A model generated the notes under the pieces. That model was given only the letters and a program-made list of their open reading frames with translations. It was not told the origin of the DNA and ran no database searches. From assembly GCF_009695915.1 (NCBI RefSeq), contig NZ_VUMZ01000002.1, positions 62,001 through 126,000 on the forward strand: a stretch of DNA of 64,000 nucleotides, read 5' to 3'. Below are positions 1 to 64,000 of the stretch, in pieces. This DNA is from Hornefia butyriciproducens (GTDB lineage Bacteria; Bacillota; Clostridia; Peptostreptococcales; Anaerovoracaceae). The number at the start of each line of letters is the position of its first letter. Within the stretch, counting starts at the first letter, position 1. Position numbers and translations under genes: made by a program.

Positions 1-1003
1 CGGAGAAGTCCTGGTTGAAATAGGCCCGACCGAACTGGATGATCACACTGCCGTCTCCGCCGGAGGCGGCGGCCGATGCGGCAGCTCCGGCCGCTTCTGA
101 AGCGCCCGCGCCGGCGGTTCCCGAAGCACCGCCGAACATGGCTTTGTTCAGGTAGAGAAAATAGACCATTCCCGGAAGGGCGGAGCACCCGAGAATCAGA
201 ACGCTGCGAAACCGCCTCCCGACACTTCCGCATTCCCTCCTGCCGAAAATCAGATCCCGGAGCAGGATCGCCGCCATCAGCGGATAGAAAATCATGATGA
301 AGCTGGGCTTGGCCCACGCCGAGGCCAGAAACGCTAGGCTCAGCAGCAGCCACTGCCCGGGGGAAATCTGCCGGAAATACCGCTCCCGGATGCGGAAAAA
401 CAGCAGAAGTGCAAGCACCGCGAGCGGCATCATCATAATCTGCGTCGGACTCTGCCAGGCGTACTTGCTCAGTGTTTTCTCGTAGAAATACGGCATCAGC
501 TGCGGAATGTAGACGGGACCGGAGAACAAAGCCGCGATAGAGGCTGCCTCCAGCAGCCGCCGGTCGGCAGAAGCGTCTGCACAGCATCCCGTCGCCGTAT
601 CACCAACATCTGGGAACGGCGTACATGTTTCCCGGAATCCGGGGGCGCCAGTGCCTGAGAGTCTGCCCCCGTTTTCCGCGAACCTGCTGCAGAACAGATA
701 GCGCAGCAGCAGGTAGTTTGCGACAATCGTCAGCGAGACTGCAAGCCCCAGAAGGACAGCGATTCCTAGTGTATTTCCGCACAGATCCATAAGGTGGGCG
801 AACAGCCAGTTGACGGCGCGCGTCGGAGTGGGATTCCGCCGGGCGATTTTTACATACAAAGACACGTCGGACATATATCCGCCGCCGTACCGGATTGACT
901 GGCGCCAAGCCAGAAAAGCCTCAGCCAGGAAAACCGCGGCACATATCATGACATACAGCAGATCCGGCCTGCTCTGATTCTTCACGTTCCAAACATTTTT
1001 CAT
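1..1003 (-). CDS. Polytopic membrane protein, C-terminus cut by window edge
   Basis: An open frame runs from an ATG at 1003 to the window edge with no stop, giving about 334 visible residues. It has several long hydrophobic segments, for example near residues 15-32 (LLYVMICAAVFLAEAFLAW), 75-100, 150-215 and 255-290, separated by short charged loops. An Ala/Gly-rich low-complexity stretch lies at about 300-320. The layout (a TM helix, a long first loop, then clustered helices) recalls GT-C type membrane glycosyltransferases or other envelope polysaccharide proteins, but I see no diagnostic motif, so function stays open. No strong Shine-Dalgarno precedes the ATG. It is transcribed divergently from the L,D-transpeptidase gene. 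Confidence 0.7.
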   Translation of the reverse strand, partial: MKNVWNVKNQSRPDLLYVMICAAVFLAEAFLAWRQSIRYGGGYMSDVSLYVKIARRNPTPTRAVNWLFAHLMDLCGNTLGIAVLLGLAVSLTIVANYLLLRYLFCSRFAENGGRLSGTGAPGFRETCTPFPDVGDTATGCCADASADRRLLEAASIAALFSGPVYIPQLMPYFYEKTLSKYAWQSPTQIMMMPLAVLALLLFFRIRERYFRQISPGQWLLLSLAFLASAWAKPSFIMIFYPLMAAILLRDLIFGRRECGSVGRRFRSVLILGCSALPGMVYFLYLNKAMFGGASGTAGAGASEAAGAAASAAASGGDGSVIIQFGRAYFNQDFS

Positions 1004-1150
1004 ACGCTTATTTTTACACAGAGTTCGGAAAATAGCAAGGAATATCAGCGAATACAGAAGTGAAAAGGACGCGTACCGTCAAATCAGCTGCCGTCATCGC
1101 CATACCGGATTGCGGCTTCACCTTTTACCGCATTAGCACTTTTTGTTCAG

Positions 1151-1197
1151 GCCCTCGCTGCGGACGTTTTCGCCGTGCTCCGCCGAGGCTTTTTTTT
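1151..1197 (+). terminator. Rho-independent terminator-like hairpin without an obvious upstream gene
   Basis: The 5' arm (GCC-TCG, then GCGGA) pairs with a 3' arm TCCGC followed by CGAGGC, and eight T residues follow directly. The only gene upstream is on the opposite strand, so on the + strand this terminator has no assigned transcript. The rest of 1004-1329 holds two copies of a CCCCGGCCGTTTT word and the promoter at 1267. Confidence 0.5.
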
Positions 1198-1266
1198 GCA
1201 GCGCCCCTCCCCGGCCGTTTTGCACCTCTCTGTGACCCTTGCGCTCTTCGCCCCGGCCGTTTTTTG

Positions 1267-1295
1267 TTGATATTGGCACCCTGATATGGTAAACT
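1267..1295 (+). promoter_or_regulatory. Sigma-A type promoter for the L,D-transpeptidase gene
   Basis: TTGATA and TAAACT hexamers are separated by 17 bases, 86 bases before the chosen start codon at 1381. Confidence 0.5.
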
Positions 1296-1380
1296 ACATT
1301 ATATATACAAGTGAGTATAGGGAAGATGCATGTGTGATCTGGAAGTCGAACACATTAATGCAGTAAGGAGAGATAAAAGA

Positions 1381-2973
1381 ATGCACAGAAAGAGACTGAA
1401 GAAGATTGTCTGCATGGTTCTGACGGTCGCGATGATCGGCACGACGTTCGTGGCAGTGCCTGCGTTTGCTGAGGATATTCAGGAAGGACAGAACACATCG
1501 GAAGCGCAGACAGAGAATAACAGCGCCGTGGCGGGAAGCGGATCTGCGGAGGCAGAGACGCCGGATAAAGCCTCGGTCAGCTCAGCTGAAACACAGAGCA
1601 GAGCTCCGCTGAAACTGAGCGCGAAGCCGGTAACATCGGACGCCGCTCAGAATATGCCGGGACAGTTTGCAGTGAAATTCACAGGCACCTGGATGGATCC
1701 CGCACAGCAGAAGAAGCTGACGGACGCCGGCTGGACTCTGACCTACGAACTGAAAGACCAGAACGATAAAGTCCTGACGAAGGTCGCAGACATTGCGGAC
1801 TTTGTTTATAAGATCCAGGGCAGCGAGACAAAGTATAAGCTTGTCTGCACGGCCGAGAAGCAGGGAGAGACCGCGCAGGTTTTCGAATCCGCCCTGCTCG
1901 GTGCATACAGATTTCTGTCTGCGCCGACCGGCGTCAGCGTGAAGTGTCCCAAGAGCGACAATAATGTTACGATTAAATGGAAGAAGGTAAGCGGCGCATC
2001 GGGATATCTGATTTACCGCACGACAAGCAAGTCGGGGATTCCTGCGAAGCAGACGAAGACCGTCAGCAGCGGAAAGACGACCTCCTACGTCGATAAGAAT
2101 CGTTCCGGAAAGAAAACCTATTACTATTATGTGAGAGCGATTTACAAAGGAAGCAGCAACGGCTCGAGCTATCAGACAGCCTCTGAGCCTTCCGCCCGCA
2201 AGTCGGTCACAGTGAACTGGTACCTGACCTGCAGCGTCAGAACCATCAAGTGGTATACGACGACAAAGACCAGTGCGAAGCTGTATACGTCCAAAACTGG
2301 GGGTAAGAGCAAGGGAACGCTCAAAAAGGGAACCTATGTGAGGGTGACTGATAAATATCCGAGAAAACTTCTGAACTGGGATGTCCCCAAAAGAATTTAC
2401 GTCAAGCAGCTGAAGGACGGAAAGAGCGGCAAGGTCATCCGGAAAGGATGGGTCCGCTGGAAGGACTGCAAGACCGTGAAGGGCGATGTTCCGTACAGCA
2501 AAAAACTGGACAAAAACAACGACTGGACGAAGAAGGTAAAGGAAAAATGGGTCAACAAAAAGAAATACGGAAGCAAGACCCGTTACCTCATCTGGATCAG
2601 CCAGTACACGCAGCATGTCACGATCTTCAAGGGCAGGAAGGGACACTGGAAGGTGTATAAATCCTTCCGCTGCTGCAGCGGCAAGTTCCAGCAGCCAACG
2701 CCGAAGAGCAAGAGTTTTACGATTCATAAACACAAGATGAAGCGGACACGTCTGACGAAGCACGGCAATCCGTATTATTACACGCACTTGTCCTTCTTCA
2801 CAGGAGGGGATTCCTTTCATACCATTTGCTGGTATGAAGGGACACGCAGAGTGCTCAAGGGAATGAGCAACAGCGGACAGCCGAATACCCGGGGCTGCGT
2901 CCGTCTGGACGAAAAATACGCCGTCTGGATTTACAAGCATATTCCGAATGGAACGAAGGTAATCAGCTACTGA
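1381..2973 (+). CDS. Secreted L,D-transpeptidase (YkuD) with fibronectin-III-like domain
   Basis: The protein probably cross-links or modifies peptidoglycan outside the membrane, transferring an acyl group from a tetrapeptide stem through a cysteine. I start at ATG 1381 because an AGGAG lies ten bases upstream and the frame then opens with a standard signal peptide (Lys/Arg-rich start, hydrophobic core, cleavage after AFA near residue 31). An in-frame ATG at 1330 would put 17 charged residues before it. An Fn3-like domain (APTGVSVKC to KSVTV) spans roughly 180-275, and a Lys/Tyr-rich SH3-like stretch follows. The YkuD domain occupies the last 130 residues and ends in NTRGCVRL, with the catalytic Cys near residue 506. 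Arg replaces the His before Gly-Cys, as in many Gram-positive members. The next gene encodes an NlpC/P60 hydrolase, so this is a wall-remodelling pair. Confidence 0.88.
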   Translation: MHRKRLKKIVCMVLTVAMIGTTFVAVPAFAEDIQEGQNTSEAQTENNSAVAGSGSAEAETPDKASVSSAETQSRAPLKLSAKPVTSDAAQNMPGQFAVKFTGTWMDPAQQKKLTDAGWTLTYELKDQNDKVLTKVADIADFVYKIQGSETKYKLVCTAEKQGETAQVFESALLGAYRFLSAPTGVSVKCPKSDNNVTIKWKKVSGASGYLIYRTTSKSGIPAKQTKTVSSGKTTSYVDKNRSGKKTYYYYVRAIYKGSSNGSSYQTASEPSARKSVTVNWYLTCSVRTIKWYTTTKTSAKLYTSKTGGKSKGTLKKGTYVRVTDKYPRKLLNWDVPKRIYVKQLKDGKSGKVIRKGWVRWKDCKTVKGDVPYSKKLDKNNDWTKKVKEKWVNKKKYGSKTRYLIWISQYTQHVTIFKGRKGHWKVYKSFRCCSGKFQQPTPKSKSFTIHKHKMKRTRLTKHGNPYYYTHLSFFTGGDSFHTICWYEGTRRVLKGMSNSGQPNTRGCVRLDEKYAVWIYKHIPNGTKVISY

Positions 2974-3063
2974 TCTGCGGCGAGAATCTCGCATCCCCGT
3001 GCGGGTGAGTTAAAGTTTCATTTATGAAACGGCAGTTATTTCCAAAAGGAGTGAGAAAGATCG

Positions 3064-4077
3064 ATGGTCAGAAAACACAGTAAATTAGCTATTGCGATTT
3101 TGATTGTGGCCGCGCTGATTGCCACGGGAATCGTCGCGCTGGTGCTGATGATGCCGCGCGCGGCCTATGCCAACGGCACCGTTGTGAATGAGCCCTACTC
3201 GATTCTGATCGGAGGAAAAGAGGTTGCGGTTGTCAACGGGAAGTCCACCGGGAAAAAGGTCATGAAGGATGTGGCCGCCAGTTACACGCCCAAGGGCGCC
3301 GTTTTGAAGAAGGTTTCCTATGACACAAAGGTAAAGATTCAGGAGCGGAAACTGTCCCTGTTCGAGGATGCGCCTACGGTGAAGACCAGAACGGAAGCTG
3401 TACAGGCGATTCTGGACGGGAATACAGAAGAGGATCCGATGTTTACTGTGACGACGGTCTCTGAGAAATACAAGACAAAGAAAACTGACCGGAAAGTTAC
3501 TTTCAAATATGACTCTACGCTGTCCGCCTTCGAGAGCAAGGTGCAGGACAAAGGAAAGGCCGGAACCAGCAGACTTACTTACCGTCTGACAAGCAAGAAC
3601 GGTAAACTGGTCTCCAGGAAGAAGACTGCCGTGAAGGTTCTGGAGGAGCCGGAAAACGCGGTGGTTCTGACCGGAAACCAGAATATGCCGACAGACCTCA
3701 AATGGTCTGACTATGACGAGTATACAAGCAAACTGAACGATGAGCTTGGCGTGAAGATCTCCAAAGAAGGAATTCGCTATCTGGGAAATCCGTATAAGCT
3801 GGGCGGAAACGACCTGTATCACGGAATCGACTGCGTAGCCTTTGTCAGAGCGATGTACCAGAAATACGGCATTACTCTTCCCAAAGGCCGCACGGCCATC
3901 GGACATTACGGACGCGCTGTATCGCTTTCTCAGGCGAAGGCCGGCGACATCGTCTACTACGGAAATCACGTCGCGATTTACATGGGGAACGGAAAGGTTA
4001 TCCATGCGATTCGCAAGGGAATCAGCATTTCCAAAGTGAACTTCCGGAAGATTGTATCCATACGGCGGGGCTACTAA
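3064..4077 (+). CDS. Secreted or membrane-anchored NlpC/P60 hydrolase with G5-like domain
   Basis: This is a cysteine peptidase expected to cut peptide bonds in the peptidoglycan stem. A hydrophobic segment at residues 8-30 ends in AYA-NG and acts as signal peptide or anchor. Residues about 140-210 resemble a G5 domain (the TYRLTSKNGKLVSRK part is typical). The C-terminal NlpC/P60 domain shows the Cys of GIDCVAFV at 257, the His of NHVAIYMG at 302 and a third polar position, His 314, in VIHAI: the full Cys-His-His set. An AAGGAG motif precedes the ATG. A small palindrome (GTTTCAT, two bases, ATGAAAC) lies at 3015-3030 between this gene and the L,D-transpeptidase. The 90-base gap contains no strong terminator, so the two may be cotranscribed. 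Confidence 0.88.
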   Translation: MVRKHSKLAIAILIVAALIATGIVALVLMMPRAAYANGTVVNEPYSILIGGKEVAVVNGKSTGKKVMKDVAASYTPKGAVLKKVSYDTKVKIQERKLSLFEDAPTVKTRTEAVQAILDGNTEEDPMFTVTTVSEKYKTKKTDRKVTFKYDSTLSAFESKVQDKGKAGTSRLTYRLTSKNGKLVSRKKTAVKVLEEPENAVVLTGNQNMPTDLKWSDYDEYTSKLNDELGVKISKEGIRYLGNPYKLGGNDLYHGIDCVAFVRAMYQKYGITLPKGRTAIGHYGRAVSLSQAKAGDIVYYGNHVAIYMGNGKVIHAIRKGISISKVNFRKIVSIRRGY

Positions 4078-4128
4078 CCGAAAGACAGGAGCTGACTGAA
4101 GAAAACAAAAAACTGGGGTTCAAAGCTG

Positions 4129-5424
4129 TCAGGCGTTTTGCAGATTTCTGCGGGCATCGGACAGCTTTTTGAATGTCAGGACTGCCAGCAGCACGGCCAG
4201 AATCGTCATGATTACTGCGTACAGGGTTGCCGCTCCCAGTATTCCGTGGTTTCTGACAAGGATACCGGACAGGACGAAAGCGGCCAGCGCCGCTATGCCG
4301 TAACATACCAGGAGGAAGTTCTGTTCACGGATAATCGTGACGACGGTGCTGAAAAAAGTGGCGTATGCCAGCGCGCCGCCGCCTATCATGACGATACAGA
4401 GTTCGGTCCGGTAGGCGTGAAGATCCACGCCGAAGATCCAGGACAGGATCGGGATTCCGATCGTCCATGCGACTGCAAGACCAAGCACAGTGAGTCCGAG
4501 GACGAGCAGCAGCTGCTGACGGATCCGGCGATTCAGTTCGCGGAAGGCTTCGCGGGTGCCGGACAGCCACAGCTCTGCATAAGATGTCAGAATGGGATTG
4601 AAAATGAAGTTGGCGATGAGCATGACCATGAAAGCGGGCATGAAGATAATATTATAGACGGCCTGGATCTCTTCTGTGAGATAGGCGTCGATGGCATACT
4701 TCGGAGCGTTACTGATATACATGTTCAGAAACAGGCTGATGAAGATGGGAAAGCCGTCGATGAGCAGCGTGCGGAATTTCCCGCGGCTGATGGAGGGACG
4801 GTAGGATGTGCAGTAGCGACGACCGGCGTTGACAGTCGTCAGCATCATTCCGATGACGGAGACCGCGACGCAGACGATGCTGGAAAGCAGGAGGTTATGC
4901 GTCACCGCCAGTGCGGCAATTAATCCCAGAACCTCCAGGACATAGCGGATGGAAGAGCATTTTGTGGCCACATCCAGCCGATCCTTCTGCTGCATATTCC
5001 CGTGGATTACGTCAGTATAGGCCTGCACCAGCTTCAGCATACACATCAGAAAAACGACGGCGGCCTTCTCCGGGCCGTAGCCCTTGAAGCCGATACCGTA
5101 GACGCAGTAGGCGCCAGAAGCGACGATCATGGCGCCGCAGGTGACAAAGCGCATGGCCTGGTATTCCTGGAAACTGTATTTTTCATGAATATCCGAGGCC
5201 TGGAAACGACGCAGACCGTAGAGGCCCACATAGAGCATCAGGCTTGCAACAGCAAAAGCGATGCTGAAGACCCCGGCGTCGTAGACGCCGTTGGTCCGGG
5301 TCATCACCATCAGGATGACCGGACTCTGCAGGGCAGAAAGCATCGCGTTTATGGCGTTCCACAGATAGGAACTTCTTCTGATGTTGCCGGTTTTCTCCAG
5401 CAGATCACAGATTTTATTCAGCAT
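4129..5424 (-). CDS. Polysaccharide flippase (Wzx/MVF superfamily)
   Basis: A 431-residue integral membrane protein with about 12 predicted helices and no large soluble domain. The opening LWNAINAMLSALQSPVILMVMTR and the spacing of the helices match oligosaccharide-flippase proteins of the MVF superfamily, which move lipid-linked sugar repeat units across the cytoplasmic membrane. It is transcribed away from the NlpC gene and follows the C39-like gene in the same direction after 112 bases. The SD is weak (ACGGA). No glycosyltransferase genes lie beside it, except possibly the truncated membrane protein at the window start, so its polymer is unknown. Confidence 0.75.
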   Translation of the reverse strand: MLNKICDLLEKTGNIRRSSYLWNAINAMLSALQSPVILMVMTRTNGVYDAGVFSIAFAVASLMLYVGLYGLRRFQASDIHEKYSFQEYQAMRFVTCGAMIVASGAYCVYGIGFKGYGPEKAAVVFLMCMLKLVQAYTDVIHGNMQQKDRLDVATKCSSIRYVLEVLGLIAALAVTHNLLLSSIVCVAVSVIGMMLTTVNAGRRYCTSYRPSISRGKFRTLLIDGFPIFISLFLNMYISNAPKYAIDAYLTEEIQAVYNIIFMPAFMVMLIANFIFNPILTSYAELWLSGTREAFRELNRRIRQQLLLVLGLTVLGLAVAWTIGIPILSWIFGVDLHAYRTELCIVMIGGGALAYATFFSTVVTIIREQNFLLVCYGIAALAAFVLSGILVRNHGILGAATLYAVIMTILAVLLAVLTFKKLSDARRNLQNA

Positions 5425-5536
5425 ATTGGTCCGTTGTTGTTATCGTGTTCATCGTACATCTGTCGTATGCGGCGTGTGTCTGTTGTGCTTGCCGCGCATT
5501 TGTGCTGCGGCGCGCAATTCGGCGGCTGGGAACGCG

Positions 5537-6907
5537 TCAGTTGACCAGAATGTATCCGATGTTTCCGGCTTTTGCCTTTGTATAATACATACTCTTGGTC
5601 ACCTTGGACTTGGAGGTGGAGTAGGCACTGAAGCTTTTCACGATGCTGCTCACCGTATTGACGTTGCCGTTTTTGGCCGTGTCAAACTTCACGAGCCGGT
5701 TGTCCTTTCCCCATTTGCCGCTGCTCTGTTTCAGCGAGTCGCCCATGATGACATCGCCGTTTTCATCCAATCCCAGCATGACCATGGTGTGCGTGCCGCC
5801 GGCGTAATTGTTCTTGCCGGGCAGCGTGACGATGACCGGATTACCTTCCTTGAGATGAGCAGTGATCTCTTTTTCAGCGTTCGCGACAGTATATTTGTAG
5901 ACGTACTTGTTTTTCACGCCGTAGTAGGTGAGGATTGTGGAGATGCCTTTCAGGTTGACCGGCATTTGCTTGCTCAGGGATTTGCTCATATTCGCATTCA
6001 CTGCGTCAGTGCCGAAGACGGTCCGCTCCACTTCCTCGATGACTCTGTCCGGCGTGTAGTCTGCAAGCGCCGGAACGGTGGCGTTCAGCACGGTGGTCAG
6101 TGAGCAGGTGGAACAGCCGTGCGCCTTCAGATAGGCCTGATATTCCGGATATGTGTAATCCAGAGCAGTGGAATTCTGATAGTAGAGCTTGTAGTTGTAG
6201 GTGTAGCCGTCGCTGTTGGTGACGGTCGGATTGGTGACGTTGGCGTCAGTGTTCTTCGGCGCAACAAAGGTGACCTTGCTTTTGTCCGCGAGAGTGCGGC
6301 GGATATAATTAAAGGGCTGATCACATGCTGCGCAGACGCCGGTGGTGTGGGTGGTCTTACCGGTGAGCCGGCGTGCAGTTTTCTTGGGAATTTCGTGGGA
6401 GTGGGTCATGGGAATGATTTTGGTTCCCGTCACAGCGCCGTTGGAGGGATCCAGGTAAGTCTTCACGCCCGATTCGCAGGTCGGCTTCGTGGTGACCCTT
6501 CCGGCATAGGAAAAGACCCAGCATTTCTTCACACTGCTCCATTTTCCGTAATAACGGGATTTTCCCTTCTGTTTATATGCGCGAACCTTAATGTAATATA
6601 CCTTGCCCCGGATCAGATCGGTGAAGGTCGTCTGCGTCGCACTCTTCCCCTTTAGAATCAGAATTCTTTTATTATGAGTGAATTTTTTATTTGTCGCAAC
6701 TTTAATCTGGTAGCCCGAGCAGGAGACCTTATTCCAATTCACGTCCAACCGGCTTTCCTCCTTGCTGGCGGTGTAGGAGATCTTCGTCTGTGCGGGTTTC
6801 TTTGTCGCGGCAAAGGCCTTGCTCGTCATAACCGCGGCCGAAAACGTGAAAGCGATTCCGGCACAGAGCAGGGCAACAATAATATTCCGCTTCAACGTAC
6901 TGTTCAT
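5537..6907 (-). CDS. Exported protein with Fn3-like and C39-like peptidase domains
   Basis: I start at ATG 6907 (CGAGG seven bases upstream), because the protein then opens with a proper signal peptide (MNSTLKRN, hydrophobic core, cleavage near SKAFA). An Fn3-like domain covers residues about 38-120 (TKISYTASKEESRLDVNWNK onward). Residues about 250-456 match the peptidase C39-like (papain-like) family: Cys in HGCSTCSLTTVLN, the helix after it, then a GGTHTMVMLGLDENGDVIMGDS segment supplying His and Asp. Such proteins in Clostridia are exported and presumed to cut peptides at the surface; no substrate is known. The promoter at 6987-7015 would serve it. Confidence 0.8.
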   Translation of the reverse strand: MNSTLKRNIIVALLCAGIAFTFSAAVMTSKAFAATKKPAQTKISYTASKEESRLDVNWNKVSCSGYQIKVATNKKFTHNKRILILKGKSATQTTFTDLIRGKVYYIKVRAYKQKGKSRYYGKWSSVKKCWVFSYAGRVTTKPTCESGVKTYLDPSNGAVTGTKIIPMTHSHEIPKKTARRLTGKTTHTTGVCAACDQPFNYIRRTLADKSKVTFVAPKNTDANVTNPTVTNSDGYTYNYKLYYQNSTALDYTYPEYQAYLKAHGCSTCSLTTVLNATVPALADYTPDRVIEEVERTVFGTDAVNANMSKSLSKQMPVNLKGISTILTYYGVKNKYVYKYTVANAEKEITAHLKEGNPVIVTLPGKNNYAGGTHTMVMLGLDENGDVIMGDSLKQSSGKWGKDNRLVKFDTAKNGNVNTVSSIVKSFSAYSTSKSKVTKSMYYTKAKAGNIGYILVN

Positions 6908-6986
6908 ATCAACCTCGTTTCTTTCGATTCCGGATGAATACTCTGAAACAGCGCGCGGAAGAACCCGCGCGGCATTCTGTCCCCTT

Positions 6987-7015
6987 ATTATAATGGTTAA
7001 CAATAAAAATTACAA
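6987..7015 (-). promoter_or_regulatory. Promoter of the C39-like gene
   Basis: Read on the minus strand, TTGTAA and TATAAT are 17 bases apart, 80 bases upstream of the ATG at 6907. Confidence 0.65.
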
Positions 7016-7153
7016 GTGTTTCGTGCCCAACTGCCGGATATTCGCGTTTTTTTGCAGTTTTCCCGCGTTTTTTGTGCTTTCCGGGGGCGCACATTTCTTC
7101 GCAGAGGGATGAAACCGAACATCGCAGGGAGAACCAGAACCGAATATCATGAA

Positions 7154-7182
7154 TTGAAGGGAACCGTAGAATATGGTATAAT
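7154..7182 (+). promoter_or_regulatory. Promoter of the 7212-11908 gene run
   Basis: TTGAAG, 17 bases, TATAAT; the first gene starts 30 bases after the -10 box. The following genes are close or overlapping, so this may drive the whole run. Confidence 0.65.
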
Positions 7183-7211
7183 TTTTTCTATAAAATCAGA
7201 GGTGACGAATT

Positions 7212-7409
7212 ATGACGAGAGAAGAAATCACGAATCTGGACGGCAAGATCATCGACCGTAAAATGCTGAATGAAATTCAGCAGTCGGAGGAGGTCAAGGC
7301 CATCCGGGACAACGGTATGGACGGCCGGCGGATCGGAAAACGCTGGTATGTTGTGGTCTTTAACGACGGATACGGCGTCAGCGTTTACGTCAGTACTTTC
7401 GCGAGATAG
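7212..7409 (+). CDS. Small conserved-looking protein, function unknown
   Basis: A 65-residue product with a clear SD (AGAGGTG) before the ATG. It is mixed alpha/beta with a helix-rich start (EEITNLDGKIIDRKMLNEIQQS) and a strand-rich end (RWYVVVFNDGYGVSVYVSTF). No signal peptide, TM helix or metal motif is visible. It is the first gene after a good promoter and sits nine bases before the phosphodiesterase gene, so it is probably translated. I do not recognise the family. Confidence 0.65.
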   Translation: MTREEITNLDGKIIDRKMLNEIQQSEEVKAIRDNGMDGRRIGKRWYVVVFNDGYGVSVYVSTFAR

Positions 7410-7418
7410 GAGGGACGG

Positions 7419-8036
7419 ATGCCTGCAAATAAAGGAAAGGAAACGACAGGAACAGCGGAAGCGGAGAAGTCGCCGGGAGCGGAGGAGCGGACGAAGCTCA
7501 TGATTGCGTCTGACATTCACGGGTCGGCGTATTACTGTAGGCGTATGCTTGAGGCTTTCCGGACATCCGGTGCGGAGCGGCTTCTGCTGCTGGGCGACAT
7601 TCTGTATCACGGACCGCGGAATGATCTGCCGCGGGACTATGCACCGAAAGACGTTATCGGGATGCTTAATCCGTATGCGGACCGGATCCTCTGCGTGAGA
7701 GGCAACTGCGAGGCAGAGGTGGATCAGATGGTGCTGGACTTCCCGGTTCTGGCGGATTATGCTTTGTTCATGACGGAGCGTCTTACGATCTACGCTACCC
7801 ACGGACACATCTGGAACCTGGAGCACAGGCCGCCGATGATTCCGGGGACAATTCTGCTGAATGGGCACACCCATGTGCCCCGGTGCGAGGAATATCCGGA
7901 TTTCCTGTACATGAATCCGGGGTCGGTGTCCATACCGAAGGAGGACAGTCCCCACAGTTATATGCTGCTGGAGGAAGAGACGTTTACGTGGATTGATCTT
8001 GAAACAGGAAAGGAATACAGGAAGTATCAGATATGA
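7419..8036 (+). CDS. yfcE: YfcE-family metallophosphoesterase
   Basis: A cytoplasmic phosphodiesterase of the calcineurin-like fold. The metal-ligand motifs come in the expected order: ASDIHGS (residues 30-36), LLGDILYHGPRND, CVRGNCEAEVD, ATHGH and NGHTHVP. The first 27 residues (Lys/Glu-rich) precede the usual family start. An alternative ATG at 7500 opens directly into the fold, but GGAGGG sits well placed before 7419, so I keep the longer form. The E. coli homologue acts on model diesters in vitro and its natural substrate is unknown. Its stop overlaps the start of the HAD gene by four bases, so the two are translationally coupled. Confidence 0.85.
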   Translation: MPANKGKETTGTAEAEKSPGAEERTKLMIASDIHGSAYYCRRMLEAFRTSGAERLLLLGDILYHGPRNDLPRDYAPKDVIGMLNPYADRILCVRGNCEAEVDQMVLDFPVLADYALFMTERLTIYATHGHIWNLEHRPPMIPGTILLNGHTHVPRCEEYPDFLYMNPGSVSIPKEDSPHSYMLLEEETFTWIDLETGKEYRKYQI

Positions 8037-8824
8037 ATCAGAAGAACTGCAACAGAATGATTGACGGCGTTATCTTCGATGTGGACGGCACGCTGCTGGA
8101 CACGATGCCGGTGTGGCATGATGCGGGGGCACGCTTTCTGGCTACGCTGGGAATACAGGCTGAGCCCGGACTGGGAGATCTGCTGTTCGAGGAAACGGTG
8201 GAAACCGGTGCGCAGTATCTGATCGACCATTACGGACTGAGCATGTCGATTCCGGAAATTGCCCGGGGAATCGATGAACAGGTGGAGCAGTTTTACTTTC
8301 GCGAGGCAGATTTCAAACCCGGTGCCCGGGAACTTCTTCAGCAGATGTACGACGTGGGGATTCATCTGACGGTGGCGACCTCCACGCATCGGAGATGTAT
8401 AGAGGCGGCGTTTGACCGGCTGGGTATTCGGGGGTTGTTCGAGGGAATCTTCACCTGCAGTGAGGTGGGGGCGACAAAGAACAATCCGGCGATTTTTTAT
8501 GCGGCGGAGGATTGCATGCAGACGCAACCGGAGTACACATGGGTATTCGAGGATGGGCTCTATGCGATCCGAACCGCTGAGGCGGCAGGTTTTCGGACGG
8601 TCGGGGTTTATGATCCGGTCAGCGAAAAGGACCGGGAGGAAATCATACGGACGGCGGATTTCTATTATGAGAGCCTGGCAGATTTCGACCTGCTGTGCAG
8701 CGGAGACGACGAAGAAGCTGTGGCAGGCGTCAGTATGAGCGGTGTGCCGTGCATCGGTGCAAAAGATGCGGCAGGCACCGGCGTGTGTGCCGAAGCCGGA
8801 AGAAGGAGCGAAAATGAGTCATAA
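8033..8824 (+). CDS. HAD-superfamily hydrolase, beta-phosphoglucomutase-like
   Basis: A haloacid dehalogenase-type phosphatase or mutase. The nucleophile motif DVDGTLLDT has Asp 16 and Asp 18, the cap region (helices after PVWHDAGARF) is of subclass I size, motif II is VATST, motif III is the Lys in GATKNNPA, and motif IV is VFEDGLYAIRTAEAAGF. The family acts on small phosphorylated metabolites; the substrate cannot be read from sequence. The start overlaps yfcE (ATGA) and the end overlaps the response-regulator gene by 11 bases. The last 35 residues (after LADFDLLCSGDD) lie beyond the usual fold and look unconserved. Confidence 0.85.
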   Translation: MNQKNCNRMIDGVIFDVDGTLLDTMPVWHDAGARFLATLGIQAEPGLGDLLFEETVETGAQYLIDHYGLSMSIPEIARGIDEQVEQFYFREADFKPGARELLQQMYDVGIHLTVATSTHRRCIEAAFDRLGIRGLFEGIFTCSEVGATKNNPAIFYAAEDCMQTQPEYTWVFEDGLYAIRTAEAAGFRTVGVYDPVSEKDREEIIRTADFYYESLADFDLLCSGDDEEAVAGVSMSGVPCIGAKDAAGTGVCAEAGRRSENES

Positions 8825-9521
8825 CAGAATTCTGGTGGTGGACGACGATCCCGATATCCGGAAGGTGCTGTCGGTGCTTCTCGGCAGCGAGGGATTTGCC
8901 GTGGAGGAAGCGGAGAACGGCCGGAAGGCGGTGGAGCGCGTGCTTGCCGGACCGTCGCCTGATCTGATGATTCTGGACATCATGATGCCCGGGATGGACG
9001 GGCTGGAGGTCTGCGCCAGGGTGCGGGAAACTTCGTCGGTTCCTATTTTGTTCCTCACTGCGAAATCGCAGGATCAGGACAAGGTGGCGGCGTATACCAG
9101 CGGCGGCGACGATTTCCTGGTGAAACCGTTCTCCCAGACGGAGCTGCTGATGAAGGTGAAGTCCCTTATCCGGCGCCACACGGAATATAACACGTATCCT
9201 GCCCGTTACGCGGACGAGAATACACAGGTGCTGGCGGAGGACGTGGTGGTGGATATCCGGACCCGCTCTGTGCGCCGGAACGGCACCCGGATCAACCTGA
9301 CCGACAAGGAGTTCGACATTCTCCGGTACTTCATGGAGCATCGGGGAGAGGTGGTGCAGAACAAAGATCTCTATGAAAGTGTCTGGGGCGAGAAATATCT
9401 TCCGTCCGCCGGGAACACGATTATGGTGCACGTGCTGAACCTCCGGAAAAAGCTGGAGGATGATGTGCGCAAGTCGAAAATTATCAAGACTGTCTGGGGA
9501 AAGGGTTACCGGATTGAATAA
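8814..9521 (+). CDS. OmpR/PhoB-family response regulator
   Basis: A DNA-binding response regulator. I start at ATG 8814 because AAGGAG precedes it and the receiver begins at once (RILVVDDDPDIRKVL). Phosphoacceptor Asp 55 lies in ILDIMMPGMDG, with the Thr of FLTAK and the Lys of VKPF also present. The C-terminal winged helix (residues about 130-235) contains LTDKEFDILRYFMEHRGEVV and the typical end VWGKGYRIE. It overlaps the histidine kinase start by eight bases. The partner kinase follows, so this is a complete two-component system. Its target is not evident; the TIM-barrel gene downstream is cotranscribed. Confidence 0.93.
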   Translation: MSHNRILVVDDDPDIRKVLSVLLGSEGFAVEEAENGRKAVERVLAGPSPDLMILDIMMPGMDGLEVCARVRETSSVPILFLTAKSQDQDKVAAYTSGGDDFLVKPFSQTELLMKVKSLIRRHTEYNTYPARYADENTQVLAEDVVVDIRTRSVRRNGTRINLTDKEFDILRYFMEHRGEVVQNKDLYESVWGEKYLPSAGNTIMVHVLNLRKKLEDDVRKSKIIKTVWGKGYRIE

Positions 9522-11208
9522 ATGCAGAGCGAAAATCAGATACTGGTGGCGCCGGCGTTATCTGTCGCTGAACTTCAAGCTGATCGTGGCTGTGCTTGTT
9601 GCGGCGGTATTCGCGGTCGGCGGGTTTCTGGCGTCCTCTGTGCTTGAAGACTTTGTTGCGGAGAAATATTATCTCTCGGACAAAGCCAGGGCGAAGGCGG
9701 TCGGGGAACGCTACCGCGAACTGAAAGCCTTTGTGAAAAGGAATCATGTCAGGGCGACGGATACGCGGGCGCTGCAGAAATGGCTCGCAGGGAAAAGCTA
9801 TACTCAACTGCTGGTCTGGGATAATAACAAAGACGTGTTCAGCGGCGGCTGGATCGTGGATTCCAGCGATACACGAGGTGCACAGGATGGCAGTCTGACG
9901 GTGCAGAAGAACAGAGCGAGAACGACAGAATCGGATACTATGAAGCATCTGAGCCCTGAAGACTTCAAGGAGGATGTCTATAACCGATACGTGACGTTTG
10001 CAGACGGGACGTACTATACATATATTAATGTCAACGGGGAGAAGCGATGGTACTATATCATGGATATAGTTGCGATCTTAATTGCGGCGGTGCTTTTCCT
10101 GATGACTATCCTCATCTATAACAGCAGGGTGCTGGAGCGGGTCAGCGACCTTTCCGACGCCGTCCGGAAAATCAGCGAAGGAGATCTGAACCGGCGCATT
10201 GTTCCGGGACATCGGGACGAGATCGGGGAACTGGCTGCGAGCGTGGATGTGATGCGTACCGCGATTCTTGAGAAGATGGGAAATGAGAAGGCAGCATGGG
10301 ACGCCAATACACAGCTGATTACTTCTATGTCGCATGATATCCGGACGCCGCTGACCTCCCTGATCGGCTATCTGGATATTATTGAGAGCGGAAAGTTTGA
10401 GTCCCGTGAGGAACTGGACCGGTACATAGGATCCTGCCGGGAAAAGGCGTTCCAGCTGAAGGATCTTTCCGACAGGCTGTTCCGGTATTTTCTCGTTTTC
10501 GGCAAGCAGGAGCAGGAGATCAGGCTGGAGCGGATGGATGCAGGAATTCTGTTTCAGCAGCTTCTGGTGGAGCATGTGGCGGAGACTATCGGCTGCGGGT
10601 TCAATGTGAATCTGCAGTACAATGTGCCGGAGGGGTTTCTGGTGGATGTGGATATCTCATCCATGAGGAGACTCTTTGACAATCTGTTTTCAAATATCAT
10701 GAAGTATGCGGATCACTCTTTCTCTGTGGAAATAAAGGCAGATCTGATTCTGGACAGAATCAAGCTGGTGCTGCAGAATCATATCCATGAAGAGGCGAAG
10801 AAGGTGGAGAGCACCAAAATCGGTGTCCGGACCTGCAAGCGGCTCTGTGAGGACATGAACGGCGCCTTTCACGCCATGGAAGAGGAGAAGATTTATACAA
10901 CAGAAATCCTGTTTCCGGTGGTGGAGATGAATGTTACGGAGGATGCGCTGGACCGGCAGCTTTTCGGAACGGCGGAGGCATCTCCGGGACAGGAGCGACC
11001 GGTGTCAGATCCGGAGGAACCGGCATCGGAGCCGAAGCGATCGGAGTCTGAACCGGCAAAGACGCCTTCGGGGGCAGATGATATGAACGGAATATGTAAT
11101 CGGGCAGGCCGCATGGACAATGCATATGACGATCAGCCAGGTTATGCAGATAGTGCAGATAATGAAGGGGGATGCAATGATGACTTACAAGGACATACCG
11201 AGAATTAA
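9514..11208 (+). CDS. Membrane sensor histidine kinase with atypical ATP-binding region
   Basis: I choose the TTG at 9514, overlapping the regulator's stop, because it follows an AAGGG and is the first possible start after the coupled gene. TM1 is at about residues 16-38, an extracellular sensor at 40-175, TM2 at about 177-200, HAMP at 200-250 and an H-box SMSHDIRTPLTSLIGYLD near 270. The catalytic domain keeps an N-box (NLFSNIMKYA), but the usual DxGxG G1 box is absent and the G2 region reads STKIGVRTCKRL where GxGLGL is expected. A Glu/Pro/Ser-rich tail of about 80 residues follows. The atypical lid resembles that in several Firmicute kinases, so activity cannot be excluded. Confidence 0.85.
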   Translation: MNKCRAKIRYWWRRRYLSLNFKLIVAVLVAAVFAVGGFLASSVLEDFVAEKYYLSDKARAKAVGERYRELKAFVKRNHVRATDTRALQKWLAGKSYTQLLVWDNNKDVFSGGWIVDSSDTRGAQDGSLTVQKNRARTTESDTMKHLSPEDFKEDVYNRYVTFADGTYYTYINVNGEKRWYYIMDIVAILIAAVLFLMTILIYNSRVLERVSDLSDAVRKISEGDLNRRIVPGHRDEIGELAASVDVMRTAILEKMGNEKAAWDANTQLITSMSHDIRTPLTSLIGYLDIIESGKFESREELDRYIGSCREKAFQLKDLSDRLFRYFLVFGKQEQEIRLERMDAGILFQQLLVEHVAETIGCGFNVNLQYNVPEGFLVDVDISSMRRLFDNLFSNIMKYADHSFSVEIKADLILDRIKLVLQNHIHEEAKKVESTKIGVRTCKRLCEDMNGAFHAMEEEKIYTTEILFPVVEMNVTEDALDRQLFGTAEASPGQERPVSDPEEPASEPKRSESEPAKTPSGADDMNGICNRAGRMDNAYDDQPGYADSADNEGGCNDDLQGHTEN

Positions 11209-11908
11209 CGGAACATTGAGAGCCAAGTCGATTCAGATGCCTGAGGTGATCTGGAGCGCCAAGGGGATGGTGGTGCTGGGCCGCAGGATTAAATCCTGCA
11301 TTTTCACTACGGACATCGCCATCATACGTAATTGTAATGCGGATGCGGTGCTTGCTGTATATCCGTTTACGCCGCAGCAGATCATCAATACGACGATTAT
11401 CAATACCGCGTCGATTCCTGTGTTCTGCGGCGTGGGTGGCGGAACGACACAGGGCGTGCGAACCGCGCTGATCGCCAAGGATGCGGAGGCAGACGGCGCA
11501 TACGGAGTAGTTGTCAATTCGCCGATGAAGAATGGAAATATCGAGATGATCAAGAGAGTAATCGATATTCCGGTCATCGCTACAGTGGTCAATGAAAATA
11601 CAGATATTGAAGCACGGCTGGATGCGGGAGCATCAATTCTGAACGTATCTGCCGCGGCTAAAACGCCGGAGCTGGTCAGACATATCCGTGCGGAATTTCC
11701 GGGGGTGCCCATCATTGCCACGGGAGGGCCCACGGACGATACCATCCGGGAGACCATCGCGGCGGGTGCAAACACGATTAGTTATACTCCGCCGGGACTG
11801 GATGACATCTTCAGCGCTATGATGACGGAATACCGAAAGGAAGCGGCCAGAGTGGATTCTCCGGAGGAGAAGGAAATGATTCTGGAGGAGATGCTGGAAC
11901 TGATTTAA
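11177..11908 (+). CDS. Beta/alpha-barrel protein, putative hydrolase or aldolase-like enzyme
   Basis: A protein of about 243 residues with alternating strands and helices typical of a TIM barrel. Glycine-rich phosphate-site-like loops are IIATGGPTDDTI and the turn CGVGGGTTQGVRT; the repeated strand ends (AVLAVYP, YGVVVNSP, VIATVVNEN, SILNVSA) also fit. It resembles ThiG/KDPG-aldolase-like barrels annotated only as hydrolase in Clostridia; no reaction can be assigned. I start at 11177 because AAGGGGGA sits just upstream and an earlier ATG would extend it with unconserved residues. It overlaps the kinase gene by 32 bases, so it belongs to the same operon. Confidence 0.7.
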   Translation: MMTYKDIPRINGTLRAKSIQMPEVIWSAKGMVVLGRRIKSCIFTTDIAIIRNCNADAVLAVYPFTPQQIINTTIINTASIPVFCGVGGGTTQGVRTALIAKDAEADGAYGVVVNSPMKNGNIEMIKRVIDIPVIATVVNENTDIEARLDAGASILNVSAAAKTPELVRHIRAEFPGVPIIATGGPTDDTIRETIAAGANTISYTPPGLDDIFSAMMTEYRKEAARVDSPEEKEMILEEMLELI

Positions 11909-12516
11909 TACGGGCGGCGCAGTTCTTTCCCTGCTTTGAAGGAACGGCGCGATCTGTTTTCAGAGGAATAACGGCGTTCTTTAGCTCCGTTGCGGTGCGC
12001 CCGCCTGTAGAAATGTCCCGAGGCCGTGCAGGTCAGTGTGACCGTTTTGTGGATCGTCTGCACCGCCTCTCCGTTTTCATAGCGTTTGGCGGTTGCGGAT
12101 GCAATGGCCCTGTTCCTGACTTTCCTGGCGGTGCGATTGGATACTTTCCATCTTTTGTTCCTGGATTTGGCTGTGACTCGGGAGGAAAGGCAGGTCGAAG
12201 AGCCTTTGCCGTACCGGAAGGTGCCGGTGACTTTCACAAACCACAAAACGGAGCCGGATGCGCTGCGGTAACGTGTGGTTTTGGATTTTTTCACAGTATA
12301 GACGCCTGACGGAGCAAAAATCCTTGACGAGGTAAGCGCTCCCGGCTGGCTCGGGGCGGTCTCGACGATGGTTTCATAATAACTTCCGTCAGGAAGCCGC
12401 CGGATGCTGATACTCTGTTCGCCGTCTGCAGCGAGGATCGGCTGAACCGTCAGGAACAGCAGGAAAACAGCGGTCAGCAGTCCTGTTATTTGGATTGTCA
12501 TTCTTTTTCTGCGCAT
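11905..12516 (-). CDS. Exported protein of unknown function
   Basis: A 203-residue protein opening with a clear signal peptide (MRRKRMTIQITGLLTAVFLL, cleavage after ILAA-D near residue 30) and a good SD (AGGAGAAG). The mature part is rich in Ser, Thr, Arg and Tyr with regular strands (VTGTFRYGKGSSTCLSSRV, KTVTLTCTASGHF). Two cysteines in these strands could form a disulfide. The C-terminal 35 residues are very basic. I do not recognise a family; the pattern resembles small immunoglobulin-like exported Firmicute proteins. The gene converges on the TIM-barrel gene, overlapping its end by four bases. Confidence 0.6.
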   Translation of the reverse strand: MRRKRMTIQITGLLTAVFLLFLTVQPILAADGEQSISIRRLPDGSYYETIVETAPSQPGALTSSRIFAPSGVYTVKKSKTTRYRSASGSVLWFVKVTGTFRYGKGSSTCLSSRVTAKSRNKRWKVSNRTARKVRNRAIASATAKRYENGEAVQTIHKTVTLTCTASGHFYRRAHRNGAKERRYSSENRSRRSFKAGKELRRPY

Positions 12517-12605
12517 TTTTCTTCTCCTGTGATTGGATGTGTATGCTCGTTCAAGTGATTAAATATGTATATTTTTCAGATTTATATCAGTCCGTGCGGT
12601 GAGAT

Positions 12606-12995
12606 CTATTCGATTACAGTTTCCTCTGTCACCGCAATAGAGTCGAGTCCGGTGTAGAAATTATAGAAAACAAAACCAATTTTCGCTGCCGACAGTATGA
12701 AGGCGACCAGAAGAATCACTGCCAGGAAGCGGCGGAAACGTTTCCATCGTCTGAGGTAGCGGTAAAGATCTTCATTTTCCATCGCGTCCAGATACGATTT
12801 TACGACGTCCTTCGCCGAGCCGAATCTGCTGGTAATCTCTGAGATTGAAGCGTTTGCATGCTCCTCGGCGTACATTCGGATCTCTCGCTGCAGCGCTTTT
12901 ACATAGCGGCGCTCCGCCCCGGCATAGACTGGAAACAACAGCCGTATATTTCGAAAATAGGTGTTCAGTTCAGTGTCAAGGGTGCTTTTTTTCAA
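12606..12995 (-). CDS. HAAS-like (DUF6120-type) membrane protein, paralogue 1
   Basis: A 129-residue protein with an N-terminal helical region (ELNTYFRNIRLLFPVYAGAERRYVKALQREI), a segment SEITSRFGSAKDVVKSYLDAM that is the hallmark of HAAS-type domains, then one TM helix (FLAVILLVAFILSAAKIGFVF) and a short outer tail. Such proteins usually sit next to PadR regulators and are thought to act in signalling or envelope stress. It is about 40% alike by eye to the gene at 13224-13613, from which it is separated by a tandem repeat, so the pair is probably a gene duplication. Confidence 0.75.
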   Translation of the reverse strand: MKKSTLDTELNTYFRNIRLLFPVYAGAERRYVKALQREIRMYAEEHANASISEITSRFGSAKDVVKSYLDAMENEDLYRYLRRWKRFRRFLAVILLVAFILSAAKIGFVFYNFYTGLDSIAVTEETVIE

Positions 12996-13030
12996 ACCGT
13001 TTCAACCTTCCTAATCTTCCTGCGGTATTC

Positions 13031-13203
13031 CGCGGAATTCACCGATAACTCGCAGCGCAGTGCCTGCGACATTTCGCGGCGTTCTCCGGCAGCTCACGAC
13101 TCGTGCCTGCGGCCTTCCGCGGCGTTCTCCGGCAGCTCACGACTCGTGCCTGCGGCCTTCCGCGGCGTTCTCCGGCAGCTCACGACTCGTGCCTGCGGCC
13201 TTC
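13031..13203. repeat. Tandem repeat, three identical 43-bp copies plus one decayed copy
   Basis: Copies start at 13075, 13118 and 13161 and are identical over 43 bases. The block at 13031-13074 is a diverged copy sharing CGCGG..TTC and GTGCCTGCG. It fills the gap between the two paralogous membrane-protein genes. Confidence 0.9.
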
Positions 13204-13223
13204 CGCAGCCGCCCGGCGACAGA

Positions 13224-13613
13224 CTATCTGCTCCCGGTCAGAGTTGTGACAATGCGGGGGTGGTGGTTACAGATGTATCGGGAAACTTCGACCATTCCCC
13301 ATTGGACCTCTACGGTAAGAATGACCAGCAGCATGATGATGACAATGACGCGCCGGATCATCCTCCATGCGGAAAGATGATGAAAAAGCTCCGATGTGTC
13401 CATGGCGTCCAGATAGTTGGAAACCACGTCCCGGGGTGTGCCGAACCGCCGGATGACTGCCTGCAGATCACAGGTTTCGCTCTCCTCCGCAAAGGCGAGG
13501 ACCCGTTCCCGGAACATGCGCAGAAACTGCTTCTCCCGCCGGGTGAAGACGGGCATCAGAAGACGGATCTGGCGGAAATAACTGCTGAGCTCCCGTGACA
13601 GTTTCCTGTTCAT
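13224..13613 (-). CDS. HAAS-like (DUF6120-type) membrane protein, paralogue 2
   Basis: This 129-residue protein parallels the 12606-12995 product: ELSSYFRQIRLLMPVFTRREKQFLRMFRERV at the start, then VIRRFGTPRDVVSNYLDAMD, then a TM helix (VIVIIMLLVILTVEVQWG). I start at ATG 13613 because GGAGGAG lies upstream and the codon overlaps the PadR stop (ATGA). Translational coupling to padR suggests that the regulator controls its own operon together with these two proteins. Confidence 0.8.
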   Translation of the reverse strand: MNRKLSRELSSYFRQIRLLMPVFTRREKQFLRMFRERVLAFAEESETCDLQAVIRRFGTPRDVVSNYLDAMDTSELFHHLSAWRMIRRVIVIIMLLVILTVEVQWGMVEVSRYICNHHPRIVTTLTGSR

Positions 13614-13966
13614 TTTCCCTGCTCCTCCGGCAATGTGTCGCATTCCAGAATTCGCTGGATGCCGCGGGTAATCTGACGGTAATCATCCAAAAGGACAGCG
13701 AGACGTTCCCGTCCGGGGTCCTCAAGATGATAGTACACCCGGAGGCGGCGTTTTCCGACGATGACCTCCCGCTCTGAAAGATACCCTTTCTCACGAAGCT
13801 TGTAGACAGTGGGATACAAAGTACTTTCCTGCACGTCAACATCGCCCCCGGAAATCTCCCGGATCAGACTCGTCAGCTGATACCCGTATAGATCTTTCTT
13901 TTCTAACAGATAGAGAACCAGCATTTCCACGGTTCCCATCTTAAAACTGCTTCGTCCTCTGGCCAT
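13610..13966 (-). CDS. PadR-family transcriptional regulator
   Basis: A 118-residue winged-helix repressor of the short PadR type. The fold starts MGTVEMLVLYLLEKKDLYGYQLTSLI, the recognition region is ESTLYPTVYKLREKGYLSE and the wing is RLRVYYHLEDPGRERL; the C-terminal helix for dimerisation is short. The first gene of an operon with two HAAS-like membrane proteins, a very common PadR arrangement in Firmicutes. Its likely operator lies in the divergent promoter region 13997-14077, where AGTATA-type repeats are seen, so it may also control the esterase gene. The inducer is unknown. Confidence 0.9.
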   Translation of the reverse strand: MARGRSSFKMGTVEMLVLYLLEKKDLYGYQLTSLIREISGGDVDVQESTLYPTVYKLREKGYLSEREVIVGKRRLRVYYHLEDPGRERLAVLLDDYRQITRGIQRILECDTLPEEQGK

Positions 13967-13996
13967 AGGAATCCCTTTCGTTATACTTTCTTCTTC

Positions 13997-14025
13997 AGTA
14001 TACAGGAGATAATATGAATAAACAA
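13997..14025 (-). promoter_or_regulatory. padR operon promoter with AGTATA repeats
   Basis: Minus-strand TTGTTT, 17 bases, TATACT. AGTATA/TATACT words recur at 13982, 13997 and 14041, as expected for a PadR operator overlapping its own promoter. Confidence 0.6.
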
Positions 14026-14048
14026 TACTTTTTAAAACATAGTATATA

Positions 14049-14077
14049 TTGACAATAGAGAATATTTTGATTAAAAT
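14049..14077 (+). promoter_or_regulatory. Promoter of the esterase gene
   Basis: TTGACA, 17 bases, TAAAAT. It is divergent from the padR promoter, 24 bases away, so one repressor could cover both. Confidence 0.7.
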
Positions 14078-14120
14078 GAAATGAAAGCAATCTCAGAAGG
14101 CAGACAGGAAAGGGGTTGGA

Positions 14121-15182
14121 ATGAGAATATCATCAGAAAGGAAACGGGTAAACCACAGGAGGGGACGGCGGCTTGGGGCCGTCATTCTTATTCTCGCGGC
14201 TGTGGCGGCAGGCTGCGGCGCGGTTCTGCACCATCAGCAGGTGACAGAGCAGAGGAAGGCGGAAGCTGCGGCGAGGAAAGCAGCGCTGCAGAAGGAAATG
14301 ATAACAGAAATTCAGCAGATGCCGTCATCATATAAGAGCAGCGCCGACCGGCGCGGAACACTGACGACGATTGATTATGACACACAGCTGATCGACGGAA
14401 GCGGACGGACAGTTCGGAAAGAGGCGACCGTATATCTGCCGTATCACTATGACTCTTCGAAAAAATATAACGTACTCTACCTTTGTCACGGATACGGAGG
14501 CTCTGAAACGACCTGGCTCGGTACGAAGCTCCTTCCGCACACGTTCAAAAATGTCTTGGATAATATGATCGGGAACGGGAAAATTGCGCCGCTCATCGTC
14601 GTCACCCCGACGTATACAAAGGAATATACAGACTATTACACGGAACTGAACGGCATGGTGGATGAAATCGCAGATTACCTGATGCCGGCGGTAGAGAAAA
14701 AATACAGCACCTATGCGGCGGATACGACGCCGAAGGGGTTTCGCGCCTCTCGCGGACACCGGGCGATCGGCGGCTTTTCCATGGGCGGCTGCACGACCTG
14801 GCGGGCGTTCCGGGACCGTATCGGCTATTTCAAATATTATCTGCCGATCAGCATGCCTTTGTATTACGACGAGGCAGGATATAATGAGAGTGAGAACGCC
14901 GCGACTTCGCCGGCGCTTGCTGAGTCAGCGCGTAAATCCGGTTACGGAAAGGACGGCTATTATATCTTCGCGGCTTCCGGCAGCGACGATTTCATGTGCG
15001 CGGCAACAAAGGGCGTTGTGGACACCCTGAAGGGTTATCCCGACGTGTTCACATACACGGACACCGGGTTTTATGATGGGAACCTGAGCTTCACCGAGTT
15101 CGCCGGACGCTCCCATCACTACTACTATACCTATCCGTATCTTTACAACGGGCTGATGCGTTTCTTCCGGGATTACAAATAA
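14121..15182 (+). CDS. Exported alpha/beta-hydrolase esterase (feruloyl-esterase/esterase D-like)
   Basis: A 353-residue serine esterase of the carbohydrate-esterase-1/esterase D group, probably outside the membrane: a basic start then a hydrophobic helix (LGAVILILAAVAAGCGAVL, residues 18-36) whose AAGC could also be a lipobox. The domain has YLPYHYDSSKKYNVLYLCHGYGG (oxyanion strand), the nucleophile elbow GGFSMGGCTTW, an acid in AASGSDDFM and the catalytic His in GRSHHYYYTYPYL. Such enzymes cut ester-linked groups from plant xylan or similar polymers; the real substrate is unknown. The ATG follows AAAGGGG. Confidence 0.85.
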   Translation: MRISSERKRVNHRRGRRLGAVILILAAVAAGCGAVLHHQQVTEQRKAEAAARKAALQKEMITEIQQMPSSYKSSADRRGTLTTIDYDTQLIDGSGRTVRKEATVYLPYHYDSSKKYNVLYLCHGYGGSETTWLGTKLLPHTFKNVLDNMIGNGKIAPLIVVTPTYTKEYTDYYTELNGMVDEIADYLMPAVEKKYSTYAADTTPKGFRASRGHRAIGGFSMGGCTTWRAFRDRIGYFKYYLPISMPLYYDEAGYNESENAATSPALAESARKSGYGKDGYYIFAASGSDDFMCAATKGVVDTLKGYPDVFTYTDTGFYDGNLSFTEFAGRSHHYYYTYPYLYNGLMRFFRDYK

Positions 15183-15184
15183 AA

Positions 15185-15217
15185 CAGCGTCTGCCGGAAC
15201 CCGACGGGCAGACGCTG
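15185..15217 (-). terminator. Terminator for the toxin-antitoxin operon (hairpin shared with the esterase gene)
   Basis: An 11-bp perfect stem (CAGCGTCTGCC with its complement) around an 11-base loop. On the minus strand it is followed by TTTTATTT, so it best ends the toxin transcript; on the + strand no T-run follows. Confidence 0.65.
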
Positions 15218-15218
15218 C

Positions 15219-15488
15219 CTATCTGTGTCTGTATACCTCTCTGCGATGAGCTATCTCGAAAAGAAAAATCGATATCCGCGTATCGTCAATCTCGGCAAAC
15301 AATCTGTAGTCTCCCACTCTGTACCGCCATATGCCGCTGAGATTTCCGGTGAGAGCTTTTCCGTGCTGCCTCGGGTCGTCACAATCCACAAGATTCTTCA
15401 CAATCCAGTTCCTTATGACCCGGGATGTGCTTTTATCTAATTTCTTCAGCTGTTTCACTGCGGATTCACTGAACTCGACTGTATACAC
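15219..15488 (-). CDS. RelE/ParE-superfamily toxin
   Basis: An 89-residue basic protein with the RelE fold signature: VEFSESAVKQLKKLDK, then VDCDDPRQHGKALTGNLSGIWRYRVGDYRLFAEI and an end FEIAHRREVYRHR. The Arg in WRYRVGDYR and the terminal basic residues match RelE-type mRNA interferases, which cut mRNA in the ribosome. The start lies three bases after the antitoxin stop. Toxicity is inferred from family only. Confidence 0.9.
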   Translation of the reverse strand: MYTVEFSESAVKQLKKLDKSTSRVIRNWIVKNLVDCDDPRQHGKALTGNLSGIWRYRVGDYRLFAEIDDTRISIFLFEIAHRREVYRHR

Positions 15489-15491
15489 GGT

Positions 15492-15716
15492 TTATACCTC
15501 CAGCATTTTCCAAACCTCGGTATGGTCATATCTCTTCTCGTTTTTCGACCTGTTCAGCGCGTTGAGAATGCGATCCTCGTCGAGTGAGAAATCAGCTTCA
15601 ATTTTTTCCATGACAGCATCCCTGATAAACTGGGATAAGTTGAGATTGTTGACTGATGCATACTCATGAATCAGCTTGTTCTCCTCAGGAGATACTCTTA
15701 CCGATATTGTGCTCAT
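15492..15716 (-). CDS. Antitoxin, ribbon-helix-helix type (RelB/DUF6290-like)
   Basis: A 74-residue protein whose N-terminus (MSTISVRVSPEENKLIHEYA) forms the ribbon of an RHH DNA-binding domain, followed by LNLSQFIRDAVMEKIEAD as the helix pair. The C-terminal part (ILNALNRSKNEKRYDHTEVWKMLEV) is the expected toxin-binding tail. It is the first gene of the module, with the order antitoxin-toxin, and probably represses its own promoter through the palindrome at 15735-15746. Confidence 0.9.
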   Translation of the reverse strand: MSTISVRVSPEENKLIHEYASVNNLNLSQFIRDAVMEKIEADFSLDEDRILNALNRSKNEKRYDHTEVWKMLEV

Positions 15717-15734
15717 AATGTCACCCCTCCCTGC

Positions 15735-15777
15735 ATTACTTGTAATACATTATATCTTCGTTTACCAGATCTGTCAA
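15735..15777 (-). promoter_or_regulatory. Toxin-antitoxin promoter with palindromic operator
   Basis: Minus-strand TTGACA, 17 bases, TATAAT (a perfect consensus) at 15749-15777. A palindrome ATTAC-TT-GTAAT at 15735-15746 sits just past the -10 box, where the antitoxin would block initiation. Confidence 0.8.
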
Positions 15778-15794
15778 GTACTCACTATTTCACG

Positions 15795-15829
15795 AAAAAA
15801 GGAGTGTGAAGAACAACTCCTCACACTCC
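15795..15829 (-). terminator. Terminator of the purine permease gene
   Basis: Stem GGAGTGTGA with TCACACTCC around an 11-base loop. On the minus strand six T residues follow. Confidence 0.85.
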
Positions 15830-15846
15830 ATGAAAATTATCCTTTG

Positions 15847-17208
15847 TTATACAACCAGGGTGATGATGCGGGCCACGAACAGGAAGAAGCAGATCCACAT
15901 GATTCCGTTGATCTCCTTCGCTTTTCCGGTCAGAAGCTTCAGCAGCACCCAGGAGAGCATACCGAACATGATTCCGTTGGCGATGGAATAGGTGAAGGGC
16001 ATCATGACGATGGCCATGAACCCGGAAACGACATCCGCCAGATCGGTATCTGTGTCAAACACCATGTTCTTGACTGAGCTCAGCATCAGCAGGCCGACCC
16101 AGAGAAGTGCCGGCGTTGTGGCGAAGCTGGGGATTGCCAGGAAGATGGGGGACAGCAGCAGGGAAACAAAGAACAGTACGCCTGTGGTCAGTGAGGTCAG
16201 ACCGGTTCTTCCGCCGGACGCGACGCCCGCGCTGGACTCGACATAGGAAGTGACTGTGGAGGTTCCCATGCAGGCGCCTGCGACTGTTCCGATGGCATCG
16301 GACAGCAGAGCCTGTTTGGCTCTCGGGAGTTTGCCGTTCTCATCCAGAAGGTTGCCCTTGGAGGCGACGCCGATGAGAGTTCCGGCGGTATCGAAAATAT
16401 CAACGAACAGGAAGGAGAACACGATGACGACGAAGTCCATGACGTGTGTGCCGATCCAGTCGAAGTCGAATGCGAACAGGTTCATCTTGGCAGGCAGGAA
16501 TCCGCCGGCAAAACTCGGAATCAGAGAATAGACTCCTGCGTCAATATCTACCTTGTACCAGCCTGCACCCTGCGCGATAATTCCAAGGATCCAGGTGGCC
16601 AGGATTCCGATGAGGATGTCTCCCTTCACCCGATAGTGGTGAAGAACGGCGATGATGATCAGACCGATCATGGCCAGGACGAATTCCGGAGAGCCGACCT
16701 TGCCCATGGTGACCAGTGTGGACTGATCGCCGATCACGATGCCCGCACCCTTCAGACCGACAATGACGATGAAGAGACCGATTCCGGAAGTGATGCCGTA
16801 TTTCAGGTTCATCGGGATGTCGTTGACCAGTTTTTCGCGGAACTGGGTCAGAGAGAGCAGGATGAAAATGATACCTTCACAGAGTACCGCCGCCAGAGCG
16901 ATCTTCCAGGGATCCTGAATGCCTGCCTTGGCCATCGGAACGCAGACGCTGAATGCGAAATAGGCGTTCAGGCCCATGCCGGAAGCCAGAGCGACCGGAT
17001 AATTTGCGTAAAATGCCATGATCAATGTGGCGAATCCGGCGGAGACAGCGGTAGCCGTGAAGACTGCGGCGCTGTTCATACCGGAGGCGGACAGGATGTT
17101 GGGATTAACGGCGAGAATGTAGACCATCGCCAGGAAAGTGGTCACGCCGGCGGTAACTTCAGTCCGCACATCCGTGCCATTCTCCTTCAGCTTGAAAAAT
17201 TTTTCCAT
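15847..17208 (-). CDS. NCS2-family purine permease (guanine/hypoxanthine type)
   Basis: A 453-residue transporter with about 12-14 TM segments that brings purine bases in with protons. It begins MEKFFKLKENGTDVRTEVTAG, typical of the AzgA/PbuG-PbuO branch, and continues TFLAMVYILAVNPNILSASGM. TM3 carries the small-residue stretch NYPVALASGMGLNAYFAFSV, and the substrate-site helix region has DIFDTAGTLIGVASKGN with the buried acid. SD AAGGAG and ATG are well spaced. The gene stands alone with its own promoter and terminator. Exact base specificity cannot be read from sequence. Confidence 0.92.
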   Translation of the reverse strand: MEKFFKLKENGTDVRTEVTAGVTTFLAMVYILAVNPNILSASGMNSAAVFTATAVSAGFATLIMAFYANYPVALASGMGLNAYFAFSVCVPMAKAGIQDPWKIALAAVLCEGIIFILLSLTQFREKLVNDIPMNLKYGITSGIGLFIVIVGLKGAGIVIGDQSTLVTMGKVGSPEFVLAMIGLIIIAVLHHYRVKGDILIGILATWILGIIAQGAGWYKVDIDAGVYSLIPSFAGGFLPAKMNLFAFDFDWIGTHVMDFVVIVFSFLFVDIFDTAGTLIGVASKGNLLDENGKLPRAKQALLSDAIGTVAGACMGTSTVTSYVESSAGVASGGRTGLTSLTTGVLFFVSLLLSPIFLAIPSFATTPALLWVGLLMLSSVKNMVFDTDTDLADVVSGFMAIVMMPFTYSIANGIMFGMLSWVLLKLLTGKAKEINGIMWICFFLFVARIITLVV

Positions 17209-17255
17209 AAACTCTTTCTCCTTTTAGTTGAATGAATGATAAAAAGACACTAATT

Positions 17256-17285
17256 ATTATATACGCCTTCAGAAGGCGGATTCAA
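17256..17285 (-). promoter_or_regulatory. Purine permease promoter with operator-like palindrome in the spacer
   Basis: Minus-strand TTGAAT, 18 bases, TATAAT. The spacer holds a perfect 7-1-7 palindrome (CGCCTTC, one base, GAAGGCG; 17264-17278), a likely repressor site. I see no purine riboswitch core in the leader. Confidence 0.65.
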
Positions 17286-17340
17286 GAAGTTATTCGTCTC
17301 TGCCCTTCGGAAATGACGAATATTTTTTCGGTTTCAGCAA

Positions 17341-17396
17341 AAACACGAACAAAATGCAAACGATATGGGTAGACTATCCGCATTTTGTTCGTGTTT
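17341..17396. repeat. Long inverted repeat between the EamA and NCS2 genes
   Basis: Perfect 17-base arms (AAACACGAACAAAATGC and its complement) flank 22 bases. On the minus strand the second arm runs into five T residues, so it may end the EamA transcript, but the AT-rich stem and long loop are unusual for a terminator. Confidence 0.75.
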
Positions 17397-17456
17397 AATG
17401 AATGCGTTAGAAACGCAGTTTCAGAGGACTCAATTTTGTTCAGGGGCAACTCCCGT

Positions 17457-18386
17457 TCAGCGGCTCTTCGCCGCCAGCCGTTCCTCCCTGGAGGGAAGCT
17501 GGGACATTACGACCGCCGCGAAGATCAGTGCGCATCCCAGATAACCGCGCACAGCCATACTCTCGTGCAGCATAATCGCCCCGGTGATGACGGAGAATAC
17601 AGACTCCAGGCAGAGTATCAGCGACGCCTCCGACGGATCTGCGTCAGCCTGCGCCACGATCTGCAGGGTGTAGGCGATACCGCAGGAGAAGACACCCGCA
17701 TACAGAATCGGGAACCAGCTGTGAAGAATCGCCGTCATGCTCGGCTCTTCGAAGATGAACATGCACACGATTCCGATCGTGCCCGCGGTCAGAAACTGGA
17801 TGCAGGACATCTTGACGCCGTTGGTCTTCGGCGAGAAATAATCGATAACCATGATGTGCACGGCGAAGGCGAAGGCGCAGAGCAGGACGAAGAAATCTCC
17901 CCGCTGAATGCGGAACGCTTCTCCCGGCGTCATGCACAGCAGATACAGCCCGGTCACGCCCAGGATCACACAGAGCCAGATGATTTTCTTCACGCGCTTG
18001 CCGGTCGCGATGGCTAGAAACGGTACGATGACCGCATATAGCGACGTGATGAAACCGGATTTGCCGGCAGTGGTGAAAAAGATGCCGTACTGCTGAAGCG
18101 TCGAGGCGATGAACAGCACGATTCCGCAGCTGAGACCGCCGGCCAGAAGAACCTTCCGGTCTGCAGCCTTCTGCACCGGGTCGGGGGCTTCGCCGTTTCC
18201 TTTCTTCTTCTGCATGGAATCCAGAATCAGAATCACGGGAAGCAGGGCCAGACCGCCGATAAAGATCCGTATGCCGTTAAACGTAAAGGTTCCGATATCT
18301 GCGCCCACCTTCTGGGCGACAAAGGCGGATCCCCATATGAATGCTGTCAGAAGCAGCAGAATGTCACTTTTCAGTCTTTTGTTCAT
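17457..18386 (-). CDS. EamA/DMT-family transporter
   Basis: A 309-residue membrane protein with ten helices in two EamA repeats: the first opens DILLLLTAFIWGSAFVAQKVG (residues 6-26), the second opens RGDFFVLLCAFAFAVHIMVIDYF near 170. The ends of the helices (YGIFFTTAGKSGFITSLYAVIVPFLA and LESVFSVITGAIMLHE) are the family's conserved fourth and ninth helices. Members export amino acids or other metabolites; the substrate is unknown. It has its own promoter at 18436-18464 and is divergent from the cobalamin operon. Confidence 0.9.
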   Translation of the reverse strand: MNKRLKSDILLLLTAFIWGSAFVAQKVGADIGTFTFNGIRIFIGGLALLPVILILDSMQKKKGNGEAPDPVQKAADRKVLLAGGLSCGIVLFIASTLQQYGIFFTTAGKSGFITSLYAVIVPFLAIATGKRVKKIIWLCVILGVTGLYLLCMTPGEAFRIQRGDFFVLLCAFAFAVHIMVIDYFSPKTNGVKMSCIQFLTAGTIGIVCMFIFEEPSMTAILHSWFPILYAGVFSCGIAYTLQIVAQADADPSEASLILCLESVFSVITGAIMLHESMAVRGYLGCALIFAAVVMSQLPSREERLAAKSR

Positions 18387-18435
18387 AAACTCAATAACCT
18401 TTCTTCATCAAGTACACTTATGTAAGTATATTTAC

Positions 18436-18464
18436 ATTATATTTACGGGAGTTCCGACTTTCAA
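18436..18464 (-). promoter_or_regulatory. Promoter of the EamA transporter gene
   Basis: Minus-strand TTGAAA, 17 bases, TATAAT, 50 bases before the start codon. Confidence 0.75.
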
Positions 18465-18537
18465 GATGCGCGACTTTTTTTCTGGACAAAAATATGATAA
18501 GATATTTGTATTCAAAACAAAGCGAGGAGCTTGCGTC

Positions 18538-19680
18538 ATGATTTGTGAAAAAGATGAAAAAGGTATAGAGGCGCTCAGCCGGGAGATCTGTCCGCCTGAC
18601 CGGGAGGCGATGGAGAAGGCGGCGGCTCGGCAGGAGGAACTTGCGAAGGTTCCCGGCAGTCTCGGACGGCTGGAGGATATTTCCATACGGATGGCGGGAA
18701 TCACAGGAAATGTGACGGGCAACGACCTGCGGAAGCAGTGCATCGCCGTGTTCTGCGGTGATAACGGCGTTGTGGCGGAGGGCGTGGCTTCTGCGCCACA
18801 GACTGTTACTTTGTGCCAGACCATCAACTTTACCCGGCGGATTACCGGAATGAGCGCGCAGGCCCGCTACTTCGGCATCGATGTGCTGGACGTGGACATG
18901 GGCGTCGCGGAGGATATCCCGGAGGAGCTGTACACGGACAGCATGCTGACGGAGGACGGGAGCATCCCGGTGAAGATCGTGAACCGGAGCATCGCGCGGG
19001 GAACAAAGAACCTGGCGAAGGAGCCGGCGATGACGCGCCGGCAGGCGATACAGGGAATCCTGACCGGATTCGAGGCGGCGGATGCCATGAAAAAGGCGGG
19101 GATTCAGCTTTGCGGCATCGGCGAAATGGGAATCGGAAACACGACGACCAGCTCGTGTCTGCTGAGCGCGGTGACCGGCGTAGAGGCGGAGGATCTGGTG
19201 GGCCGCGGCGGCGGGCTGAATAATGAAGGCCTTGAAACGAAAATCCGCATTGTCCGCGACGCCGGCGAGCGGTGCCGGGATATGGATCCCATCGGCAAGC
19301 TGGCTGCCGTCGGCGGGTTCGATCTGTGTGCCATGACCGGATGTTATCTGGGCGCTGCCCGCAACCGCATGCCGGTGGTAATCGACGGATTTATCTCCAT
19401 TGTGGCGGCCGTGATGGCGAGGGAGATTCAGCCGCTGGTCACCCATTATATGTTCGCCTCTCATAAATCCACGGAGTTGGGTTATAACACCGCGATGGAA
19501 CGCCTCGGACTGAAGCCCATGTTCGATCTGGGAATGCGTCTGGGCGAGGGTAGCGGCTGCCCTGTTGCCTTCAAGATAATGGAAGCGGGCTGCGCGTCCA
19601 TGGATCTGATGAAGACTCTGGCGGAGGGCTCTATCGACGCCGGATATCTGGAGGAAATCAAGAAAGGAAACTTTTTCTGA
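18538..19680 (+). CDS. cobT: Nicotinate-nucleotide--dimethylbenzimidazole phosphoribosyltransferase
   Basis: CobT makes alpha-ribazole phosphate from a lower-ligand base and nicotinate mononucleotide for cobalamin assembly. I start at ATG 18538, which has GAGGAG upstream; the longer frame upstream has no family similarity. Diagnostic parts: KVPGSLGRLEDISIRMAGI, the CGDNGVVAEGVASAP loop, GIGEMGIGNTTTSS and the catalytic region MRLGEGSGCPVAFKIMEA with the Glu base. The length of 380 residues is slightly above the usual 350. Its stop overlaps the cobU start by one base. No cobalamin riboswitch was recognised in the 150-base leader. Confidence 0.95.
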   Translation: MICEKDEKGIEALSREICPPDREAMEKAAARQEELAKVPGSLGRLEDISIRMAGITGNVTGNDLRKQCIAVFCGDNGVVAEGVASAPQTVTLCQTINFTRRITGMSAQARYFGIDVLDVDMGVAEDIPEELYTDSMLTEDGSIPVKIVNRSIARGTKNLAKEPAMTRRQAIQGILTGFEAADAMKKAGIQLCGIGEMGIGNTTTSSCLLSAVTGVEAEDLVGRGGGLNNEGLETKIRIVRDAGERCRDMDPIGKLAAVGGFDLCAMTGCYLGAARNRMPVVIDGFISIVAAVMAREIQPLVTHYMFASHKSTELGYNTAMERLGLKPMFDLGMRLGEGSGCPVAFKIMEAGCASMDLMKTLAEGSIDAGYLEEIKKGNFF

Positions 19681-20216
19681 TGAATATTTTTGTCAGCGGA
19701 GGATGCAAAAACGGGAAATCCCTTCACGCTCAGGAGCTGGCCCGGGATATGGCGGCGGACCGCGGAGCCGCGTTGTACTACGTGGCAACCATGATTCCGA
19801 CGGATCAGGAGGACCGGACCAGAATCCGCAGACACCTGGCGGCCAGAGACGGCTGGGGGTTCGCGACTCTGGAACAGGGGACAGATCTCTGCGCTCTTCT
19901 GGAGAGACCGGATGTGGACAGAAACGGCGTGTTTCTGATGGACAGCGTGACGGCGCTTCTGTCCAACGAGATGTTTCCGCCGGAGGGAGAGTATGACCCG
20001 GATGCGGGAGCACGGGTTGCCGCAGACCTCGAGCGGTTCGCGCGGGGAACCGGGAGCACGGTGTTCGTCTCGGATTATATCTATTCGGACGCCAGAGTGT
20101 TTGACTCGGTGACGGAAAATTACCGGCATGCGCTGGCCCTCTGCGACCGGACTCTGGCGGCGGTCTGCGACCGGGTCATTGAAACGGGTTTCGGATTTTT
20201 CAAGGAGCTGAAATGA
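19680..20216 (+). CDS. cobU: Adenosylcobinamide kinase / guanylyltransferase
   Basis: CobU phosphorylates adenosylcobinamide and then transfers GMP, giving AdoCbi-GDP, the partner of CobS. The P-loop is SGGCKNGKS (residues 6-14) and the guanylylation region reads IRRHLAARDGWGFATLE, with His as the covalent GMP acceptor. The later motif LMDSVTALLSNEMF and the acceptor strand VFVSDYIYSD match the family. At 178 residues it is full length, in contrast to the second, short CobU-like gene at 21162. It overlaps cobS by four bases. Confidence 0.94.
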   Translation: MNIFVSGGCKNGKSLHAQELARDMAADRGAALYYVATMIPTDQEDRTRIRRHLAARDGWGFATLEQGTDLCALLERPDVDRNGVFLMDSVTALLSNEMFPPEGEYDPDAGARVAADLERFARGTGSTVFVSDYIYSDARVFDSVTENYRHALALCDRTLAAVCDRVIETGFGFFKELK

Positions 20217-21010
20217 AATTTATAACGGCTTTTTTCATGGCGTGGGGGAATTTCATTACGCTTCCCTGCCCGTACAAAAAATGGGACGGCGGGCTGAAGA
20301 ACATGATGCTGGCGTTCCTGCCTCTGACCGGTGCGGTTATCGGGAGCATATGGGGACTGGTGATCTGGAGCATGCGGAGCATCGACGTGGTGCGGCCGCA
20401 GGGCCTCGCAGTTCCCTCGCCTCTGGCGGCGGTTCTGGCTGTGTTTCTGCTGTTCGCTCTCTGCGGGTTCATGCATTTGGACGGCTTCATGGACTGCAAC
20501 GACGCAATTCTCTCCCGCCGGCCCATGGAGGATAAACAGAGGATTCTGAAGGATTCCACGGTGGGAGCATTCGCCGTGGTGGCACTGATGTTTTTGCTGC
20601 TGGCGTGGTATGCGTGTATGAATGTATGCTGGAACAAAGTTCCATGTGTAGTGCTCTTCATGATTCCGGTGCTCAGCCGCAGCCTGTCGGGTGCTGCCGT
20701 GATGCGGCACAGGCCGCTCGGAACCAGTCAGTACAGGGAGGATTACCGGCAGCCGGGAAAGTGGAAATGGCATATGATGGACGGCGTTTTATGCGCGATC
20801 TGTGTTCTGCCCGCGCTGGCACTGGCGTATCGGCAGAGCTTTCTCCGTCCGGCCGCACTCATGATCATCGTAATGGTGATGACAGCGGGGATTGCCGGGC
20901 GCTATGCACGGAAACAGCTGGGCGGCATGAGCGGCGACATCGCGGGATATATGATCTGCTGGTCGGAGCTTGCGGGAATCCTGACGTTGGCGGTGACCGC
21001 GGGAAACTGA
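20213..21010 (+). CDS. cobS: Adenosylcobinamide-GDP ribazoletransferase (cobalamin synthase)
   Basis: An integral membrane enzyme of 265 residues that joins AdoCbi-GDP to alpha-ribazole (phosphate), the last assembly step. The start MKFITAFFMAWGNFITLPCP, the segment CGFMHLDGFMDCNDAILSRRPMEDKQRILKDSTVGAFAV with its acidic metal-binding motif (DGFMDCND), and five to six further helices fit CobS. Its start overlaps the cobU stop, indicating coupling. The operon so far covers the whole lower-loop pathway but no corrin ring synthesis, so the cell probably salvages cobinamide or has the ring genes elsewhere. Confidence 0.93.
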   Translation: MKFITAFFMAWGNFITLPCPYKKWDGGLKNMMLAFLPLTGAVIGSIWGLVIWSMRSIDVVRPQGLAVPSPLAAVLAVFLLFALCGFMHLDGFMDCNDAILSRRPMEDKQRILKDSTVGAFAVVALMFLLLAWYACMNVCWNKVPCVVLFMIPVLSRSLSGAAVMRHRPLGTSQYREDYRQPGKWKWHMMDGVLCAICVLPALALAYRQSFLRPAALMIIVMVMTAGIAGRYARKQLGGMSGDIAGYMICWSELAGILTLAVTAGN

Positions 21011-21118
21011 ACGGACAGACACGCAGAGCCGCCCCGGACTTTGTTCGGCGACACCGGTGAGAATGCGGAAACTCGAACGGACAGACACGCAGAGTCGCCC
21101 CGGACTTTGTTCGATGAC
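21010..21118. repeat. Two 43-bp direct repeats, 66-bp period
   Basis: Copies at 21010-21052 and 21076-21118 differ at three positions and both contain GGACTTTGTTCG. They begin at the cobS stop codon and fill the gap to the short cobU-like gene. Confidence 0.9.
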
Positions 21119-21161
21119 GTCGGAGCGACTGTGGGAAATCAAGAGAAGGAGAAGACAACAT

Positions 21162-21554
21162 ATGATATTGATATTTGGCGGAGCGTTCCAGGGCAAGCTG
21201 GATTACGCAAAGGAAACATACGGGCTGTCGGACGGAGAGATATTCGACTGCGCCGAGAACGACGGCAGCTACTGGCCGTCCGTGGACCTGAACGCGAGGG
21301 CGCTGAACCATTTCGACCGTTTTGTGCTGGCCTGCGTCAGGGAAGGCATCGAGGCCAAGGAATATTTGGTGTCCAACGTGGACGCGCTGAGCGACAAAAT
21401 CATACTGGCGGATGATGTGACCCAAGGGGTCGTACCGATGAACAGGGATGAGCGCGCCTGGCGGGAGGAGGTCGGACGTTGTCTGGTCTACCTCGGAAAG
21501 CATGCGGAGCATGTGATCCGGGTCTATTGCGGAATTCCGCAGGTGGTGAAATAA
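21162..21554 (+). CDS. Short CobU-like protein lacking catalytic motifs
   Basis: A protein of 130 residues that starts MILIFGGAFQGKLDYAKETYG, clearly patterned on the CobU P-loop strand, but with no Ser/Thr after the P-loop Lys and no GMP-accepting His region. The later part keeps the CobU end (KIILADDVTQGVVPMNRDERAWREEVGRCLVYLGKHAEHVIRVYCGIPQVVK). I start at ATG 21162 after AGAAGGAG; a longer frame upstream runs through the direct repeat and is not expected to be translated. Such short CobU-like genes in Clostridial cobalamin operons are annotated as cobinamide kinases. Catalysis as in CobU looks unlikely; a binding or partner role is my inference. Confidence 0.85.
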   Translation: MILIFGGAFQGKLDYAKETYGLSDGEIFDCAENDGSYWPSVDLNARALNHFDRFVLACVREGIEAKEYLVSNVDALSDKIILADDVTQGVVPMNRDERAWREEVGRCLVYLGKHAEHVIRVYCGIPQVVK

Positions 21555-23272
21555 TGGTGTCCAGACTGATTCTGCTGCGTCACGGTCTGACAGAGGGGAA
21601 CCTGAAGGGCTGGTTTTACGGCGGGGTTGACATTCCGCTGGCACCGCAGGGGAGAGAGGCGCTCTGCCGTCTTCGTGACAAAGGCGTTTACCCTGAGGTT
21701 CCGGACGACGCTCAGTTCATCGTTTCCGGACTGGAAAGAACCGTGGAAACCTTGCGGATTCTCTATGGAGAGCGGGAGTACAAAGTAATTCCCGAACTGC
21801 AGGAGATGCGGTTCGGCGAATTCGAGTGCCATACCTACGATGAGATGAAGGGCAATTGGAAGTTTGACCGTTGGATTCTTGATGAAACAGGCGATGCGGA
21901 GCCGCCCGGAGGGGAGTCCCGCAATGAGTTCCGCAGCCGTGTATCTGCCGGCAGAAAGAAGCTGATAGGACTCCATCGGCTGAAAATGTGGTCGCACAGG
22001 CACGGCGGACAGGATGCGGTCACGGTGACGGTCTGCCACGGCGGGGTGATTGCCGCAATGATGATGGAACTGTTTCCCGATGTAAACGGTAACATGTGGG
22101 ACTGGATTCCCGAGCCGGGATTTGGATACATCGTGGAAATACAGGAAGGAGAAGCAGTGAGTTACGAAAAAATTACGGACATCAGACGGCTGGGCTTCGG
22201 GCTCATGCGTCTGCCGATGAAGGAAAAGGAAATCGATATCGAAACTGTGAAGCAGATGGTCGATCTGTTCATGAAACGCGGCTATAATTATTTTGATACG
22301 GCTTACAGTTACCACAACGGAGAGTCGGAGGCCGCGGTGAAGGAGGCGCTGGTGGATCGCTATCCCAGAGACAGTTTCTATCTCGCCACCAAGCTCCCGG
22401 CTTTTCTGGCGAAGAGTGAGGAGGAGGCGAAGGAGATTTTTGAGACATCTCTGCGGCGCACAGGAGCGGGCTACTTCGACTATTATCTGCTTCACAACCT
22501 CGGCGAGGACAGAACGCATTTCTATGAGGATTATCACCTCTGGGACTTTGTGAAGGAAAAGAAGGAGGAAGGAAAGATCCGCAACTTCGGGTTTTCTTTC
22601 CACGACAAAGCAGAACGCCTCGAGGAGGTGCTGGCCGCGCACAGCGACGTTGATTTTGTACAGCTCCAGATCAACTACATGGACTGGGAGGATGAAGCGG
22701 TGGAGGCCCGGAAATGCTATGAAGTTGCAAGGGCATACGCCAAGCCGATTATCGTGATGGAACCGGTGAGGGGCGGAAATCTGGTCAACCTTCCCGAGGG
22801 TCCGGCGAAGCTCCTGGAGGCGGCTGATCCGCAGGCCGGTCAGGCGTCCTGGGCGCTGCGGTTCGCGCTGGGACTGCCCGGAGTTCTGACGGTGCTCAGC
22901 GGCATGTCGGATCTGGCGCAGATGGAGGATAATCTGAACACCGCCGACAATGGTAAGCCTCTGACAAAGGATGAACAGGCGCTCCTGGAAAAGGTGGCGG
23001 AGGAGATGCGCAGCCTGCCCAGCATCCCCTGTACAAACTGCGGTTACTGCGTCAAAGGCTGTCCTCAGGGAATCGTGATTCCGGGAATTTTCAAGGCTAT
23101 GAACAATCGCAGCCTGTATCATGATCCGGGTGCACAGGGAACCTACAAGTGGCAGACCCGTGACGGCGGCGTGGCCTCCAGATGCATCGAATGCGGGCAG
23201 TGTGAGGAAGTCTGTCCACAGCACATCGGCATCATTCAGGAACTGGCGGCTGCTGCGGAAATCTTCGAGTAG
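21554..23272 (+). CDS. Histidine phosphatase fused to a 2x[4Fe-4S] aldo/keto reductase
   Basis: One frame of 572 residues. Residues 1-200 are a phosphoglycerate-mutase-type phosphatase: LILLRHGLTEGNLKGWFYGG with the phosphohistidine, PLAPQGRE, and VTVCHGGV; next to cobS this suggests CobC, the alpha-ribazole-phosphate phosphatase. Residues about 208-572 are an aldo/keto reductase (RRLGFGLMRLP, FDTAYSYHNGESE, LATKLP, DYYLLHNL) ending in two ferredoxin-like clusters, CTNCGYCVKGCPQGI and CIECGQCEEVCPQHI. A GTG at 22157 with AGGAAGGAG just before it lies at the domain junction and could give a separate reductase. The ATG overlaps the previous stop (TAATG). The reductase substrate is unknown. Confidence 0.88.
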   Translation: MVSRLILLRHGLTEGNLKGWFYGGVDIPLAPQGREALCRLRDKGVYPEVPDDAQFIVSGLERTVETLRILYGEREYKVIPELQEMRFGEFECHTYDEMKGNWKFDRWILDETGDAEPPGGESRNEFRSRVSAGRKKLIGLHRLKMWSHRHGGQDAVTVTVCHGGVIAAMMMELFPDVNGNMWDWIPEPGFGYIVEIQEGEAVSYEKITDIRRLGFGLMRLPMKEKEIDIETVKQMVDLFMKRGYNYFDTAYSYHNGESEAAVKEALVDRYPRDSFYLATKLPAFLAKSEEEAKEIFETSLRRTGAGYFDYYLLHNLGEDRTHFYEDYHLWDFVKEKKEEGKIRNFGFSFHDKAERLEEVLAAHSDVDFVQLQINYMDWEDEAVEARKCYEVARAYAKPIIVMEPVRGGNLVNLPEGPAKLLEAADPQAGQASWALRFALGLPGVLTVLSGMSDLAQMEDNLNTADNGKPLTKDEQALLEKVAEEMRSLPSIPCTNCGYCVKGCPQGIVIPGIFKAMNNRSLYHDPGAQGTYKWQTRDGGVASRCIECGQCEEVCPQHIGIIQELAAAAEIFE

Positions 23273-23585
23273 CATTGCCGGCAGCGCACGCCGGCCGGCC
23301 GACATGCGCGAATGACACTGTGTGCCGCTGGGCGCCGCACGCCGATAACGACGGCCGCCGACAACGAGACGGCGAACAAAGTCAAATCCGGCCGGCGATG
23401 CCGGAAGACTGGCGACGACGCACGCCACTGCACAATGTTCGGCGACGCACGCCCATGACGCCGGTCGCCGACAACGCGCGGTATTCGCGAAACCGCACGC
23501 GGCAGAGCATGCCGCGCTGTGCGAAAAACATATGAAGAAGCTTTTGTAAAAAACACGGAGGGATATACGGAAGGAGTACGACGAT
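23273..23585. other. GC-rich intergenic stretch with short repeated words
   Basis: No gene is supported here. The words CGACGCACGCC and CGCCGACAACG each occur twice, and GGCGAACAAAGTC at 23371 is the reverse complement of the GACTTTGTTCGCC core also found at 21036. The last 45 bases carry the SD (GGAAGGAG) of the next gene. Confidence 0.5.
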
Positions 23586-24674
23586 ATGAATGACAGAGAA
23601 CTGGCGAACCTGACACGTGAACAGCTGATTAAACTGCTGCGGGGAGCGACGGAGGACAAAGAAGCGCTGGAGCAGGAGATGGATGTCACCAGAGCGCAGG
23701 CGAATAAACTTTTGGCGGAATCACAGGAAAAACTGAACAGTACTAGACGACAGCTCAACTCAGTAAAAAAGCAGTATGAAGAGGCTGCGAAGCAGCTCTC
23801 GGAGGCGCAGGAAAAACTGAAGAATCGTCAAATTACGATGGATAAAGCGGGGTCTATTGCGGAGGCGACCGCATCTCTGAGCGGTATCTTTGAGAAGGCG
23901 CAGGAGACCGCAAATGATTATCTTTCCAATATCCGTACGATGCAGCAGCGCACCGCGGCAGAGGTTGCCGCACTGAAGAACGCGGCGGTGGAGGAAGGCA
24001 AGAAGGCTCTCGCTGAGGCCAACGCCAGACGCAAGGCAGCGGCAGATGAAGCGGCCGGTGCGCGTAAGAAAGCGGAGGCGGAAGCCGCGGAGACAAAGAA
24101 ACAGGCGGAAGAGGAAGCCGTAGGCATCAGATATGCAGCCAAAATGGATGCGGAGGCAAAAAAAGCGGAAGCAGCCAAGGAAATTGAAACGAAAAAAGCG
24201 GCGGCTGATAAGGAAATTGAAACAAAGAAAGCGACGGCGGCCAGAGAAATCGAGACTAGGAAAGCGGAAGCAGACAGAGAAATCGTAAAGCTCCGCCAGA
24301 AGGCAGAGGAAGACGCCCGTACCGCAGTTGCTGAGGCAATGGTCCGTCAGCAGCGCATCAATGAGAAAATTCAGCAGAAGGCGGACGCTGAGCGGAAAGA
24401 AGCGGAATCCCTCCTTTCTCAGGCGGAGGTTCTGCGGACGCAGGCTGAGCAGGTACTGAAGGATTCCAAAAGCCGGGCTCAGGAGGAACTGGCAGAGGCC
24501 CGTAAACGTGCCGATGCTCAGGTTGCCGCCGCAAGAAAACGTGCTGACGCCCAGGTTGAAGAAGCACGCGCCAAGGCAGACGCCAAAATCGCCCTGGCCG
24601 AGCAGAAGAGCCACGAGCTGATCGACGCAACACGCAAACAGTGCGAAGAACTCCTGGCCAGATTCAGAGGCTGA
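23586..24674 (+). CDS. Long coiled-coil protein, DivIVA-like in part
   Basis: A 362-residue, Ala/Glu/Lys-rich protein predicted to be almost wholly coiled coil. An N-terminal helical part (residues 1-85) is followed by a less charged stretch, AGSIAEATASLSGIFEKAQETANDYLSNI, which resembles the second coiled-coil region of DivIVA/GpsB-related Firmicute proteins. Then come heptads with repeated blocks such as EIETKKAAADK and RKRADAQVAAA. No signal peptide or TM helix. A cytoskeletal or cell-pole scaffold role would fit but is inference. The SD GGAAGGAG is good. The cysteine in the C-terminal TRKQCEELLARFRG is the only one. Confidence 0.8.
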   Translation: MNDRELANLTREQLIKLLRGATEDKEALEQEMDVTRAQANKLLAESQEKLNSTRRQLNSVKKQYEEAAKQLSEAQEKLKNRQITMDKAGSIAEATASLSGIFEKAQETANDYLSNIRTMQQRTAAEVAALKNAAVEEGKKALAEANARRKAAADEAAGARKKAEAEAAETKKQAEEEAVGIRYAAKMDAEAKKAEAAKEIETKKAAADKEIETKKATAAREIETRKAEADREIVKLRQKAEEDARTAVAEAMVRQQRINEKIQQKADAERKEAESLLSQAEVLRTQAEQVLKDSKSRAQEELAEARKRADAQVAAARKRADAQVEEARAKADAKIALAEQKSHELIDATRKQCEELLARFRG

Positions 24675-24696
24675 GGAATTCAATGCCCTCGCAAAA

Positions 24697-24788
24697 GGTG
24701 CTGAAATGTTTTCACACGAGGTGGTGAAATGTTCTCTCGAGAGATGCTGGAATGTTCTCGCAGCAGATGCAGGAATGCTTTCGCAAGA
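24697..24788. repeat. 23-bp tandem repeat, four copies plus decayed flanks
   Basis: Copies at 24697, 24720, 24743 and 24766 share G(G/A)TG..G(A/G)AATG(T/C)T(T/C)TC. A partial fifth copy follows. No gene is supported in 24675-25113; the period is not a multiple of three, which also argues against coding. Confidence 0.8.
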
Positions 24789-25113
24789 GGTGCCGGAGTA
24801 AACTTGCAATAGTTTCGGAAAACACCCTGACGGATATTCGACACCGATTTCGCTACCCCCGCTTGGCTATAGACGTCGCCAACCTGTCCACTCACGAGAG
24901 TCACTGACTGGTCCGGTTCTGGCTGTCGTAAATTCGTCAATCTCAGGCATCTCCAACCTGTCTGCCCTCGGCCGTCACCCTCCCGGGGTTTGTATCATGT
25001 TAAATGGAATCACTGAAGAAGTTGACCGTCAGCGCCGTGGCACACAACCCGGTGGCAGCGTGCACCGTCAGAACCGGCAGAGCGGAACGCCGATTTGGCA
25101 GGAGGAACGTCGA

Positions 25114-26001
25114 ATGCACTTTGTAACAGCGAAAGGAATTTTGTCTCCGCGAAACGGAATGAACCTGTACAGGGGTTGTACTCACGGCTGTATTTACTGT
25201 GATTCCAGAAGCCGGTGTTACCATATGGATCATGATTTTGAAGATGTCGAGGTCAAGGAAAACGCCACGGAGCTGCTGGAGATCGCACTGCGGCAGAAGC
25301 GGAAAAAATGCATGCTGGCGACAGGTTCTATGACTGATCCTTACATTCCTCTGGAGGCTGAACTGGGGAATGTCCGGAAGGCGCTGGAGCTTGCCGCACG
25401 ATACGGATTTGGGTTTACTTTGATCACAAAATCAGACCGGGTGCTGCGGGATCTCGATCTGCTGAGGGCAATCAATGAGAAAACAAAATGTGTTGTGCAG
25501 ATGACGCTGACAACCTGCGATGAAACACTCTGCTGCCGGATTGAACCGAATGTGAGCACGACGAAGGAACGTGCGGCTACCCTGCGAAAGCTGAATGAGG
25601 CGGGTATTCCGACTGTCGTCTGGCTCTGTCCGATCCTTCCTTTTATCAATGACACGGAAGAGAATATCCGGGGCATCATTGATTATTGTGCGGAGGCGAA
25701 GGTACGCGGAGTGATCTGTTTCGGAATGGGGATGACACTTCGCGAAGGCAGCCGCGAGTACTTCTACCGCCAGCTGGACCGGCTTTTCCCCGGAATGAAG
25801 GAAAAATACATACGGACTTACGGAATGCGGTACCAGCTAGAAAGCCCGCGCGCCGATATGCTGATGGATCTGTTCCACAGCTTGTGCGAAGAAAAGGGAA
25901 TACTGCATGACAACGATCAGATTTTCAAATACCTCAGCACCTTTGAAGAAAAGAATGAATCCGTGCAGTTGGATCTGTTCGAGAATTTGATGACCGTCTG
26001 A
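25114..26001 (+). CDS. Radical SAM protein, SPL/Rv2578c-like
   Basis: A 295-residue cytoplasmic radical SAM enzyme. The cluster motif is YRGCTHGCIYCDSRS (Cys-x3-Cys-x2-Cys) at residues about 24-31, followed by MLATGSMTDPYIPLEAE (SAM-binding GGS-like region) and TLITKSDRVLRDLDLL, as in spore photoproduct lyase-like and Rv2578c-like proteins. I start at ATG 25114 because GGAGG is close upstream; the longer frame opens in unconserved sequence. Many such proteins have no known substrate. It lacks the C-terminal features of true spore photoproduct lyase, so DNA repair is possible but unproven. Confidence 0.85.
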   Translation: MHFVTAKGILSPRNGMNLYRGCTHGCIYCDSRSRCYHMDHDFEDVEVKENATELLEIALRQKRKKCMLATGSMTDPYIPLEAELGNVRKALELAARYGFGFTLITKSDRVLRDLDLLRAINEKTKCVVQMTLTTCDETLCCRIEPNVSTTKERAATLRKLNEAGIPTVVWLCPILPFINDTEENIRGIIDYCAEAKVRGVICFGMGMTLREGSREYFYRQLDRLFPGMKEKYIRTYGMRYQLESPRADMLMDLFHSLCEEKGILHDNDQIFKYLSTFEEKNESVQLDLFENLMTV

Positions 26002-26190
26002 CTTTATCGTGCCCGCCTCTCTCCGGTCTTCATGCTCCCGGAGTTACCGCGTCCGACCCTTGTGCACCTGACTTTATTGCAGCGGGTTCTCGTGCGGCCG
26101 GTCTGCATGCACCTGACTTTATTGCAGCGGGCCCTCGTGCGGCTGGTCTCATGCTTCGGACTTTATCGCATCGGGCCCTCGTGCGCCGAT
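26000..26190. repeat. Tandem repeat, about 45-bp period, three to four copies
   Basis: Copies start at 26063, 26108 and 26152, and a decayed one begins at about 26000 overlapping the stop codon of the radical SAM gene. Each contains GACTTTAT(T/C)G and CTCGTGC. The first two full copies are about 90% identical. Confidence 0.85.
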
Positions 26191-26299
26191 ACATTGTCTA
26201 TGCATGCGTTTAATACATTTTTTTCACACGTGGATCCCTCACGGCGGTAGTGTAAAATAAGTGTGGAACTTTTCCGAGGGATTTAGAAAAAAGGAAATA

Positions 26300-27576
26300 G
26301 AGGTCAACTCTTTGTGTTGAAATAGAATTTGCAAAAAAAAAACACGAAGGGAGCGACCTCTATGAATTGCAGTAATAGTATACACCAGATCGCAATGGAT
26401 TTGGGAAGAAAAAACATAAAAAGAACAGAAAACGGTGAGATTCAGGATCTGGATCTCATGGCGAAGGACATTGCCGAGGATTGCCGCACATCAGCCAGAG
26501 CTATGGTGGAAGCGACACTGAAGTATCTGAATGAATCTATTCGCGAGGACAAAAGCGAACGTAAACAGCGAAATCAGCCGTCAGACGGTGAGAAACCATA
26601 CAGGTTCCGGAAAAACAGCCGGACGAGAAACGAAGTCCGGAAGTCCTGCACATATACGCAGACGAAGACCATGTCCATATGCAGAAACCGAAGAAGGAGA
26701 GGGGAAAACAAAATCAGATCGTCCCGCTGGTCACAGTGAGCGAGGGAATTGAGAAAGTGAGCGAACGGCGAAACCGGACGATCCGGCCGATGCACTTTGT
26801 GGATGAAGAGTTTAACGGAAAGCAGTTGTGGGAAAGCGTAGAAGGCTATATAGCCAAGGCGTATGATACGGAAACGCTCAAACACACTTATGTACATGGA
26901 GGCGGCGAAAAATGGATTGAAAAGGGGCTGAACGCATTCAAACGAACAAAACATATCATAGATGGATATCATTACCAGAAGGAACTGGATCGAATCTGCA
27001 AGCGGTTTTCGAAGAGAAATGTGAGGACAGTCATTACAACCGCAATCACAAACGACGATAAACACAAAGTGGATCACTTTCTGCACACGTTGATGGAGGC
27101 GCGCCGGAAGAAGATGTGGCGGCAGCGAAAAGTTTTGGAACATATCTGCTGAATCAGTGGGTTCCGATTCGGAATTATGTCACACTGGATATTCCGGGAA
27201 GTTGTACGGAAGGTCAGATCAGTCATGTACTCTCCGAACGATTCAGCCGGAATCCGATGGGATGGAGCAGGAAAGGACTGGCGAAACTGAGCAAAATCAG
27301 GGTCTTGAAACTTAATGGACAAAAAATCACAGCGGCTGATTCCAGAGGCGAACAAGAGGAGACCTACCGGGAATATGGCGAGCGAATGATACAGGAATAC
27401 TTGAAGGGATGTACAGACTGGAGTGTATTTGAGCGAGAAGTCCCCATCTACGATACAAACGCAGGAATGCAGAGACTGCTGCAGGCGTATGGACAGAATC
27501 ACGGGGCTTTAAATTAGAAGCAAATTAAAAATACAAGAGAGTTGTCAACCGAAAAACTCCACAATAAGTTGACACC
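26300..27576 (+). mobile_element. Decayed ISLre2-like insertion sequence
   Basis: The left end GAGGTCAACTCTTTGTG at 26300 and the complement of the right end at 27560-27576 (GGTGTCAACTTATTGTG) agree at most positions, forming terminal inverted repeats. Between them lies a broken transposase. The element (about 1.28 kb) is shorter than a full ISLre2 element, and no target duplication can be made out. Confidence 0.65.
26362..27517 (+). pseudogene. ISLre2-family transposase, frameshifted and internally deleted
   Basis: The N-terminal piece (MNCSNSIHQIAMDLGRK to LNESIREDKSERK) matches the start of ISLre2 (UPF0236-type) transposases. The usual RTYYY-containing central part is missing. A frameshift near 26630-26680 then leads into HIYADEDHVHMQ-like sequence and the conserved block NQIVPLVTVSEG, MHFVDEEFNGKQLWESVEGYIAKAYD and YVHGGGEKWIEKGL. 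A second frameshift near 27116 joins the C-terminal piece, which ends at 27517. With at least two frameshifts and a deletion it cannot make an active transposase. Confidence 0.8.
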
Positions 27577-27603
27577 GCCGAATACAAGTGTGCGATAGAA
27601 TAG

Positions 27604-28080
27604 ATGCAGGATGAATGTCTTGAATATATCAACGATCGGAATCCGGATATTGTTCCGATCGCGGACGAACTTACATATTACTACGATTATGGTGATGGCT
27701 GGGAAGTAAAGATTACATGCGAGGAAGGTTATCATGCCGTCTGGGAAAATGATGACTTTGACTATACTGCGGCAGATGAACATGAGATCTTGGAACACAT
27801 ACTGTCAATTGATGAGGAAGCGGCTTTTTATGACAGCAGCAGTGAAAAAGTTTCGGAAGACTTGCAGAACACGCTTAATGAGATTCAGTATCTGAGAAAA
27901 CCTCTCTGTGTATATGCAGATGGGTTAAATGTTATGGATGATGTCGGCGGATACGGAGGGTATATTGATTTCCTGGAAACGATCCATGGCGCAGATCGTT
28001 ATGCTGCAAAAGAGATGCGCGACTGGGCAAGGCGGATGGGATGGACGGGGAGAACGAGTAAGCCCGAGAACATGCTGTAG
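27604..28080 (+). pseudogene. pRiA4b ORF-3-like protein, N-terminus lost
   Basis: The 158-residue frame contains YYYDYGDGWEVKITCEEGYHAV and, after an acidic insert, PLCVYADGLNVMDDVGGYGGYIDFLETI, the two hallmarks of the pRiA4b ORF-3 family (seen in IS1096-like passengers and plasmids). The usual first 50-60 residues are absent: the frame opens just after a stop codon 27 bases past the insertion sequence end. I infer that the insertion removed the start. The ATG at 27604 has no SD, so expression is doubtful. Confidence 0.65.
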
Positions 28081-28213
28081 TCTGCCGGACAATACCCTCG
28101 GGTCACCGCCCCGCATGACCGGCGGGATCGGCCGGGTTCATCTATTGACGTAGACGGTGGAAACCTGGAGTCAAAAGCTTTAAACGCATCGGAAATTCAC
28201 GAAAAACTCTGAT

Positions 28214-28229
28214 TGGTACGATAGTTGCT
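28214..28229 (+). promoter_or_regulatory. Sigma-54 promoter of the first S66 peptidase gene
   Basis: TGGTACGATAGTTGCT matches the -24/-12 consensus TGGYAYR-N4-TTGCW at every defined base, 65 bases before the start codon. Confidence 0.85.
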
Positions 28230-28293
28230 TTATTTTTGTGCTGTAAAATATTTCTGAAGGCCTGTCGTGGAATAAAGCGCAAAGGAGGGTATG

Positions 28294-29211
28294 ATGAAAT
28301 TTCCGAGGAAGCTTATGAAAGGCGGTACTATCGGGTTGGTGAGCCCAAGCTCGCCGGTGGATCGCCAGAGAGAAGAGGCGTGTATTAAAGTAATTGAAGA
28401 TATGGGATACCGCGTGAAGGCGGCGGATAATATCGCGATGGGAGCGGACGGATATCTGGCCGGACCTGACCGCCGCAGGGCAGACGGGGTGAACGAGATG
28501 TTCAGGGACCCCGAGGTGGATGCGATTTTCTGTGTCCGGGGAGGAGACGGAAGCGCTCGAATTATGGAGTATCTGGACTGGGATGCGATTGCGTCGAATC
28601 CGAAAATTTTCGTCGGCTACAGTGATGTCACCAACCTGCATCTGATGCTGTCGCAGAAATGCGGGATGGTTTCGTTTCATGGCCCCATGGTTTCATCAAA
28701 CATTGTGGATCATTTTGATGATGTAACGAGGAGCAGTCTGTTTGATACGATAAACGCAACAGAGGATTTTTTGTATCGGAATCCTGCGGAGCTTGAGATC
28801 GGAGTACTATGTCCCGGCAAGGCTTCCGGACCGCTTACGGGCGGAAATCTCACACTTCTGGCCGCATCGATCGGAACACCGTATGAAGTGGATACAGAGG
28901 GAAAGATTCTTTTCATTGAAGAGGTACACACCCATCTGAGCAATATGGACCGGCTGATGAGCCAGCTGCGCAACTCAGGGAAACTTGCCCGGGCGAAGGG
29001 AATTCTCCTCGGGCAGTTTACGGATTGTGAGAGTGACGGAGGCGATTATCTCATGTACGATATGTTCTGGGATATGACTGCGGATCTCGATATTCCGGTA
29101 ATGTACGGGATTTCTTCGGGGCACGGATTTCCCATGACCACACTGCCGATCGGAGCACAGTGCAGCATAGACACAGAGGACAGAACCATACGGTTTCATG
29201 TGGAAAGATGA
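28294..29211 (+). CDS. LD-carboxypeptidase, peptidase family S66 (copy 1)
   Basis: A cytoplasmic serine peptidase of the LdcA/MccF family, which cuts the L-centre-D bond between meso-diaminopimelate (mDAP) or Lys and D-Ala in recycled muropeptides. The 305 residues show the N-terminal GTIGLVSPSSPV, the nucleophile Ser 110 in FVGYSDVTN, Glu 209 in ILFIEEV and His 277 in SSGHGFP: a complete Ser-Glu-His triad. I start at the second ATG (28294) because GGAGG is then five bases away. It stands alone behind a sigma-54 promoter; a paralogue lies at 50722. Confidence 0.9.
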   Translation: MKFPRKLMKGGTIGLVSPSSPVDRQREEACIKVIEDMGYRVKAADNIAMGADGYLAGPDRRRADGVNEMFRDPEVDAIFCVRGGDGSARIMEYLDWDAIASNPKIFVGYSDVTNLHLMLSQKCGMVSFHGPMVSSNIVDHFDDVTRSSLFDTINATEDFLYRNPAELEIGVLCPGKASGPLTGGNLTLLAASIGTPYEVDTEGKILFIEEVHTHLSNMDRLMSQLRNSGKLARAKGILLGQFTDCESDGGDYLMYDMFWDMTADLDIPVMYGISSGHGFPMTTLPIGAQCSIDTEDRTIRFHVER

Positions 29212-29367
29212 ATCGATGAAATAAACTGCTAAATTCGAAGAGACGAAAACGGAGAATATCAGAAAAAGAAAGAGCTGCGCGCTGAACATGATGCAGTGGT
29301 GTCATGGTTCGTTCACGATACATCACGTCTGATGCGGCAGCTCATCCCCGTTATGAAAGATATAGAG

Positions 29368-30135
29368 TTATATTGCGGACGCATATGAGCCGCGCGACGC
29401 GCGGTCGGCGGCAGATGCGCGGATAAAAGCCTGCATGACCGGGAGCATACTGTCTGATGCAGTCAGCATCATTTCCGGATGCCATTGTAAACCCCAGACA
29501 AACTGACTCCCCTCGTATATGATCGCTTCTGTTACGCCGTCCTCCGCTCTTGCAACCTCCTTCAGCCCTTTTCCGAGAGATTTGATCGCCTGGTGATGGA
29601 AACTGTTGACCCAGAATTCACTGCCGAGCAGTCTGGCAATCGGCGAATCCTCATCGCAGGTCACGCGATGAGAGAGCGTGGCCTTGGGCGCTATGGTGTA
29701 GTGGCGCTGTGTCGTGGGAATTTCTTTAAGATCCTGGTACAAAGTGCCGCCCAGTGCGACGTTTATGATCTGACATCCTTTGCAAATGCCCAGAATAGGT
29801 TTTCCGGAGGCAAAAACCAGGTTAAAAACGTCCAGTTGAAACCGGTCTGTAGGAGGATGAATCACACCCAGACCTTCGTGACACGGCTCGTTGTAGAATT
29901 GAGGAGCGAGGTCAATGTCACCCGGAAACAGAAAACCGTCGCACAGCCCCACATAGGGAGTCAGATCCAGCGGAATGTCAATCAGAGGAATCTGTACGGG
30001 AATCCCGCCGCCTTTGATCACTGCCTGCACGTAGTCAGTGCAGACAGAACTCCGGATAAATTCCGGATTATCATCATTTCTTGTATTCACGATCCCGATA
30101 AAGGGACGGCTGCTGTTCTCTCTTGTATTGGACAC
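29368..30135 (-). CDS. Gamma-glutamyl hydrolase-type amidotransferase (peptidase C26, PuuD-like)
   Basis: A class-I glutamine-amidotransferase-like hydrolase of 255 residues. The nucleophile is Cys 118 in LGICKGCQIINVALGG, with LQWHPEM giving His and Glu. The N-terminal part has FIGIVNTRNDD, GGIPVQIPL and GFLFPGDIDLAP as in PuuD (gamma-glutamyl-GABA hydrolase). It follows the alanine racemase gene in the same direction by 63 bases, so it is in the sigma-54 unit. In this context it may cut a gamma-D-glutamyl bond of muropeptides; this is inference, and gamma-glutamyl-GABA remains possible. Confidence 0.87.
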   Translation of the reverse strand: MSNTRENSSRPFIGIVNTRNDDNPEFIRSSVCTDYVQAVIKGGGIPVQIPLIDIPLDLTPYVGLCDGFLFPGDIDLAPQFYNEPCHEGLGVIHPPTDRFQLDVFNLVFASGKPILGICKGCQIINVALGGTLYQDLKEIPTTQRHYTIAPKATLSHRVTCDEDSPIARLLGSEFWVNSFHHQAIKSLGKGLKEVARAEDGVTEAIIYEGSQFVWGLQWHPEMMLTASDSMLPVMQAFIRASAADRASRGSYASAI

Positions 30136-30198
30136 TTTCTTTTCCTTTCTCTTTGAATGAGAGTCGTTCGAAGAAATCCGAACGGGATCAGCAATGGT

Positions 30199-31329
30199 TT
30201 ATTCTGACGGATCATTGATATAGATCCGTTCGGGTCGCGTCCCCAGACTGACCAGAATATCATTTTTGATTGTGCCGGTCAGTTTGGAGGCTTCTTCCGC
30301 GGTCATCGCGCCGTCACTTCCGTCACTGAGTATGATCGCGAGATCCCCGGGCGCAACATCCGGAATGTCGGTGACATCCACGATGCACTGATCCATGCAC
30401 ATGACGCCGATCAGCGGAGCCTTTTCCCCGTGAATGGAGACGTAGCCTTTACCCTGTATACTTCGGAAGAGTCCGTCGACATATCCGAAGGGAAGCGTGG
30501 CGACGATACTGGGACGCTGAGCGCGCCATACATAGTCGTAACTGACGCCTTCGCCGGGCTGCAGGCGATGCAGTTCCGAGACTCTGGTCAGAAAACGGAC
30601 TGCAGGAACTACAGGAAGGTATCCTAGGTGAAAAGAGTGCATTCCGTAAATCAGTGACCCCGGCCGGACCATATTCAGCCGGTATTCGGGGTAGTCTACA
30701 CACGCGATACTGTCAGAGATGTGCTTGTATTGAAAACTCAGTCCGTCCCGCTCCAGGGTGCGCACAAAGTCTGTAAAGCTGTGAAATTGTTTTTCATTCT
30801 CTTCGCGGTTTGTCAGGGCGAGGTGAGAGAAGATACCCTCGATTTCCAGATTCGGCAGCTTCGTCATTCGGAGAATTTCTTTACGGTATGCTTCGCCGGG
30901 AACCTGCCCAAGACGGTGTAGTCCGGTATCAACCTTGAGATGTACCTTGGCAATTGTGTTCTGCTTTTCGGCATATCGGCTGAGCAGCCGGGCCTGATCA
31001 TAGGAAAATATGGTCTGCGTGATATGGTTTTCGATAACATAGTGAAGATACTGATCCGGTGTGTGTCCGAGAATAAATACAGGGTAATCCGGATACACGG
31101 ATCGAAGTTCCATTGCTTCGCTCAACGTGGCGACAGCCAGATATGCGGCACCGGCGTCCATCAGAGTTCTGGCGATCCGAACGGCACCGTGGCCGTATGC
31201 GTCTGCTTTGACCACAGCCATTACAGACACGTCAGGACCGTTCATTTCACGGATCTTCAGAAAGTTGTCATAGAGTTTTTGCAGATCGATTTCGATGATT
31301 GTGTCACGATATGTTCCGGTTGTTTTCAT
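30199..31329 (-). CDS. alr: Alanine racemase
   Basis: A PLP enzyme that interconverts L- and D-alanine. PLP binds Lys 41 in AVVKADAYGHGAV; the second catalytic residue is the Tyr of GVSYDYVW, and MVRPGSLIYG and GVMCMDQCIVDVT are typical. At 376 residues it is full length. It sits among D-Ala-releasing peptidases under a sigma-54 promoter, so I infer a catabolic job (turning released D-Ala into L-Ala); a separate housekeeping alr probably exists outside the window. A weak SD (GGAAGGA) precedes the ATG. Confidence 0.93.
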   Translation of the reverse strand: MKTTGTYRDTIIEIDLQKLYDNFLKIREMNGPDVSVMAVVKADAYGHGAVRIARTLMDAGAAYLAVATLSEAMELRSVYPDYPVFILGHTPDQYLHYVIENHITQTIFSYDQARLLSRYAEKQNTIAKVHLKVDTGLHRLGQVPGEAYRKEILRMTKLPNLEIEGIFSHLALTNREENEKQFHSFTDFVRTLERDGLSFQYKHISDSIACVDYPEYRLNMVRPGSLIYGMHSFHLGYLPVVPAVRFLTRVSELHRLQPGEGVSYDYVWRAQRPSIVATLPFGYVDGLFRSIQGKGYVSIHGEKAPLIGVMCMDQCIVDVTDIPDVAPGDLAIILSDGSDGAMTAEEASKLTGTIKNDILVSLGTRPERIYINDPSE

Positions 31330-31412
31330 ATGGATATCAGTTCCTTCCTCAAAATGCAGTATGAGATCAACAGAAACGGGCTTCTGTAACAGTTAAATAT
31401 GACTATATATAA

Positions 31413-31428
31413 TGCAATAATTATGCCG
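31413..31428 (-). promoter_or_regulatory. Sigma-54 promoter of the alr - C26 unit
   Basis: On the minus strand CGGCATAATTATTGCA keeps the GG and GC pairs and differs from consensus only at the first T; it lies 84 bases upstream of alr. Confidence 0.7.
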
Positions 31429-31450
31429 CATATCAGAAGAAAGGACGAAT

Positions 31451-33079
31451 TCAGGAAGGGTTTCTGTGCAGCCATTCCGCACCGGCGGAAGTGATGGTCG
31501 TCCCTTGCCGCCCCCGGCCGATCGTGATATATCCGTCCTGTTTCAGACCGTCCAGAATATTGCGGAGACGGCCGTCGCTGATGAGGATGTCCCGGTCCCG
31601 CAGCTGATTTAGAATTGAGGTGCGTCCCAGAGCATGGCGCGTATTCTGGCATGCATAAAGGAGGTCGAGGATTTCGGCCCGGATATGACGGTCGCTGTTC
31701 AGATCCACGGACGAAACGTGCCGCAGCCGATGATTTCCGGGTTGAAAAAGTGTCGGAGGAAGTGTTCCGAAGGTAGTAAAATAAATGGACGCGTTTTCCA
31801 GCTCACGGACATTTCCCGGCCAGTCATACTGCTTCAGTGCCTCCTTTTGTCTGGCTCGGATATTCTCGTATTTGCTGCCGAGGAATTCCTGAAACAGTGG
31901 AAGGATGTCTTCCCGGCGGTTTCTGAGCGGCGGAATCCAGATCGGAATTACGTTGAGCCGGTAATACAGGTCGTTGCGGAATGAGCCTGCGCTGACCAGC
32001 GCCTGCAGATCACGATTTGTCGCCGCTATGACGCGAACGTCGACGTCTATGATTTTGTCACCGCCGATTCTCATGATCTGCCGCTCCTGAAGCATACGGA
32101 GAAGACTGGACTGCATTTTAGGCGAAATATCGGCGATTTCATCCAGGAATATCGTTCCGTGATTCGCCTGCTCGAAGAGACCGGTCTTGCCGCGTTTGCC
32201 GGGGCCGGTGAAGGAGTTCGGATCATAACCGAAAAGCTCGCTTTCCAGCAGAGATTCAGGGAGCGCGGAGCAGTTAATGGCAACAAATGGATTAGAACTG
32301 CGGTGTGACGCATTGTGGATAGACTGAGCGAAAAGTTCTTTCCCTGTACCGCTTTCACCGGTCAGCAGAAGGGTATGATTCGTTTCCGCCGCTCTCTCCG
32401 CAGTTTGAATGCACTCGTCCATAACGCGGCTCTGGTGTATGATGTCGGAGAATCTATGTTTGGCAAACAGTCCCTTGTCATGGATTTTTCGTGAGACGGT
32501 GCTTTCGATATCGCGGATTTTCCCGGCGTCGATCATCTTGATATAGTAGCCGATATTTAAATCCCGGAGATAGAGCGGGTAGCGGCTGACAAGGTAATTG
32601 ATCCCCTCGTGGGTGATGACATGTTCTTCGGCGGGAGCGCTTCCTTGAATCTGGCGGACAGCCTCTGCGTCAAAATAATCCTTCAGACTGCTTCTGAGAG
32701 TGGGACTTCCGTGAAGGATCCGGTTGGCGGGTTCGTTGGTAAAGACAATGCGTTCCCGGGAATCGATGGTGATGAAGGCGAAAGGGGAACTGCCCAGAAT
32801 CCGGTCGATGATCTGTGACTTAATATAATTATCCACAAAGTGAGCCTGCATATCATTTTCACAGGTGACGATTTCGCTGAGGTATTTAATCAGCCGCGAC
32901 TCAATCACTTCGTTGTTGAGATGGATGCGGTTGGTCAGCTGAAGCAGAGAATCGAAGCTGATTTCTCTATAACTGCAGTCCAGCACATTTGTGATAAAGG
33001 GCGGAACAAGCTGGCGCTCATGAAAAGTGATAGCGTCAGTGCCGGTGCGGGTGTTATAGATAATCTCGATTTTTTTCAT
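31451..33079 (-). CDS. Sigma-54-dependent activator 1 (PAS, AAA+, non-Fis C-terminus)
   Basis: An enhancer-binding protein of 542 residues. Residues about 85-190 form a PAS-like sensor (FAFITIDSRERIVFTNEPANRIL). The AAA+ domain (about 210-440) has Walker A GESGTGKE, Walker B GTIFLDEI, the sensor/Arg-finger segment VRVIAATNRDL and FRNDLYYRLNVI, and the end YDWPGNVRELEN. The sigma-54-contact loop reads NSFTGP where GAFTGA is usual; Phe-Thr-Gly is kept. The C-terminus has no Fis helix-turn-helix but a winged-helix-like part (LRNILDGLKQDGYITIGRGRQGTTIT). It lies between two sigma-54 units and has its own housekeeping promoter. Confidence 0.9.
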   Translation of the reverse strand: MKKIEIIYNTRTGTDAITFHERQLVPPFITNVLDCSYREISFDSLLQLTNRIHLNNEVIESRLIKYLSEIVTCENDMQAHFVDNYIKSQIIDRILGSSPFAFITIDSRERIVFTNEPANRILHGSPTLRSSLKDYFDAEAVRQIQGSAPAEEHVITHEGINYLVSRYPLYLRDLNIGYYIKMIDAGKIRDIESTVSRKIHDKGLFAKHRFSDIIHQSRVMDECIQTAERAAETNHTLLLTGESGTGKELFAQSIHNASHRSSNPFVAINCSALPESLLESELFGYDPNSFTGPGKRGKTGLFEQANHGTIFLDEIADISPKMQSSLLRMLQERQIMRIGGDKIIDVDVRVIAATNRDLQALVSAGSFRNDLYYRLNVIPIWIPPLRNRREDILPLFQEFLGSKYENIRARQKEALKQYDWPGNVRELENASIYFTTFGTLPPTLFQPGNHRLRHVSSVDLNSDRHIRAEILDLLYACQNTRHALGRTSILNQLRDRDILISDGRLRNILDGLKQDGYITIGRGRQGTTITSAGAEWLHRNPS

Positions 33080-33157
33080 GATGCGTTCTGCTCCTGTAGC
33101 TGTTCTTCTTTTTCTTTTACAAAAATAAGGATGGCTCCTGCGGCTTCCTTATACTCA

Positions 33158-33185
33158 ATTATAGCCGGTGGAGAAAATCTTTCAA
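33158..33185 (-). promoter_or_regulatory. Housekeeping promoter of activator 1
   Basis: Minus-strand TTGAAA, 16 bases, TATAAT, 79 bases before the start codon. The activator is thus probably made without sigma-54. Confidence 0.7.
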
Positions 33186-33229
33186 GAACGGCAACAGGAT
33201 TTAATGAGATTTTATCCTATTAATCCTAT

Positions 33230-34624
33230 TTAATCCAATTTGTGCATCCATTTTCCGCTTCGCATCCGGAGCAGGCAGCAGCACGCTCGGACGACCCAGT
33301 CTGCCGCCATAGGGATCCAGATTCCTACGAGCCCGGCCTGAAACATATGAATCATGATAACCGCCAGTGTGATGCGGACGACCCACATTCCGGCAACGCC
33401 GATAACAAAGGGTCCGACGGTATCGCCGCCGCCCCGCAGGATTCCGGAGACGACATTGGTAATTCCGACGGCGGGTTCGGCGAGAGCCTGAATCCGCAGA
33501 ACCTGAGCGCCTGCGGCAATTACGCCGGCATCGCGGATGAAGAGTCCCATGAGTTCGGGAGCGAATATATACAGGAGAACCGCGCAGGCAGAAATGAGAA
33601 TAACCCCGTCCAGGATACAGTCGCGGCTGTAGGTTTTAGCCAACTCGGGACGGTTCGCGCCGAGGGACTGAGCGATAAGGGTGGTTGCGGATACTCCGAA
33701 GGAGTAAGCAGGCATATAGCAGATCTGTTCAGCGGTGTTGGCGAGCTGATGCGCTGCCAGGGCAGAGGTTCCGAGACCGGTGGCAAGCATGGTGACGACA
33801 AGCTGACCGCCTGAGATGGTAATGCGTTCCAGTGCTGTGGGAATTCCGAGGGTCAGAGCCTGTTTTTGGATTTTCCGGTCCAGTCTGAAACGGTCGTGGA
33901 GAGAGATTGAGACGCTCAGGTCAGGATCGAAGATCCTGTGAATGATCATAATTCCGCAGACCGCGGCTCCGGCGGCAGTGCCGAGAGCAGCGCCCGAAAC
34001 GCCCAGACCGGCGCCCCATACACGGAAAGGAATTCCGAAAAGGACGATGGTGCGTGGCTGATAGATGAAGAAGAAATTTCCGACAATGTTCACCGCATTG
34101 TTGAGAATGCTGTATATCATCGGAGAGCGGGAATCGCCGGCTCCCCGTATGATTCCGCCGCCGACAAACAGGAACATGTCGAATACGTAGACCGCACCGG
34201 TGATCCGGAAATAATTGACGGAGTCCTGGCGGATGGAAGCATTTGCACCCATCCAGCCGGGGAGAAAGGGTGCGATGAGAAACTCGACCAGAAGGGTGAT
34301 GATCAGTCCGAACCCGACCATTGTCAGAAAGGACTGGCGCACGATTTCCTTTGCTTCTGCGAAATCGCGGTATCCGACGGCCCTGGAAACTAAAACAGAG
34401 AAACCGACACTTACTCCCATCATGAGTCCGCCGATGAGCCATATGGTGGAGGTGACAACTGCTATCGATGCTGTAGCATCCACACCGATAGAGCCTACCA
34501 TGGCGGTATCTACGTAATTGACCATCATGCTGAGAAGCTGCTCAACGATGATGGGCCATGTGAGGATCAATACGGTTCGGCGTGAGGACAGACGATTATT
34601 CAGGATGTCGATTTCTCTGCTCAT
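33230..34624 (-). CDS. MATE-family transporter
   Basis: A 464-residue, 12-TM antiporter. The MATE repeats are visible as LTWPIIVEQLLSMMVNYVDTAMVGSIG at residues 19-45 and a second copy starting TLGIPTALERITISGGQLVVTMLATGLG near 255. Both have the usual inward-facing Pro and Gly positions. MATE proteins export organic cations or metabolites using Na+ or H+. It starts 20 bases after the serine hydrolase gene, so it is probably in the same sigma-54 unit; export of a peptide or D-amino acid product is possible but not shown. Confidence 0.92.
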   Translation of the reverse strand: MSREIDILNNRLSSRRTVLILTWPIIVEQLLSMMVNYVDTAMVGSIGVDATASIAVVTSTIWLIGGLMMGVSVGFSVLVSRAVGYRDFAEAKEIVRQSFLTMVGFGLIITLLVEFLIAPFLPGWMGANASIRQDSVNYFRITGAVYVFDMFLFVGGGIIRGAGDSRSPMIYSILNNAVNIVGNFFFIYQPRTIVLFGIPFRVWGAGLGVSGAALGTAAGAAVCGIMIIHRIFDPDLSVSISLHDRFRLDRKIQKQALTLGIPTALERITISGGQLVVTMLATGLGTSALAAHQLANTAEQICYMPAYSFGVSATTLIAQSLGANRPELAKTYSRDCILDGVILISACAVLLYIFAPELMGLFIRDAGVIAAGAQVLRIQALAEPAVGITNVVSGILRGGGDTVGPFVIGVAGMWVVRITLAVIMIHMFQAGLVGIWIPMAADWVVRACCCLLRMRSGKWMHKLD

Positions 34625-34644
34625 AGTTTTGCTAAGCCTTTTTT

Positions 34645-36078
34645 TTAGGCCCTCCTCTGATAGACTCGTGTGTAATTCCGGACGGCCCAGGCTTTACCGC
34701 CACGGAGAAGAAATCTGGAAACGCCCAGATGTTCTTCCGGTCTGGAGACACTGCGCCGGCTGAAGAGTGTGTCACCACAGTATACCAGAAGCTGCGGTTC
34801 TCCGTCAAAATTCGCGTACAGGTTCCCGCCGAGATCTGCGGTCACACTGAAAATGGAGGGCGTCGCCTCCTCGCTGGTATAGATGCCGGTCAGCATTTCC
34901 GGTTCACTAAAACGTGTTCCGACAGGATGTGCCCATACATGGGAGGTTTCGAGGGGCAGTCCCAGAATCAGATTATAGAGAACCCACTGAAATTCTTCTG
35001 TAGAAACGTCTCCGAGATTGCAGAGGGCAGTCATTCCGTAGCCGCCGTGAATTCCGTCGTCCATAATCAGACCACCGTAGGTGGATACTCCGTGGAGTCC
35101 GCCTGCGTGCTCGCAGATTACGCGTCCGGCCATGGTTCGTTTGTTCAGTCCGAGGCAGTAGAATGGCTCTGCGGTTTCCGGAAATTCATGCCCGATCAGG
35201 ATATCCACGGCTTCTGCCGGGATCACCTGCCGTCCGTCAAACATTCCTTTGGCAGCCAGCATCTGATAATATCTGGAAATGTCTCGGGCGGTGGATTTGA
35301 CACAGGCGCAGCCCCGGAACGGGGGGAGTACAGACCAGATATCATCGGCGTAAAGCTTATGGTTGTCATCGTAATCGAACAGCTGTGTGATATTGCCTCC
35401 GGCAAGCGCTATCGCCTCGCTTCCGTCCAGATCAAGGACGCTGCGAGTCATGCCGAGCGGTTCGAATATCCGCTCTTTCAGGAACTGCTCCAGCGGGATT
35501 CCGGCAGCCTGATCCACAACATAGGACAGAATTGCATATGCATCGTTTGAATAGCTCATGCACTCCCCCGGTGCTCCAAGAGGCTCGTAATCGTGGCTGT
35601 CGGATATATAATCGATCACCTGATCGATGGTTTCCATTTTGTTTGGAGCGGTCTTTTTCAGATATTCCGAGGAAACTGAACTGCGTTCCGGGGTGTTCAT
35701 TACGATGGACCATTCCAAAGGCGCAATAGGAGGAATTCCGGCCGTATGCATGGCTAGATGCCGCAGCGTCACACATTCCCTGGGCGTTCCCGGAATTCTG
35801 AACGCAGGGAAATATTTGATTACGGGATCGTCGAAATTCAGTTTTCCTTCTGTTTGAAGAATGGCACAGCTTAGAGCGGTCAGTGATTTACTCATTGAGG
35901 CGATGCCGTATACGGTGTCAGGGTCGGCGGGTCTGGTTTTGTCAAAGTCGGCGAAGCCGTAACCCTTTTCGAAAATAATTCCTTCCGGGCCCCGGATGCA
36001 TACGGTTACGCTTGGGAATCCCGAAGTCTGGAATTTCTCTGACAGATATTGATCGAGCCGGGTAATGTCGTATTTCAT
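34645..36078 (-). CDS. Serine hydrolase of the beta-lactamase class C / S12 family
   Basis: A 477-residue penicillin-recognising enzyme without signal peptide, so probably cytoplasmic. I start at ATG 36078, with GGAGG six bases upstream; the longer frame adds unconserved residues. Motifs: SxxK in GIASMSKSLTAL (nucleophile Ser), YxN in MSYSNDAYAIL, and HAGG in CEHAGGLHGVSTYGG in place of KTG. Family members include D-aminopeptidases, D-Ala carboxypeptidases and esterases. A C-terminal beta-rich part follows (FSEPEMLTGIYTSEE onward). Its place with D-amino-acid peptidases suggests a substrate with D-residues; it could equally be an esterase. Confidence 0.88.
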   Translation of the reverse strand: MKYDITRLDQYLSEKFQTSGFPSVTVCIRGPEGIIFEKGYGFADFDKTRPADPDTVYGIASMSKSLTALSCAILQTEGKLNFDDPVIKYFPAFRIPGTPRECVTLRHLAMHTAGIPPIAPLEWSIVMNTPERSSVSSEYLKKTAPNKMETIDQVIDYISDSHDYEPLGAPGECMSYSNDAYAILSYVVDQAAGIPLEQFLKERIFEPLGMTRSVLDLDGSEAIALAGGNITQLFDYDDNHKLYADDIWSVLPPFRGCACVKSTARDISRYYQMLAAKGMFDGRQVIPAEAVDILIGHEFPETAEPFYCLGLNKRTMAGRVICEHAGGLHGVSTYGGLIMDDGIHGGYGMTALCNLGDVSTEEFQWVLYNLILGLPLETSHVWAHPVGTRFSEPEMLTGIYTSEEATPSIFSVTADLGGNLYANFDGEPQLLVYCGDTLFSRRSVSRPEEHLGVSRFLLRGGKAWAVRNYTRVYQRRA

Positions 36079-36152
36079 AAGGTGCCTCCGTAATAAGATA
36101 TAGATTCGTGTTGTTTCCTGTATTGTTGCACAATAATCTCGAGATATAAGAA

Positions 36153-36168
36153 TACAATTTTCATGCCA
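36153..36168 (-). promoter_or_regulatory. Possible sigma-54 promoter of the serine hydrolase - MATE unit
   Basis: On the minus strand TGGCATGAAAATTGTA fits the consensus except that the -12 GC is GT. It lies 74 bases before the start codon. A palindrome ATTGT-TGC-ACAAT is found at 36123-36135, near the expected start of transcription. Confidence 0.45.
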
Positions 36169-36384
36169 ATGGGGGTCTTCTTTAAGGCACAAAGAATAGG
36201 CTTCGAGTGGAAAAAAAGACTGCGCAAGGGCCGCCGAATATGTTTACTGCATTATTTATTGATATCTCAAGCATATTCGATGGCTGAGCACGCATTAATT
36301 AGGGCTATAGGTGGCGAAAGGGGTAGGCTGCAAGGAAAAACTGCGAGAAGAATTTATGAAAAATCTGTGAATTTTTTGCGTGGA

Positions 36385-36400
36385 TGGTATGGAACTTGCA
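36385..36400 (+). promoter_or_regulatory. Sigma-54 promoter of the peptide transporter operon
   Basis: TGGTATGGAACTTGCA matches the -24/-12 consensus at every defined base. It is 113 bases upstream of the first permease gene. The rest of 36193-36513 shows no gene. Confidence 0.85.
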
Positions 36401-36441
36401 ACACTTATGAGATGATTTTGAAAACTTGCTTGCGCGTGAAT

Positions 36442-36458
36442 TGTCCTGAAAGCCGGAC
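36442..36458. promoter_or_regulatory. Candidate activator site in the transporter leader
   Basis: TGTCCTGAAAGCCGGAC has the same layout as the two palindromes at 49084 and 49105 (TGTCCT, six bases, AGGA-C/T) with one arm mismatch. It lies downstream of the expected start of transcription, so its role is unsure. Confidence 0.35.
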
Positions 36459-36501
36459 TTGTAGTGTGTGTAGTAAGAAAAAAATATTACAGACAAAGGA
36501 G

Positions 36502-36513
36502 ATGGTTATGTAG
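36502..36513 (+). other. AUG-GUU-AUG-UAG element before the first permease gene
   Basis: The best-placed start for the SD AAGGAG (36496-36501) is ATG 36508, which is followed at once by TAG; the real gene starts at 36514, one base past that stop. The reading frame is the same, so either the element is a minimal upstream frame or an old start codon has been cut off by a stop. Confidence 0.5.
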
Positions 36514-37452
36514 ATGAGAGATTATATCATTAAAAGACTGCTGATCGGAATACTGTTACTGTTTTCAGTTTCTGTTCTCGTCTTCGCTATGCTGTTCCTG
36601 ATGCCGGGCGATCCGGTTACGGTTATGGCGGGACCCTTGGCGAAGGCGTCTGAACTCGAGGGGCTGAGACATCAGTACGGACTGGATCGGCCGATTGTGG
36701 AACAATATATCACCTGGCTTTCTAAGATGTTTCACGGAGATTTTGGAATATCCTATAAATACAGACTGCCGGTATGGCAGCTGTTGCAGTCCGCGATTCC
36801 GGTGAGTCTGTACCTCACGATAATCACGCTGATTATTGAGTATATCGTGGCGATCCCGCTGGGACTGCTCTGCGCATACAAAAAGGATAGCCTTTTTGAT
36901 CATATTACAGTGAATGTCACGCTGGTGCTGACTGCGGTTCCGTCTTTCTGGCTCGGCGTTCTGATGATCCTGGTTTTTGCGGTCAAACTGCAGTGGCTTC
37001 CGGTCAGCGGGTTTGAATCCTGGCAGAACTATGTCCTGCCGATCTGTACTGGTTTCCTCGGCGGAATCGCGTCGACTCTGCGACTGGTTAAATCGGAGGC
37101 TATTGATGCGCTGCATGAGAAATATGTGGTGACTGCATATGCGAAAGGACTGAAGAAAAGAGAGGTCCTCTATAAGCATGTGCTGAGAACTTCACTTATT
37201 GTTGTTACCGTTAATGTTTTTATGTCCGTCCCCTGGCTGATTTCAGGTTATATTGTCATTGAGAAAATCTTCGGAATCCCGGGCATGGGAAATCTGATGG
37301 TAGAGTCCATTGTCAAGCAGGACTTCAACGTAATACAGGGAACAATTATGATTATTACAGCTCTGACGGTTCTCTGCAACATTCTGAGTGACATAGTGCT
37401 CGGCATCCTGGATCCGCGAATCAGAATATCAGTAACCGGAGGTGATCAATAA
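36514..37452 (+). CDS. Oligopeptide ABC transporter permease (DppB/OppB type)
   Basis: A 312-residue permease with six TM helices. The opening YIIKRLLIGILLLFSVSVLVFAMLFLMPGDPV is the family signature, and the EAA loop reads SEAIDALHEKYVVTAYAKGLKKREVLYKHVLRTSL near residue 200. It pairs with the next permease to form the channel for peptides. First gene of a seven-gene operon (two permeases, two ATPases, binding protein, D-aminopeptidase, DAP epimerase). It overlaps the next gene by one base. Confidence 0.93.
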   Translation: MRDYIIKRLLIGILLLFSVSVLVFAMLFLMPGDPVTVMAGPLAKASELEGLRHQYGLDRPIVEQYITWLSKMFHGDFGISYKYRLPVWQLLQSAIPVSLYLTIITLIIEYIVAIPLGLLCAYKKDSLFDHITVNVTLVLTAVPSFWLGVLMILVFAVKLQWLPVSGFESWQNYVLPICTGFLGGIASTLRLVKSEAIDALHEKYVVTAYAKGLKKREVLYKHVLRTSLIVVTVNVFMSVPWLISGYIVIEKIFGIPGMGNLMVESIVKQDFNVIQGTIMIITALTVLCNILSDIVLGILDPRIRISVTGGDQ

Positions 37453-38300
37453 TGAATGAAAGTCCATTCAGAGAATTTTGGAAATCCTGTTATAAGAACG
37501 GAAATTTTATGGTCGGATCGATTATGATCCTGAGTGTGATTTTCATCGCAATTTTTGCGAATCAGATTGCACCGTATTCATATACGGATATTCATGAATC
37601 TGATATCCTGACCGCCCCCTGTGCGCAGTATATTTTCGGTACTGATGATATGGGGCGGGATCTGTTCAGCAGAATTGTATTCGGCACTAGGATTACGCTG
37701 GAGGTAGCTATTATCGGAGCCGGACTGCAGCTGATCGTCGGTGTTTTAGTTGGTCTTCTCTGTGGGTACTACGGTGGAGCCGCAGACAGAGCGCTGACCT
37801 TTGTTGCTGATCTGACCTGGTGTATCCCCGGAATGATCATGGCGCTGGCGGTGGTGACGATTATCGGATCGGGCCTGATCAAGGCCATCATCGCGATTTC
37901 CATTGTAGCGTGGGCGGCTTACGCCCGAATGGTCCGGGCCAAGACTATGTCAATAAAAAATATGGCGTTTATTGAAACAGGCAGATCCTTCGGTGAATCG
38001 GACTGGTCGCTGATGTTCCGATATATTCTGCCGAATATCGTTCCGATTTTGATTGTAACCGTGTCAATGCAGCTGCCGGGAACGATTTTGTCAACTACGA
38101 CACTGAGTTTTCTGGGCGTCGGTTCACAGCCACCGTCGCCTGACTGGGGTCTGATGGTCGCGGAAGGCATAAATTTCGTGGAACAGGGACCGTGGATGGC
38201 CATTTTCCCGGGCCTCGCACTAGTATATGTTGTCCTTGGGTTCAACATCATGGGAGAAGGGCTGAGAGATCTTCTGGATCCGCGAATGAAGTCACAGTAG
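37452..38300 (+). CDS. Oligopeptide ABC transporter permease (DppC/OppC type)
   Basis: A 282-residue partner permease with the OppC N-terminal region (NFMVGSIMILSVIFIAIFANQIAPYSY) and the conserved periplasmic-loop motif YIFGTDDMGRDLFSRIVFGTRI. The EAA loop is KTMSIKNMAFIETGRSFGESDWSLMFRYILPN, and it ends GEGLRDLLDPRM, which is typical. The start codon overlaps the stop of the previous gene, indicating coupling. Confidence 0.93.
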   Translation: MNESPFREFWKSCYKNGNFMVGSIMILSVIFIAIFANQIAPYSYTDIHESDILTAPCAQYIFGTDDMGRDLFSRIVFGTRITLEVAIIGAGLQLIVGVLVGLLCGYYGGAADRALTFVADLTWCIPGMIMALAVVTIIGSGLIKAIIAISIVAWAAYARMVRAKTMSIKNMAFIETGRSFGESDWSLMFRYILPNIVPILIVTVSMQLPGTILSTTTLSFLGVGSQPPSPDWGLMVAEGINFVEQGPWMAIFPGLALVYVVLGFNIMGEGLRDLLDPRMKSQ

Positions 38301-38313
38301 GGAGGAGAGCAAT

Positions 38314-39291
38314 ATGAATGAAGAACTATTGAGAATCGACAACCTGTCTGTGGATTACAAAGTCAGGGACGGATTTTTGTCAGCTGTAAAGAATGCATCC
38401 TTTGAAATCAGGAAAAAAGAGATCTTTGCGATTGTCGGCGAGTCCGGATGTGGAAAATCCACGATTGCCCATTCAATTCTCAGACTGCTTCCGGAGCATA
38501 ACGAAATCATAAAAGGACAGATAATGTTCAAGGGGAAGGATCTGAATCAGGCAACAGAAAAAGAGTTGGAGGCTGTAAGGGGGAAGCAGATCGGAATGAT
38601 CTTCCAGAATCCTCTTGATTCCCTGAATCCGGTGTACACTACAGGGAAACAGGTGGAGGAGGGAATTCTGATTGATAAAATCCCCAGAGAAGAGGCTTGG
38701 AATCGTGTAATCGAGATGTATAAGGATGTGAAGATGCCGGATGCTGAGCGTCGGGCAAAAAGCTATCCGCACGAGTTGTCAGGCGGCATGCGGCAGCGTG
38801 TTATGATCGCCATGATGCTTGCAAGAGATCCGAATCTCCTGATCGCGGACGAGCCGACGACAGCGCTGGATGTGACGATCGAGGCACAGATTCTCAGACT
38901 GATCAAGCAGTTGAGAGATGAATATGGAACTGCGGTCATGCTGATTACGCATAATTTCGGGCTCGTAGCGGAGATTGCGGATTATGTGGCCGTTATGTAC
39001 GCGGGCATGATTGTGGAAACCGGGACAGTATATGATATTTTCGATCATCCTATGCATCCGTACTCAAGTCTGCTGATGAAGGCGCTTCCGCGGATGACGA
39101 AGAAGGAAGGACGTCTGACGACGATTGATGGAAGTGTGCCCCGGCTGACCAGCGACAAACCGGGATGCCGTTTTGCGAATCGCTGTCCATTTGCGAAGGA
39201 ACGTTGTTTTAATGAGGATCCGGACATCAGAAAGATCTCGGAGACGCATAACGTCAGATGCTTTTTGGAAAAGGGGGTGGATGTACGATGA
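38314..39291 (+). CDS. Oligopeptide ABC transporter ATPase (DppD/OppD type)
   Basis: A 325-residue ATPase: Walker A GESGCGKST (residues 45-53), Q-loop MIFQNPLDSLNPV, signature LSGGMRQR, Walker B LLIADEPTTALD, H-loop ITHNF. The C-terminal oligopeptide-transporter extension with GCRFANRCPFAKERC, seen only in Opp/Dpp ATPases, confirms the peptide class. It works as a heterodimer with the following ATPase and overlaps it by four bases. Confidence 0.94.
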   Translation: MNEELLRIDNLSVDYKVRDGFLSAVKNASFEIRKKEIFAIVGESGCGKSTIAHSILRLLPEHNEIIKGQIMFKGKDLNQATEKELEAVRGKQIGMIFQNPLDSLNPVYTTGKQVEEGILIDKIPREEAWNRVIEMYKDVKMPDAERRAKSYPHELSGGMRQRVMIAMMLARDPNLLIADEPTTALDVTIEAQILRLIKQLRDEYGTAVMLITHNFGLVAEIADYVAVMYAGMIVETGTVYDIFDHPMHPYSSLLMKALPRMTKKEGRLTTIDGSVPRLTSDKPGCRFANRCPFAKERCFNEDPDIRKISETHNVRCFLEKGVDVR

Positions 39292-40304
39292 AAGAAGCGC
39301 AGATTGAACTGACCCATGTCAAGAAGTATTTTGAGATAACAAAGGGAATTATCAAGCAGAAAAAAACCTATGTCAAGGCTGTAGACGATGTCACGATGAC
39401 TATCAATAAAGGTGAAATCGTCGGACTTGTGGGAGAGTCCGGAAGTGGAAAAACCACACTTGCCCGGGTGATTCTCAACCTTACGAAGCCGACGGGCGGC
39501 ACCGTGATATTCGATCATGTAGATCTGTCGAAGGCAACGAAGCAGGAAAAGAAAGAATTTCACACCAAGGTGTCCGTTGTTTTCCAGGATCCTGCGTCGA
39601 ACCTGAATCCCCGGGAAACCGTGCAGAGTTCGATTATGCGACCGCTGGTAATCCACGGAGTGCCGAAAGCCGAGGCGAGGGAGAAAGCGAAGGAAACCCT
39701 GGACATGGTCAAGATGGATCAGCGGTATCTGAATAGTTATCCGCACCAGTTGTCCGGCGGTCAGCTTCAGAGAATTGCTATCGCGAGAGCGCTTGCGATG
39801 AATCCGAAAATCATGATTTTGGATGAGCCTACTTCGGCGCTGGATGTTTCCGTGCAGGCACAGATTCTGAATCTGCTGCTGGATCTGCAGGAGAAATTCA
39901 ACCTGACTTATCTTGTCATAACGCATGATCTGAATGTTATCCGCTATATCAGTGACAAGATCGCAGTCATGTATCTTGGCCGTCTGGTGGAATTCGGACC
40001 GACTGAAGAGGTGACGCAGAATCCGAAACATCCGTATACGCAGGGTCTGATGGCGGCGGCACCGATTCTTGATCCACATCTGAGAGGACGTAAGGAATAC
40101 ATCATGAAGGGTGAACCGGGAAGTCTGGTCAACCTGCCTGAAGGATGCCATTTTCATCCCAGATGTCCGTTTGCAACAGACCGGTGTAAAACTACAGCTC
40201 CTGGCGGATATTTATTATCCGATGAACATAAAGTGGCCTGTCATTTATGCGAGCAGGAGGCCGTTGGCATTGACCGGGAGGTTTTCCCGGATTCAACAAA
40301 GTAG
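39288..40304 (+). CDS. Oligopeptide ABC transporter ATPase (DppF/OppF type)
   Basis: The second ATPase, 338 residues. I start at ATG 39288 (ATGA overlap with the previous stop, GGGGGTGG upstream). Walker A GESGSGKTT, Q-loop VVFQDPASNLNPR, signature LSGGQLQR, Walker B IMILDEPTSALD, H-loop ITHDL, and the Opp C-terminal CHFHPRCPFATDRCK. The long first strand (VKKYFEITKGIIKQKKTYVKAVDDV) is typical of OppF. Confidence 0.94.
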   Translation: MKEAQIELTHVKKYFEITKGIIKQKKTYVKAVDDVTMTINKGEIVGLVGESGSGKTTLARVILNLTKPTGGTVIFDHVDLSKATKQEKKEFHTKVSVVFQDPASNLNPRETVQSSIMRPLVIHGVPKAEAREKAKETLDMVKMDQRYLNSYPHQLSGGQLQRIAIARALAMNPKIMILDEPTSALDVSVQAQILNLLLDLQEKFNLTYLVITHDLNVIRYISDKIAVMYLGRLVEFGPTEEVTQNPKHPYTQGLMAAAPILDPHLRGRKEYIMKGEPGSLVNLPEGCHFHPRCPFATDRCKTTAPGGYLLSDEHKVACHLCEQEAVGIDREVFPDSTK

Positions 40305-40337
40305 AACTCATAGTTTACAGTAAAGGAGTGAGAGATT

Positions 40338-41975
40338 ATGAAGAAGAAATTGTTGGTCGTGCTGTTGGCGACGGTTGTCGCGATTGCTTTTTCCTTTACA
40401 GGATGCGGCAGCAAGGACAAAGGAGGCAGTTCGGCCGCGGACAAGGAGAAAACCAAGGCAGGAGGGAAAACGCTGATTATCAAGGACGGTTCCTGGTCCG
40501 GGATCGATCTCTTCCAGGTGTCAGACTGGAACGACATGCAGTGCCTGGTTGCGGATTCTGTTCTTACTAAGGATCCCAAGACCGGGAAAGCGATGCCGGG
40601 AATCGCTTCCAAATCTGTCTGGAGCAAGGATGGCAAAACCTGGACGCTGACGTTCCCCAAGGGGATGAAATATTCTACGGGCAAAGAACTGGAGCCGGAA
40701 GATTTTGTTGCAAGTGTCAAATACGGACTGAAGGTAAGCCCGTACAAGGACGGATACTCCAATATCAAGAACATGGAAATCAAGGGCAGAAAAGTAATTG
40801 TCCACTTCAAGAAGTTCCATGCTGATACGGAATTCAACTTTATGACATGCTTCACAGGCATCATTGACAAGGATGAAATCGATTCGATGACAAAAGACGA
40901 TATGCTGTGGGGATGCCACCCCTATGGCGCCTACTACGTCGACAAGTATGAGCCGGGTGCATATGTGATCCTGAAGGCTAATCCGGGATATAAGACAAAT
41001 AATCCCAAGGTGAAGAACAAAGGCGTGTGCCCGATCAAGAGGATCAAGATCGTGTTCTCCGGAGAAGACTTCACACTGGCGAAGGGCGTGCAGAACGGAG
41101 ATTATGACGTCCTGTCCACTGTACCTGCGAATTATTACAAGGAACTGAAGAAGTCTGACAAAGTGACTGTCAAGGAAGCTGCGGGCGCGCAGGTCTATTA
41201 TGCGGAGCTCAATACGACAAAGGGAGCGCTGAAGGATGCGAAGGTCCGGGAAGCGATCATCCGCGCGATTGACAGAGAGACGATGGTGAAACATCTGAAT
41301 TCTTACGAGAAACCGGCATACAGTCTGATCCTGGATAAGTGTCTGAATTACGACTCGAGTGTTCCGTCATGGTACAAAGCAAAATACGGATATAACAAGG
41401 ATGCGGCACTGAAGTTGCTGAAAGAAGCCGGATATAAGAAAAACAAAGACGGAATCATGGAAAAGAACGGAAAAACGTTGTCCTTTACTTTCGATGACAG
41501 AGATGATACAGTTGCGAAGAGAGTAGGGCAGTCGATTCAGAAGGATCTGAAGGCGATCGGAATCGAGATGAAGATTTCAACTCAGGAATGGTCCTACGTT
41601 AATCAGGATGTCGTAGATGGGAATTTCGATATAGCGTATCTGGGACTCGGCTGGTCAGAACCGTTCCTGCTGATGGATAATTTCTGCATGAGACAGGAGA
41701 AGGAAAAAGACATGGTTTCCAATCTCGATCCTAAGGGTCAGAAGGCTCTGATCCAGAAAGCCAGAGAGACTGTGGACTATGAGGCCCGTACTCCGATCAT
41801 CACCCAGCTGCAGAAGAAGCTTTTCGATTACAAGACCATTATTCCGCTTTTGGCTGAAAACAATTACCGCTGCTGGAGATCTGAGATCAAGGGAGTGGTA
41901 TGGGCTACGAACGGCGACTTCTACCTTAATGATGTCAAGACAGACAAGAACGGCAACTTCAGGAATGTCAAATAG
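40338..41975 (+). CDS. Peptide-binding lipoprotein (SBP_bac_5, DppA/OppA type)
   Basis: A 545-residue extracellular binding protein for the transporter. The signal ends in a lipobox SFTGC, so Cys 23 is probably lipid-anchored after cleavage. A Ser/Lys-rich linker leads to the family-5 domain: LVADSVLTKDPKTGKAMPGIASKSVWSKDGKTWTLTF-type start, the YGLKVSPY region, and DAKVREAIIRAIDRETMV, which is a strong family mark. The ligand cannot be told from sequence; the operon suggests peptides with D-residues or DAP. A strong SD precedes the ATG. Confidence 0.93.
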   Translation: MKKKLLVVLLATVVAIAFSFTGCGSKDKGGSSAADKEKTKAGGKTLIIKDGSWSGIDLFQVSDWNDMQCLVADSVLTKDPKTGKAMPGIASKSVWSKDGKTWTLTFPKGMKYSTGKELEPEDFVASVKYGLKVSPYKDGYSNIKNMEIKGRKVIVHFKKFHADTEFNFMTCFTGIIDKDEIDSMTKDDMLWGCHPYGAYYVDKYEPGAYVILKANPGYKTNNPKVKNKGVCPIKRIKIVFSGEDFTLAKGVQNGDYDVLSTVPANYYKELKKSDKVTVKEAAGAQVYYAELNTTKGALKDAKVREAIIRAIDRETMVKHLNSYEKPAYSLILDKCLNYDSSVPSWYKAKYGYNKDAALKLLKEAGYKKNKDGIMEKNGKTLSFTFDDRDDTVAKRVGQSIQKDLKAIGIEMKISTQEWSYVNQDVVDGNFDIAYLGLGWSEPFLLMDNFCMRQEKEKDMVSNLDPKGQKALIQKARETVDYEARTPIITQLQKKLFDYKTIIPLLAENNYRCWRSEIKGVVWATNGDFYLNDVKTDKNGNFRNVK

Positions 41976-41995
41976 TTAATACAGATGAACGATAT

Positions 41996-42022
41996 CACCG
42001 CCTGATTTGTAATCAGGCGGTG
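41996..42022 (+). other. Intercistronic hairpin after the binding protein gene
   Basis: A perfect 12-bp stem (CACCGCCTGATT and complement) with a three-base loop and no T-run. Between a binding-protein gene and later operon genes such hairpins usually protect the upstream mRNA rather than end it fully. Confidence 0.7.
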
Positions 42023-42054
42023 AACCGCGCAATGAATTCAGGAGGTTTGTTTGA

Positions 42055-42849
42055 ATGAAAGTATTTATCAGCGTTGATATAGAGGGCGTCACCGGCGTCA
42101 CAAGCTGGAAGGAAACGGAAAAAGGAAACGAGGAGTACGACCGTGCGGCTGTCCAGATGAAAAAAGAAGCACTGGCAGCCTGCCAGGGCGCGCTTGACGC
42201 CGGGGCGGATGAGATATGGGTAAAGGACTCCCATGATACCGGAAGAAATCTGTGGATTGACGAATTTCCGGAGCAGGTCAGACTGATCCGCGGATGGATG
42301 TATACACCGGATTCCATGGTGGCGGGAGTTGACGGAAGCTTCGATGCGGCCCTGTGCGTGGGCTATCATTCCGCCGGAGGAACAGGAGGCAATCCCCTGT
42401 CACATACGATGACTTCGGACGGGTTGTTCTGGACGAAACTGAACGGTGAATATATGTCTGAGCTGATGCTCCATACGCTTGTCTGCGCCGGGTACGGGGT
42501 TCCGATGATTTTTGTCAGCGGTGATGAAGAACTCTGTGACACTTCAAAGGAACAGATCCCCGGTCTGCTCACAGTGCCGACAAAGAAAGGTATCGGCGGC
42601 GCAACGATCAACCGCAATCCTCAGGTTGTGTGCCGGGAGATCCGGGAGACTGTGAAGCGGGCTTTGGGAATGGATCATACGCTGATCAACACGAACCGGG
42701 ATTTCAGGCTGGAGGTCTGCTACCGTCAGCATCCGGACGCTCTGAAGGCCAGCCATTACCCCGGAGCGAAGCTTGAGGATCCCTTTACCGTGAGCTTTGA
42801 AACGGACTGCCTCAGGGATCTGCTCACCGCGTTTTATCTGATTCATTAA
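42055..42849 (+). CDS. D-aminopeptidase DppA, peptidase family M55
   Basis: A zinc aminopeptidase that removes N-terminal D-amino acids such as D-Ala from short peptides; the B. subtilis DppA forms a decameric ring in the cytoplasm. Over 264 residues the metal-site residues are in place: Asp 8 and Glu 10 in SVDIEG, His 60 in VKDSHDTGRN, His 105 in GYHSAGG, with the catalytic region His 117 (PLSHTM) and Glu 136 (MSELMLH). In B. subtilis dppA is also the first gene of a dipeptide transporter operon, so the linkage is a known one. The next gene is DAP epimerase. Confidence 0.92.
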   Translation: MKVFISVDIEGVTGVTSWKETEKGNEEYDRAAVQMKKEALAACQGALDAGADEIWVKDSHDTGRNLWIDEFPEQVRLIRGWMYTPDSMVAGVDGSFDAALCVGYHSAGGTGGNPLSHTMTSDGLFWTKLNGEYMSELMLHTLVCAGYGVPMIFVSGDEELCDTSKEQIPGLLTVPTKKGIGGATINRNPQVVCREIRETVKRALGMDHTLINTNRDFRLEVCYRQHPDALKASHYPGAKLEDPFTVSFETDCLRDLLTAFYLIH

Positions 42850-42861
42850 AGGGAAGGAAAT

Positions 42862-43725
42862 GTGTGGCAGCAGCATATGAGAATTGATTTTACCAAGATG
42901 CAGGGTGCCGGAAACGATTTCATTCTGATTGACAACCGGGACGGAAGATTCCCGGAGACACTCTGCCCCCGGATCGCGAAACAGCTCTGCCGCCGGAGAT
43001 TTTCTGTCGGGGCGGACGGTATGATGTTTGTAGAACGCCCGCGGGAAAACGGCGATTATCGTATGGTTTTCTATAATTCTGACGGAAGTCCGGGCGAAAT
43101 GTGCGGAAACGGAGCGCGATGTGTTGCCCGGTACGGCTATGAGCACGGCCTGGCCGGTGAGACGCAGAATATCGAGACGACGGCCGGCCTTGTGCGGGGG
43201 CGGAGGATCGATGAGGAACGATATCGCATTCGGCTGAACGATGTGAGCGTCATGAAACTGGGAGTGAAACCGGAAACCGAGGCGGGGGCCGAAGACGGGG
43301 TCATTTTCTGCGATTATGTCGAGCTCGGGAATCCCGGAATTCCCCATGCGGTCGTTGAGGTCCCCGGTCGGGAAATGCTTGCTCCCGAAAGCCTGAGGAA
43401 GACTGCGGAGGCAATTCGCCATTCTCCGGCGTTTCCCAGGGGCGCAAATGTTAATTTTTACTTCGCAGGCGACGACGGGACGGTGGAGGAACTGACATTT
43501 GAGCGCGGAGTGGAAGATTTTACTTATGCGTGCGGTACGGGAACCGGATCGGTGGCAGCGGTACTGACGAAACGCGGACGGATCGGAGAGGGAACAGTTC
43601 GTTTTCATATGCCCGGCGGATTTCTGGACATAGAGGTCTGCAAAGACCGTCAGACAGATAAAATTACAGATTTGTATCTTACCGGAAGTGCTGTGATTGT
43701 AGCGGAAGGAACGGCAATCTTCTGA
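42862..43725 (+). CDS. dapF: Diaminopimelate epimerase
   Basis: DapF interconverts LL- and meso-DAP with two cysteines. Both are present: Cys 81 in EMCGNGARCVARY and Cys 224 in YACGTGTGSVA, counted from a GTG at 42862. MRIDFTKMQGAGNDFILIDN is the usual family start, from ATG 42877. AGGGAAGG lies close to the GTG and far (about 18 bases) from the ATG, so the true start is unsure. Last gene of the transporter operon, before a strong terminator. In this setting it probably feeds scavenged DAP into lysine; a biosynthetic copy may exist elsewhere. Confidence 0.92.
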   Translation: MWQQHMRIDFTKMQGAGNDFILIDNRDGRFPETLCPRIAKQLCRRRFSVGADGMMFVERPRENGDYRMVFYNSDGSPGEMCGNGARCVARYGYEHGLAGETQNIETTAGLVRGRRIDEERYRIRLNDVSVMKLGVKPETEAGAEDGVIFCDYVELGNPGIPHAVVEVPGREMLAPESLRKTAEAIRHSPAFPRGANVNFYFAGDDGTVEELTFERGVEDFTYACGTGTGSVAAVLTKRGRIGEGTVRFHMPGGFLDIEVCKDRQTDKITDLYLTGSAVIVAEGTAIF

Positions 43726-43745
43726 TTCCCTCAGAAGGATGACAG

Positions 43746-43781
43746 AACTGCTCGATGCGTTTATCGCAGAGCAGTTTTTTT
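43746..43781 (+). terminator. Terminator of the transporter operon
   Basis: Stem AACTGCTC with GAGCAGTT, an inner TGCG/CGCA pair, then seven T residues. Confidence 0.9.
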
Positions 43782-43819
43782 CAATGAGGGAATTTTTTTG
43801 ACCAAATTATTCAGATAAT

Positions 43820-43848
43820 TTGCATTCCGAAATGATCGGTTGTAGAAT
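43820..43848 (+). promoter_or_regulatory. Possible housekeeping promoter of activator 2
   Basis: TTGCAT, 17 bases, TAGAAT, 133 bases before the gene. No sigma-54 match is seen here. Confidence 0.4.
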
Positions 43849-43980
43849 AAAAGATAACGGCGGGCTATTCCCGCACAGAAAATGATATCGGCCGCTGTCG
43901 GATAACAGGCAGACGGCGATGGCGCAGCCGAGCAGCGCAGCCGGATTTCGCATAAAAAATAGTCAGGGTACGGAAAGTAT

Positions 43981-45843
43981 ATGGAACAGCAGGAGATCAT
44001 CAGACACATTCGCTTGGTCAGCAGAATGATGGACCAGATCAATTACGGAATCGTTTACGTGGATCGTGAGAAACGGATTCAGGTTTGTAATGACAAAGCA
44101 AAGGGATTCACGGGTATTATGTTTGACGCACCTTTTTCCCACGATGAAGGGGTGATCAGCGAGGGCGACATCGTGATTATCGCGGACAACAGCGTGGGAG
44201 AGGATGACGGCGGTCTATGCAGCGAGGATTTGCAGAGTCTGAATATTCATGACGGCGGAATCAGCCAGGGAGATATTCTCTTGGCGGTTGGTGTATATCG
44301 GAATGCTGAGATCGAGCCGGCATACAAATATGTACACCAGCATCATCTGGCGATGCCGGTGCGGCTACAGGAAAATTATCTGGGGTTCAAAATCTGCGCA
44401 GAGGTGGATACGGAACGCAGGATTACAGCGATTACGGTGAATGACGTGGTTCACGAGCTCGAATTTTTTTCCAGTGTCGGCAACATCGTTGTCGTGGACG
44501 GGAAATATGGGAACATCAAGTTCTTTCAGGCAAAGGGATACAGCGTGCGTAACGAGGATCTCGCAAATATCCTGAGAGGGCAGCCTTTTCAGAGTAAAGG
44601 GGGAACCTCGTATGAAATCGATGTCACGGGACGCCCCTATTTGGATTTCTTTGATGAGTCGCCCCTGACGGAGAAGATGTTCCGCGCCCTGGAAGGAGAA
44701 CCGATCTCTGTCCGCAATACGATACAGGAGATTAATAAGAGACCGTTTATCTGTACGATTCTGACGGCGGAGGAAGAGGAAACCGGACGGATCTTCGGCG
44801 TTATGCTTCTGATTCAGGCGGTGGACAGTCTGGAGGCGCTGGTAGAGGAGAAGAACAGGCTGATTGAGCAACTGGAAAACGTCGGAAACAAGGAAACCCG
44901 GCGTCAGGATTTTCATGTGCCTGAGGAGGCGGTGAGAAGTTTTGTCGGCAACAGTTCCAAGGCAGAGGAGACAAAGTATCTTGCTTATAAAGCTTCCCAG
45001 AACCGGTTTAATACATTGATTACAGGAGAGAGCGGAACTGGGAAGTCGATTCTTGCCCGTGCGATTCACCGGATGGGAATGCCGGAAGCTCCTTTTGTGG
45101 AGGTGAACTGTAATGCAATTGCGCCGTCTCTTTTCGAGAGCGAACTGTTCGGGTATGTCGGAGGAGCCTTTACGGGCGCGCGGAGCGAGGGAAAGAAAGG
45201 GTTCTTTGAGGAGGCTGACGGCGGAACGATTTTTCTGGACGAAATCGGAGATATCCCGCTGACGATTCAGGTCAAGCTTCTGCATGTGCTGCAGAACAAG
45301 ATTATTTACAAGGTGGGATCCTCGAAGCCGGTCAAGGTAGACGTCAGGGTGATCGCCGCCACGAATCAGAATCTGGAAGAGGAGGTTCGCAGAGGGACTT
45401 TCCGTCAGGATCTGTATTACAGAATCAATGTTTTTCAGATTCAGATCCCGCCGCTGAGAGAACGGCAGTCCGATCTGTATCTGCTGATCAATCAGATTCT
45501 GGAGACTACATGCAGGCGTTACGGCCTGCCGCCCAAGAAATTTTCCAGTGACGCCTTGAAAGTGATGTTGGCGTACAACTGGCCGGGCAATGTCCGGGAA
45601 CTGGAGAATGTAGTAGAGCGGGCGGCGATGCTCTGCGATTCGAATATAATCTACAGCGAATACCTGTCTGTCGGCAGCGGGGACACCCCCACCTCCATGA
45701 AGGAACTTCTGGCCAGAGAAGAGGCAAGAATACTCGAGTCCACATTAATTCGCTGTAACGGCGATAAAAACAGGGCGATGAAGGAGCTGGGGATGTCTCG
45801 AAGCGTTTTCTACGACCGTCTGAAGCAATACGGACAGGAATAA
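43981..45843 (+). CDS. Sigma-54-dependent activator 2 (PAS, AAA+, Fis-type HTH)
   Basis: A 620-residue enhancer-binding protein. Residues 1-90 contain a PAS-like start (MMDQINYGIVYVDREKRIQVCNDKAKGF); a second sensor-like part runs to about 300, then a coiled linker (SLEALVEEKNRLIEQLENV). The AAA+ domain has Walker A GESGTGKS, an intact GAFTGA loop (YVGGAFTGARSEG), Walker B GTIFLDEI and AYNWPGNVRELENVVERA. The end (NGDKNRAMKELGMSRSVFYDRLKQYG) is a Fis-like helix-turn-helix. It has the classical layout, unlike activator 1, and lies between the transporter operon and the VanX/M19 promoters. The SD is weak (CGGAAAG). Confidence 0.93.
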   Translation: MEQQEIIRHIRLVSRMMDQINYGIVYVDREKRIQVCNDKAKGFTGIMFDAPFSHDEGVISEGDIVIIADNSVGEDDGGLCSEDLQSLNIHDGGISQGDILLAVGVYRNAEIEPAYKYVHQHHLAMPVRLQENYLGFKICAEVDTERRITAITVNDVVHELEFFSSVGNIVVVDGKYGNIKFFQAKGYSVRNEDLANILRGQPFQSKGGTSYEIDVTGRPYLDFFDESPLTEKMFRALEGEPISVRNTIQEINKRPFICTILTAEEEETGRIFGVMLLIQAVDSLEALVEEKNRLIEQLENVGNKETRRQDFHVPEEAVRSFVGNSSKAEETKYLAYKASQNRFNTLITGESGTGKSILARAIHRMGMPEAPFVEVNCNAIAPSLFESELFGYVGGAFTGARSEGKKGFFEEADGGTIFLDEIGDIPLTIQVKLLHVLQNKIIYKVGSSKPVKVDVRVIAATNQNLEEEVRRGTFRQDLYYRINVFQIQIPPLRERQSDLYLLINQILETTCRRYGLPPKKFSSDALKVMLAYNWPGNVRELENVVERAAMLCDSNIIYSEYLSVGSGDTPTSMKELLAREEARILESTLIRCNGDKNRAMKELGMSRSVFYDRLKQYGQE

Positions 45844-45849
45844 ATCCGG

Positions 45850-46425
45850 TTACTCGTCGAAAGCGTAGTCAGAATAAGGCGCCGGTTCTACAGTATGGTC
45901 ATAAAAATGCCACCATTCCCCCTCGTAAGGGGTGAACCCGCATTGAACCATTACATTTCGTAGGAGCTCGGCGTTCCGACGAGCCTCGCCGTGAGTTTCC
46001 GGACAGTCCAGCCTTGCCCGCGGAGAGAAATCGTCGAATTCGCTGGGCATGACTGCGTTTCTGCCGTCGGGATCAGTCAGCGTCACATCGACGCACTGAC
46101 CGTTCATATGGGAATTCTTGAATTCCTGTATTGTGGACATATCAGGCGGACGGGCTACAAAATTGTTGTCCGGACAGAGATTCCAGAACTTTTGCTGTGC
46201 ACTTACCGGGCGATAAGCGTCCCAGATTTTCAGACCGAAGCCATGGCGTTTCAGCAGATCCTTTGCCTGGATGAGCCTATGTGCCGTAGATTCGTCAACA
46301 TAGCATTCCCTGAAGTCATACACGACTTCGCCGGTGAAATTGTCCGGCGTTGAGTATCGGAGATCGATGAAAAAGTCATCGTCGAGATCCTTCAGCCGAA
46401 CTAGATTTCCGTATTTTCTTATCAT
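45850..46425 (-). CDS. D-Ala-D-Ala dipeptidase, VanX family (M15D)
   Basis: A 191-residue zinc dipeptidase that splits D-Ala-D-Ala. I start at ATG 46425 (GGGAGG ten bases upstream). Zinc ligands and catalytic residues fit: His 106 and Asp 113 in SHMNGQCVDVTL, Glu 170 and His 173 in EGEWWHFYD, and the Arg of AYRP at 72. No vanH, D-Ala-D-Lac ligase or VanRS is nearby, so this is not a vancomycin-resistance cluster; like E. coli DdpX it is more likely to free D-Ala for use. It converges on activator 2 with six bases between stops. Confidence 0.92.
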   Translation of the reverse strand: MIRKYGNLVRLKDLDDDFFIDLRYSTPDNFTGEVVYDFRECYVDESTAHRLIQAKDLLKRHGFGLKIWDAYRPVSAQQKFWNLCPDNNFVARPPDMSTIQEFKNSHMNGQCVDVTLTDPDGRNAVMPSEFDDFSPRARLDCPETHGEARRNAELLRNVMVQCGFTPYEGEWWHFYDHTVEPAPYSDYAFDE

Positions 46426-46454
46426 GATACTGATACCTCCCTGCCCGTATATCA

Positions 46455-46470
46455 TGCAAGGAGCATGCCG
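46455..46470 (-). promoter_or_regulatory. Sigma-54 promoter of the VanX-type gene
   Basis: On the minus strand CGGCATGCTCCTTGCA keeps the invariant GG and GC pairs; only the first T differs. It is 30 bases from the start codon and one base from the divergent promoter. Confidence 0.7.
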
Positions 46471-46471
46471 C

Positions 46472-46487
46472 TGGCACGGACTTTGCT
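46472..46487 (+). promoter_or_regulatory. Sigma-54 promoter of the M19 dipeptidase unit
   Basis: TGGCACGGACTTTGCT is a perfect -24/-12 consensus, 49 bases upstream of the start codon. Confidence 0.9.
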
Positions 46488-46536
46488 TTATATATCTCAT
46501 ATACAAAGAAATATCATCGAGGAGGGACACATAGAT

Positions 46537-47499
46537 ATGGACACGAGAGAAATGAAATTACTGGACATGCATTGCGACACGTTAATTGAATGCTGGCGCC
46601 ATGATGATCGGACGATGCGTCATGGACCGGGCCATCTGAGTCTGGATCTTATGCTGCAGAATCACGGAATGGCTCAATTCTTCGCAATTTATCTGTCGCG
46701 TATTGAGATGCAGACGATGGAGCCTTATGAGATATTTCAGAAGGTGTACGATAACTATCGTATGGAAATGAGCAGGAACACAGATGTGATCCGCAGCGCC
46801 TTCAGCGCGGAAGATATTGAAAAGAATGCCTCGGAAGGCTTCCTGTCCGCTTTCCTGACTATTGAGGACGGCGTTTTCATCGGAGACCATATGGAACGCC
46901 TCCGGGAAGTGTATGACAAAGGCGTGCGTCTGATCACGCTGATCTGGGGATTTCCGAACACCGTGGGATATCCCTGCAGCGATGATCCGGAGGAAAATGC
47001 CAGAGGGCTTACTGAATTCGGAATGCAGGTGATAGAGGAAATGAACCGGATCGGGCTTATTATCGACGTTTCTCATATGTCGGAGGGAGGCTTCTACGAT
47101 GTGGCGAAATACAGTAAAAAGCCGTTTATGGCAACGCATTCCTGCGCGAAGGCTCTGTGTGGGCACAAAAGAAATCTGACCGATGATCAGCTCAGAGTAA
47201 TCGGCGAAACCGGGAGCGTTGTCGGCGTGAATTTTGAGTCTTCTTTCCTGAAAGACGGGTCGAGTTATGCGACAGTAGAACAGATTATGCGGCATCTGGA
47301 TTACATGGTGAACAAAGCGGGCATCGATCATGTAGGGTTCGGTTCGGATTTCGACGGAATCGACAGCGCCGGGGAACTGAAGGATTACTCAGGATACAGC
47401 CGGGTTCTTGCGGAAATGGAGAAAAAATACACTGATGATGAGATTGACAAGCTGACTCATCTGAATGTACTGGCGACGATGAGAAGCATCATCGGATAG
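46537..47499 (+). CDS. Membrane-dipeptidase family (M19) zinc dipeptidase
   Basis: A cytoplasmic bacterial member of the renal-dipeptidase family, 320 residues, acting on dipeptides including those with a C-terminal D-residue. The binuclear site is visible: His 12 and Asp 14 in LDMHCDTLIE, Glu in FLTIEDGVF, His in IDVSHMS and in MATHSCAKALCGHKRN, and Asp in HVGFGSDFDG. I start at ATG 46537 because GGAGGG is ten bases upstream; earlier ATGs fall inside the sigma-54 promoter. Followed by a small membrane protein gene and a terminator. Confidence 0.92.
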   Translation: MDTREMKLLDMHCDTLIECWRHDDRTMRHGPGHLSLDLMLQNHGMAQFFAIYLSRIEMQTMEPYEIFQKVYDNYRMEMSRNTDVIRSAFSAEDIEKNASEGFLSAFLTIEDGVFIGDHMERLREVYDKGVRLITLIWGFPNTVGYPCSDDPEENARGLTEFGMQVIEEMNRIGLIIDVSHMSEGGFYDVAKYSKKPFMATHSCAKALCGHKRNLTDDQLRVIGETGSVVGVNFESSFLKDGSSYATVEQIMRHLDYMVNKAGIDHVGFGSDFDGIDSAGELKDYSGYSRVLAEMEKKYTDDEIDKLTHLNVLATMRSIIG

Positions 47500-47512
47500 G
47501 AGGATGATTCAC

Positions 47513-47743
47513 ATGATGGATTTTTTCAATATGATTCATGACAGCATAGGCTGGAAAATCGTAGGGATCGCACTGATCGTATGGGCTTTCTACACGCTTC
47601 TGAGACATCCTGACCGCGTGCTGATCGATTCGATTATGCACAAAAAGGTGACGGAATATGAAGAGGAACAGAGGCAGAAGAAAGCAGCCTTGTATGAAAC
47701 AAAGAACGGCGGAACTCCGGAGGAATTCAGTGACCTGAGTTAA
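47513..47743 (+). CDS. Small single-TM protein, unknown
   Basis: A 76-residue protein: one TM helix (IGWKIVGIALIVWAFYTLL) near residues 12-31, then a charged helical tail (VTEYEEEQRQKKAALYETKNG). I start at ATG 47513 so that AGGAGG is nine bases upstream. It overlaps neither neighbour and shares the sigma-54 transcript with the dipeptidase. I do not recognise a family; it could help anchor or regulate the dipeptidase. Confidence 0.65.
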   Translation: MMDFFNMIHDSIGWKIVGIALIVWAFYTLLRHPDRVLIDSIMHKKVTEYEEEQRQKKAALYETKNGGTPEEFSDLS

Positions 47744-47754
47744 TGAAAATGGAA

Positions 47755-47796
47755 GAAAAGACGCCCCGCACGCTGATTATGCGGCGGCGTCTTTTT
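47755..47796 (+). terminator. Terminator of the M19 unit
   Basis: AAAAGACGCC pairs with GGCGTCTTTT around a structured loop; the T-run is five bases. Confidence 0.9.
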
Positions 47797-47825
47797 GATT
47801 GTGCACCATGTGTGCGCCATAGGCG

Positions 47826-48335
47826 TTATTCTGCGGTATCAGCGTCATCAAACAGATCCTCATTATGGAGATCTGTGAGAAGCCCGTTTATGCCCGATTC
47901 AATGGTGCGGAACTGTTTCTTTGTAATAGTCGCCGGGTAATATTCCACACTTCGGCCGTCCTTCAGCTGAAATTGTACGCGTGCGCCCCTGAGACTGTCT
48001 TTTTCCGGATCCAGCTGATTTCCGGAGCCGTCACAGAGATTCACAGACTCCAGTTCATGGAGATCAAATACAGAATTTCCACCGTGTCTGACATCGGTGT
48101 CGGGAACGATGACCTGATTCTTTCTGACTTCAAAGCCTGCAGAAACCACCCGCATCATGATCAGCACAGAAAACAGAAGGAACGTGCCGAAGAAGATAAA
48201 GGGCAGCAGCCAGATGCGACCGTCTCCGTTCAGGATACGGCCGAGAGAGAATGCGGTGATTCCCGTATTTGCGGCCATGATGAGGGCACTGAGCAGCAGC
48301 CCTTTTTTGTTGATCACATTAAATTTTTTATTCAT
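47826..48335 (-). CDS. Membrane protein of unknown function (two TM helices, PH-like tail)
   Basis: A 169-residue protein with two TM helices (GLLLSALIMAANTGITAFSLG and WLLPFIFFGTFLLFSVLIMM) followed by about 100 residues of strands (NSVFDLHELESVNLCDGSG, RGARVQFQLKDGRSVEYYPATI) that resemble a PH-like fold. It lies 15 bases after the gene at 48351, so the two form one unit, behind a perfect sigma-54 promoter. No function is known to me. Confidence 0.65.
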   Translation of the reverse strand: MNKKFNVINKKGLLLSALIMAANTGITAFSLGRILNGDGRIWLLPFIFFGTFLLFSVLIMMRVVSAGFEVRKNQVIVPDTDVRHGGNSVFDLHELESVNLCDGSGNQLDPEKDSLRGARVQFQLKDGRSVEYYPATITKKQFRTIESGINGLLTDLHNEDLFDDADTAE

Positions 48336-48350
48336 GTCAGGATTTCCTTC

Positions 48351-48950
48351 TCAGTGATTCGACATCAGAACGATAACGGTATACAGCGGGGTGCGGCAGT
48401 TCAGGATTATGCAGATCGCCAGGAATCCGTAAACGATTCCCAGAATGTTGTGGATCTTCCCGTATCCGGGCATCACTTTATATGTCTTTGTTATATGAGC
48501 TCCCTGACTTGACAGATATCGAAGAAACTTGTCAAAAGCTACAACCTCGATCACGCCGCCGCGGAAGAAGGGAATATAAAAGCAGGCCTGTTTTTTGTCT
48601 GTGACCGGACCGCGATACAGCCAGGCACCTCTGGGATCGCAGACAACGTTAGAAATGTCTTCCAGTGAAACGCTGCGCTCTCTGCGCAGCAGACCGTTCC
48701 GATAGGTCAGTGTGCTTCTGGTGTAGGTCAGATGGAAGAAGCGGTGCTGAAAGAACAGGCATCCCAGGCACAAGTAGACAAGAAGATATATTCCGAAGGT
48801 GAGAGGATAGTTGAAGCGGTCGTAATATTTATCGATATGGAAGACCATGATCTGGATGATAACGATCAGATAGAGCGTTGCCAGCAGCCCGATCGTGATA
48901 AACAGAAATTGTCTCGCCAGTGTGATGAATGTATAGTCGATTTTTCTCAT
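48351..48950 (-). CDS. Membrane protein of unknown function (PH-like domain between TM helices)
   Basis: A 199-residue protein. TM helices are near residues 12-33 and 48-68, then a soluble strand-rich part (FHLTYTRSTLTYRNGLLRRERSVSLEDISNVVCDPRGAWLYRG), typical of bacterial PH (YdbS/YdbT-like) domains, and a last TM helix (IHNILGIVYGFLAICIILNC). AGAGG precedes the ATG. First gene of a two-gene unit; its architecture is related to that of the next gene. Linked to the scavenging genes only through its promoter. Confidence 0.7.
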   Translation of the reverse strand: MRKIDYTFITLARQFLFITIGLLATLYLIVIIQIMVFHIDKYYDRFNYPLTFGIYLLVYLCLGCLFFQHRFFHLTYTRSTLTYRNGLLRRERSVSLEDISNVVCDPRGAWLYRGPVTDKKQACFYIPFFRGGVIEVVAFDKFLRYLSSQGAHITKTYKVMPGYGKIHNILGIVYGFLAICIILNCRTPLYTVIVLMSNH

Positions 48951-49020
48951 AACAGAACCTCTGAACAGATAATCATGTGCAGTATCGTATCGGTATCATT
49001 TTACTACAACAGGACATAAA

Positions 49021-49036
49021 TGCAAATAATATACCA
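49021..49036 (-). promoter_or_regulatory. Sigma-54 promoter of the two PH-like membrane protein genes
   Basis: On the minus strand TGGTATATTATTTGCA matches the consensus at every defined base, 70 bases before the start codon at 48950. Confidence 0.8.
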
Positions 49037-49083
49037 CGGGTGGGAAGCAGATTCATGTGACACAGAGACCTTTTTTGACAGGG

Positions 49084-49121
49084 TGTCCTGAAAACAGGAT
49101 TATGTGTCCTAAATGTAGGAC
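49084..49121. promoter_or_regulatory. Pair of palindromic candidate activator sites
   Basis: TGTCCTGAAAACAGGAT at 49084 and TGTCCTAAATGTAGGAC at 49105 share TGTCCT, six bases, AGGA. They are 21 bases apart (two helical turns), between two divergent sigma-54 promoters, which is the usual place for enhancer sites. Confidence 0.65.
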
Positions 49122-49221
49122 GGAATTATCGGAATTTTCGACATACGAACCGGCACACCAAAAGGAAATCAAGGGGCGGTTTCTTATTGTTTAGGGTGCA
49201 TCTTAAACGTGGAATGATTCA

Positions 49222-49237
49222 TGGCATGGAATTTGCG
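49222..49237 (+). promoter_or_regulatory. Sigma-54 promoter of the SpmA/SpmB - S66 - DAP decarboxylase operon
   Basis: TGGCATGGAATTTGCG fits the consensus except for the last base; GG and GC are intact. It is 145 bases before the first gene. Confidence 0.8.
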
Positions 49238-49299
49238 GACAACGCAGTGGTAGAGTTGTATTGTCGGAAAGGAGGCTATTTCGGAATCTGATCAAAAAG

Positions 49300-49317
49300 G
49301 ACCGCGAGGAGGCGGTC
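49300..49317 (+). other. Leader hairpin
   Basis: GACCGC pairs with GCGGTC, with GAGGAG in the loop, in the long untranslated leader after the sigma-54 promoter. No coding frame was found in this leader. Confidence 0.35.
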
Positions 49318-49382
49318 GAGACGGAATTTTAAAAGTTCAATTTTGATTTATCTTAGTTTATTAGACAGGAGGATACTGACTT

Positions 49383-50150
49383 ATGATGAATTATATCTGG
49401 GCAGGTCTCGTAGTCATCGCTGTCATCGCCGGCGGCGTTACGGGGACTATGAACGACGTGCTGAACAATCTGTTTGACTTCGCGCAGACAGCAGTTGACA
49501 TCTCCCTGGGACTGATCGGAATCATGGCGTTTTTCTGCGGTCTCATGAGAGTTATGGAGAAGGCCGGCATGTGCGAGGCGCTTGGTAAGGCGATCTCACC
49601 GGTCATGCGGCTACTGTTCCCGGAGGTCCCGGCGGATCATCCGGCAAACTCGATCATGGCGATCTATTTTGCGGCAAATATCCTGGGAATCGGTAATGCG
49701 GCAACGCCGTTCGGTCTGAGATCCATGCAGGAACTGCAGACATTGAATAAGACAAAGGATATTGCCAGTGACGCACAGGCAATGCTTCTGGCGGTTGCAA
49801 CGACGTCGATCACACTGATCCCTGTTACAGCGATTGCATTCCGTGCAAAGATCCAGACGGAAGGCGCAGCCGAAATCGTGGTACCGGTAATCATTGCTAC
49901 GACGATTTCTACAGTCACCGGAATCTTCTTCACCATTATCTTTGGAAAGACGAAGAGATGGAACTACCAGGCGTGTATTGACAGAGAAATCGCGGCGGGA
50001 ACGATTCAGATCAACGAGAATTATATCGGGCCGGATCCCATCGTGCTGCCGGATGACTACGTTTCTGCGGAAGACAGAGATGAAAGCTATGTCGCCAAAG
50101 TAGAAAAGGCGGTTGAGGAAGAGCAGAAAGAGGCTAAAGAGGAGAAATAA
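49383..50150 (+). CDS. SpmA/YjiH-like membrane protein (nucleoside-recognition Gate domain)
   Basis: A 255-residue membrane protein with about six helices: MNYIWAGLVVIAVIAGGVTG, a Gate domain (AQTAVDISLGLIGIMAFFCGLMRVMEKAGM), the motif NILGIGNAATPFGLRSMQELQTLN that is typical of SpmA-like proteins, and a final pair of helices (VVPVIIATTISTVTGIFFTIIFG). A charged tail of 60 residues follows. SpmA/SpmB in B. subtilis help spore core dehydration; the related YjiH/YjiG pair of E. coli lies next to the isoaspartyl dipeptidase gene iadA. Here the operon points to small-molecule transport linked to peptide use, which is inference. Confidence 0.85.
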   Translation: MMNYIWAGLVVIAVIAGGVTGTMNDVLNNLFDFAQTAVDISLGLIGIMAFFCGLMRVMEKAGMCEALGKAISPVMRLLFPEVPADHPANSIMAIYFAANILGIGNAATPFGLRSMQELQTLNKTKDIASDAQAMLLAVATTSITLIPVTAIAFRAKIQTEGAAEIVVPVIIATTISTVTGIFFTIIFGKTKRWNYQACIDREIAAGTIQINENYIGPDPIVLPDDYVSAEDRDESYVAKVEKAVEEEQKEAKEEK

Positions 50151-50162
50151 GGAGGGAACAAA

Positions 50163-50699
50163 ATGACACATGTATTTGAAGTAATATCGACCTGGGCAAT
50201 CCCAGTCGTCATCGCATTTGTTGCCTTCTGGGCAATGTTTGTGAAGCGGGTTCCGGTCTATTCGGAATTCACGGAGGGTGCCAAAGACGGCTTCACCACA
50301 GCCGTTATGATTATTCCATATCTGGTGACCATGTTATGCGCCATCGGTATGTTCCGGGCGTCGGGCGCAATGGACTGGTTATGTGACATCCTCAATCCTG
50401 TTACCAGTTTGATCGGTCTTCCTGGAGAGGTTCTGCCGATGGCAATTATGAGATCCTTCTCCGGAGGAGGTGCAGAGGGTATGATGGTTGACCTGCTGAA
50501 GCAATACGGTACTCAGTCACAGATCGGACGAATCGCTTCGGTCGCTCTGGGATCCACGGAAACTACATTCTATGTAGTAGCAGTTTACTTCGGCTCTGTC
50601 GGCATTTCCAAGACCAGACAGGCGATCGCAGCAGGACTGCTGGGCGACTTGGCATCCCTGATCGCAGCCACAGTTATCGTAAATATCATGTGGTTCTAA
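50163..50699 (+). CDS. SpmB/YjiG-like membrane protein (Gate domain)
   Basis: A 178-residue partner of the previous protein, with four to five helices. The Gate-domain marks are VPVYSEFTEGAKDGFTTAVMIIPYLVTML, the RSFSGGGAEGMMVDLL loop, and TETTFYVVAVYFGSVGISKTRQAIAAGLLGD, a strong SpmB signature. It follows 12 bases after the SpmA-like gene and 22 bases before the S66 gene. The two halves presumably form one membrane complex. Confidence 0.87.
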   Translation: MTHVFEVISTWAIPVVIAFVAFWAMFVKRVPVYSEFTEGAKDGFTTAVMIIPYLVTMLCAIGMFRASGAMDWLCDILNPVTSLIGLPGEVLPMAIMRSFSGGGAEGMMVDLLKQYGTQSQIGRIASVALGSTETTFYVVAVYFGSVGISKTRQAIAAGLLGDLASLIAATVIVNIMWF

Positions 50700-50721
50700 A
50701 CTTCGGAATCTGGAGAAAAAT

Positions 50722-51645
50722 ATGAAATATCCGAACAAACTTAATCCCGGAGATACTGTGGGCATTATCTGCCCCAGTTCTCCGATCAGTGAAGAACGGC
50801 TTGCGCAGTGTGCTGCCGTAATGGAAAAGCTGGGATATCATGTAATTGCATCCGACAACAATACAACCAATATCGGAGGGTATCTTGCTGATTCGGGAGA
50901 GGCTCGTGCCCGGGAACTGCATAAAATGTTTGAAAATCCGGAAATCAGAGCGATTTTCTGTATCCGGGGCGGTGACGGCGGAAACAGGGTGATGGAATAT
51001 CTGGATGCTGAGCTGATCAGACGAAATCCCAAAATTTTTGTCGGATACAGTGATATTACGAATTTCCATGCGTTTCTGACACAGAAATGCGGCATGGTTA
51101 CGTTCCATGGGCCGATGGTTTCCTCGAATATTGTGGATGATTTCGACCCGGAAACCAGCGCCAGTCTGTTTCAGGCAATCAATGCAGACCTTGACTATGA
51201 TTTCAGTAATCCGGCGGGATATGATATCAAAGTATTACAGCCTGGGAAGGCCAGAGGAATGCTGACTGGAGGAAATCTGGCTGTGATGATGGCAGGAATC
51301 GGAACGCCGTATGAAATTGATGTGAAAGACAGAATTCTCTTCATTGAAGAGGTTCATGAGAGCATGGCGCATATTGACCGGATGCTGTTTCACCTGAGAA
51401 ACAGCGGAAAACTGGAGGCGGCGAACGGTATTATTCTGGGGCAGTTTACAAATTGTGAGAATGAGGATGTGCCGGAATACGGAGTTTTGGAGATTATGCG
51501 AGAAGCCTTAGACGGCATCGACACGCCGGTCCTGTACAATATTCAGACGGGACACGGGAATCCGATGATGACCATCCCCTTTGGTGCAGAATGTTCGTTC
51601 GACACAGAGACGAAAAAGATTCACTTCAGCGTAGAAAGGGAATGA
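50722..51645 (+). CDS. LD-carboxypeptidase, peptidase family S66 (copy 2)
   Basis: A 307-residue paralogue of the gene at 28294, about 50-60% identical by eye, with the nucleophile Ser 110 in FVGYSDITN, the Glu of ILFIEEVHE and the His of IQTGHGNP. It cuts mDAP(or Lys)-D-Ala type bonds in the cytoplasm. It lies before DAP decarboxylase, which would use the freed DAP. The SD is weak (GGAG in TCTGGAG). Confidence 0.9.
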   Translation: MKYPNKLNPGDTVGIICPSSPISEERLAQCAAVMEKLGYHVIASDNNTTNIGGYLADSGEARARELHKMFENPEIRAIFCIRGGDGGNRVMEYLDAELIRRNPKIFVGYSDITNFHAFLTQKCGMVTFHGPMVSSNIVDDFDPETSASLFQAINADLDYDFSNPAGYDIKVLQPGKARGMLTGGNLAVMMAGIGTPYEIDVKDRILFIEEVHESMAHIDRMLFHLRNSGKLEAANGIILGQFTNCENEDVPEYGVLEIMREALDGIDTPVLYNIQTGHGNPMMTIPFGAECSFDTETKKIHFSVERE

Positions 51646-51675
51646 CAAGAGATGTATGTGCAACAGGAGGTGTAA

Positions 51676-52953
51676 ATGATAAAAGAAGTAAAGAACAATG
51701 TACTGTACTTTGACGGATGTAATACTGTGGAACTGGCGAAAAAGTACGGGACGCCGCTTTATGTCTATTCTGAGTCGGATATACACGCCCGAATCAGAGA
51801 ACTGAAGGAAACCTTTCTTGATCGATATCCCGGAGCCAGAGTAGCGTATGCTGGGAAAGCATTCCTTCCTCTGTCGATGGCGAGAATCATCAGAGATGAG
51901 GACATATGCGTAGACGTAGTATCGGGAGGAGAACTGTATACCGCACTGAAAGCGGGCGTTCCGGCGGAACACATTGAATTCAATGGAAATAACAAGCTGC
52001 GGAATGAGCTGGAGATGGCAGTGGAAAGTGAGATTGGCAGAATCATCGTCGACGGACTTCAGGAAATGAATGTCATCGAGGAAATCTGCAGAGCGAAGGG
52101 AAAGACTGCCCGCATCCTGATCCGGATTACGCCGAACGTCAAGGTCAGTTCCCATGACTACATCGTGACCGGAAAGAAGGACTCTAAATTCGGAATTCCT
52201 CAGGATGACGACATTCTGATGCCGCTGATTCGTCAGGCAATTGAATCTCCGGTTCTGGATTTCTACGGAATTCACTTTCATATCGGTTCGCAGCTCTTTG
52301 AAAATGAGTTCCATTTGGAGGCGACGCAGGTCGCACTGGAACTCGTGAAAAAGATTAAAGAAAAATTCGGCTATGACATCCGGGAAATCAATGTAGGAGG
52401 CGGTTTTGGCGCAACTTACACCGATGAAGAACGTAAACCGTATTCCTATTTCCTCGATCCCATCATGGAGAAGGTGACAGACTACTGCGGAAAAAATAAC
52501 CTGGTTAAGCCGGCAATCGCAATTGAACCCGGACGCAGTGTTGTTGCGGAGGCAGGAATTACGCTGTATACTGTAGGTGCAATCAAAGAAATTCCGGGAG
52601 TCAGGAAGTATGTCGCCGTTGACGGGGGAATGACTGACAATATCCGGCCTGCACTGTATCAGGCAGTATATACAGGCGTCGTTGCGAACAGAGCAAACGA
52701 ACCGAAAAAGGATACGTACACGATTTGCGGTAAATGCTGTGAATCCGGCGATATCGTGATAAAAGATCTGAAGGGGGCCGCTCCGCAGACCGGTGATATC
52801 TTTGTGGTATTCTCTACAGGGGCTTACGGCTATTCCATGGCGAGCAACTATAACAAAAATACAATTCCGGGGGTTGTATTCGTTCGGGAGGGTAGAGACC
52901 GTCTCGTGGTGAAGGCACAGAGTTACGAGGATATGATTTCCAGAGAGATATAA
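51676..52953 (+). CDS. lysA: Diaminopimelate decarboxylase
   Basis: A fold-III PLP enzyme of 425 residues that converts meso-DAP to lysine. PLP Lys 61 lies in VAYAGKAF; further marks are FHIGSQL, INVGGGFGATY, IEPGRSVVAEAG, and the substrate-site CGKCCESGD with Cys and Glu. The SD GGAGG is good. Its position in a sigma-54 operon with an LD-carboxypeptidase and without other lysine-biosynthesis genes suggests a salvage role. A related carboxynorspermidine- or ornithine-type decarboxylase is less likely given the CESGD motif and the neighbours. Confidence 0.92.
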   Translation: MIKEVKNNVLYFDGCNTVELAKKYGTPLYVYSESDIHARIRELKETFLDRYPGARVAYAGKAFLPLSMARIIRDEDICVDVVSGGELYTALKAGVPAEHIEFNGNNKLRNELEMAVESEIGRIIVDGLQEMNVIEEICRAKGKTARILIRITPNVKVSSHDYIVTGKKDSKFGIPQDDDILMPLIRQAIESPVLDFYGIHFHIGSQLFENEFHLEATQVALELVKKIKEKFGYDIREINVGGGFGATYTDEERKPYSYFLDPIMEKVTDYCGKNNLVKPAIAIEPGRSVVAEAGITLYTVGAIKEIPGVRKYVAVDGGMTDNIRPALYQAVYTGVVANRANEPKKDTYTICGKCCESGDIVIKDLKGAAPQTGDIFVVFSTGAYGYSMASNYNKNTIPGVVFVREGRDRLVVKAQSYEDMISREI

Positions 52954-52968
52954 AGGAGAGCAGAGTAC

Positions 52969-53355
52969 ATGAGCAGATTTGTACGGAAAACAAAAGGCTA
53001 TGATATTAAACAGGTGTTTGCTGATGAAAATTTTTCGTCCTGTCCGATCTGTGGAACAGGGACGCCGGAATGGCTCACCTCGTATAAATACCGGGGCCTG
53101 CTCAAATACTATCTGTTCAAGTGCAGCCACTGCGCCAGTGTTTTGTCAATCTCCGAAGCGGACGCTACCGGCTGGTCTTATACCAATGCATCGGTTTACG
53201 GCAAAATGAAGAGTAAGGATGGAAAGGAAGCCAGAACCAACTATATCCGTGTAGAAGAGATTGGCCTGGATATCCGCGATCCGTTGCTGCTGCGGCTGGA
53301 AAAGAGAGAGATTCCTATGGAGGAACTGAAAAACTATCGAAAAACCATAGAATGA
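52969..53355 (+). CDS. Zinc-ribbon-like protein, unknown
   Basis: A 128-residue soluble protein. Cys pairs in SCPICGTG (residues 24-27) and KCSHCASV form a four-cysteine zinc site. The rest is mixed, with EEIGLDIRDPLLLRLEKREIPMEELKNYRKTIE at the end. It is the last gene before the terminator and starts 15 bases after the decarboxylase gene. I do not recognise its family. Confidence 0.65.
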   Translation: MSRFVRKTKGYDIKQVFADENFSSCPICGTGTPEWLTSYKYRGLLKYYLFKCSHCASVLSISEADATGWSYTNASVYGKMKSKDGKEARTNYIRVEEIGLDIRDPLLLRLEKREIPMEELKNYRKTIE

Positions 53356-53383
53356 GATGAATTTCTCAGTCCCATAACAACAA

Positions 53384-53413
53384 GAAAGCCGCTGTCGGAT
53401 GACGGCGGCTTTT
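53384..53413 (+). terminator. Terminator of the 49383-53355 operon
   Basis: AAAGCCGC pairs with GCGGCTTT, with GTC/GAC inside; a short T-run (TTTT) overlaps the stem end. Confidence 0.8.
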
Positions 53414-53595
53414 CCGTGAACAAAAATATTCGGGCGAGTTTCCAGAAACCGCCCGTAACCTCTCCCGGAACCGTCCGGATTTCAGGATGAAGGATATCAG
53501 AATCCGGACACCGGTGCATTTTCTTTGTCGCCGCGGGAAAGGAATAATCGCAAAATTTGAAGTATTTCAACCGGTGTCTTCTTGTGACGGCAACT

Positions 53596-53611
53596 CGGCA
53601 TGATAAATGCT
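53596..53611 (+). promoter_or_regulatory. Weak sigma-54-like element before the D,D-carboxypeptidase gene
   Basis: CGGCATGATAAATGCT keeps the GG and GC pairs at the right spacing but misses two consensus bases. It lies 59 bases before the start codon. Confidence 0.35.
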
Positions 53612-53670
53612 ATGTATAAAAATATGTCAAAATGGTTACTGCCCAGAGTTACACAGAAACGGAGGAAGTG

Positions 53671-55428
53671 ATGAAAAGAAAATTAAGCTGTATCTTTCTG
53701 AGTCTTGCGCTGATGATTACCATGAGCGCGGGGCTGACCGGTACCGCCTATGCAGCGGACCAGGGAAACCGGGTGAACTACAAGGTCTCGGTCGACGGCA
53801 AGGATTATACTGTCAAAGGATATAATGCGTCCTATACCTATAATACTTACGTTTCTCTGCGGGATCTCTGTGCGTCTCTGAACGGAACGTCAAAAAACAT
53901 GAGCATGGAAAAAGTTGACGCGGAGGATCCTGAGGATGTTCAGTGGAATATCACGACCGGAAAGGATTACGCTCCCGTCGGGACAGAAAACAAACCGTTT
54001 GAAAGTGTGTATAAGGGCAGCTATGAGAACGACGATGTCGTGCTGGAAGCAGCCATATTTAACATTGACGGGAAAAAGCGGCAATACCGGATTTATTATC
54101 CGAAAACAGACAGCGGAGAGGCTACGGATGATCCGTATATGAAGCTGGTGGATCTCGGTCTGGTTTTCGGGATCAATGTCGATTATACCGATTATGACAG
54201 ACTGACCGTCAATACAAAATCGAATTTCTCGGTGGATATGAAAAAACTGGAAGAAGATGAATATTTCCATGATCTTGACGGTGTTTATCTGGGAAATGCG
54301 ACGACCGGGGAAAAGCTGTACTCCTGGGATGCGGATCATCAGACCGAAATCGCCAGCACCTCCAAGCTGATGACATTCCTTCTGGTCGAGGAGGCGATTC
54401 GGGACGGTAAGATCTCTTTGGACACCAGATACTCCATATCAGAGCATACAATGGAGGAGGCGAAATCAGAAGACAGCACCGGAATCTGCCGTAATAACTG
54501 GAAGACGGGAAAAGAAGTGACGGTACAGGATCTGATTGCGGGGATGCTGCTCCCGTCTGCAAATGAATGCGCAACGGCGCTTTCTGAAGTCGTGGCAGGG
54601 GCGTATGGCTGCAAAACCGATTTGGAAGCGAATTTTGTCAAAATGATGAACCGGAGAGCGAAAGAACTTGGACTGACCTCCGCGAAATTCATTAATCCCC
54701 ACGGTCTTCCTCAGTATGTGAAGAGTCAGACTACCGGCAAACGGCAGAACAAGATGAGTGCCGGCGATATGTTCCGGCTGACCAGTTATCTGATCCAGAA
54801 CTACAGGGCGCAGCTGACTTCATTTACGACGAAGGAACAGATTGAGGTACCCTCATTCGGTGAAGACGTATACGCCACTTCAACCTATCGCACTCTGATC
54901 TGGAACATGGGTGTGATCGGACTGAAGACCGGCACCACGAACCGTTCCGGCGCCTGCATCGTCACTGCGATCGACATCCCGTATAAGGGGCGGACGCAGA
55001 CAGTCGTATCGGTTGTGTTCGGCGCGGAGAATAATATGCAGCGCTATGAGGCCAGCAATATGCTGCTGAAATATGCACAGCAATACTATGAGAAGAAAGC
55101 TCTCGAGCCGTCGCTGCCGGAAATTTCCGTAGAACAAAAGGAAGTTCAGAAGACCGGAATCAGGCTGACTGCAGCGGCGAAGAAGAAGGCCGTCCGGCTG
55201 AAATGGAAAAAGCGGGGTTCCGCAAAGCTTACGGGATACTATGTCTATAAGGCGACAAAGAAAAACGGAAAGTATAAGAAAGTCGCGACAACAAAAAAGA
55301 CCGCTTATACAGTGAAAAAACTGAAATCCGGGAAAAAGGTTTACTACAAAGTAAGGGGCTACAAAAAAATCAACGGGAAGATCATCTTGACGAAATGGTC
55401 CAATGTTGTGAAGAAGGCAGCGAAATAG
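53671..55428 (+). CDS. Exported D-alanyl-D-alanine carboxypeptidase (S11) with extra domains
   Basis: A low-molecular-weight penicillin-binding protein (585 residues) that trims the terminal D-Ala from peptidoglycan stems. I start at ATG 53671 (GGAGGAAGTG upstream), which gives a clean signal peptide ending AYAA. Residues about 35-180 include a stalk-like domain (VSVDGKDYTVKGYNASYTYNTYVSLRDLC). The catalytic domain has SxxK in ASTSKLMTF, SxN in PSANECATALS and KTG in GLKTGTTNRSG. A Lys-rich Fn3-like domain ends the protein (AVRLKWKKRGSAKLTGYYVYK onward), similar to those of the L,D-transpeptidase and the C39-like protein; it probably binds the wall. Confidence 0.93.
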   Translation: MKRKLSCIFLSLALMITMSAGLTGTAYAADQGNRVNYKVSVDGKDYTVKGYNASYTYNTYVSLRDLCASLNGTSKNMSMEKVDAEDPEDVQWNITTGKDYAPVGTENKPFESVYKGSYENDDVVLEAAIFNIDGKKRQYRIYYPKTDSGEATDDPYMKLVDLGLVFGINVDYTDYDRLTVNTKSNFSVDMKKLEEDEYFHDLDGVYLGNATTGEKLYSWDADHQTEIASTSKLMTFLLVEEAIRDGKISLDTRYSISEHTMEEAKSEDSTGICRNNWKTGKEVTVQDLIAGMLLPSANECATALSEVVAGAYGCKTDLEANFVKMMNRRAKELGLTSAKFINPHGLPQYVKSQTTGKRQNKMSAGDMFRLTSYLIQNYRAQLTSFTTKEQIEVPSFGEDVYATSTYRTLIWNMGVIGLKTGTTNRSGACIVTAIDIPYKGRTQTVVSVVFGAENNMQRYEASNMLLKYAQQYYEKKALEPSLPEISVEQKEVQKTGIRLTAAAKKKAVRLKWKKRGSAKLTGYYVYKATKKNGKYKKVATTKKTAYTVKKLKSGKKVYYKVRGYKKINGKIILTKWSNVVKKAAK

Positions 55429-55591
55429 CTGTCAACACGGGGTTACCCGTTCGTCGGCGAAATTCGATGCAATCCCGTAGCAACGTATAGGGTATAACTG
55501 TCGGGGAGTGTTGTCGCATCCAGGGCGGTGAGCTCCCTGACTTTTTTACGGGGTACTTTTGCATGGCGCTGATAAACTATTAATGGAAAAC

Positions 55592-55626
55592 GACAGCCGC
55601 CCGGCACATCACACCGGACGGCTGTC
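55592..55626 (-). terminator. Terminator of the small exported protein gene
   Basis: Stem GACAGCCG-CCGG with its complement and a 9-base loop; on the minus strand TTTT follows. It may also stop the D,D-carboxypeptidase transcript. Confidence 0.75.
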
Positions 55627-55656
55627 ACTGCAGGAGCAAATAATGCGGGCGCTGTC

Positions 55657-56040
55657 TCAGTACTTCACGCATTTGAACTTATTGGCCTTCGCATATTTAT
55701 GGGCGGCGCTGCCTTTTTTGCCGTAGATCTTGAAGCCGGGTCTCTTTACAACTATGTCGATGGTGGTATTTTCTTCTTTGACCACGGTATACGTGATTCC
55801 TTCGTGTTCGACTGTCTCGGGCACGATCAGCTCTCTGTCATCGCCGCGATAACTGTCCAGCCGGACGCTGTGATCGGACGTATTGATAATCGTATATATA
55901 CAATTATCACTCATAAAGGACGTTTCGTCTTCCGCCATAGCCTTTTCGCCCATCACCGGCATCAGTGCCAGCATGAGCACCAGGGCCAGAATGATGGTCA
56001 GACCCTGTGCGGCAGTGTGTTTCAATCCATTCTTTTTCAT
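55657..56040 (-). CDS. Small exported protein with BspA-like C-terminus
   Basis: A 127-residue protein with a signal peptide (GLTIILALVLMLALMPVMG, cleavage near KAMAE). The mature part has a strand-rich stretch (RELIVPETVEHEGITYTVVKEE) like half a BspA-type leucine-rich repeat and ends IYGKKGSAAHKYAKANKFKCVKY, the common last unit of BspA-like repeat surface proteins. It looks like a minimal or truncated member. Function unknown. Confidence 0.65.
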   Translation of the reverse strand: MKKNGLKHTAAQGLTIILALVLMLALMPVMGEKAMAEDETSFMSDNCIYTIINTSDHSVRLDSYRGDDRELIVPETVEHEGITYTVVKEENTTIDIVVKRPGFKIYGKKGSAAHKYAKANKFKCVKY

Positions 56041-56076
56041 GATATTTTCCTCCTCCGGATCTCAGTCCGTTTTTCG

Positions 56077-56097
56077 AAAGTACCCGAAGGGTACTTT
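56077..56097. promoter_or_regulatory. Palindrome upstream of the small exported protein gene
   Basis: AAAGTACCC, three bases, GGGTACTTT. Only 36 bases from the start codon at 56040, so it may be an operator or leader hairpin. Confidence 0.45.
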
Positions 56098-56140
56098 GGT
56101 ACTTCGCGTATGAAGGCGCACCTCGGAGAATTGGTTTTTG

Positions 56141-56169
56141 TTGCCCGGGGGCCAAAGGGAAAGTATAAT
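56141..56169 (+). promoter_or_regulatory. Possible promoter upstream of the RhuM remnant and YkvA gene
   Basis: TTGCCC, 17 bases, TATAAT. Confidence 0.45.
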
Positions 56170-56213
56170 AGTAATACAGATGAATTTCTCAGAGGAGTAA
56201 GTGTATAGAAAAG

Positions 56214-56340
56214 ATGAATGAAGAGATGGATGATTCAACTGTCGCAAAATTTGCGACAGTGCAGAATGAAGACGGCGGAGAAGTTACACGAAATGTGAAA
56301 TATGTAATCTGCATATGATCACCAGAATATTGAAAGACTG
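56214..56340 (+). pseudogene. Remnant of a RhuM-family gene
   Basis: The frame from ATG 56214 reads MNEEMDDSTVAKFATVQ followed by NEDGGEVTRNVKY, which fits the middle of RhuM-family proteins (the segment before their YNLDMIISVGYRV motif). After NVKY the frame shifts by one base and continues as NLHMITRI. Only about 40 codons remain. The run includes a perfect 23-bp palindrome at 56238-56260, which arises from the codons for TVAKFAT. Confidence 0.5.
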
Positions 56341-56409
56341 AAAAGAATGAGGCTGTTTATATATTGACAGTATGATCTTTTGTACCCGACGATATAAGGA
56401 GGAACCGGC

Positions 56410-56847
56410 ATGCGGCATAATATGGCGAAGCACAGCAGACCCGGCACCCTGGAGATGCCGACGAAGAAACTCACGGAGAAATTCAATGAATTTCAGGAAA
56501 ATGCGAAGGAAATCCTGAAGGATGAGAACAGGATCGAGGATCTTCTGCTGCAGGCGCGGCAGAAACTGAAGGAACTGCCTGCTGGCGGAGACAAACTGGC
56601 GTACATACCGGAACTCATCCTGATGATTCACAGCTTTGTGCGAGGGGAATACACGGCGATTTCCATGCCGCATCTGGTTGCGATTGTGGCGGCGCTTATT
56701 TATTTTGTGACTCCCCTTGATGTAATTCCGGATACTGTTCCCGGCGCAGGTCTTCTGGACGATGCGGTTGTGGCGGGCGCCGTGGTGAAGTGGTGTCAGG
56801 ACGATATCGACAAATTTATGATATGGCTGGAAAATAAGCGTAAATAA
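56410..56847 (+). CDS. YkvA-like (DUF1232) membrane protein
   Basis: A 145-residue protein. Residues 15-70 are helical and charged; the DUF1232 core is ALIYFVTPLDVIPDTVPGAGLLDDAVVAGAVVKWC (residues 95-130), with its Pro-Leu-Asp-x-Ile-Pro-Asp motif between two short membrane helices. The family is widespread and its function unknown. An SD AAGGAGG precedes the ATG. Confidence 0.85.
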   Translation: MRHNMAKHSRPGTLEMPTKKLTEKFNEFQENAKEILKDENRIEDLLLQARQKLKELPAGGDKLAYIPELILMIHSFVRGEYTAISMPHLVAIVAALIYFVTPLDVIPDTVPGAGLLDDAVVAGAVVKWCQDDIDKFMIWLENKRK

Positions 56848-57076
56848 CGGCGCAGACCGTATGACGGAGCTGCCTGTGCGGACCGGTCGCGGATCATATG
56901 ACAGGGTCGACGTCTGTGCAGTGCGCCTCGCTGAACCCGGCGCACAGGTCCGATTTACACCAAATTTACATTTTTTTTACGGTAGGCATAGTTTTGTTGC
57001 GGAATTTATTGTAGAATAAGGTGGAGTTATTTTTCAGGAGCATTAAGCATTGAACACTAGAGTTAAGGAAAAGATT

Positions 57077-58198
57077 ATGAGAACACCAGAAGAATTACTT
57101 ACAACCCCCAGCAATTTCGGCAACATTGGTCTTGTGGCGACGGAGGGCGCGGAAGAACTGGCGAAGATGGTCGACGCCTATCTGCGCCGCTGGACAGGAG
57201 AGAATGCTGAATCATATCTGGTCAGCAGCAAATGTCCCCGCTTTTCATCCGGCGACGCCAAGGGCATGATCAACGAAACAGTGCGCGGACGCGATCTCTA
57301 TGTCTTTGTTGACGTCGGCAATTACGGATGCACTTACGACCTGTTTGGTTATGTCAATCATATGTCTCCGGACGATCATTACCAGGACATGAAGCGGCTG
57401 ATTCAGGCGGCGGCCGGAAAGGCGCACAGAATTTCCGTCATCATGCCGATTCTGTACGGGGGACGCCAGCACAAAAGAAGTTTCCGCGAGTCGCTGGACT
57501 GCGCCTGCATGCTGCAGGAACTTCAGACCATGGGCGTGACAAACCTGATCTGCTTTGACGCCCACGCCCCGATGATCCAGAACGCGGTGCCCCTGATGGG
57601 ATTTGACAATATCATTCCGTATTATCAGGTGCTGAAAAAGCTGAAACGGACCTTTCCCGACCTGAAATGCCGCAAGGAAAAGTTCATGATGGTCAGCCCC
57701 GACGAAGGTGCGATGAACCGGAACATGTATTATTCCTCTGTTCTGGGCGTGGACCTGGGGATGTTCTACAAACGACGGGATTACGCAACTATGGTGAACG
57801 GACATAATCCCATCGTCGCCCATGAATATCTGGGCGCGTCAGTGGAGGGGAAGGACATTTTCATCACCGATGATATCATTTCCTCCGGCGAATCCATGCT
57901 GGACATTGCCTATGAGCTGAAGCGCAGAAAGGCCGGCAACATTTACTGCTATGCGACCTACGGTCTCTTTACCAACGGACTTGCGGAGTTTGACAAAGCC
58001 TATGAAGAGGGCGTAATCAAGGGCATTCTCTGCACGAACCTGACTTATCGCAAGCCGGAGCTTGTGAACAAAGAGTGGTTCTACGAGGTGGACGTCTCCA
58101 AATATGTGTCCTACCTCATTGCGGCGCTGAACGGTGATATCTCCGTCAGCGATATTATCGATCCCAGAACGAAAATCGCTGCACTGCTGAAGGAGTAA
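57077..58198 (+). CDS. prs: Ribose-phosphate pyrophosphokinase, long Clostridial form
   Basis: PRPP synthetase, making phosphoribosyl pyrophosphate from ribose-5-phosphate and ATP. At 373 residues it belongs to the long form found in many Clostridia. Marks: FVDVGNYGCTYDLFGYVNHMSPDDHYQDMKRLI, YGGRQHKRSFRESLDC, CFDAHAPMIQNAVP, SPDEGAMNRNMYYS and the PRPP loop DIFITDDIISSGESMLD. I take ATG 57077 (AAGGA upstream); a TTG at 57050 after AGGAG is an alternative that adds nine residues. It stands alone. Confidence 0.92.
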   Translation: MRTPEELLTTPSNFGNIGLVATEGAEELAKMVDAYLRRWTGENAESYLVSSKCPRFSSGDAKGMINETVRGRDLYVFVDVGNYGCTYDLFGYVNHMSPDDHYQDMKRLIQAAAGKAHRISVIMPILYGGRQHKRSFRESLDCACMLQELQTMGVTNLICFDAHAPMIQNAVPLMGFDNIIPYYQVLKKLKRTFPDLKCRKEKFMMVSPDEGAMNRNMYYSSVLGVDLGMFYKRRDYATMVNGHNPIVAHEYLGASVEGKDIFITDDIISSGESMLDIAYELKRRKAGNIYCYATYGLFTNGLAEFDKAYEEGVIKGILCTNLTYRKPELVNKEWFYEVDVSKYVSYLIAALNGDISVSDIIDPRTKIAALLKE

Positions 58199-58205
58199 CG
58201 CAGCC

Positions 58206-58295
58206 GAAGAGACTTTATCGGCCGGAGAAACTGTGCCTGCCGGAGAGACTGTGCCGATTGGAGAAACTCCACCGACCGGAGAGACTGTGTCGACT
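58206..58295. repeat. 18-bp tandem repeat, five copies
   Basis: Copies at 58206, 58224, 58242, 58260 and 58278 share GGAGA(A/G)ACT. The block starts eight bases after the prs stop codon, out of its frame. The rest of 58296-58485 shows no gene. Confidence 0.85.
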
Positions 58296-58485
58296 TGCGG
58301 GTGCTTTATTTGTGCAATCGGAAACGGGCATCCGCCGGCAAACCGGCGAAACTGAGTGACAAACCCGCAGAGATAGGCATTAAATAAATCGAAACAAACC
58401 GAGGGCGGATTCCGAAAAAGAGAGTCCGCTCTTTTCATGCGCCGTGAAAAATGGTACAATGTCTTAATCAAAGGGAGGAATGGAT

Positions 58486-59988
58486 ATGTGGAGATCCAGA
58501 AAGAGCAAGGGCGACAGCCCGGCGGATCAGACACGGGTCTATCGCCGGGGGAGTTTTGAACAGGAAAACCATCGCCGCCGGTTCGCCGATGACGATTCGG
58601 GCGCAGGCGAGGACTTTGTTCCCCGCAACGCACGACGAGCGGAGGAGCCGGAAGAACCAATTTACAATTCTTACGAGGAATATCTGAAAGCGCACCAATG
58701 GCGGCGCAGCGACGATGAGATCGATCCGGCCGGTGCTGATTCCCGGCACGGCAGTACCGGAGAGAGCGGTATCAAAGAGCCGTCCTTCGGCGACGGCGAT
58801 TTCGGCATGCCGGAATTCAGAGACGGCGTTCGTTCCCATGGGGCGAGACATTCCGCTGAATCCGGTCTGCTCGGTCTGACTGCCCTGCTGCGTGATAAAT
58901 ATGGCGAGGCTACAGACCGGATTCGTGCACTGCCCGGAGTCCTGCTGCGTTACCTGCACATCGGTTCCGGCTATACAGGCAAGCACTCGGACGAAAAAGA
59001 ACGCGAGTTTGTAGCCTTTGAGGATTTGGATTTCTGGTCCAGATTCGACAGAAAAAATAGGAATTCTCAATCCGGCAGAATGACGCAGACCTCCTGGAAT
59101 GCATGGGAGCCGGAGCCTAGGGGAAATGCCTGCGATGAATGGAATGCCGAGTCTCCGGAGAATGCTTATGACGAGTGGAATCAGGAGTCTCCGGAGAATG
59201 CTTATGACGAGTGGAATCAGGAATCTCGGGAGAATGCCTACGATGAATGGAATGCCGAGTCTCCGGAGGATGCTTATGACGGGTGGGTATCGGAGACTAG
59301 GGGAAATGCCTACGATGAATGGAATCCGGAGCCATGGGACGATTCGTGGAATCATCAGCCCGCCGAATCATCCCGAAGTGCATGGGAATCCCGAGAACCC
59401 GCGCATCGGGAACCGCCACGTTCCGGCCGAAAACTGCGGACGCAAAGAACCGGACGCAGACTGCGCCCCAGGCAGATCTTGATGATTGCGCTGCTTATCG
59501 TAATTGCGTGGGCGGCTCTGCTGGGAATCAGCATGAAGAACGGAGCCTCTTTTCTGGACGGGAATTCCGCGATGGTGGAAACAGCCCGACAGGAGCTGGG
59601 GAATGAGGGCGGCGAAAAGTTCTGGAGTTGGTACGGGTTTGATTCCGAGGTGGACTGGTGCGCCTGTTTCGTGTCCTGGTGCGCCGATCAGAACGGATAC
59701 CTTTCAGAGGGGAAGGTTCCGAAATTCTCCTACGTGCAGACGGGTCTTAACTGGTTTAAGGACAAAGAAAAATGGCGGAACGCCGGCGAAAAACCGGTGG
59801 CCGGCGACATCATCTTTTTCGACTGGAATGACAACGATGTGGCCGACCATGTGGGTATCGTTGCCGGGTACCACTTAGGCCGTGTATTCACCATCGAGGG
59901 CAACGCCTCAGGCGATATCTGCAAGCGAAAATCCTACTGGGTCTTCAGTAAATACATTATGGGGTACGGAACGCCTGAAAGCGAATAA
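58486..59988 (+). CDS. Membrane-anchored CHAP-domain wall hydrolase with 12-residue repeats
   Basis: A 500-residue protein. There is no N-terminal signal: a long hydrophilic, acidic/Trp-rich part (residues 1-325) precedes one TM helix (ILMIALLIVIAWAALLGISM, about 330-350), so the N-part should lie in the cytoplasm and the C-part outside. The repeats at 59125-59340 are six 12-residue units (NAYDEWNQESPE type). The outer CHAP domain has Cys in VDWCACFVSWCADQ and His in VADHVGIVAGY, so it probably cuts peptidoglycan as amidase or endopeptidase. I start at ATG 58486, seven bases after GGGAGG. Confidence 0.85.
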   Translation: MWRSRKSKGDSPADQTRVYRRGSFEQENHRRRFADDDSGAGEDFVPRNARRAEEPEEPIYNSYEEYLKAHQWRRSDDEIDPAGADSRHGSTGESGIKEPSFGDGDFGMPEFRDGVRSHGARHSAESGLLGLTALLRDKYGEATDRIRALPGVLLRYLHIGSGYTGKHSDEKEREFVAFEDLDFWSRFDRKNRNSQSGRMTQTSWNAWEPEPRGNACDEWNAESPENAYDEWNQESPENAYDEWNQESRENAYDEWNAESPEDAYDGWVSETRGNAYDEWNPEPWDDSWNHQPAESSRSAWESREPAHREPPRSGRKLRTQRTGRRLRPRQILMIALLIVIAWAALLGISMKNGASFLDGNSAMVETARQELGNEGGEKFWSWYGFDSEVDWCACFVSWCADQNGYLSEGKVPKFSYVQTGLNWFKDKEKWRNAGEKPVAGDIIFFDWNDNDVADHVGIVAGYHLGRVFTIEGNASGDICKRKSYWVFSKYIMGYGTPESE

Positions 59989-60094
59989 TCATAGAGTGGG
60001 CAGTGCGCGGACATGCGATCGTTTCCCGACAGCCGCATTCCGGCTGATGGTTCCCGCCGGTTGCACCTCACCCGACGACGGCCTGTGCCGGCGG

Positions 60095-60400
60095 CTATTT
60101 CTCCAGTTCTCCGGCCCAACGGCTGATTCCACCCATGTTGACGACGTGCTCATATCCCATTTTCTTCAGATTGTTGCAGGCCTGCCGACTGCGCGCTCCG
60201 CTGAGACAGTACACGAAAAGCGGCGTGCTGACGGGACCGAGTTTTCCGATGGAGAACTGGATATCCGGCAGCGGGATATTGACGGCGCCGGGCAGATGCC
60301 CCTGCTCGTATTCTTTTCGGTTCCGAACATCTACAAGGACGGCTCCACTCGTGTCGCGGGCTTCCTTTGCGTAATCGTTGATATCTTTTTTGCTGAACAA
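60095..60400 (-). CDS. Rhodanese-like single-domain protein
   Basis: A 101-residue sulfurtransferase-type domain. The active-site loop is VYCLSGARS, with the persulfide Cys; VLVDVRNRKEYEQGHLPGAVNIPL is the other hallmark. It starts with TTG at 60400, preceded by GGAGG eight bases away. The family carries sulfane sulfur to varied acceptors; none is suggested by the neighbours. Confidence 0.88.
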   Translation of the reverse strand: MFSKKDINDYAKEARDTSGAVLVDVRNRKEYEQGHLPGAVNIPLPDIQFSIGKLGPVSTPLFVYCLSGARSRQACNNLKKMGYEHVVNMGGISRWAGELEK

Positions 60401-60554
60401 AATAAAATCCTCCTGTGTTTCTATCCTGCGAACTATGACGGCCGGCGCTGAGGACTGCCTGCAGCCGCCCGGCCGCTTTCGATGCCTGCGCCCGGCGGCT
60501 TTACGGCCCGGCTATCTGCCCGGCGCTCTCTGAGCTGGCCGCGTTCGGCTGGCT

Positions 60555-60953
60555 TTACAACTCCGCCATGTCCTCCAGACGGCCGTGTTTTTCATAATTG
60601 GTGATGCGGCTGATCTGATTGTTTTCATCCAGAAAAACCACAGACGGACGATGCCGTTCGGCTTCCTCCGGCGTCATATGGCAGTATGCCATGATGATGA
60701 TTTTGTCGCCGACGCAGGCACAGCGGGCCGCCGCTCCGTTCAGGCAGAAAATTCCGGATCCTCGCCGGCCGGCGATGGTATAGGTCGAAAAACGCGCTCC
60801 GTTGTCAACGTCGACGATGTCAACGCGCTGATATTCCGCGATTCCGGCGGCATCCATCAGTTCCTCGTCGATGGTGATGCTGCCGATGTAGCCCAGCTCG
60901 GCTTGGGTGACCGTGGCCCGGTGAATCTTTCCCTTTAACATTTCAATCTGCAT
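60555..60953 (-). CDS. panD: Aspartate 1-decarboxylase
   Basis: PanD makes beta-alanine from aspartate for pantothenate. It cleaves itself at Gly-Ser to form the pyruvoyl cofactor; the site is [13 protein letters not shown] (Ser near residue 26). [18 protein letters not shown] and [19 protein letters not shown] are typical. The start overlaps the panC end by 11 bases; an inner ATG at 60941 is the more common family start, but GGAGGG fits the first. Last gene of the pan operon. Confidence 0.94.
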
Positions 60954-61827
60954 TGGACTGTCCCTCCTGGAATTCGATGGGCGGCTGACCCACGGTGAAG
61001 TTGTCGATCAGACGGGTGCCGCCGATGCGGACCGCCATCGCAACCAGATCGCCCTCCCGGAACGTATCGACAGGCTGCATGTTTTCGCCGTTGACCACCT
61101 CTACATACTCCACGTCCGCCATCGGCTCCGAAGCCAGTTTTTCTCTCATGGCGGCGAGCAGCGTCTCACTGCTGCGTTCGCCCTCATCGGCAATGCTCTG
61201 ACCGAGACGGACCGCTCTGGAAAGAATTCGGGCTGCCCGGCGTTCGTCCGGATTCAGGTATGTGTTTCGGGAGCTCTTCGCCAGTCCGTCCGCTTCCCGC
61301 ACGATAGGACATCCGATGACCTCTACATTGAAGTTCAGATCCCGCACCATGCGTCGGATGATGGCGAGCTGCTGAGCGTCCTTTTGCCCGAAAAAGATTT
61401 TGTCCGGCGTCACGGTGTTCAGCAGTTTTGTGATAACCGTGCAGACGCCGCGGAAATGAATCGGTCGCGTCTTGCCGCACAGCGTCTTGCTCAGCACGTC
61501 GATGTCCACGAAAGTGCAGAAATCGTCCGCATACATCTCAGCCGGTTCCGGGTGGAAGACCAGGTCAACGCCATGGGCCTCCAGCAGTTTGCAATCGGAT
61601 TCAAAATCCCGGGGGTACGTGGCCAGGTCTTCATTAGGTCCGAACTGGATCGGGTTTACAAAGACTGAAGCGACGGTGCGGTCGCAGCTCTTGACGGAGG
61701 CGTCCATGAGCGAGGCGTGCCCCTCGTGGAGATAGCCCATGGTGGGACAAAGGCCGATGGTGAGGCCTTCGGCCTTCCAGGCCCGGACCTGCTCGCGGAG
61801 CTCGTTGATTGTGTTTACAGTGTTCAT
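60943..61827 (-). CDS. panC: Pantothenate synthetase
   Basis: PanC joins pantoate and beta-alanine using ATP. At 294 residues it is full length. Marks: [20 protein letters not shown] (HxGH of the nucleotidyltransferase fold), [41 protein letters not shown], and [15 protein letters not shown]. It lies after a 180-base gap from panB that is occupied by a repeat, and overlaps panD. Confidence 0.95.
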
Positions 61828-61892
61828 AGTTTTTTCGTCCTCTTTTCCGTTTTCTCAATGTGATTTCTGATGTGACGCGGCGCTTCGGATTC

Positions 61893-62007
61893 GGCGCGGC
61901 CTGCGACCGGACGTCGGTCTGCCGTTACACCTGCCGCCGCGGCAGTCTTTCGTCTGCGGCGCGGCCTGCGACCGGACGCCGGTTTGCCGTTACACCTGCC
62001 ACCGCGA
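61893..62007. repeat. Two 50-bp direct repeats, 65-bp period, between panB and panC
   Basis: Copies at 61893-61942 and 61958-62007 differ at about four positions. The second ends at the last base before the panB stop codon. Confidence 0.88.
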
Positions 62008-62838
62008 CTAATACAATCTTGAAAGAATGTCTTCGTTTTTCATTTTGAAGGAGTGCTCCTCGTCAGGGAATGCGCCGGAGCGGACTTCGGAGATATAATC
62101 CCGGAAGGCCCGGCTCATTTCTTCTCCGATGTTGCTGAAGTGTTTGACGAACTTGGGCGTAAAGTCGTTGAACATGCCCAGCATATCCTGGTAAACGAGA
62201 ATTTGTCCGTCGCACCCGTTTCCTGCTCCGATGCCGATGGTGGGGATCTTAAGTTGCTGACTGATCCTGGCGGCCAGCGGAGCGGGAACACATTCCAGGA
62301 CGACAGCGAAGGCTCCGGCGTCCTCGATTTTGTGGGCGTCCTCCATCAATTGCCTCGCGGCATCGTCAGTCTTCCCCTGGACACGGTGTCCGCCGAAAGC
62401 GTTTACTGACTGCGGGGTCAGACCCAGATGTGCCATAACGGGGATTCCGGCGTCTGTCATCGCACGGATCTGGGGACATACCCGGGCTCCGCCCTCCAGT
62501 TTGACGGCCTGACCGCGGGCTTCTTTCATCAGGCGTCCCGCATTCATCAGTCCCTGTTCCACAGAAAGCTGATACGACATGAACGGCATATCCATGACAA
62601 CCAGTGCGTTTTCGCAGCCCCGGGCGACGCCGGTGGAATAGCGGATCATGTCCTCCATCGTTACGGAAAGTGTGTCCGGATATCCCAGCATGGTGTTGCC
62701 GAGGGAATCGCCGATCAGCACGCCGTCGATGCCGGCCGCATCCATCAGACGTGCGGTGGAATAGTCGTAGCATGTGAGCATGGCGATCTTTTCGCCCTTT
62801 TCCTTCTTTTCACGGAACGTCATAATACTGTTTTTCAT
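62008..62838 (-). CDS. panB: 3-methyl-2-oxobutanoate hydroxymethyltransferase
   Basis: PanB makes ketopantoate from ketoisovalerate and methylene-tetrahydrofolate. I start at ATG 62838 (GGAGG ten bases upstream, four-base overlap with the previous stop); the frame upstream of it is unrelated. Marks: AMLTCYDYSTARLMDAAGIDGVLIGDSLGN, TLSVTMEDMIRYSTGVARG, VKLEGG, VMAHLGLTPQSVNAFGG, and IGAGNGCDGQILVYQDMLG. 276 residues. Confidence 0.95.
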   Translation of the reverse strand: MKNSIMTFREKKEKGEKIAMLTCYDYSTARLMDAAGIDGVLIGDSLGNTMLGYPDTLSVTMEDMIRYSTGVARGCENALVVMDMPFMSYQLSVEQGLMNAGRLMKEARGQAVKLEGGARVCPQIRAMTDAGIPVMAHLGLTPQSVNAFGGHRVQGKTDDAARQLMEDAHKIEDAGAFAVVLECVPAPLAARISQQLKIPTIGIGAGNGCDGQILVYQDMLGMFNDFTPKFVKHFSNIGEEMSRAFRDYISEVRSGAFPDEEHSFKMKNEDILSRLY

Positions 62839-63692
62839 TCTGCAAATTCCTCCAAGATTTTTTCGACCGCGGTATAGTCCCGGTCGGGGTGCTTCCTCTG
62901 CGCGATGTCTGCAAGGCGCAGGGACAAAAGAGAGTACAAAACTCTGTCGCGCCGGCTGTCCAGGGACGCCAGGTGTTTCCGGACGGTTTCGGTGTCGCTC
63001 CGTTCCACAGGTCCGGTCAGGGCCTGTACCGTCCCGTCCCGCAGCAGATGCCGGACGTTGCCGAGTACCAGAGGCGTCAGCGCCGCCCGTGCGTCTTCCT
63101 CGGAAAACCCGCATTCGCCCAGCATTGAAATGCTCTGATCCAGCAGCCCGATTACCAGGTTGCTTGCCGCCGCAGCAGCGGCGTGGTAGCGGGTTTTATC
63201 CGCCGGGTCGATGAGCCGCGTCTGAAGTCCGGCTTCAGAGAGCATCCCGCGGATGCCGTCCAGATGATCTTTGTTCCCCTCAATGGTAAAAAAAACATCC
63301 GGAAGTTCCTCGTAAGCATGGTATTTATCGCTTACGGCGAACAACGGATGAACGGAATATTCGTATGCACCTGTTTTGTCAATGTCCGGGAACGCCTCGG
63401 CAGAGGTCTTCTCTCCGCTGCAGTGACAAATGTATTTCCCCCGAATCGGATGTGCCGCGATCTCTTCGTATACGGAAGTGATGCTGCTGTCAGGAACTGT
63501 CAGGAACAACACGTCGCTTTCGTGAATGAGCTCTGCGAGCGAATCGCAGGCCTTCGTGTCTGTGAACTGTGCTGCCTCACGGGCAGAATGAGTGTTGCGG
63601 CTGTAATAGCCTGTAACCTTTTTTCCATGTTCTGTGAGATACTTCCCGAGGGTAAATCCCACTTTTCCTGCTCCTATAAATCCTGTCTTCAA
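62835..63692 (-). CDS. Rossmann/DUF2520 protein, probable ketopantoate reductase-like enzyme
   Basis: A 285-residue NADP-type dehydrogenase-like protein. The Rossmann start is KTGFIGAGKVGFTLGKYLTEHG; the middle has SDVLFLTVPDSSI and HCSGEKTSAEAF, and the C-terminal helical part (KTRYHAAAAAASNLVIGLLDQSI to LTGPVERSD) is DUF2520. The family is related to F420/NADP- and 6-phosphogluconate-type dehydrogenases. Lying first in the pan operon, coupled to panB, and with no panE here, it is a good candidate for the ketopantoate reductase step; this is inference from position. Confidence 0.88.
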   Translation of the reverse strand: MKTGFIGAGKVGFTLGKYLTEHGKKVTGYYSRNTHSAREAAQFTDTKACDSLAELIHESDVLFLTVPDSSITSVYEEIAAHPIRGKYICHCSGEKTSAEAFPDIDKTGAYEYSVHPLFAVSDKYHAYEELPDVFFTIEGNKDHLDGIRGMLSEAGLQTRLIDPADKTRYHAAAAAASNLVIGLLDQSISMLGECGFSEEDARAALTPLVLGNVRHLLRDGTVQALTGPVERSDTETVRKHLASLDSRRDRVLYSLLSLRLADIAQRKHPDRDYTAVEKILEEFAE

Positions 63693-63790
63693 TCAATCAC
63701 CTCTTTCGGGTGACGTGATGTCCTGGCCCTTCCGGCCGGTTCGGAGTTCTTCCGGTACAGTTTCCTTCTGGAATACCGTCCATCGGTTGC

Positions 63791-63819
63791 AGTATAACGC
63801 TGTCGGAGGGGTTTGTAAA
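63791..63819 (-). promoter_or_regulatory. Promoter of the pantothenate operon
   Basis: Minus-strand TTTACA, 17 bases, TATACT, 98 bases before the first gene. Confidence 0.7.
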
Positions 63820-64000
63820 GAGTTTTTTTAGGCGAGGCGGAAATACATGACGAGCGGGGGAACAAAGGCGGCGAACGGGGAAAATGTGCAGTGGTGAGTG
63901 GGAAAGTAATACGGCGGCGAACGGGGAAGGACTGAACCCTCCCTGCCCCCGAAATTTCACCGGACGTTCATCTGTGAAAACCCGGAAAGCCCCTTGACGG
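63820..64000. other. Intergenic end of window with a short direct repeat
   Basis: GGCGGCGAACGGGGAA occurs at 63867 and 63913 (46-base period). No gene is supported. Confidence 0.5.

Follow-up and report, generated by a model that had tools for sequence, protein, structure and literature searches.

Divergent sigma-54 promoters are already known, usually with an activator site in between. The Caulobacter flaN/flbG genes, reportedly described by Mullin and Newton in 1993, are said to be divergent sigma-54 units with downstream ftr elements; like the locus considered here, they reportedly combine divergent units with activator sites downstream of a promoter, whereas their genes are flagellar and their enhancers lie close to the promoters. 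The enhancer distance in rocG-rocABC of Bacillus subtilis is reportedly about 1.5 kb, as against 2.6 kb here. In rocG-rocABC one enhancer is shared, acting on one gene from downstream and on the following gene from upstream (PMC4941409). This arrangement resembles the present one as a Bacillota catabolic cluster with one site for two genes (here a candidate site); unlike the pair here, its promoters are not head-to-head. The orp1/orp2 operons of Desulfovibrio vulgaris are also divergent sigma-54 operons, turned on jointly by one cluster-encoded activator (here a candidate), but they have integration host factor (IHF) and activator sites between the promoters, whereas here the promoters are 1 bp apart with no activator site near (PMC3897727). 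A survey of 39 activator groups in Clostridiales describes one-component activators with a Fis-type HTH, clustered targets, and multiple enhancer sites, all of which have likenesses here; in contrast to this locus, the enhancer sites lie mostly 100-250 bp upstream of the promoter, and Table 1 of that survey includes no vanX, M19, or diaminopimelate regulon (PMC6615313). Sigma-54 control of gamma-proteobacterial D-Ala-D-Ala dipeptidase genes has been noted (PMC12316311).

The window, meaning the whole stretch of 64,000 nucleotides analysed here, comes from Hornefia butyriciproducens and contains two head-to-head sigma-54 sites between a VanX-type gene and an M19 gene. The features of this region are as follows.

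43981 to 45843, plus strand: gene for a sigma-54 enhancer-binding protein, AAA+ with GAFTGA (PF00158) and a Fis-type HTH_8 (PF02954)
45850 to 46425, minus strand: VanX-type D-Ala-D-Ala dipeptidase gene (Peptidase M15; Pfam PF01427, E 7.5e-36)
46455 to 46470, minus strand: sigma-54 promoter of the vanX-type gene, CGGCATG-CTCC-TTGCA, with the -24 GG at 46469-46468 and the -12 GC at 46457-46456
46472 to 46487, plus strand: sigma-54 promoter of the M19 gene, TGGCACG-GACT-TTGCT, a perfect consensus
46537 to 47499, plus strand: M19 membrane-dipeptidase family gene (Pfam PF01244, E 1.3e-88)

A single base, 46471, separates the minus and plus sites. The earlier note had described two sigma-54 promoters one base apart, with abutting -24 elements and outer -12 elements, and this geometry is borne out, the coordinates 46455-46487 being exact. 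With both strands scored, each site has GG-N10-GC within the context TGGCAYR-N4-TTGCW; the minus site deviates from the consensus at its first base (C for T), and the scores are 19.0 for the plus site and 15.5 for the minus site. The predicted transcription starts are consistent with the gene positions, and a good ribosome site precedes each gene: for M19, a start near 46498, a 39-nt leader, AGGAGG, and the ATG at 46537; for vanX, a start near 46444, a 19-nt leader, GGGAGG, and the ATG at 46425. The vanX-type product falls short of the equivalog cut-offs for VanX and PRK10178. A search of the DNA between the two genes returned no sigma-70-like promoter for either vanX or M19. The genome encodes RpoN (PF04552, E 8.4e-63, at C1:138451), an activator gene lies beside vanX, and orthologous promoters precede M19 and vanX in relatives; the reading of both good -24/-12 sites as true sigma-54 promoters is thus supported by sequence evidence.

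The head-to-head pair is genuine and not a product of chance. In 60 simulated windows of 64 kb with the dinucleotide content of the real window, no head-to-head pair with a gap of 0-41 bp appeared. Sites scoring at least 15 number 5 in the window against 0.5 on average in the simulations, and the single site scoring at least 18.9 compares with an average of 0.017. Strict sigma-54 sites number 22 genome-wide, and those at 46455-46487 form the only abutting pair.

The M19 protein was searched in 297 genomes of the family, and the upstream regions were then scanned for sigma-54 sites. A head-to-head pair lies upstream of the M19 gene in 17 family loci, with gaps of 1, 2, 2, 2, 9, 11, 13, 14, 21, 25, 25, 26, 28, 33, 39, 40, and 41 bp, the 2-bp entries including two near-identical sequences (G084 and G282). 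A strict pair pattern with a gap of 0-12 bp matches in 5 of the 297 family genomes, and its reversed control in none; at least four of the five matches immediately precede M19, whereas the one in G282 stands before a further M19-like reading frame matched at 50% in L101. Outside the family, the strict pattern has one other match in 398 genomes of the phylum, a terminator-like hairpin in G593 that was rejected as a divergent pair. In this distant phylum member (L170 1502-1540), a perfect sigma-54 promoter is one arm of a perfect hairpin, which resembles a terminator for a LevR-type activator gene and is immediately upstream of PTS genes.

The gene on the minus side varies. In most loci it is an M20 amidohydrolase gene followed by alanine racemase, and in two it is alanine racemase alone. 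Apart from the window, a vanX partner at a clear pair occurs at a single locus, in another genus (G264; L085/L163); in G237 and G109, vanX is divergent from M19 and a complete sigma-54 pair is absent. The same-genus relative G013 has a gap of 40 bp and an M20 partner. In the window genome, alanine racemase is at 30199-31329, behind a separate sigma-54 site at 31413; M20 has its best match on the same contig, beyond the window. The partner genes (vanX, M20, and alanine racemase) belong to one pathway. The plus site begins with T in all 17 loci and the minus site with C in 10 of them; therefore, the M19 side is usually the better site. By comparison of these loci, the divergent architecture is conserved, and the symmetry, the spacing, and the dipeptidase partner are not.

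In the clusters mapped, the usual order begins with the activator, alanine racemase and M20, the promoter pair, and M19; vanX and a small gene follow, then a promoter, a tandem enhancer, a second promoter, and the gate-gate-S66-lysA genes. The 3' ends of vanX and of the activator gene at 43981-45843 are 7 bp apart, and orthologues of this activator are linked to M19 in relatives. The genome has 13 strong activator genes; judged by gene neighborhood, which also ties it to the enhancer-like motif described below, the 43981-45843 product is the most likely candidate for an activator of both promoters. No Pfam domain was found in the first 300 residues of this product. A second activator (31451-33079) has a different C-terminus, with a weak winged-helix match and no Fis-type HTH, and adjoins the alanine racemase gene with its own site (31413-31428). 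In clusters with this second activator type (L155, L161), TTAAACCGTTTAA-like repeats are found near the gate promoter.

The remaining predicted promoters and enhancer-like sites in the window that bear on the control of this cluster are the following.

36385 to 36400, plus strand: predicted sigma-54 promoter of the peptide ABC transporter operon
36443 to 36458, no strand assigned: enhancer-like site GTCCTGAAAGCCGGAC, score 21.1
49021 to 49036, minus strand: predicted sigma-54 promoter (score 13.4) for the gene at 48351-48950, found at the corresponding place in relatives
49085 to 49121, no strand assigned: tandem palindromic enhancer-like sites GTCCTGAAAACAGGAT and GTCCTAAATGTAGGAC, copies at 49085 and 49106, 21 bp apart
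49222 to 49237, plus strand: predicted sigma-54 promoter (score 15.1) for the gate-gate-S66-lysA-rid operon, likewise at the corresponding place in relatives
53473 to 53488, no strand assigned: enhancer-like site GTCCGGATTTCAGGAT; a weak sigma-54 site (53596) and an S11 peptidase gene lie downstream

The enhancer-like motif is a palindrome with the consensus GTCCTGAATTCAGGAC; both in the window and in relatives it lies between genes, ahead of the gate operon, and it was derived from these same gene clusters. It is often duplicated, with copies 21 bp apart, and is about 2-5 kb from the promoter pair in most clusters. The four best motif scores in the window are at 49085, 49106, 36443, and 53473, and the tandem site at 49085-49121 is the nearest strong candidate enhancer to the pair, at 2.6 kb. 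A strict tandem pattern occurs in 9 of 297 family genomes and its control in 3 genomes; six of the nine tandem matches share a contig with M19 or lie no more than about 3.2 kb from it. In loci L151 and L158, the promoter pair is present and the strong enhancer near the gate operon is absent. Natural sigma-54 enhancer sites have been reported as far as 3 kb away on the upstream side and 1.5 kb on the downstream side (PMC7408454); the candidate here, about 2.5 kb downstream of the M19 start, is beyond the downstream distance quoted for known cases.

Several other occurrences of these elements were observed. The site at 36443 falls within the 5' leader that follows the predicted opp promoter (36385-36400), about 275 bp from a divergent site at 36153. 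A high-scoring palindrome copy elsewhere in the genome (GTCCTGAATATCGGAC; L105 1501-1516, G000 C1:175626) has no clear sigma-54 site within 1.5 kb. Loci L164 and L165 have a second back-to-back sigma-54 pair, with gaps of 14 and 13 bp, about 3.15-3.2 kb from the M19 start; it is flanked by a small gene and the gate operon, and about 0.6 kb separates it from the tandem enhancer.

How the two promoters share this DNA depends on the space that each polymerase occupies. The sigma-54 closed complex has been modelled as reaching about -33 on the DNA (PMC5505868). If the first T of each site is numbered -26, complexes would collide at gaps below about 14 bp. At 46455-46487 the predicted overlap of the two closed complexes is about 13 bp from this boundary, so that, as the earlier note proposed, two holoenzymes are unlikely to be bound together in this genome. 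The further proposal of a switch between the two dipeptidases fares less well. In a reciprocal switch, the abutting promoters would have evolved to limit the cell to one dipeptidase at any moment, the choice being made by different activators or by polymerase supply. The 1-bp gap, the modelled overlap (PMC5505868), and the 2-bp gaps in three more loci are what such a device might look like, but the gap would be too short for both complexes in only 7 of the 17 loci, the window included. In the other 10 homologous pairs it is 14-41 bp, reaching 40 bp within the same genus (G013, with M20), and both polymerases could bind; exclusion is thus not a conserved property. The gaps show no helical phasing (Rayleigh p ~0.29; 17 loci), the partner alternates among vanX, M20, and alanine racemase and is mostly M20/alanine racemase, both sides belong to one pathway, and the cluster has one candidate activator. 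The conserved spacing and partner expected of a dedicated two-gene switch are not found in relatives. A reciprocal switch is accordingly improbable, and a dedicated vanX/M19 switch is judged unlikely from these comparisons; because partners and spacings vary beside M19, the pair is better read as a shared control module of one regulon. That the M19 promoter alone is used, the minus site being a weak relic or a chance match, is quite improbable: the minus site does score lower (15.5 vs 19.0) and starts with C rather than T, as do 10 of the 17 minus sites, yet minus-side sites are retained in 17 loci whatever the partner, strong sigma-54 sites precede other vanX genes (16.2-17.9 directly upstream of the orthologues in L019, L020, L021, and L085), and no sigma-70-like alternative was found upstream of vanX.

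The 33-bp segment was also called a near-palindrome, and it does have the same form on both strands, as would a structural hairpin or an operator bound by a dimeric regulator. No special symmetry accompanies this form: 20 of 32 positions are symmetric, which is the plain expectation for two sigma-54 sites, and the minus and plus sites are identical at 10 of 16 positions. Mean identity is nearly equal for sites of the same locus (11.4/16) and of different loci (11.2/16), so the shared consensus accounts for all the symmetry. In close relatives the symmetry is lost as the gap changes, and the divergent architecture itself is retained. The palindrome was therefore ruled out as an operator, its symmetry matching the consensus expectation, and a symmetry-based function is highly improbable. 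Activation from nearby deserves more weight, although it too is rather unlikely: the promoters would be real, but driven by a local enhancer within the vanX or M19 coding sequence or by activator from solution. An enhancer at the usual 100-250 bp (PMC6615313) would fall inside the two genes, and there is one weak motif match inside vanX, at 46123; it scores only 7.6, however, against 19-21 at the strong sites. No enhancer-like score of at least 15 occurs within 500 bp of any of 16 promoter pairs, and GTCC-N8-GGAC, TGT-N10/11/12-ACA, and AAACCGTTT-like motifs are not enriched within 300 bp of pairs. The TTAAACCGTTTAA-like repeat, taken from two clusters with the other activator type, has no match near the pair. 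An orp-like activator site between the promoters is absent, the spacer being 1 bp here and the gaps of 1-41 bp in relatives holding no motif.

No enhancer fits within the pair or close to it, so looping from the remote tandem sites is the most likely route of activation. The explanation given somewhat better than even chances is a co-regulated divergent sigma-54 pair with a distant shared enhancer and with polymerase competition in this genome. The pair would sit in a regulon for using cell-wall (D-Ala, diaminopimelate) peptides, and one enhancer-binding protein, probably the 43981-45843 product, would activate both directions by looping over 2.6 kb from 49085-49121. The same tandem sites would also serve the divergent promoters at 49021 and 49222; it is likely that the M19 pair, too, is served over 2-5 kb by the enhancer lying between the promoters on the gate side. 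With the predicted overlap, one direction would be occupied at any instant, and the stronger M19 site would be favored, so that output would be divided stochastically and with a bias rather than by a regulated switch. A broader proposal is tentative: a conserved head-to-head module lacking its own enhancer, for which the tandem enhancer 2-5 kb away may act as a hub for at least four promoters, with abutting -24 elements making direction stochastic and sequence-biased and with a partner exchangeable in evolution.

The vanX-type and M19 gene products probably degrade cell-wall peptides. Other predicted sigma-54-controlled or operon-adjacent genes encode the peptide transporter, an M55 D-aminopeptidase, a diaminopimelate epimerase-like protein, S66 carboxypeptidases, diaminopimelate decarboxylase, alanine racemase, and an S11 peptidase; a sigma-54 site, TGGTACGATAGTTGCT, is found at window positions 28214-28229, upstream of a second S66 LD-carboxypeptidase gene (28291-29211). 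As predicted, this gene set fits the uptake and breakdown of cell-wall peptides, and a sigma-54 regulon for D-Ala and diaminopimelate peptides has apparently not been described before. Across this bacterial family, pairs too close to hold an activator site lie beside one gene as spacing and partner drift. Their gaps, from 1 to 41 bp, form a natural series for how two polymerases dependent on a looping activator share DNA, and the pair points to a long-range bacterial enhancer hub.
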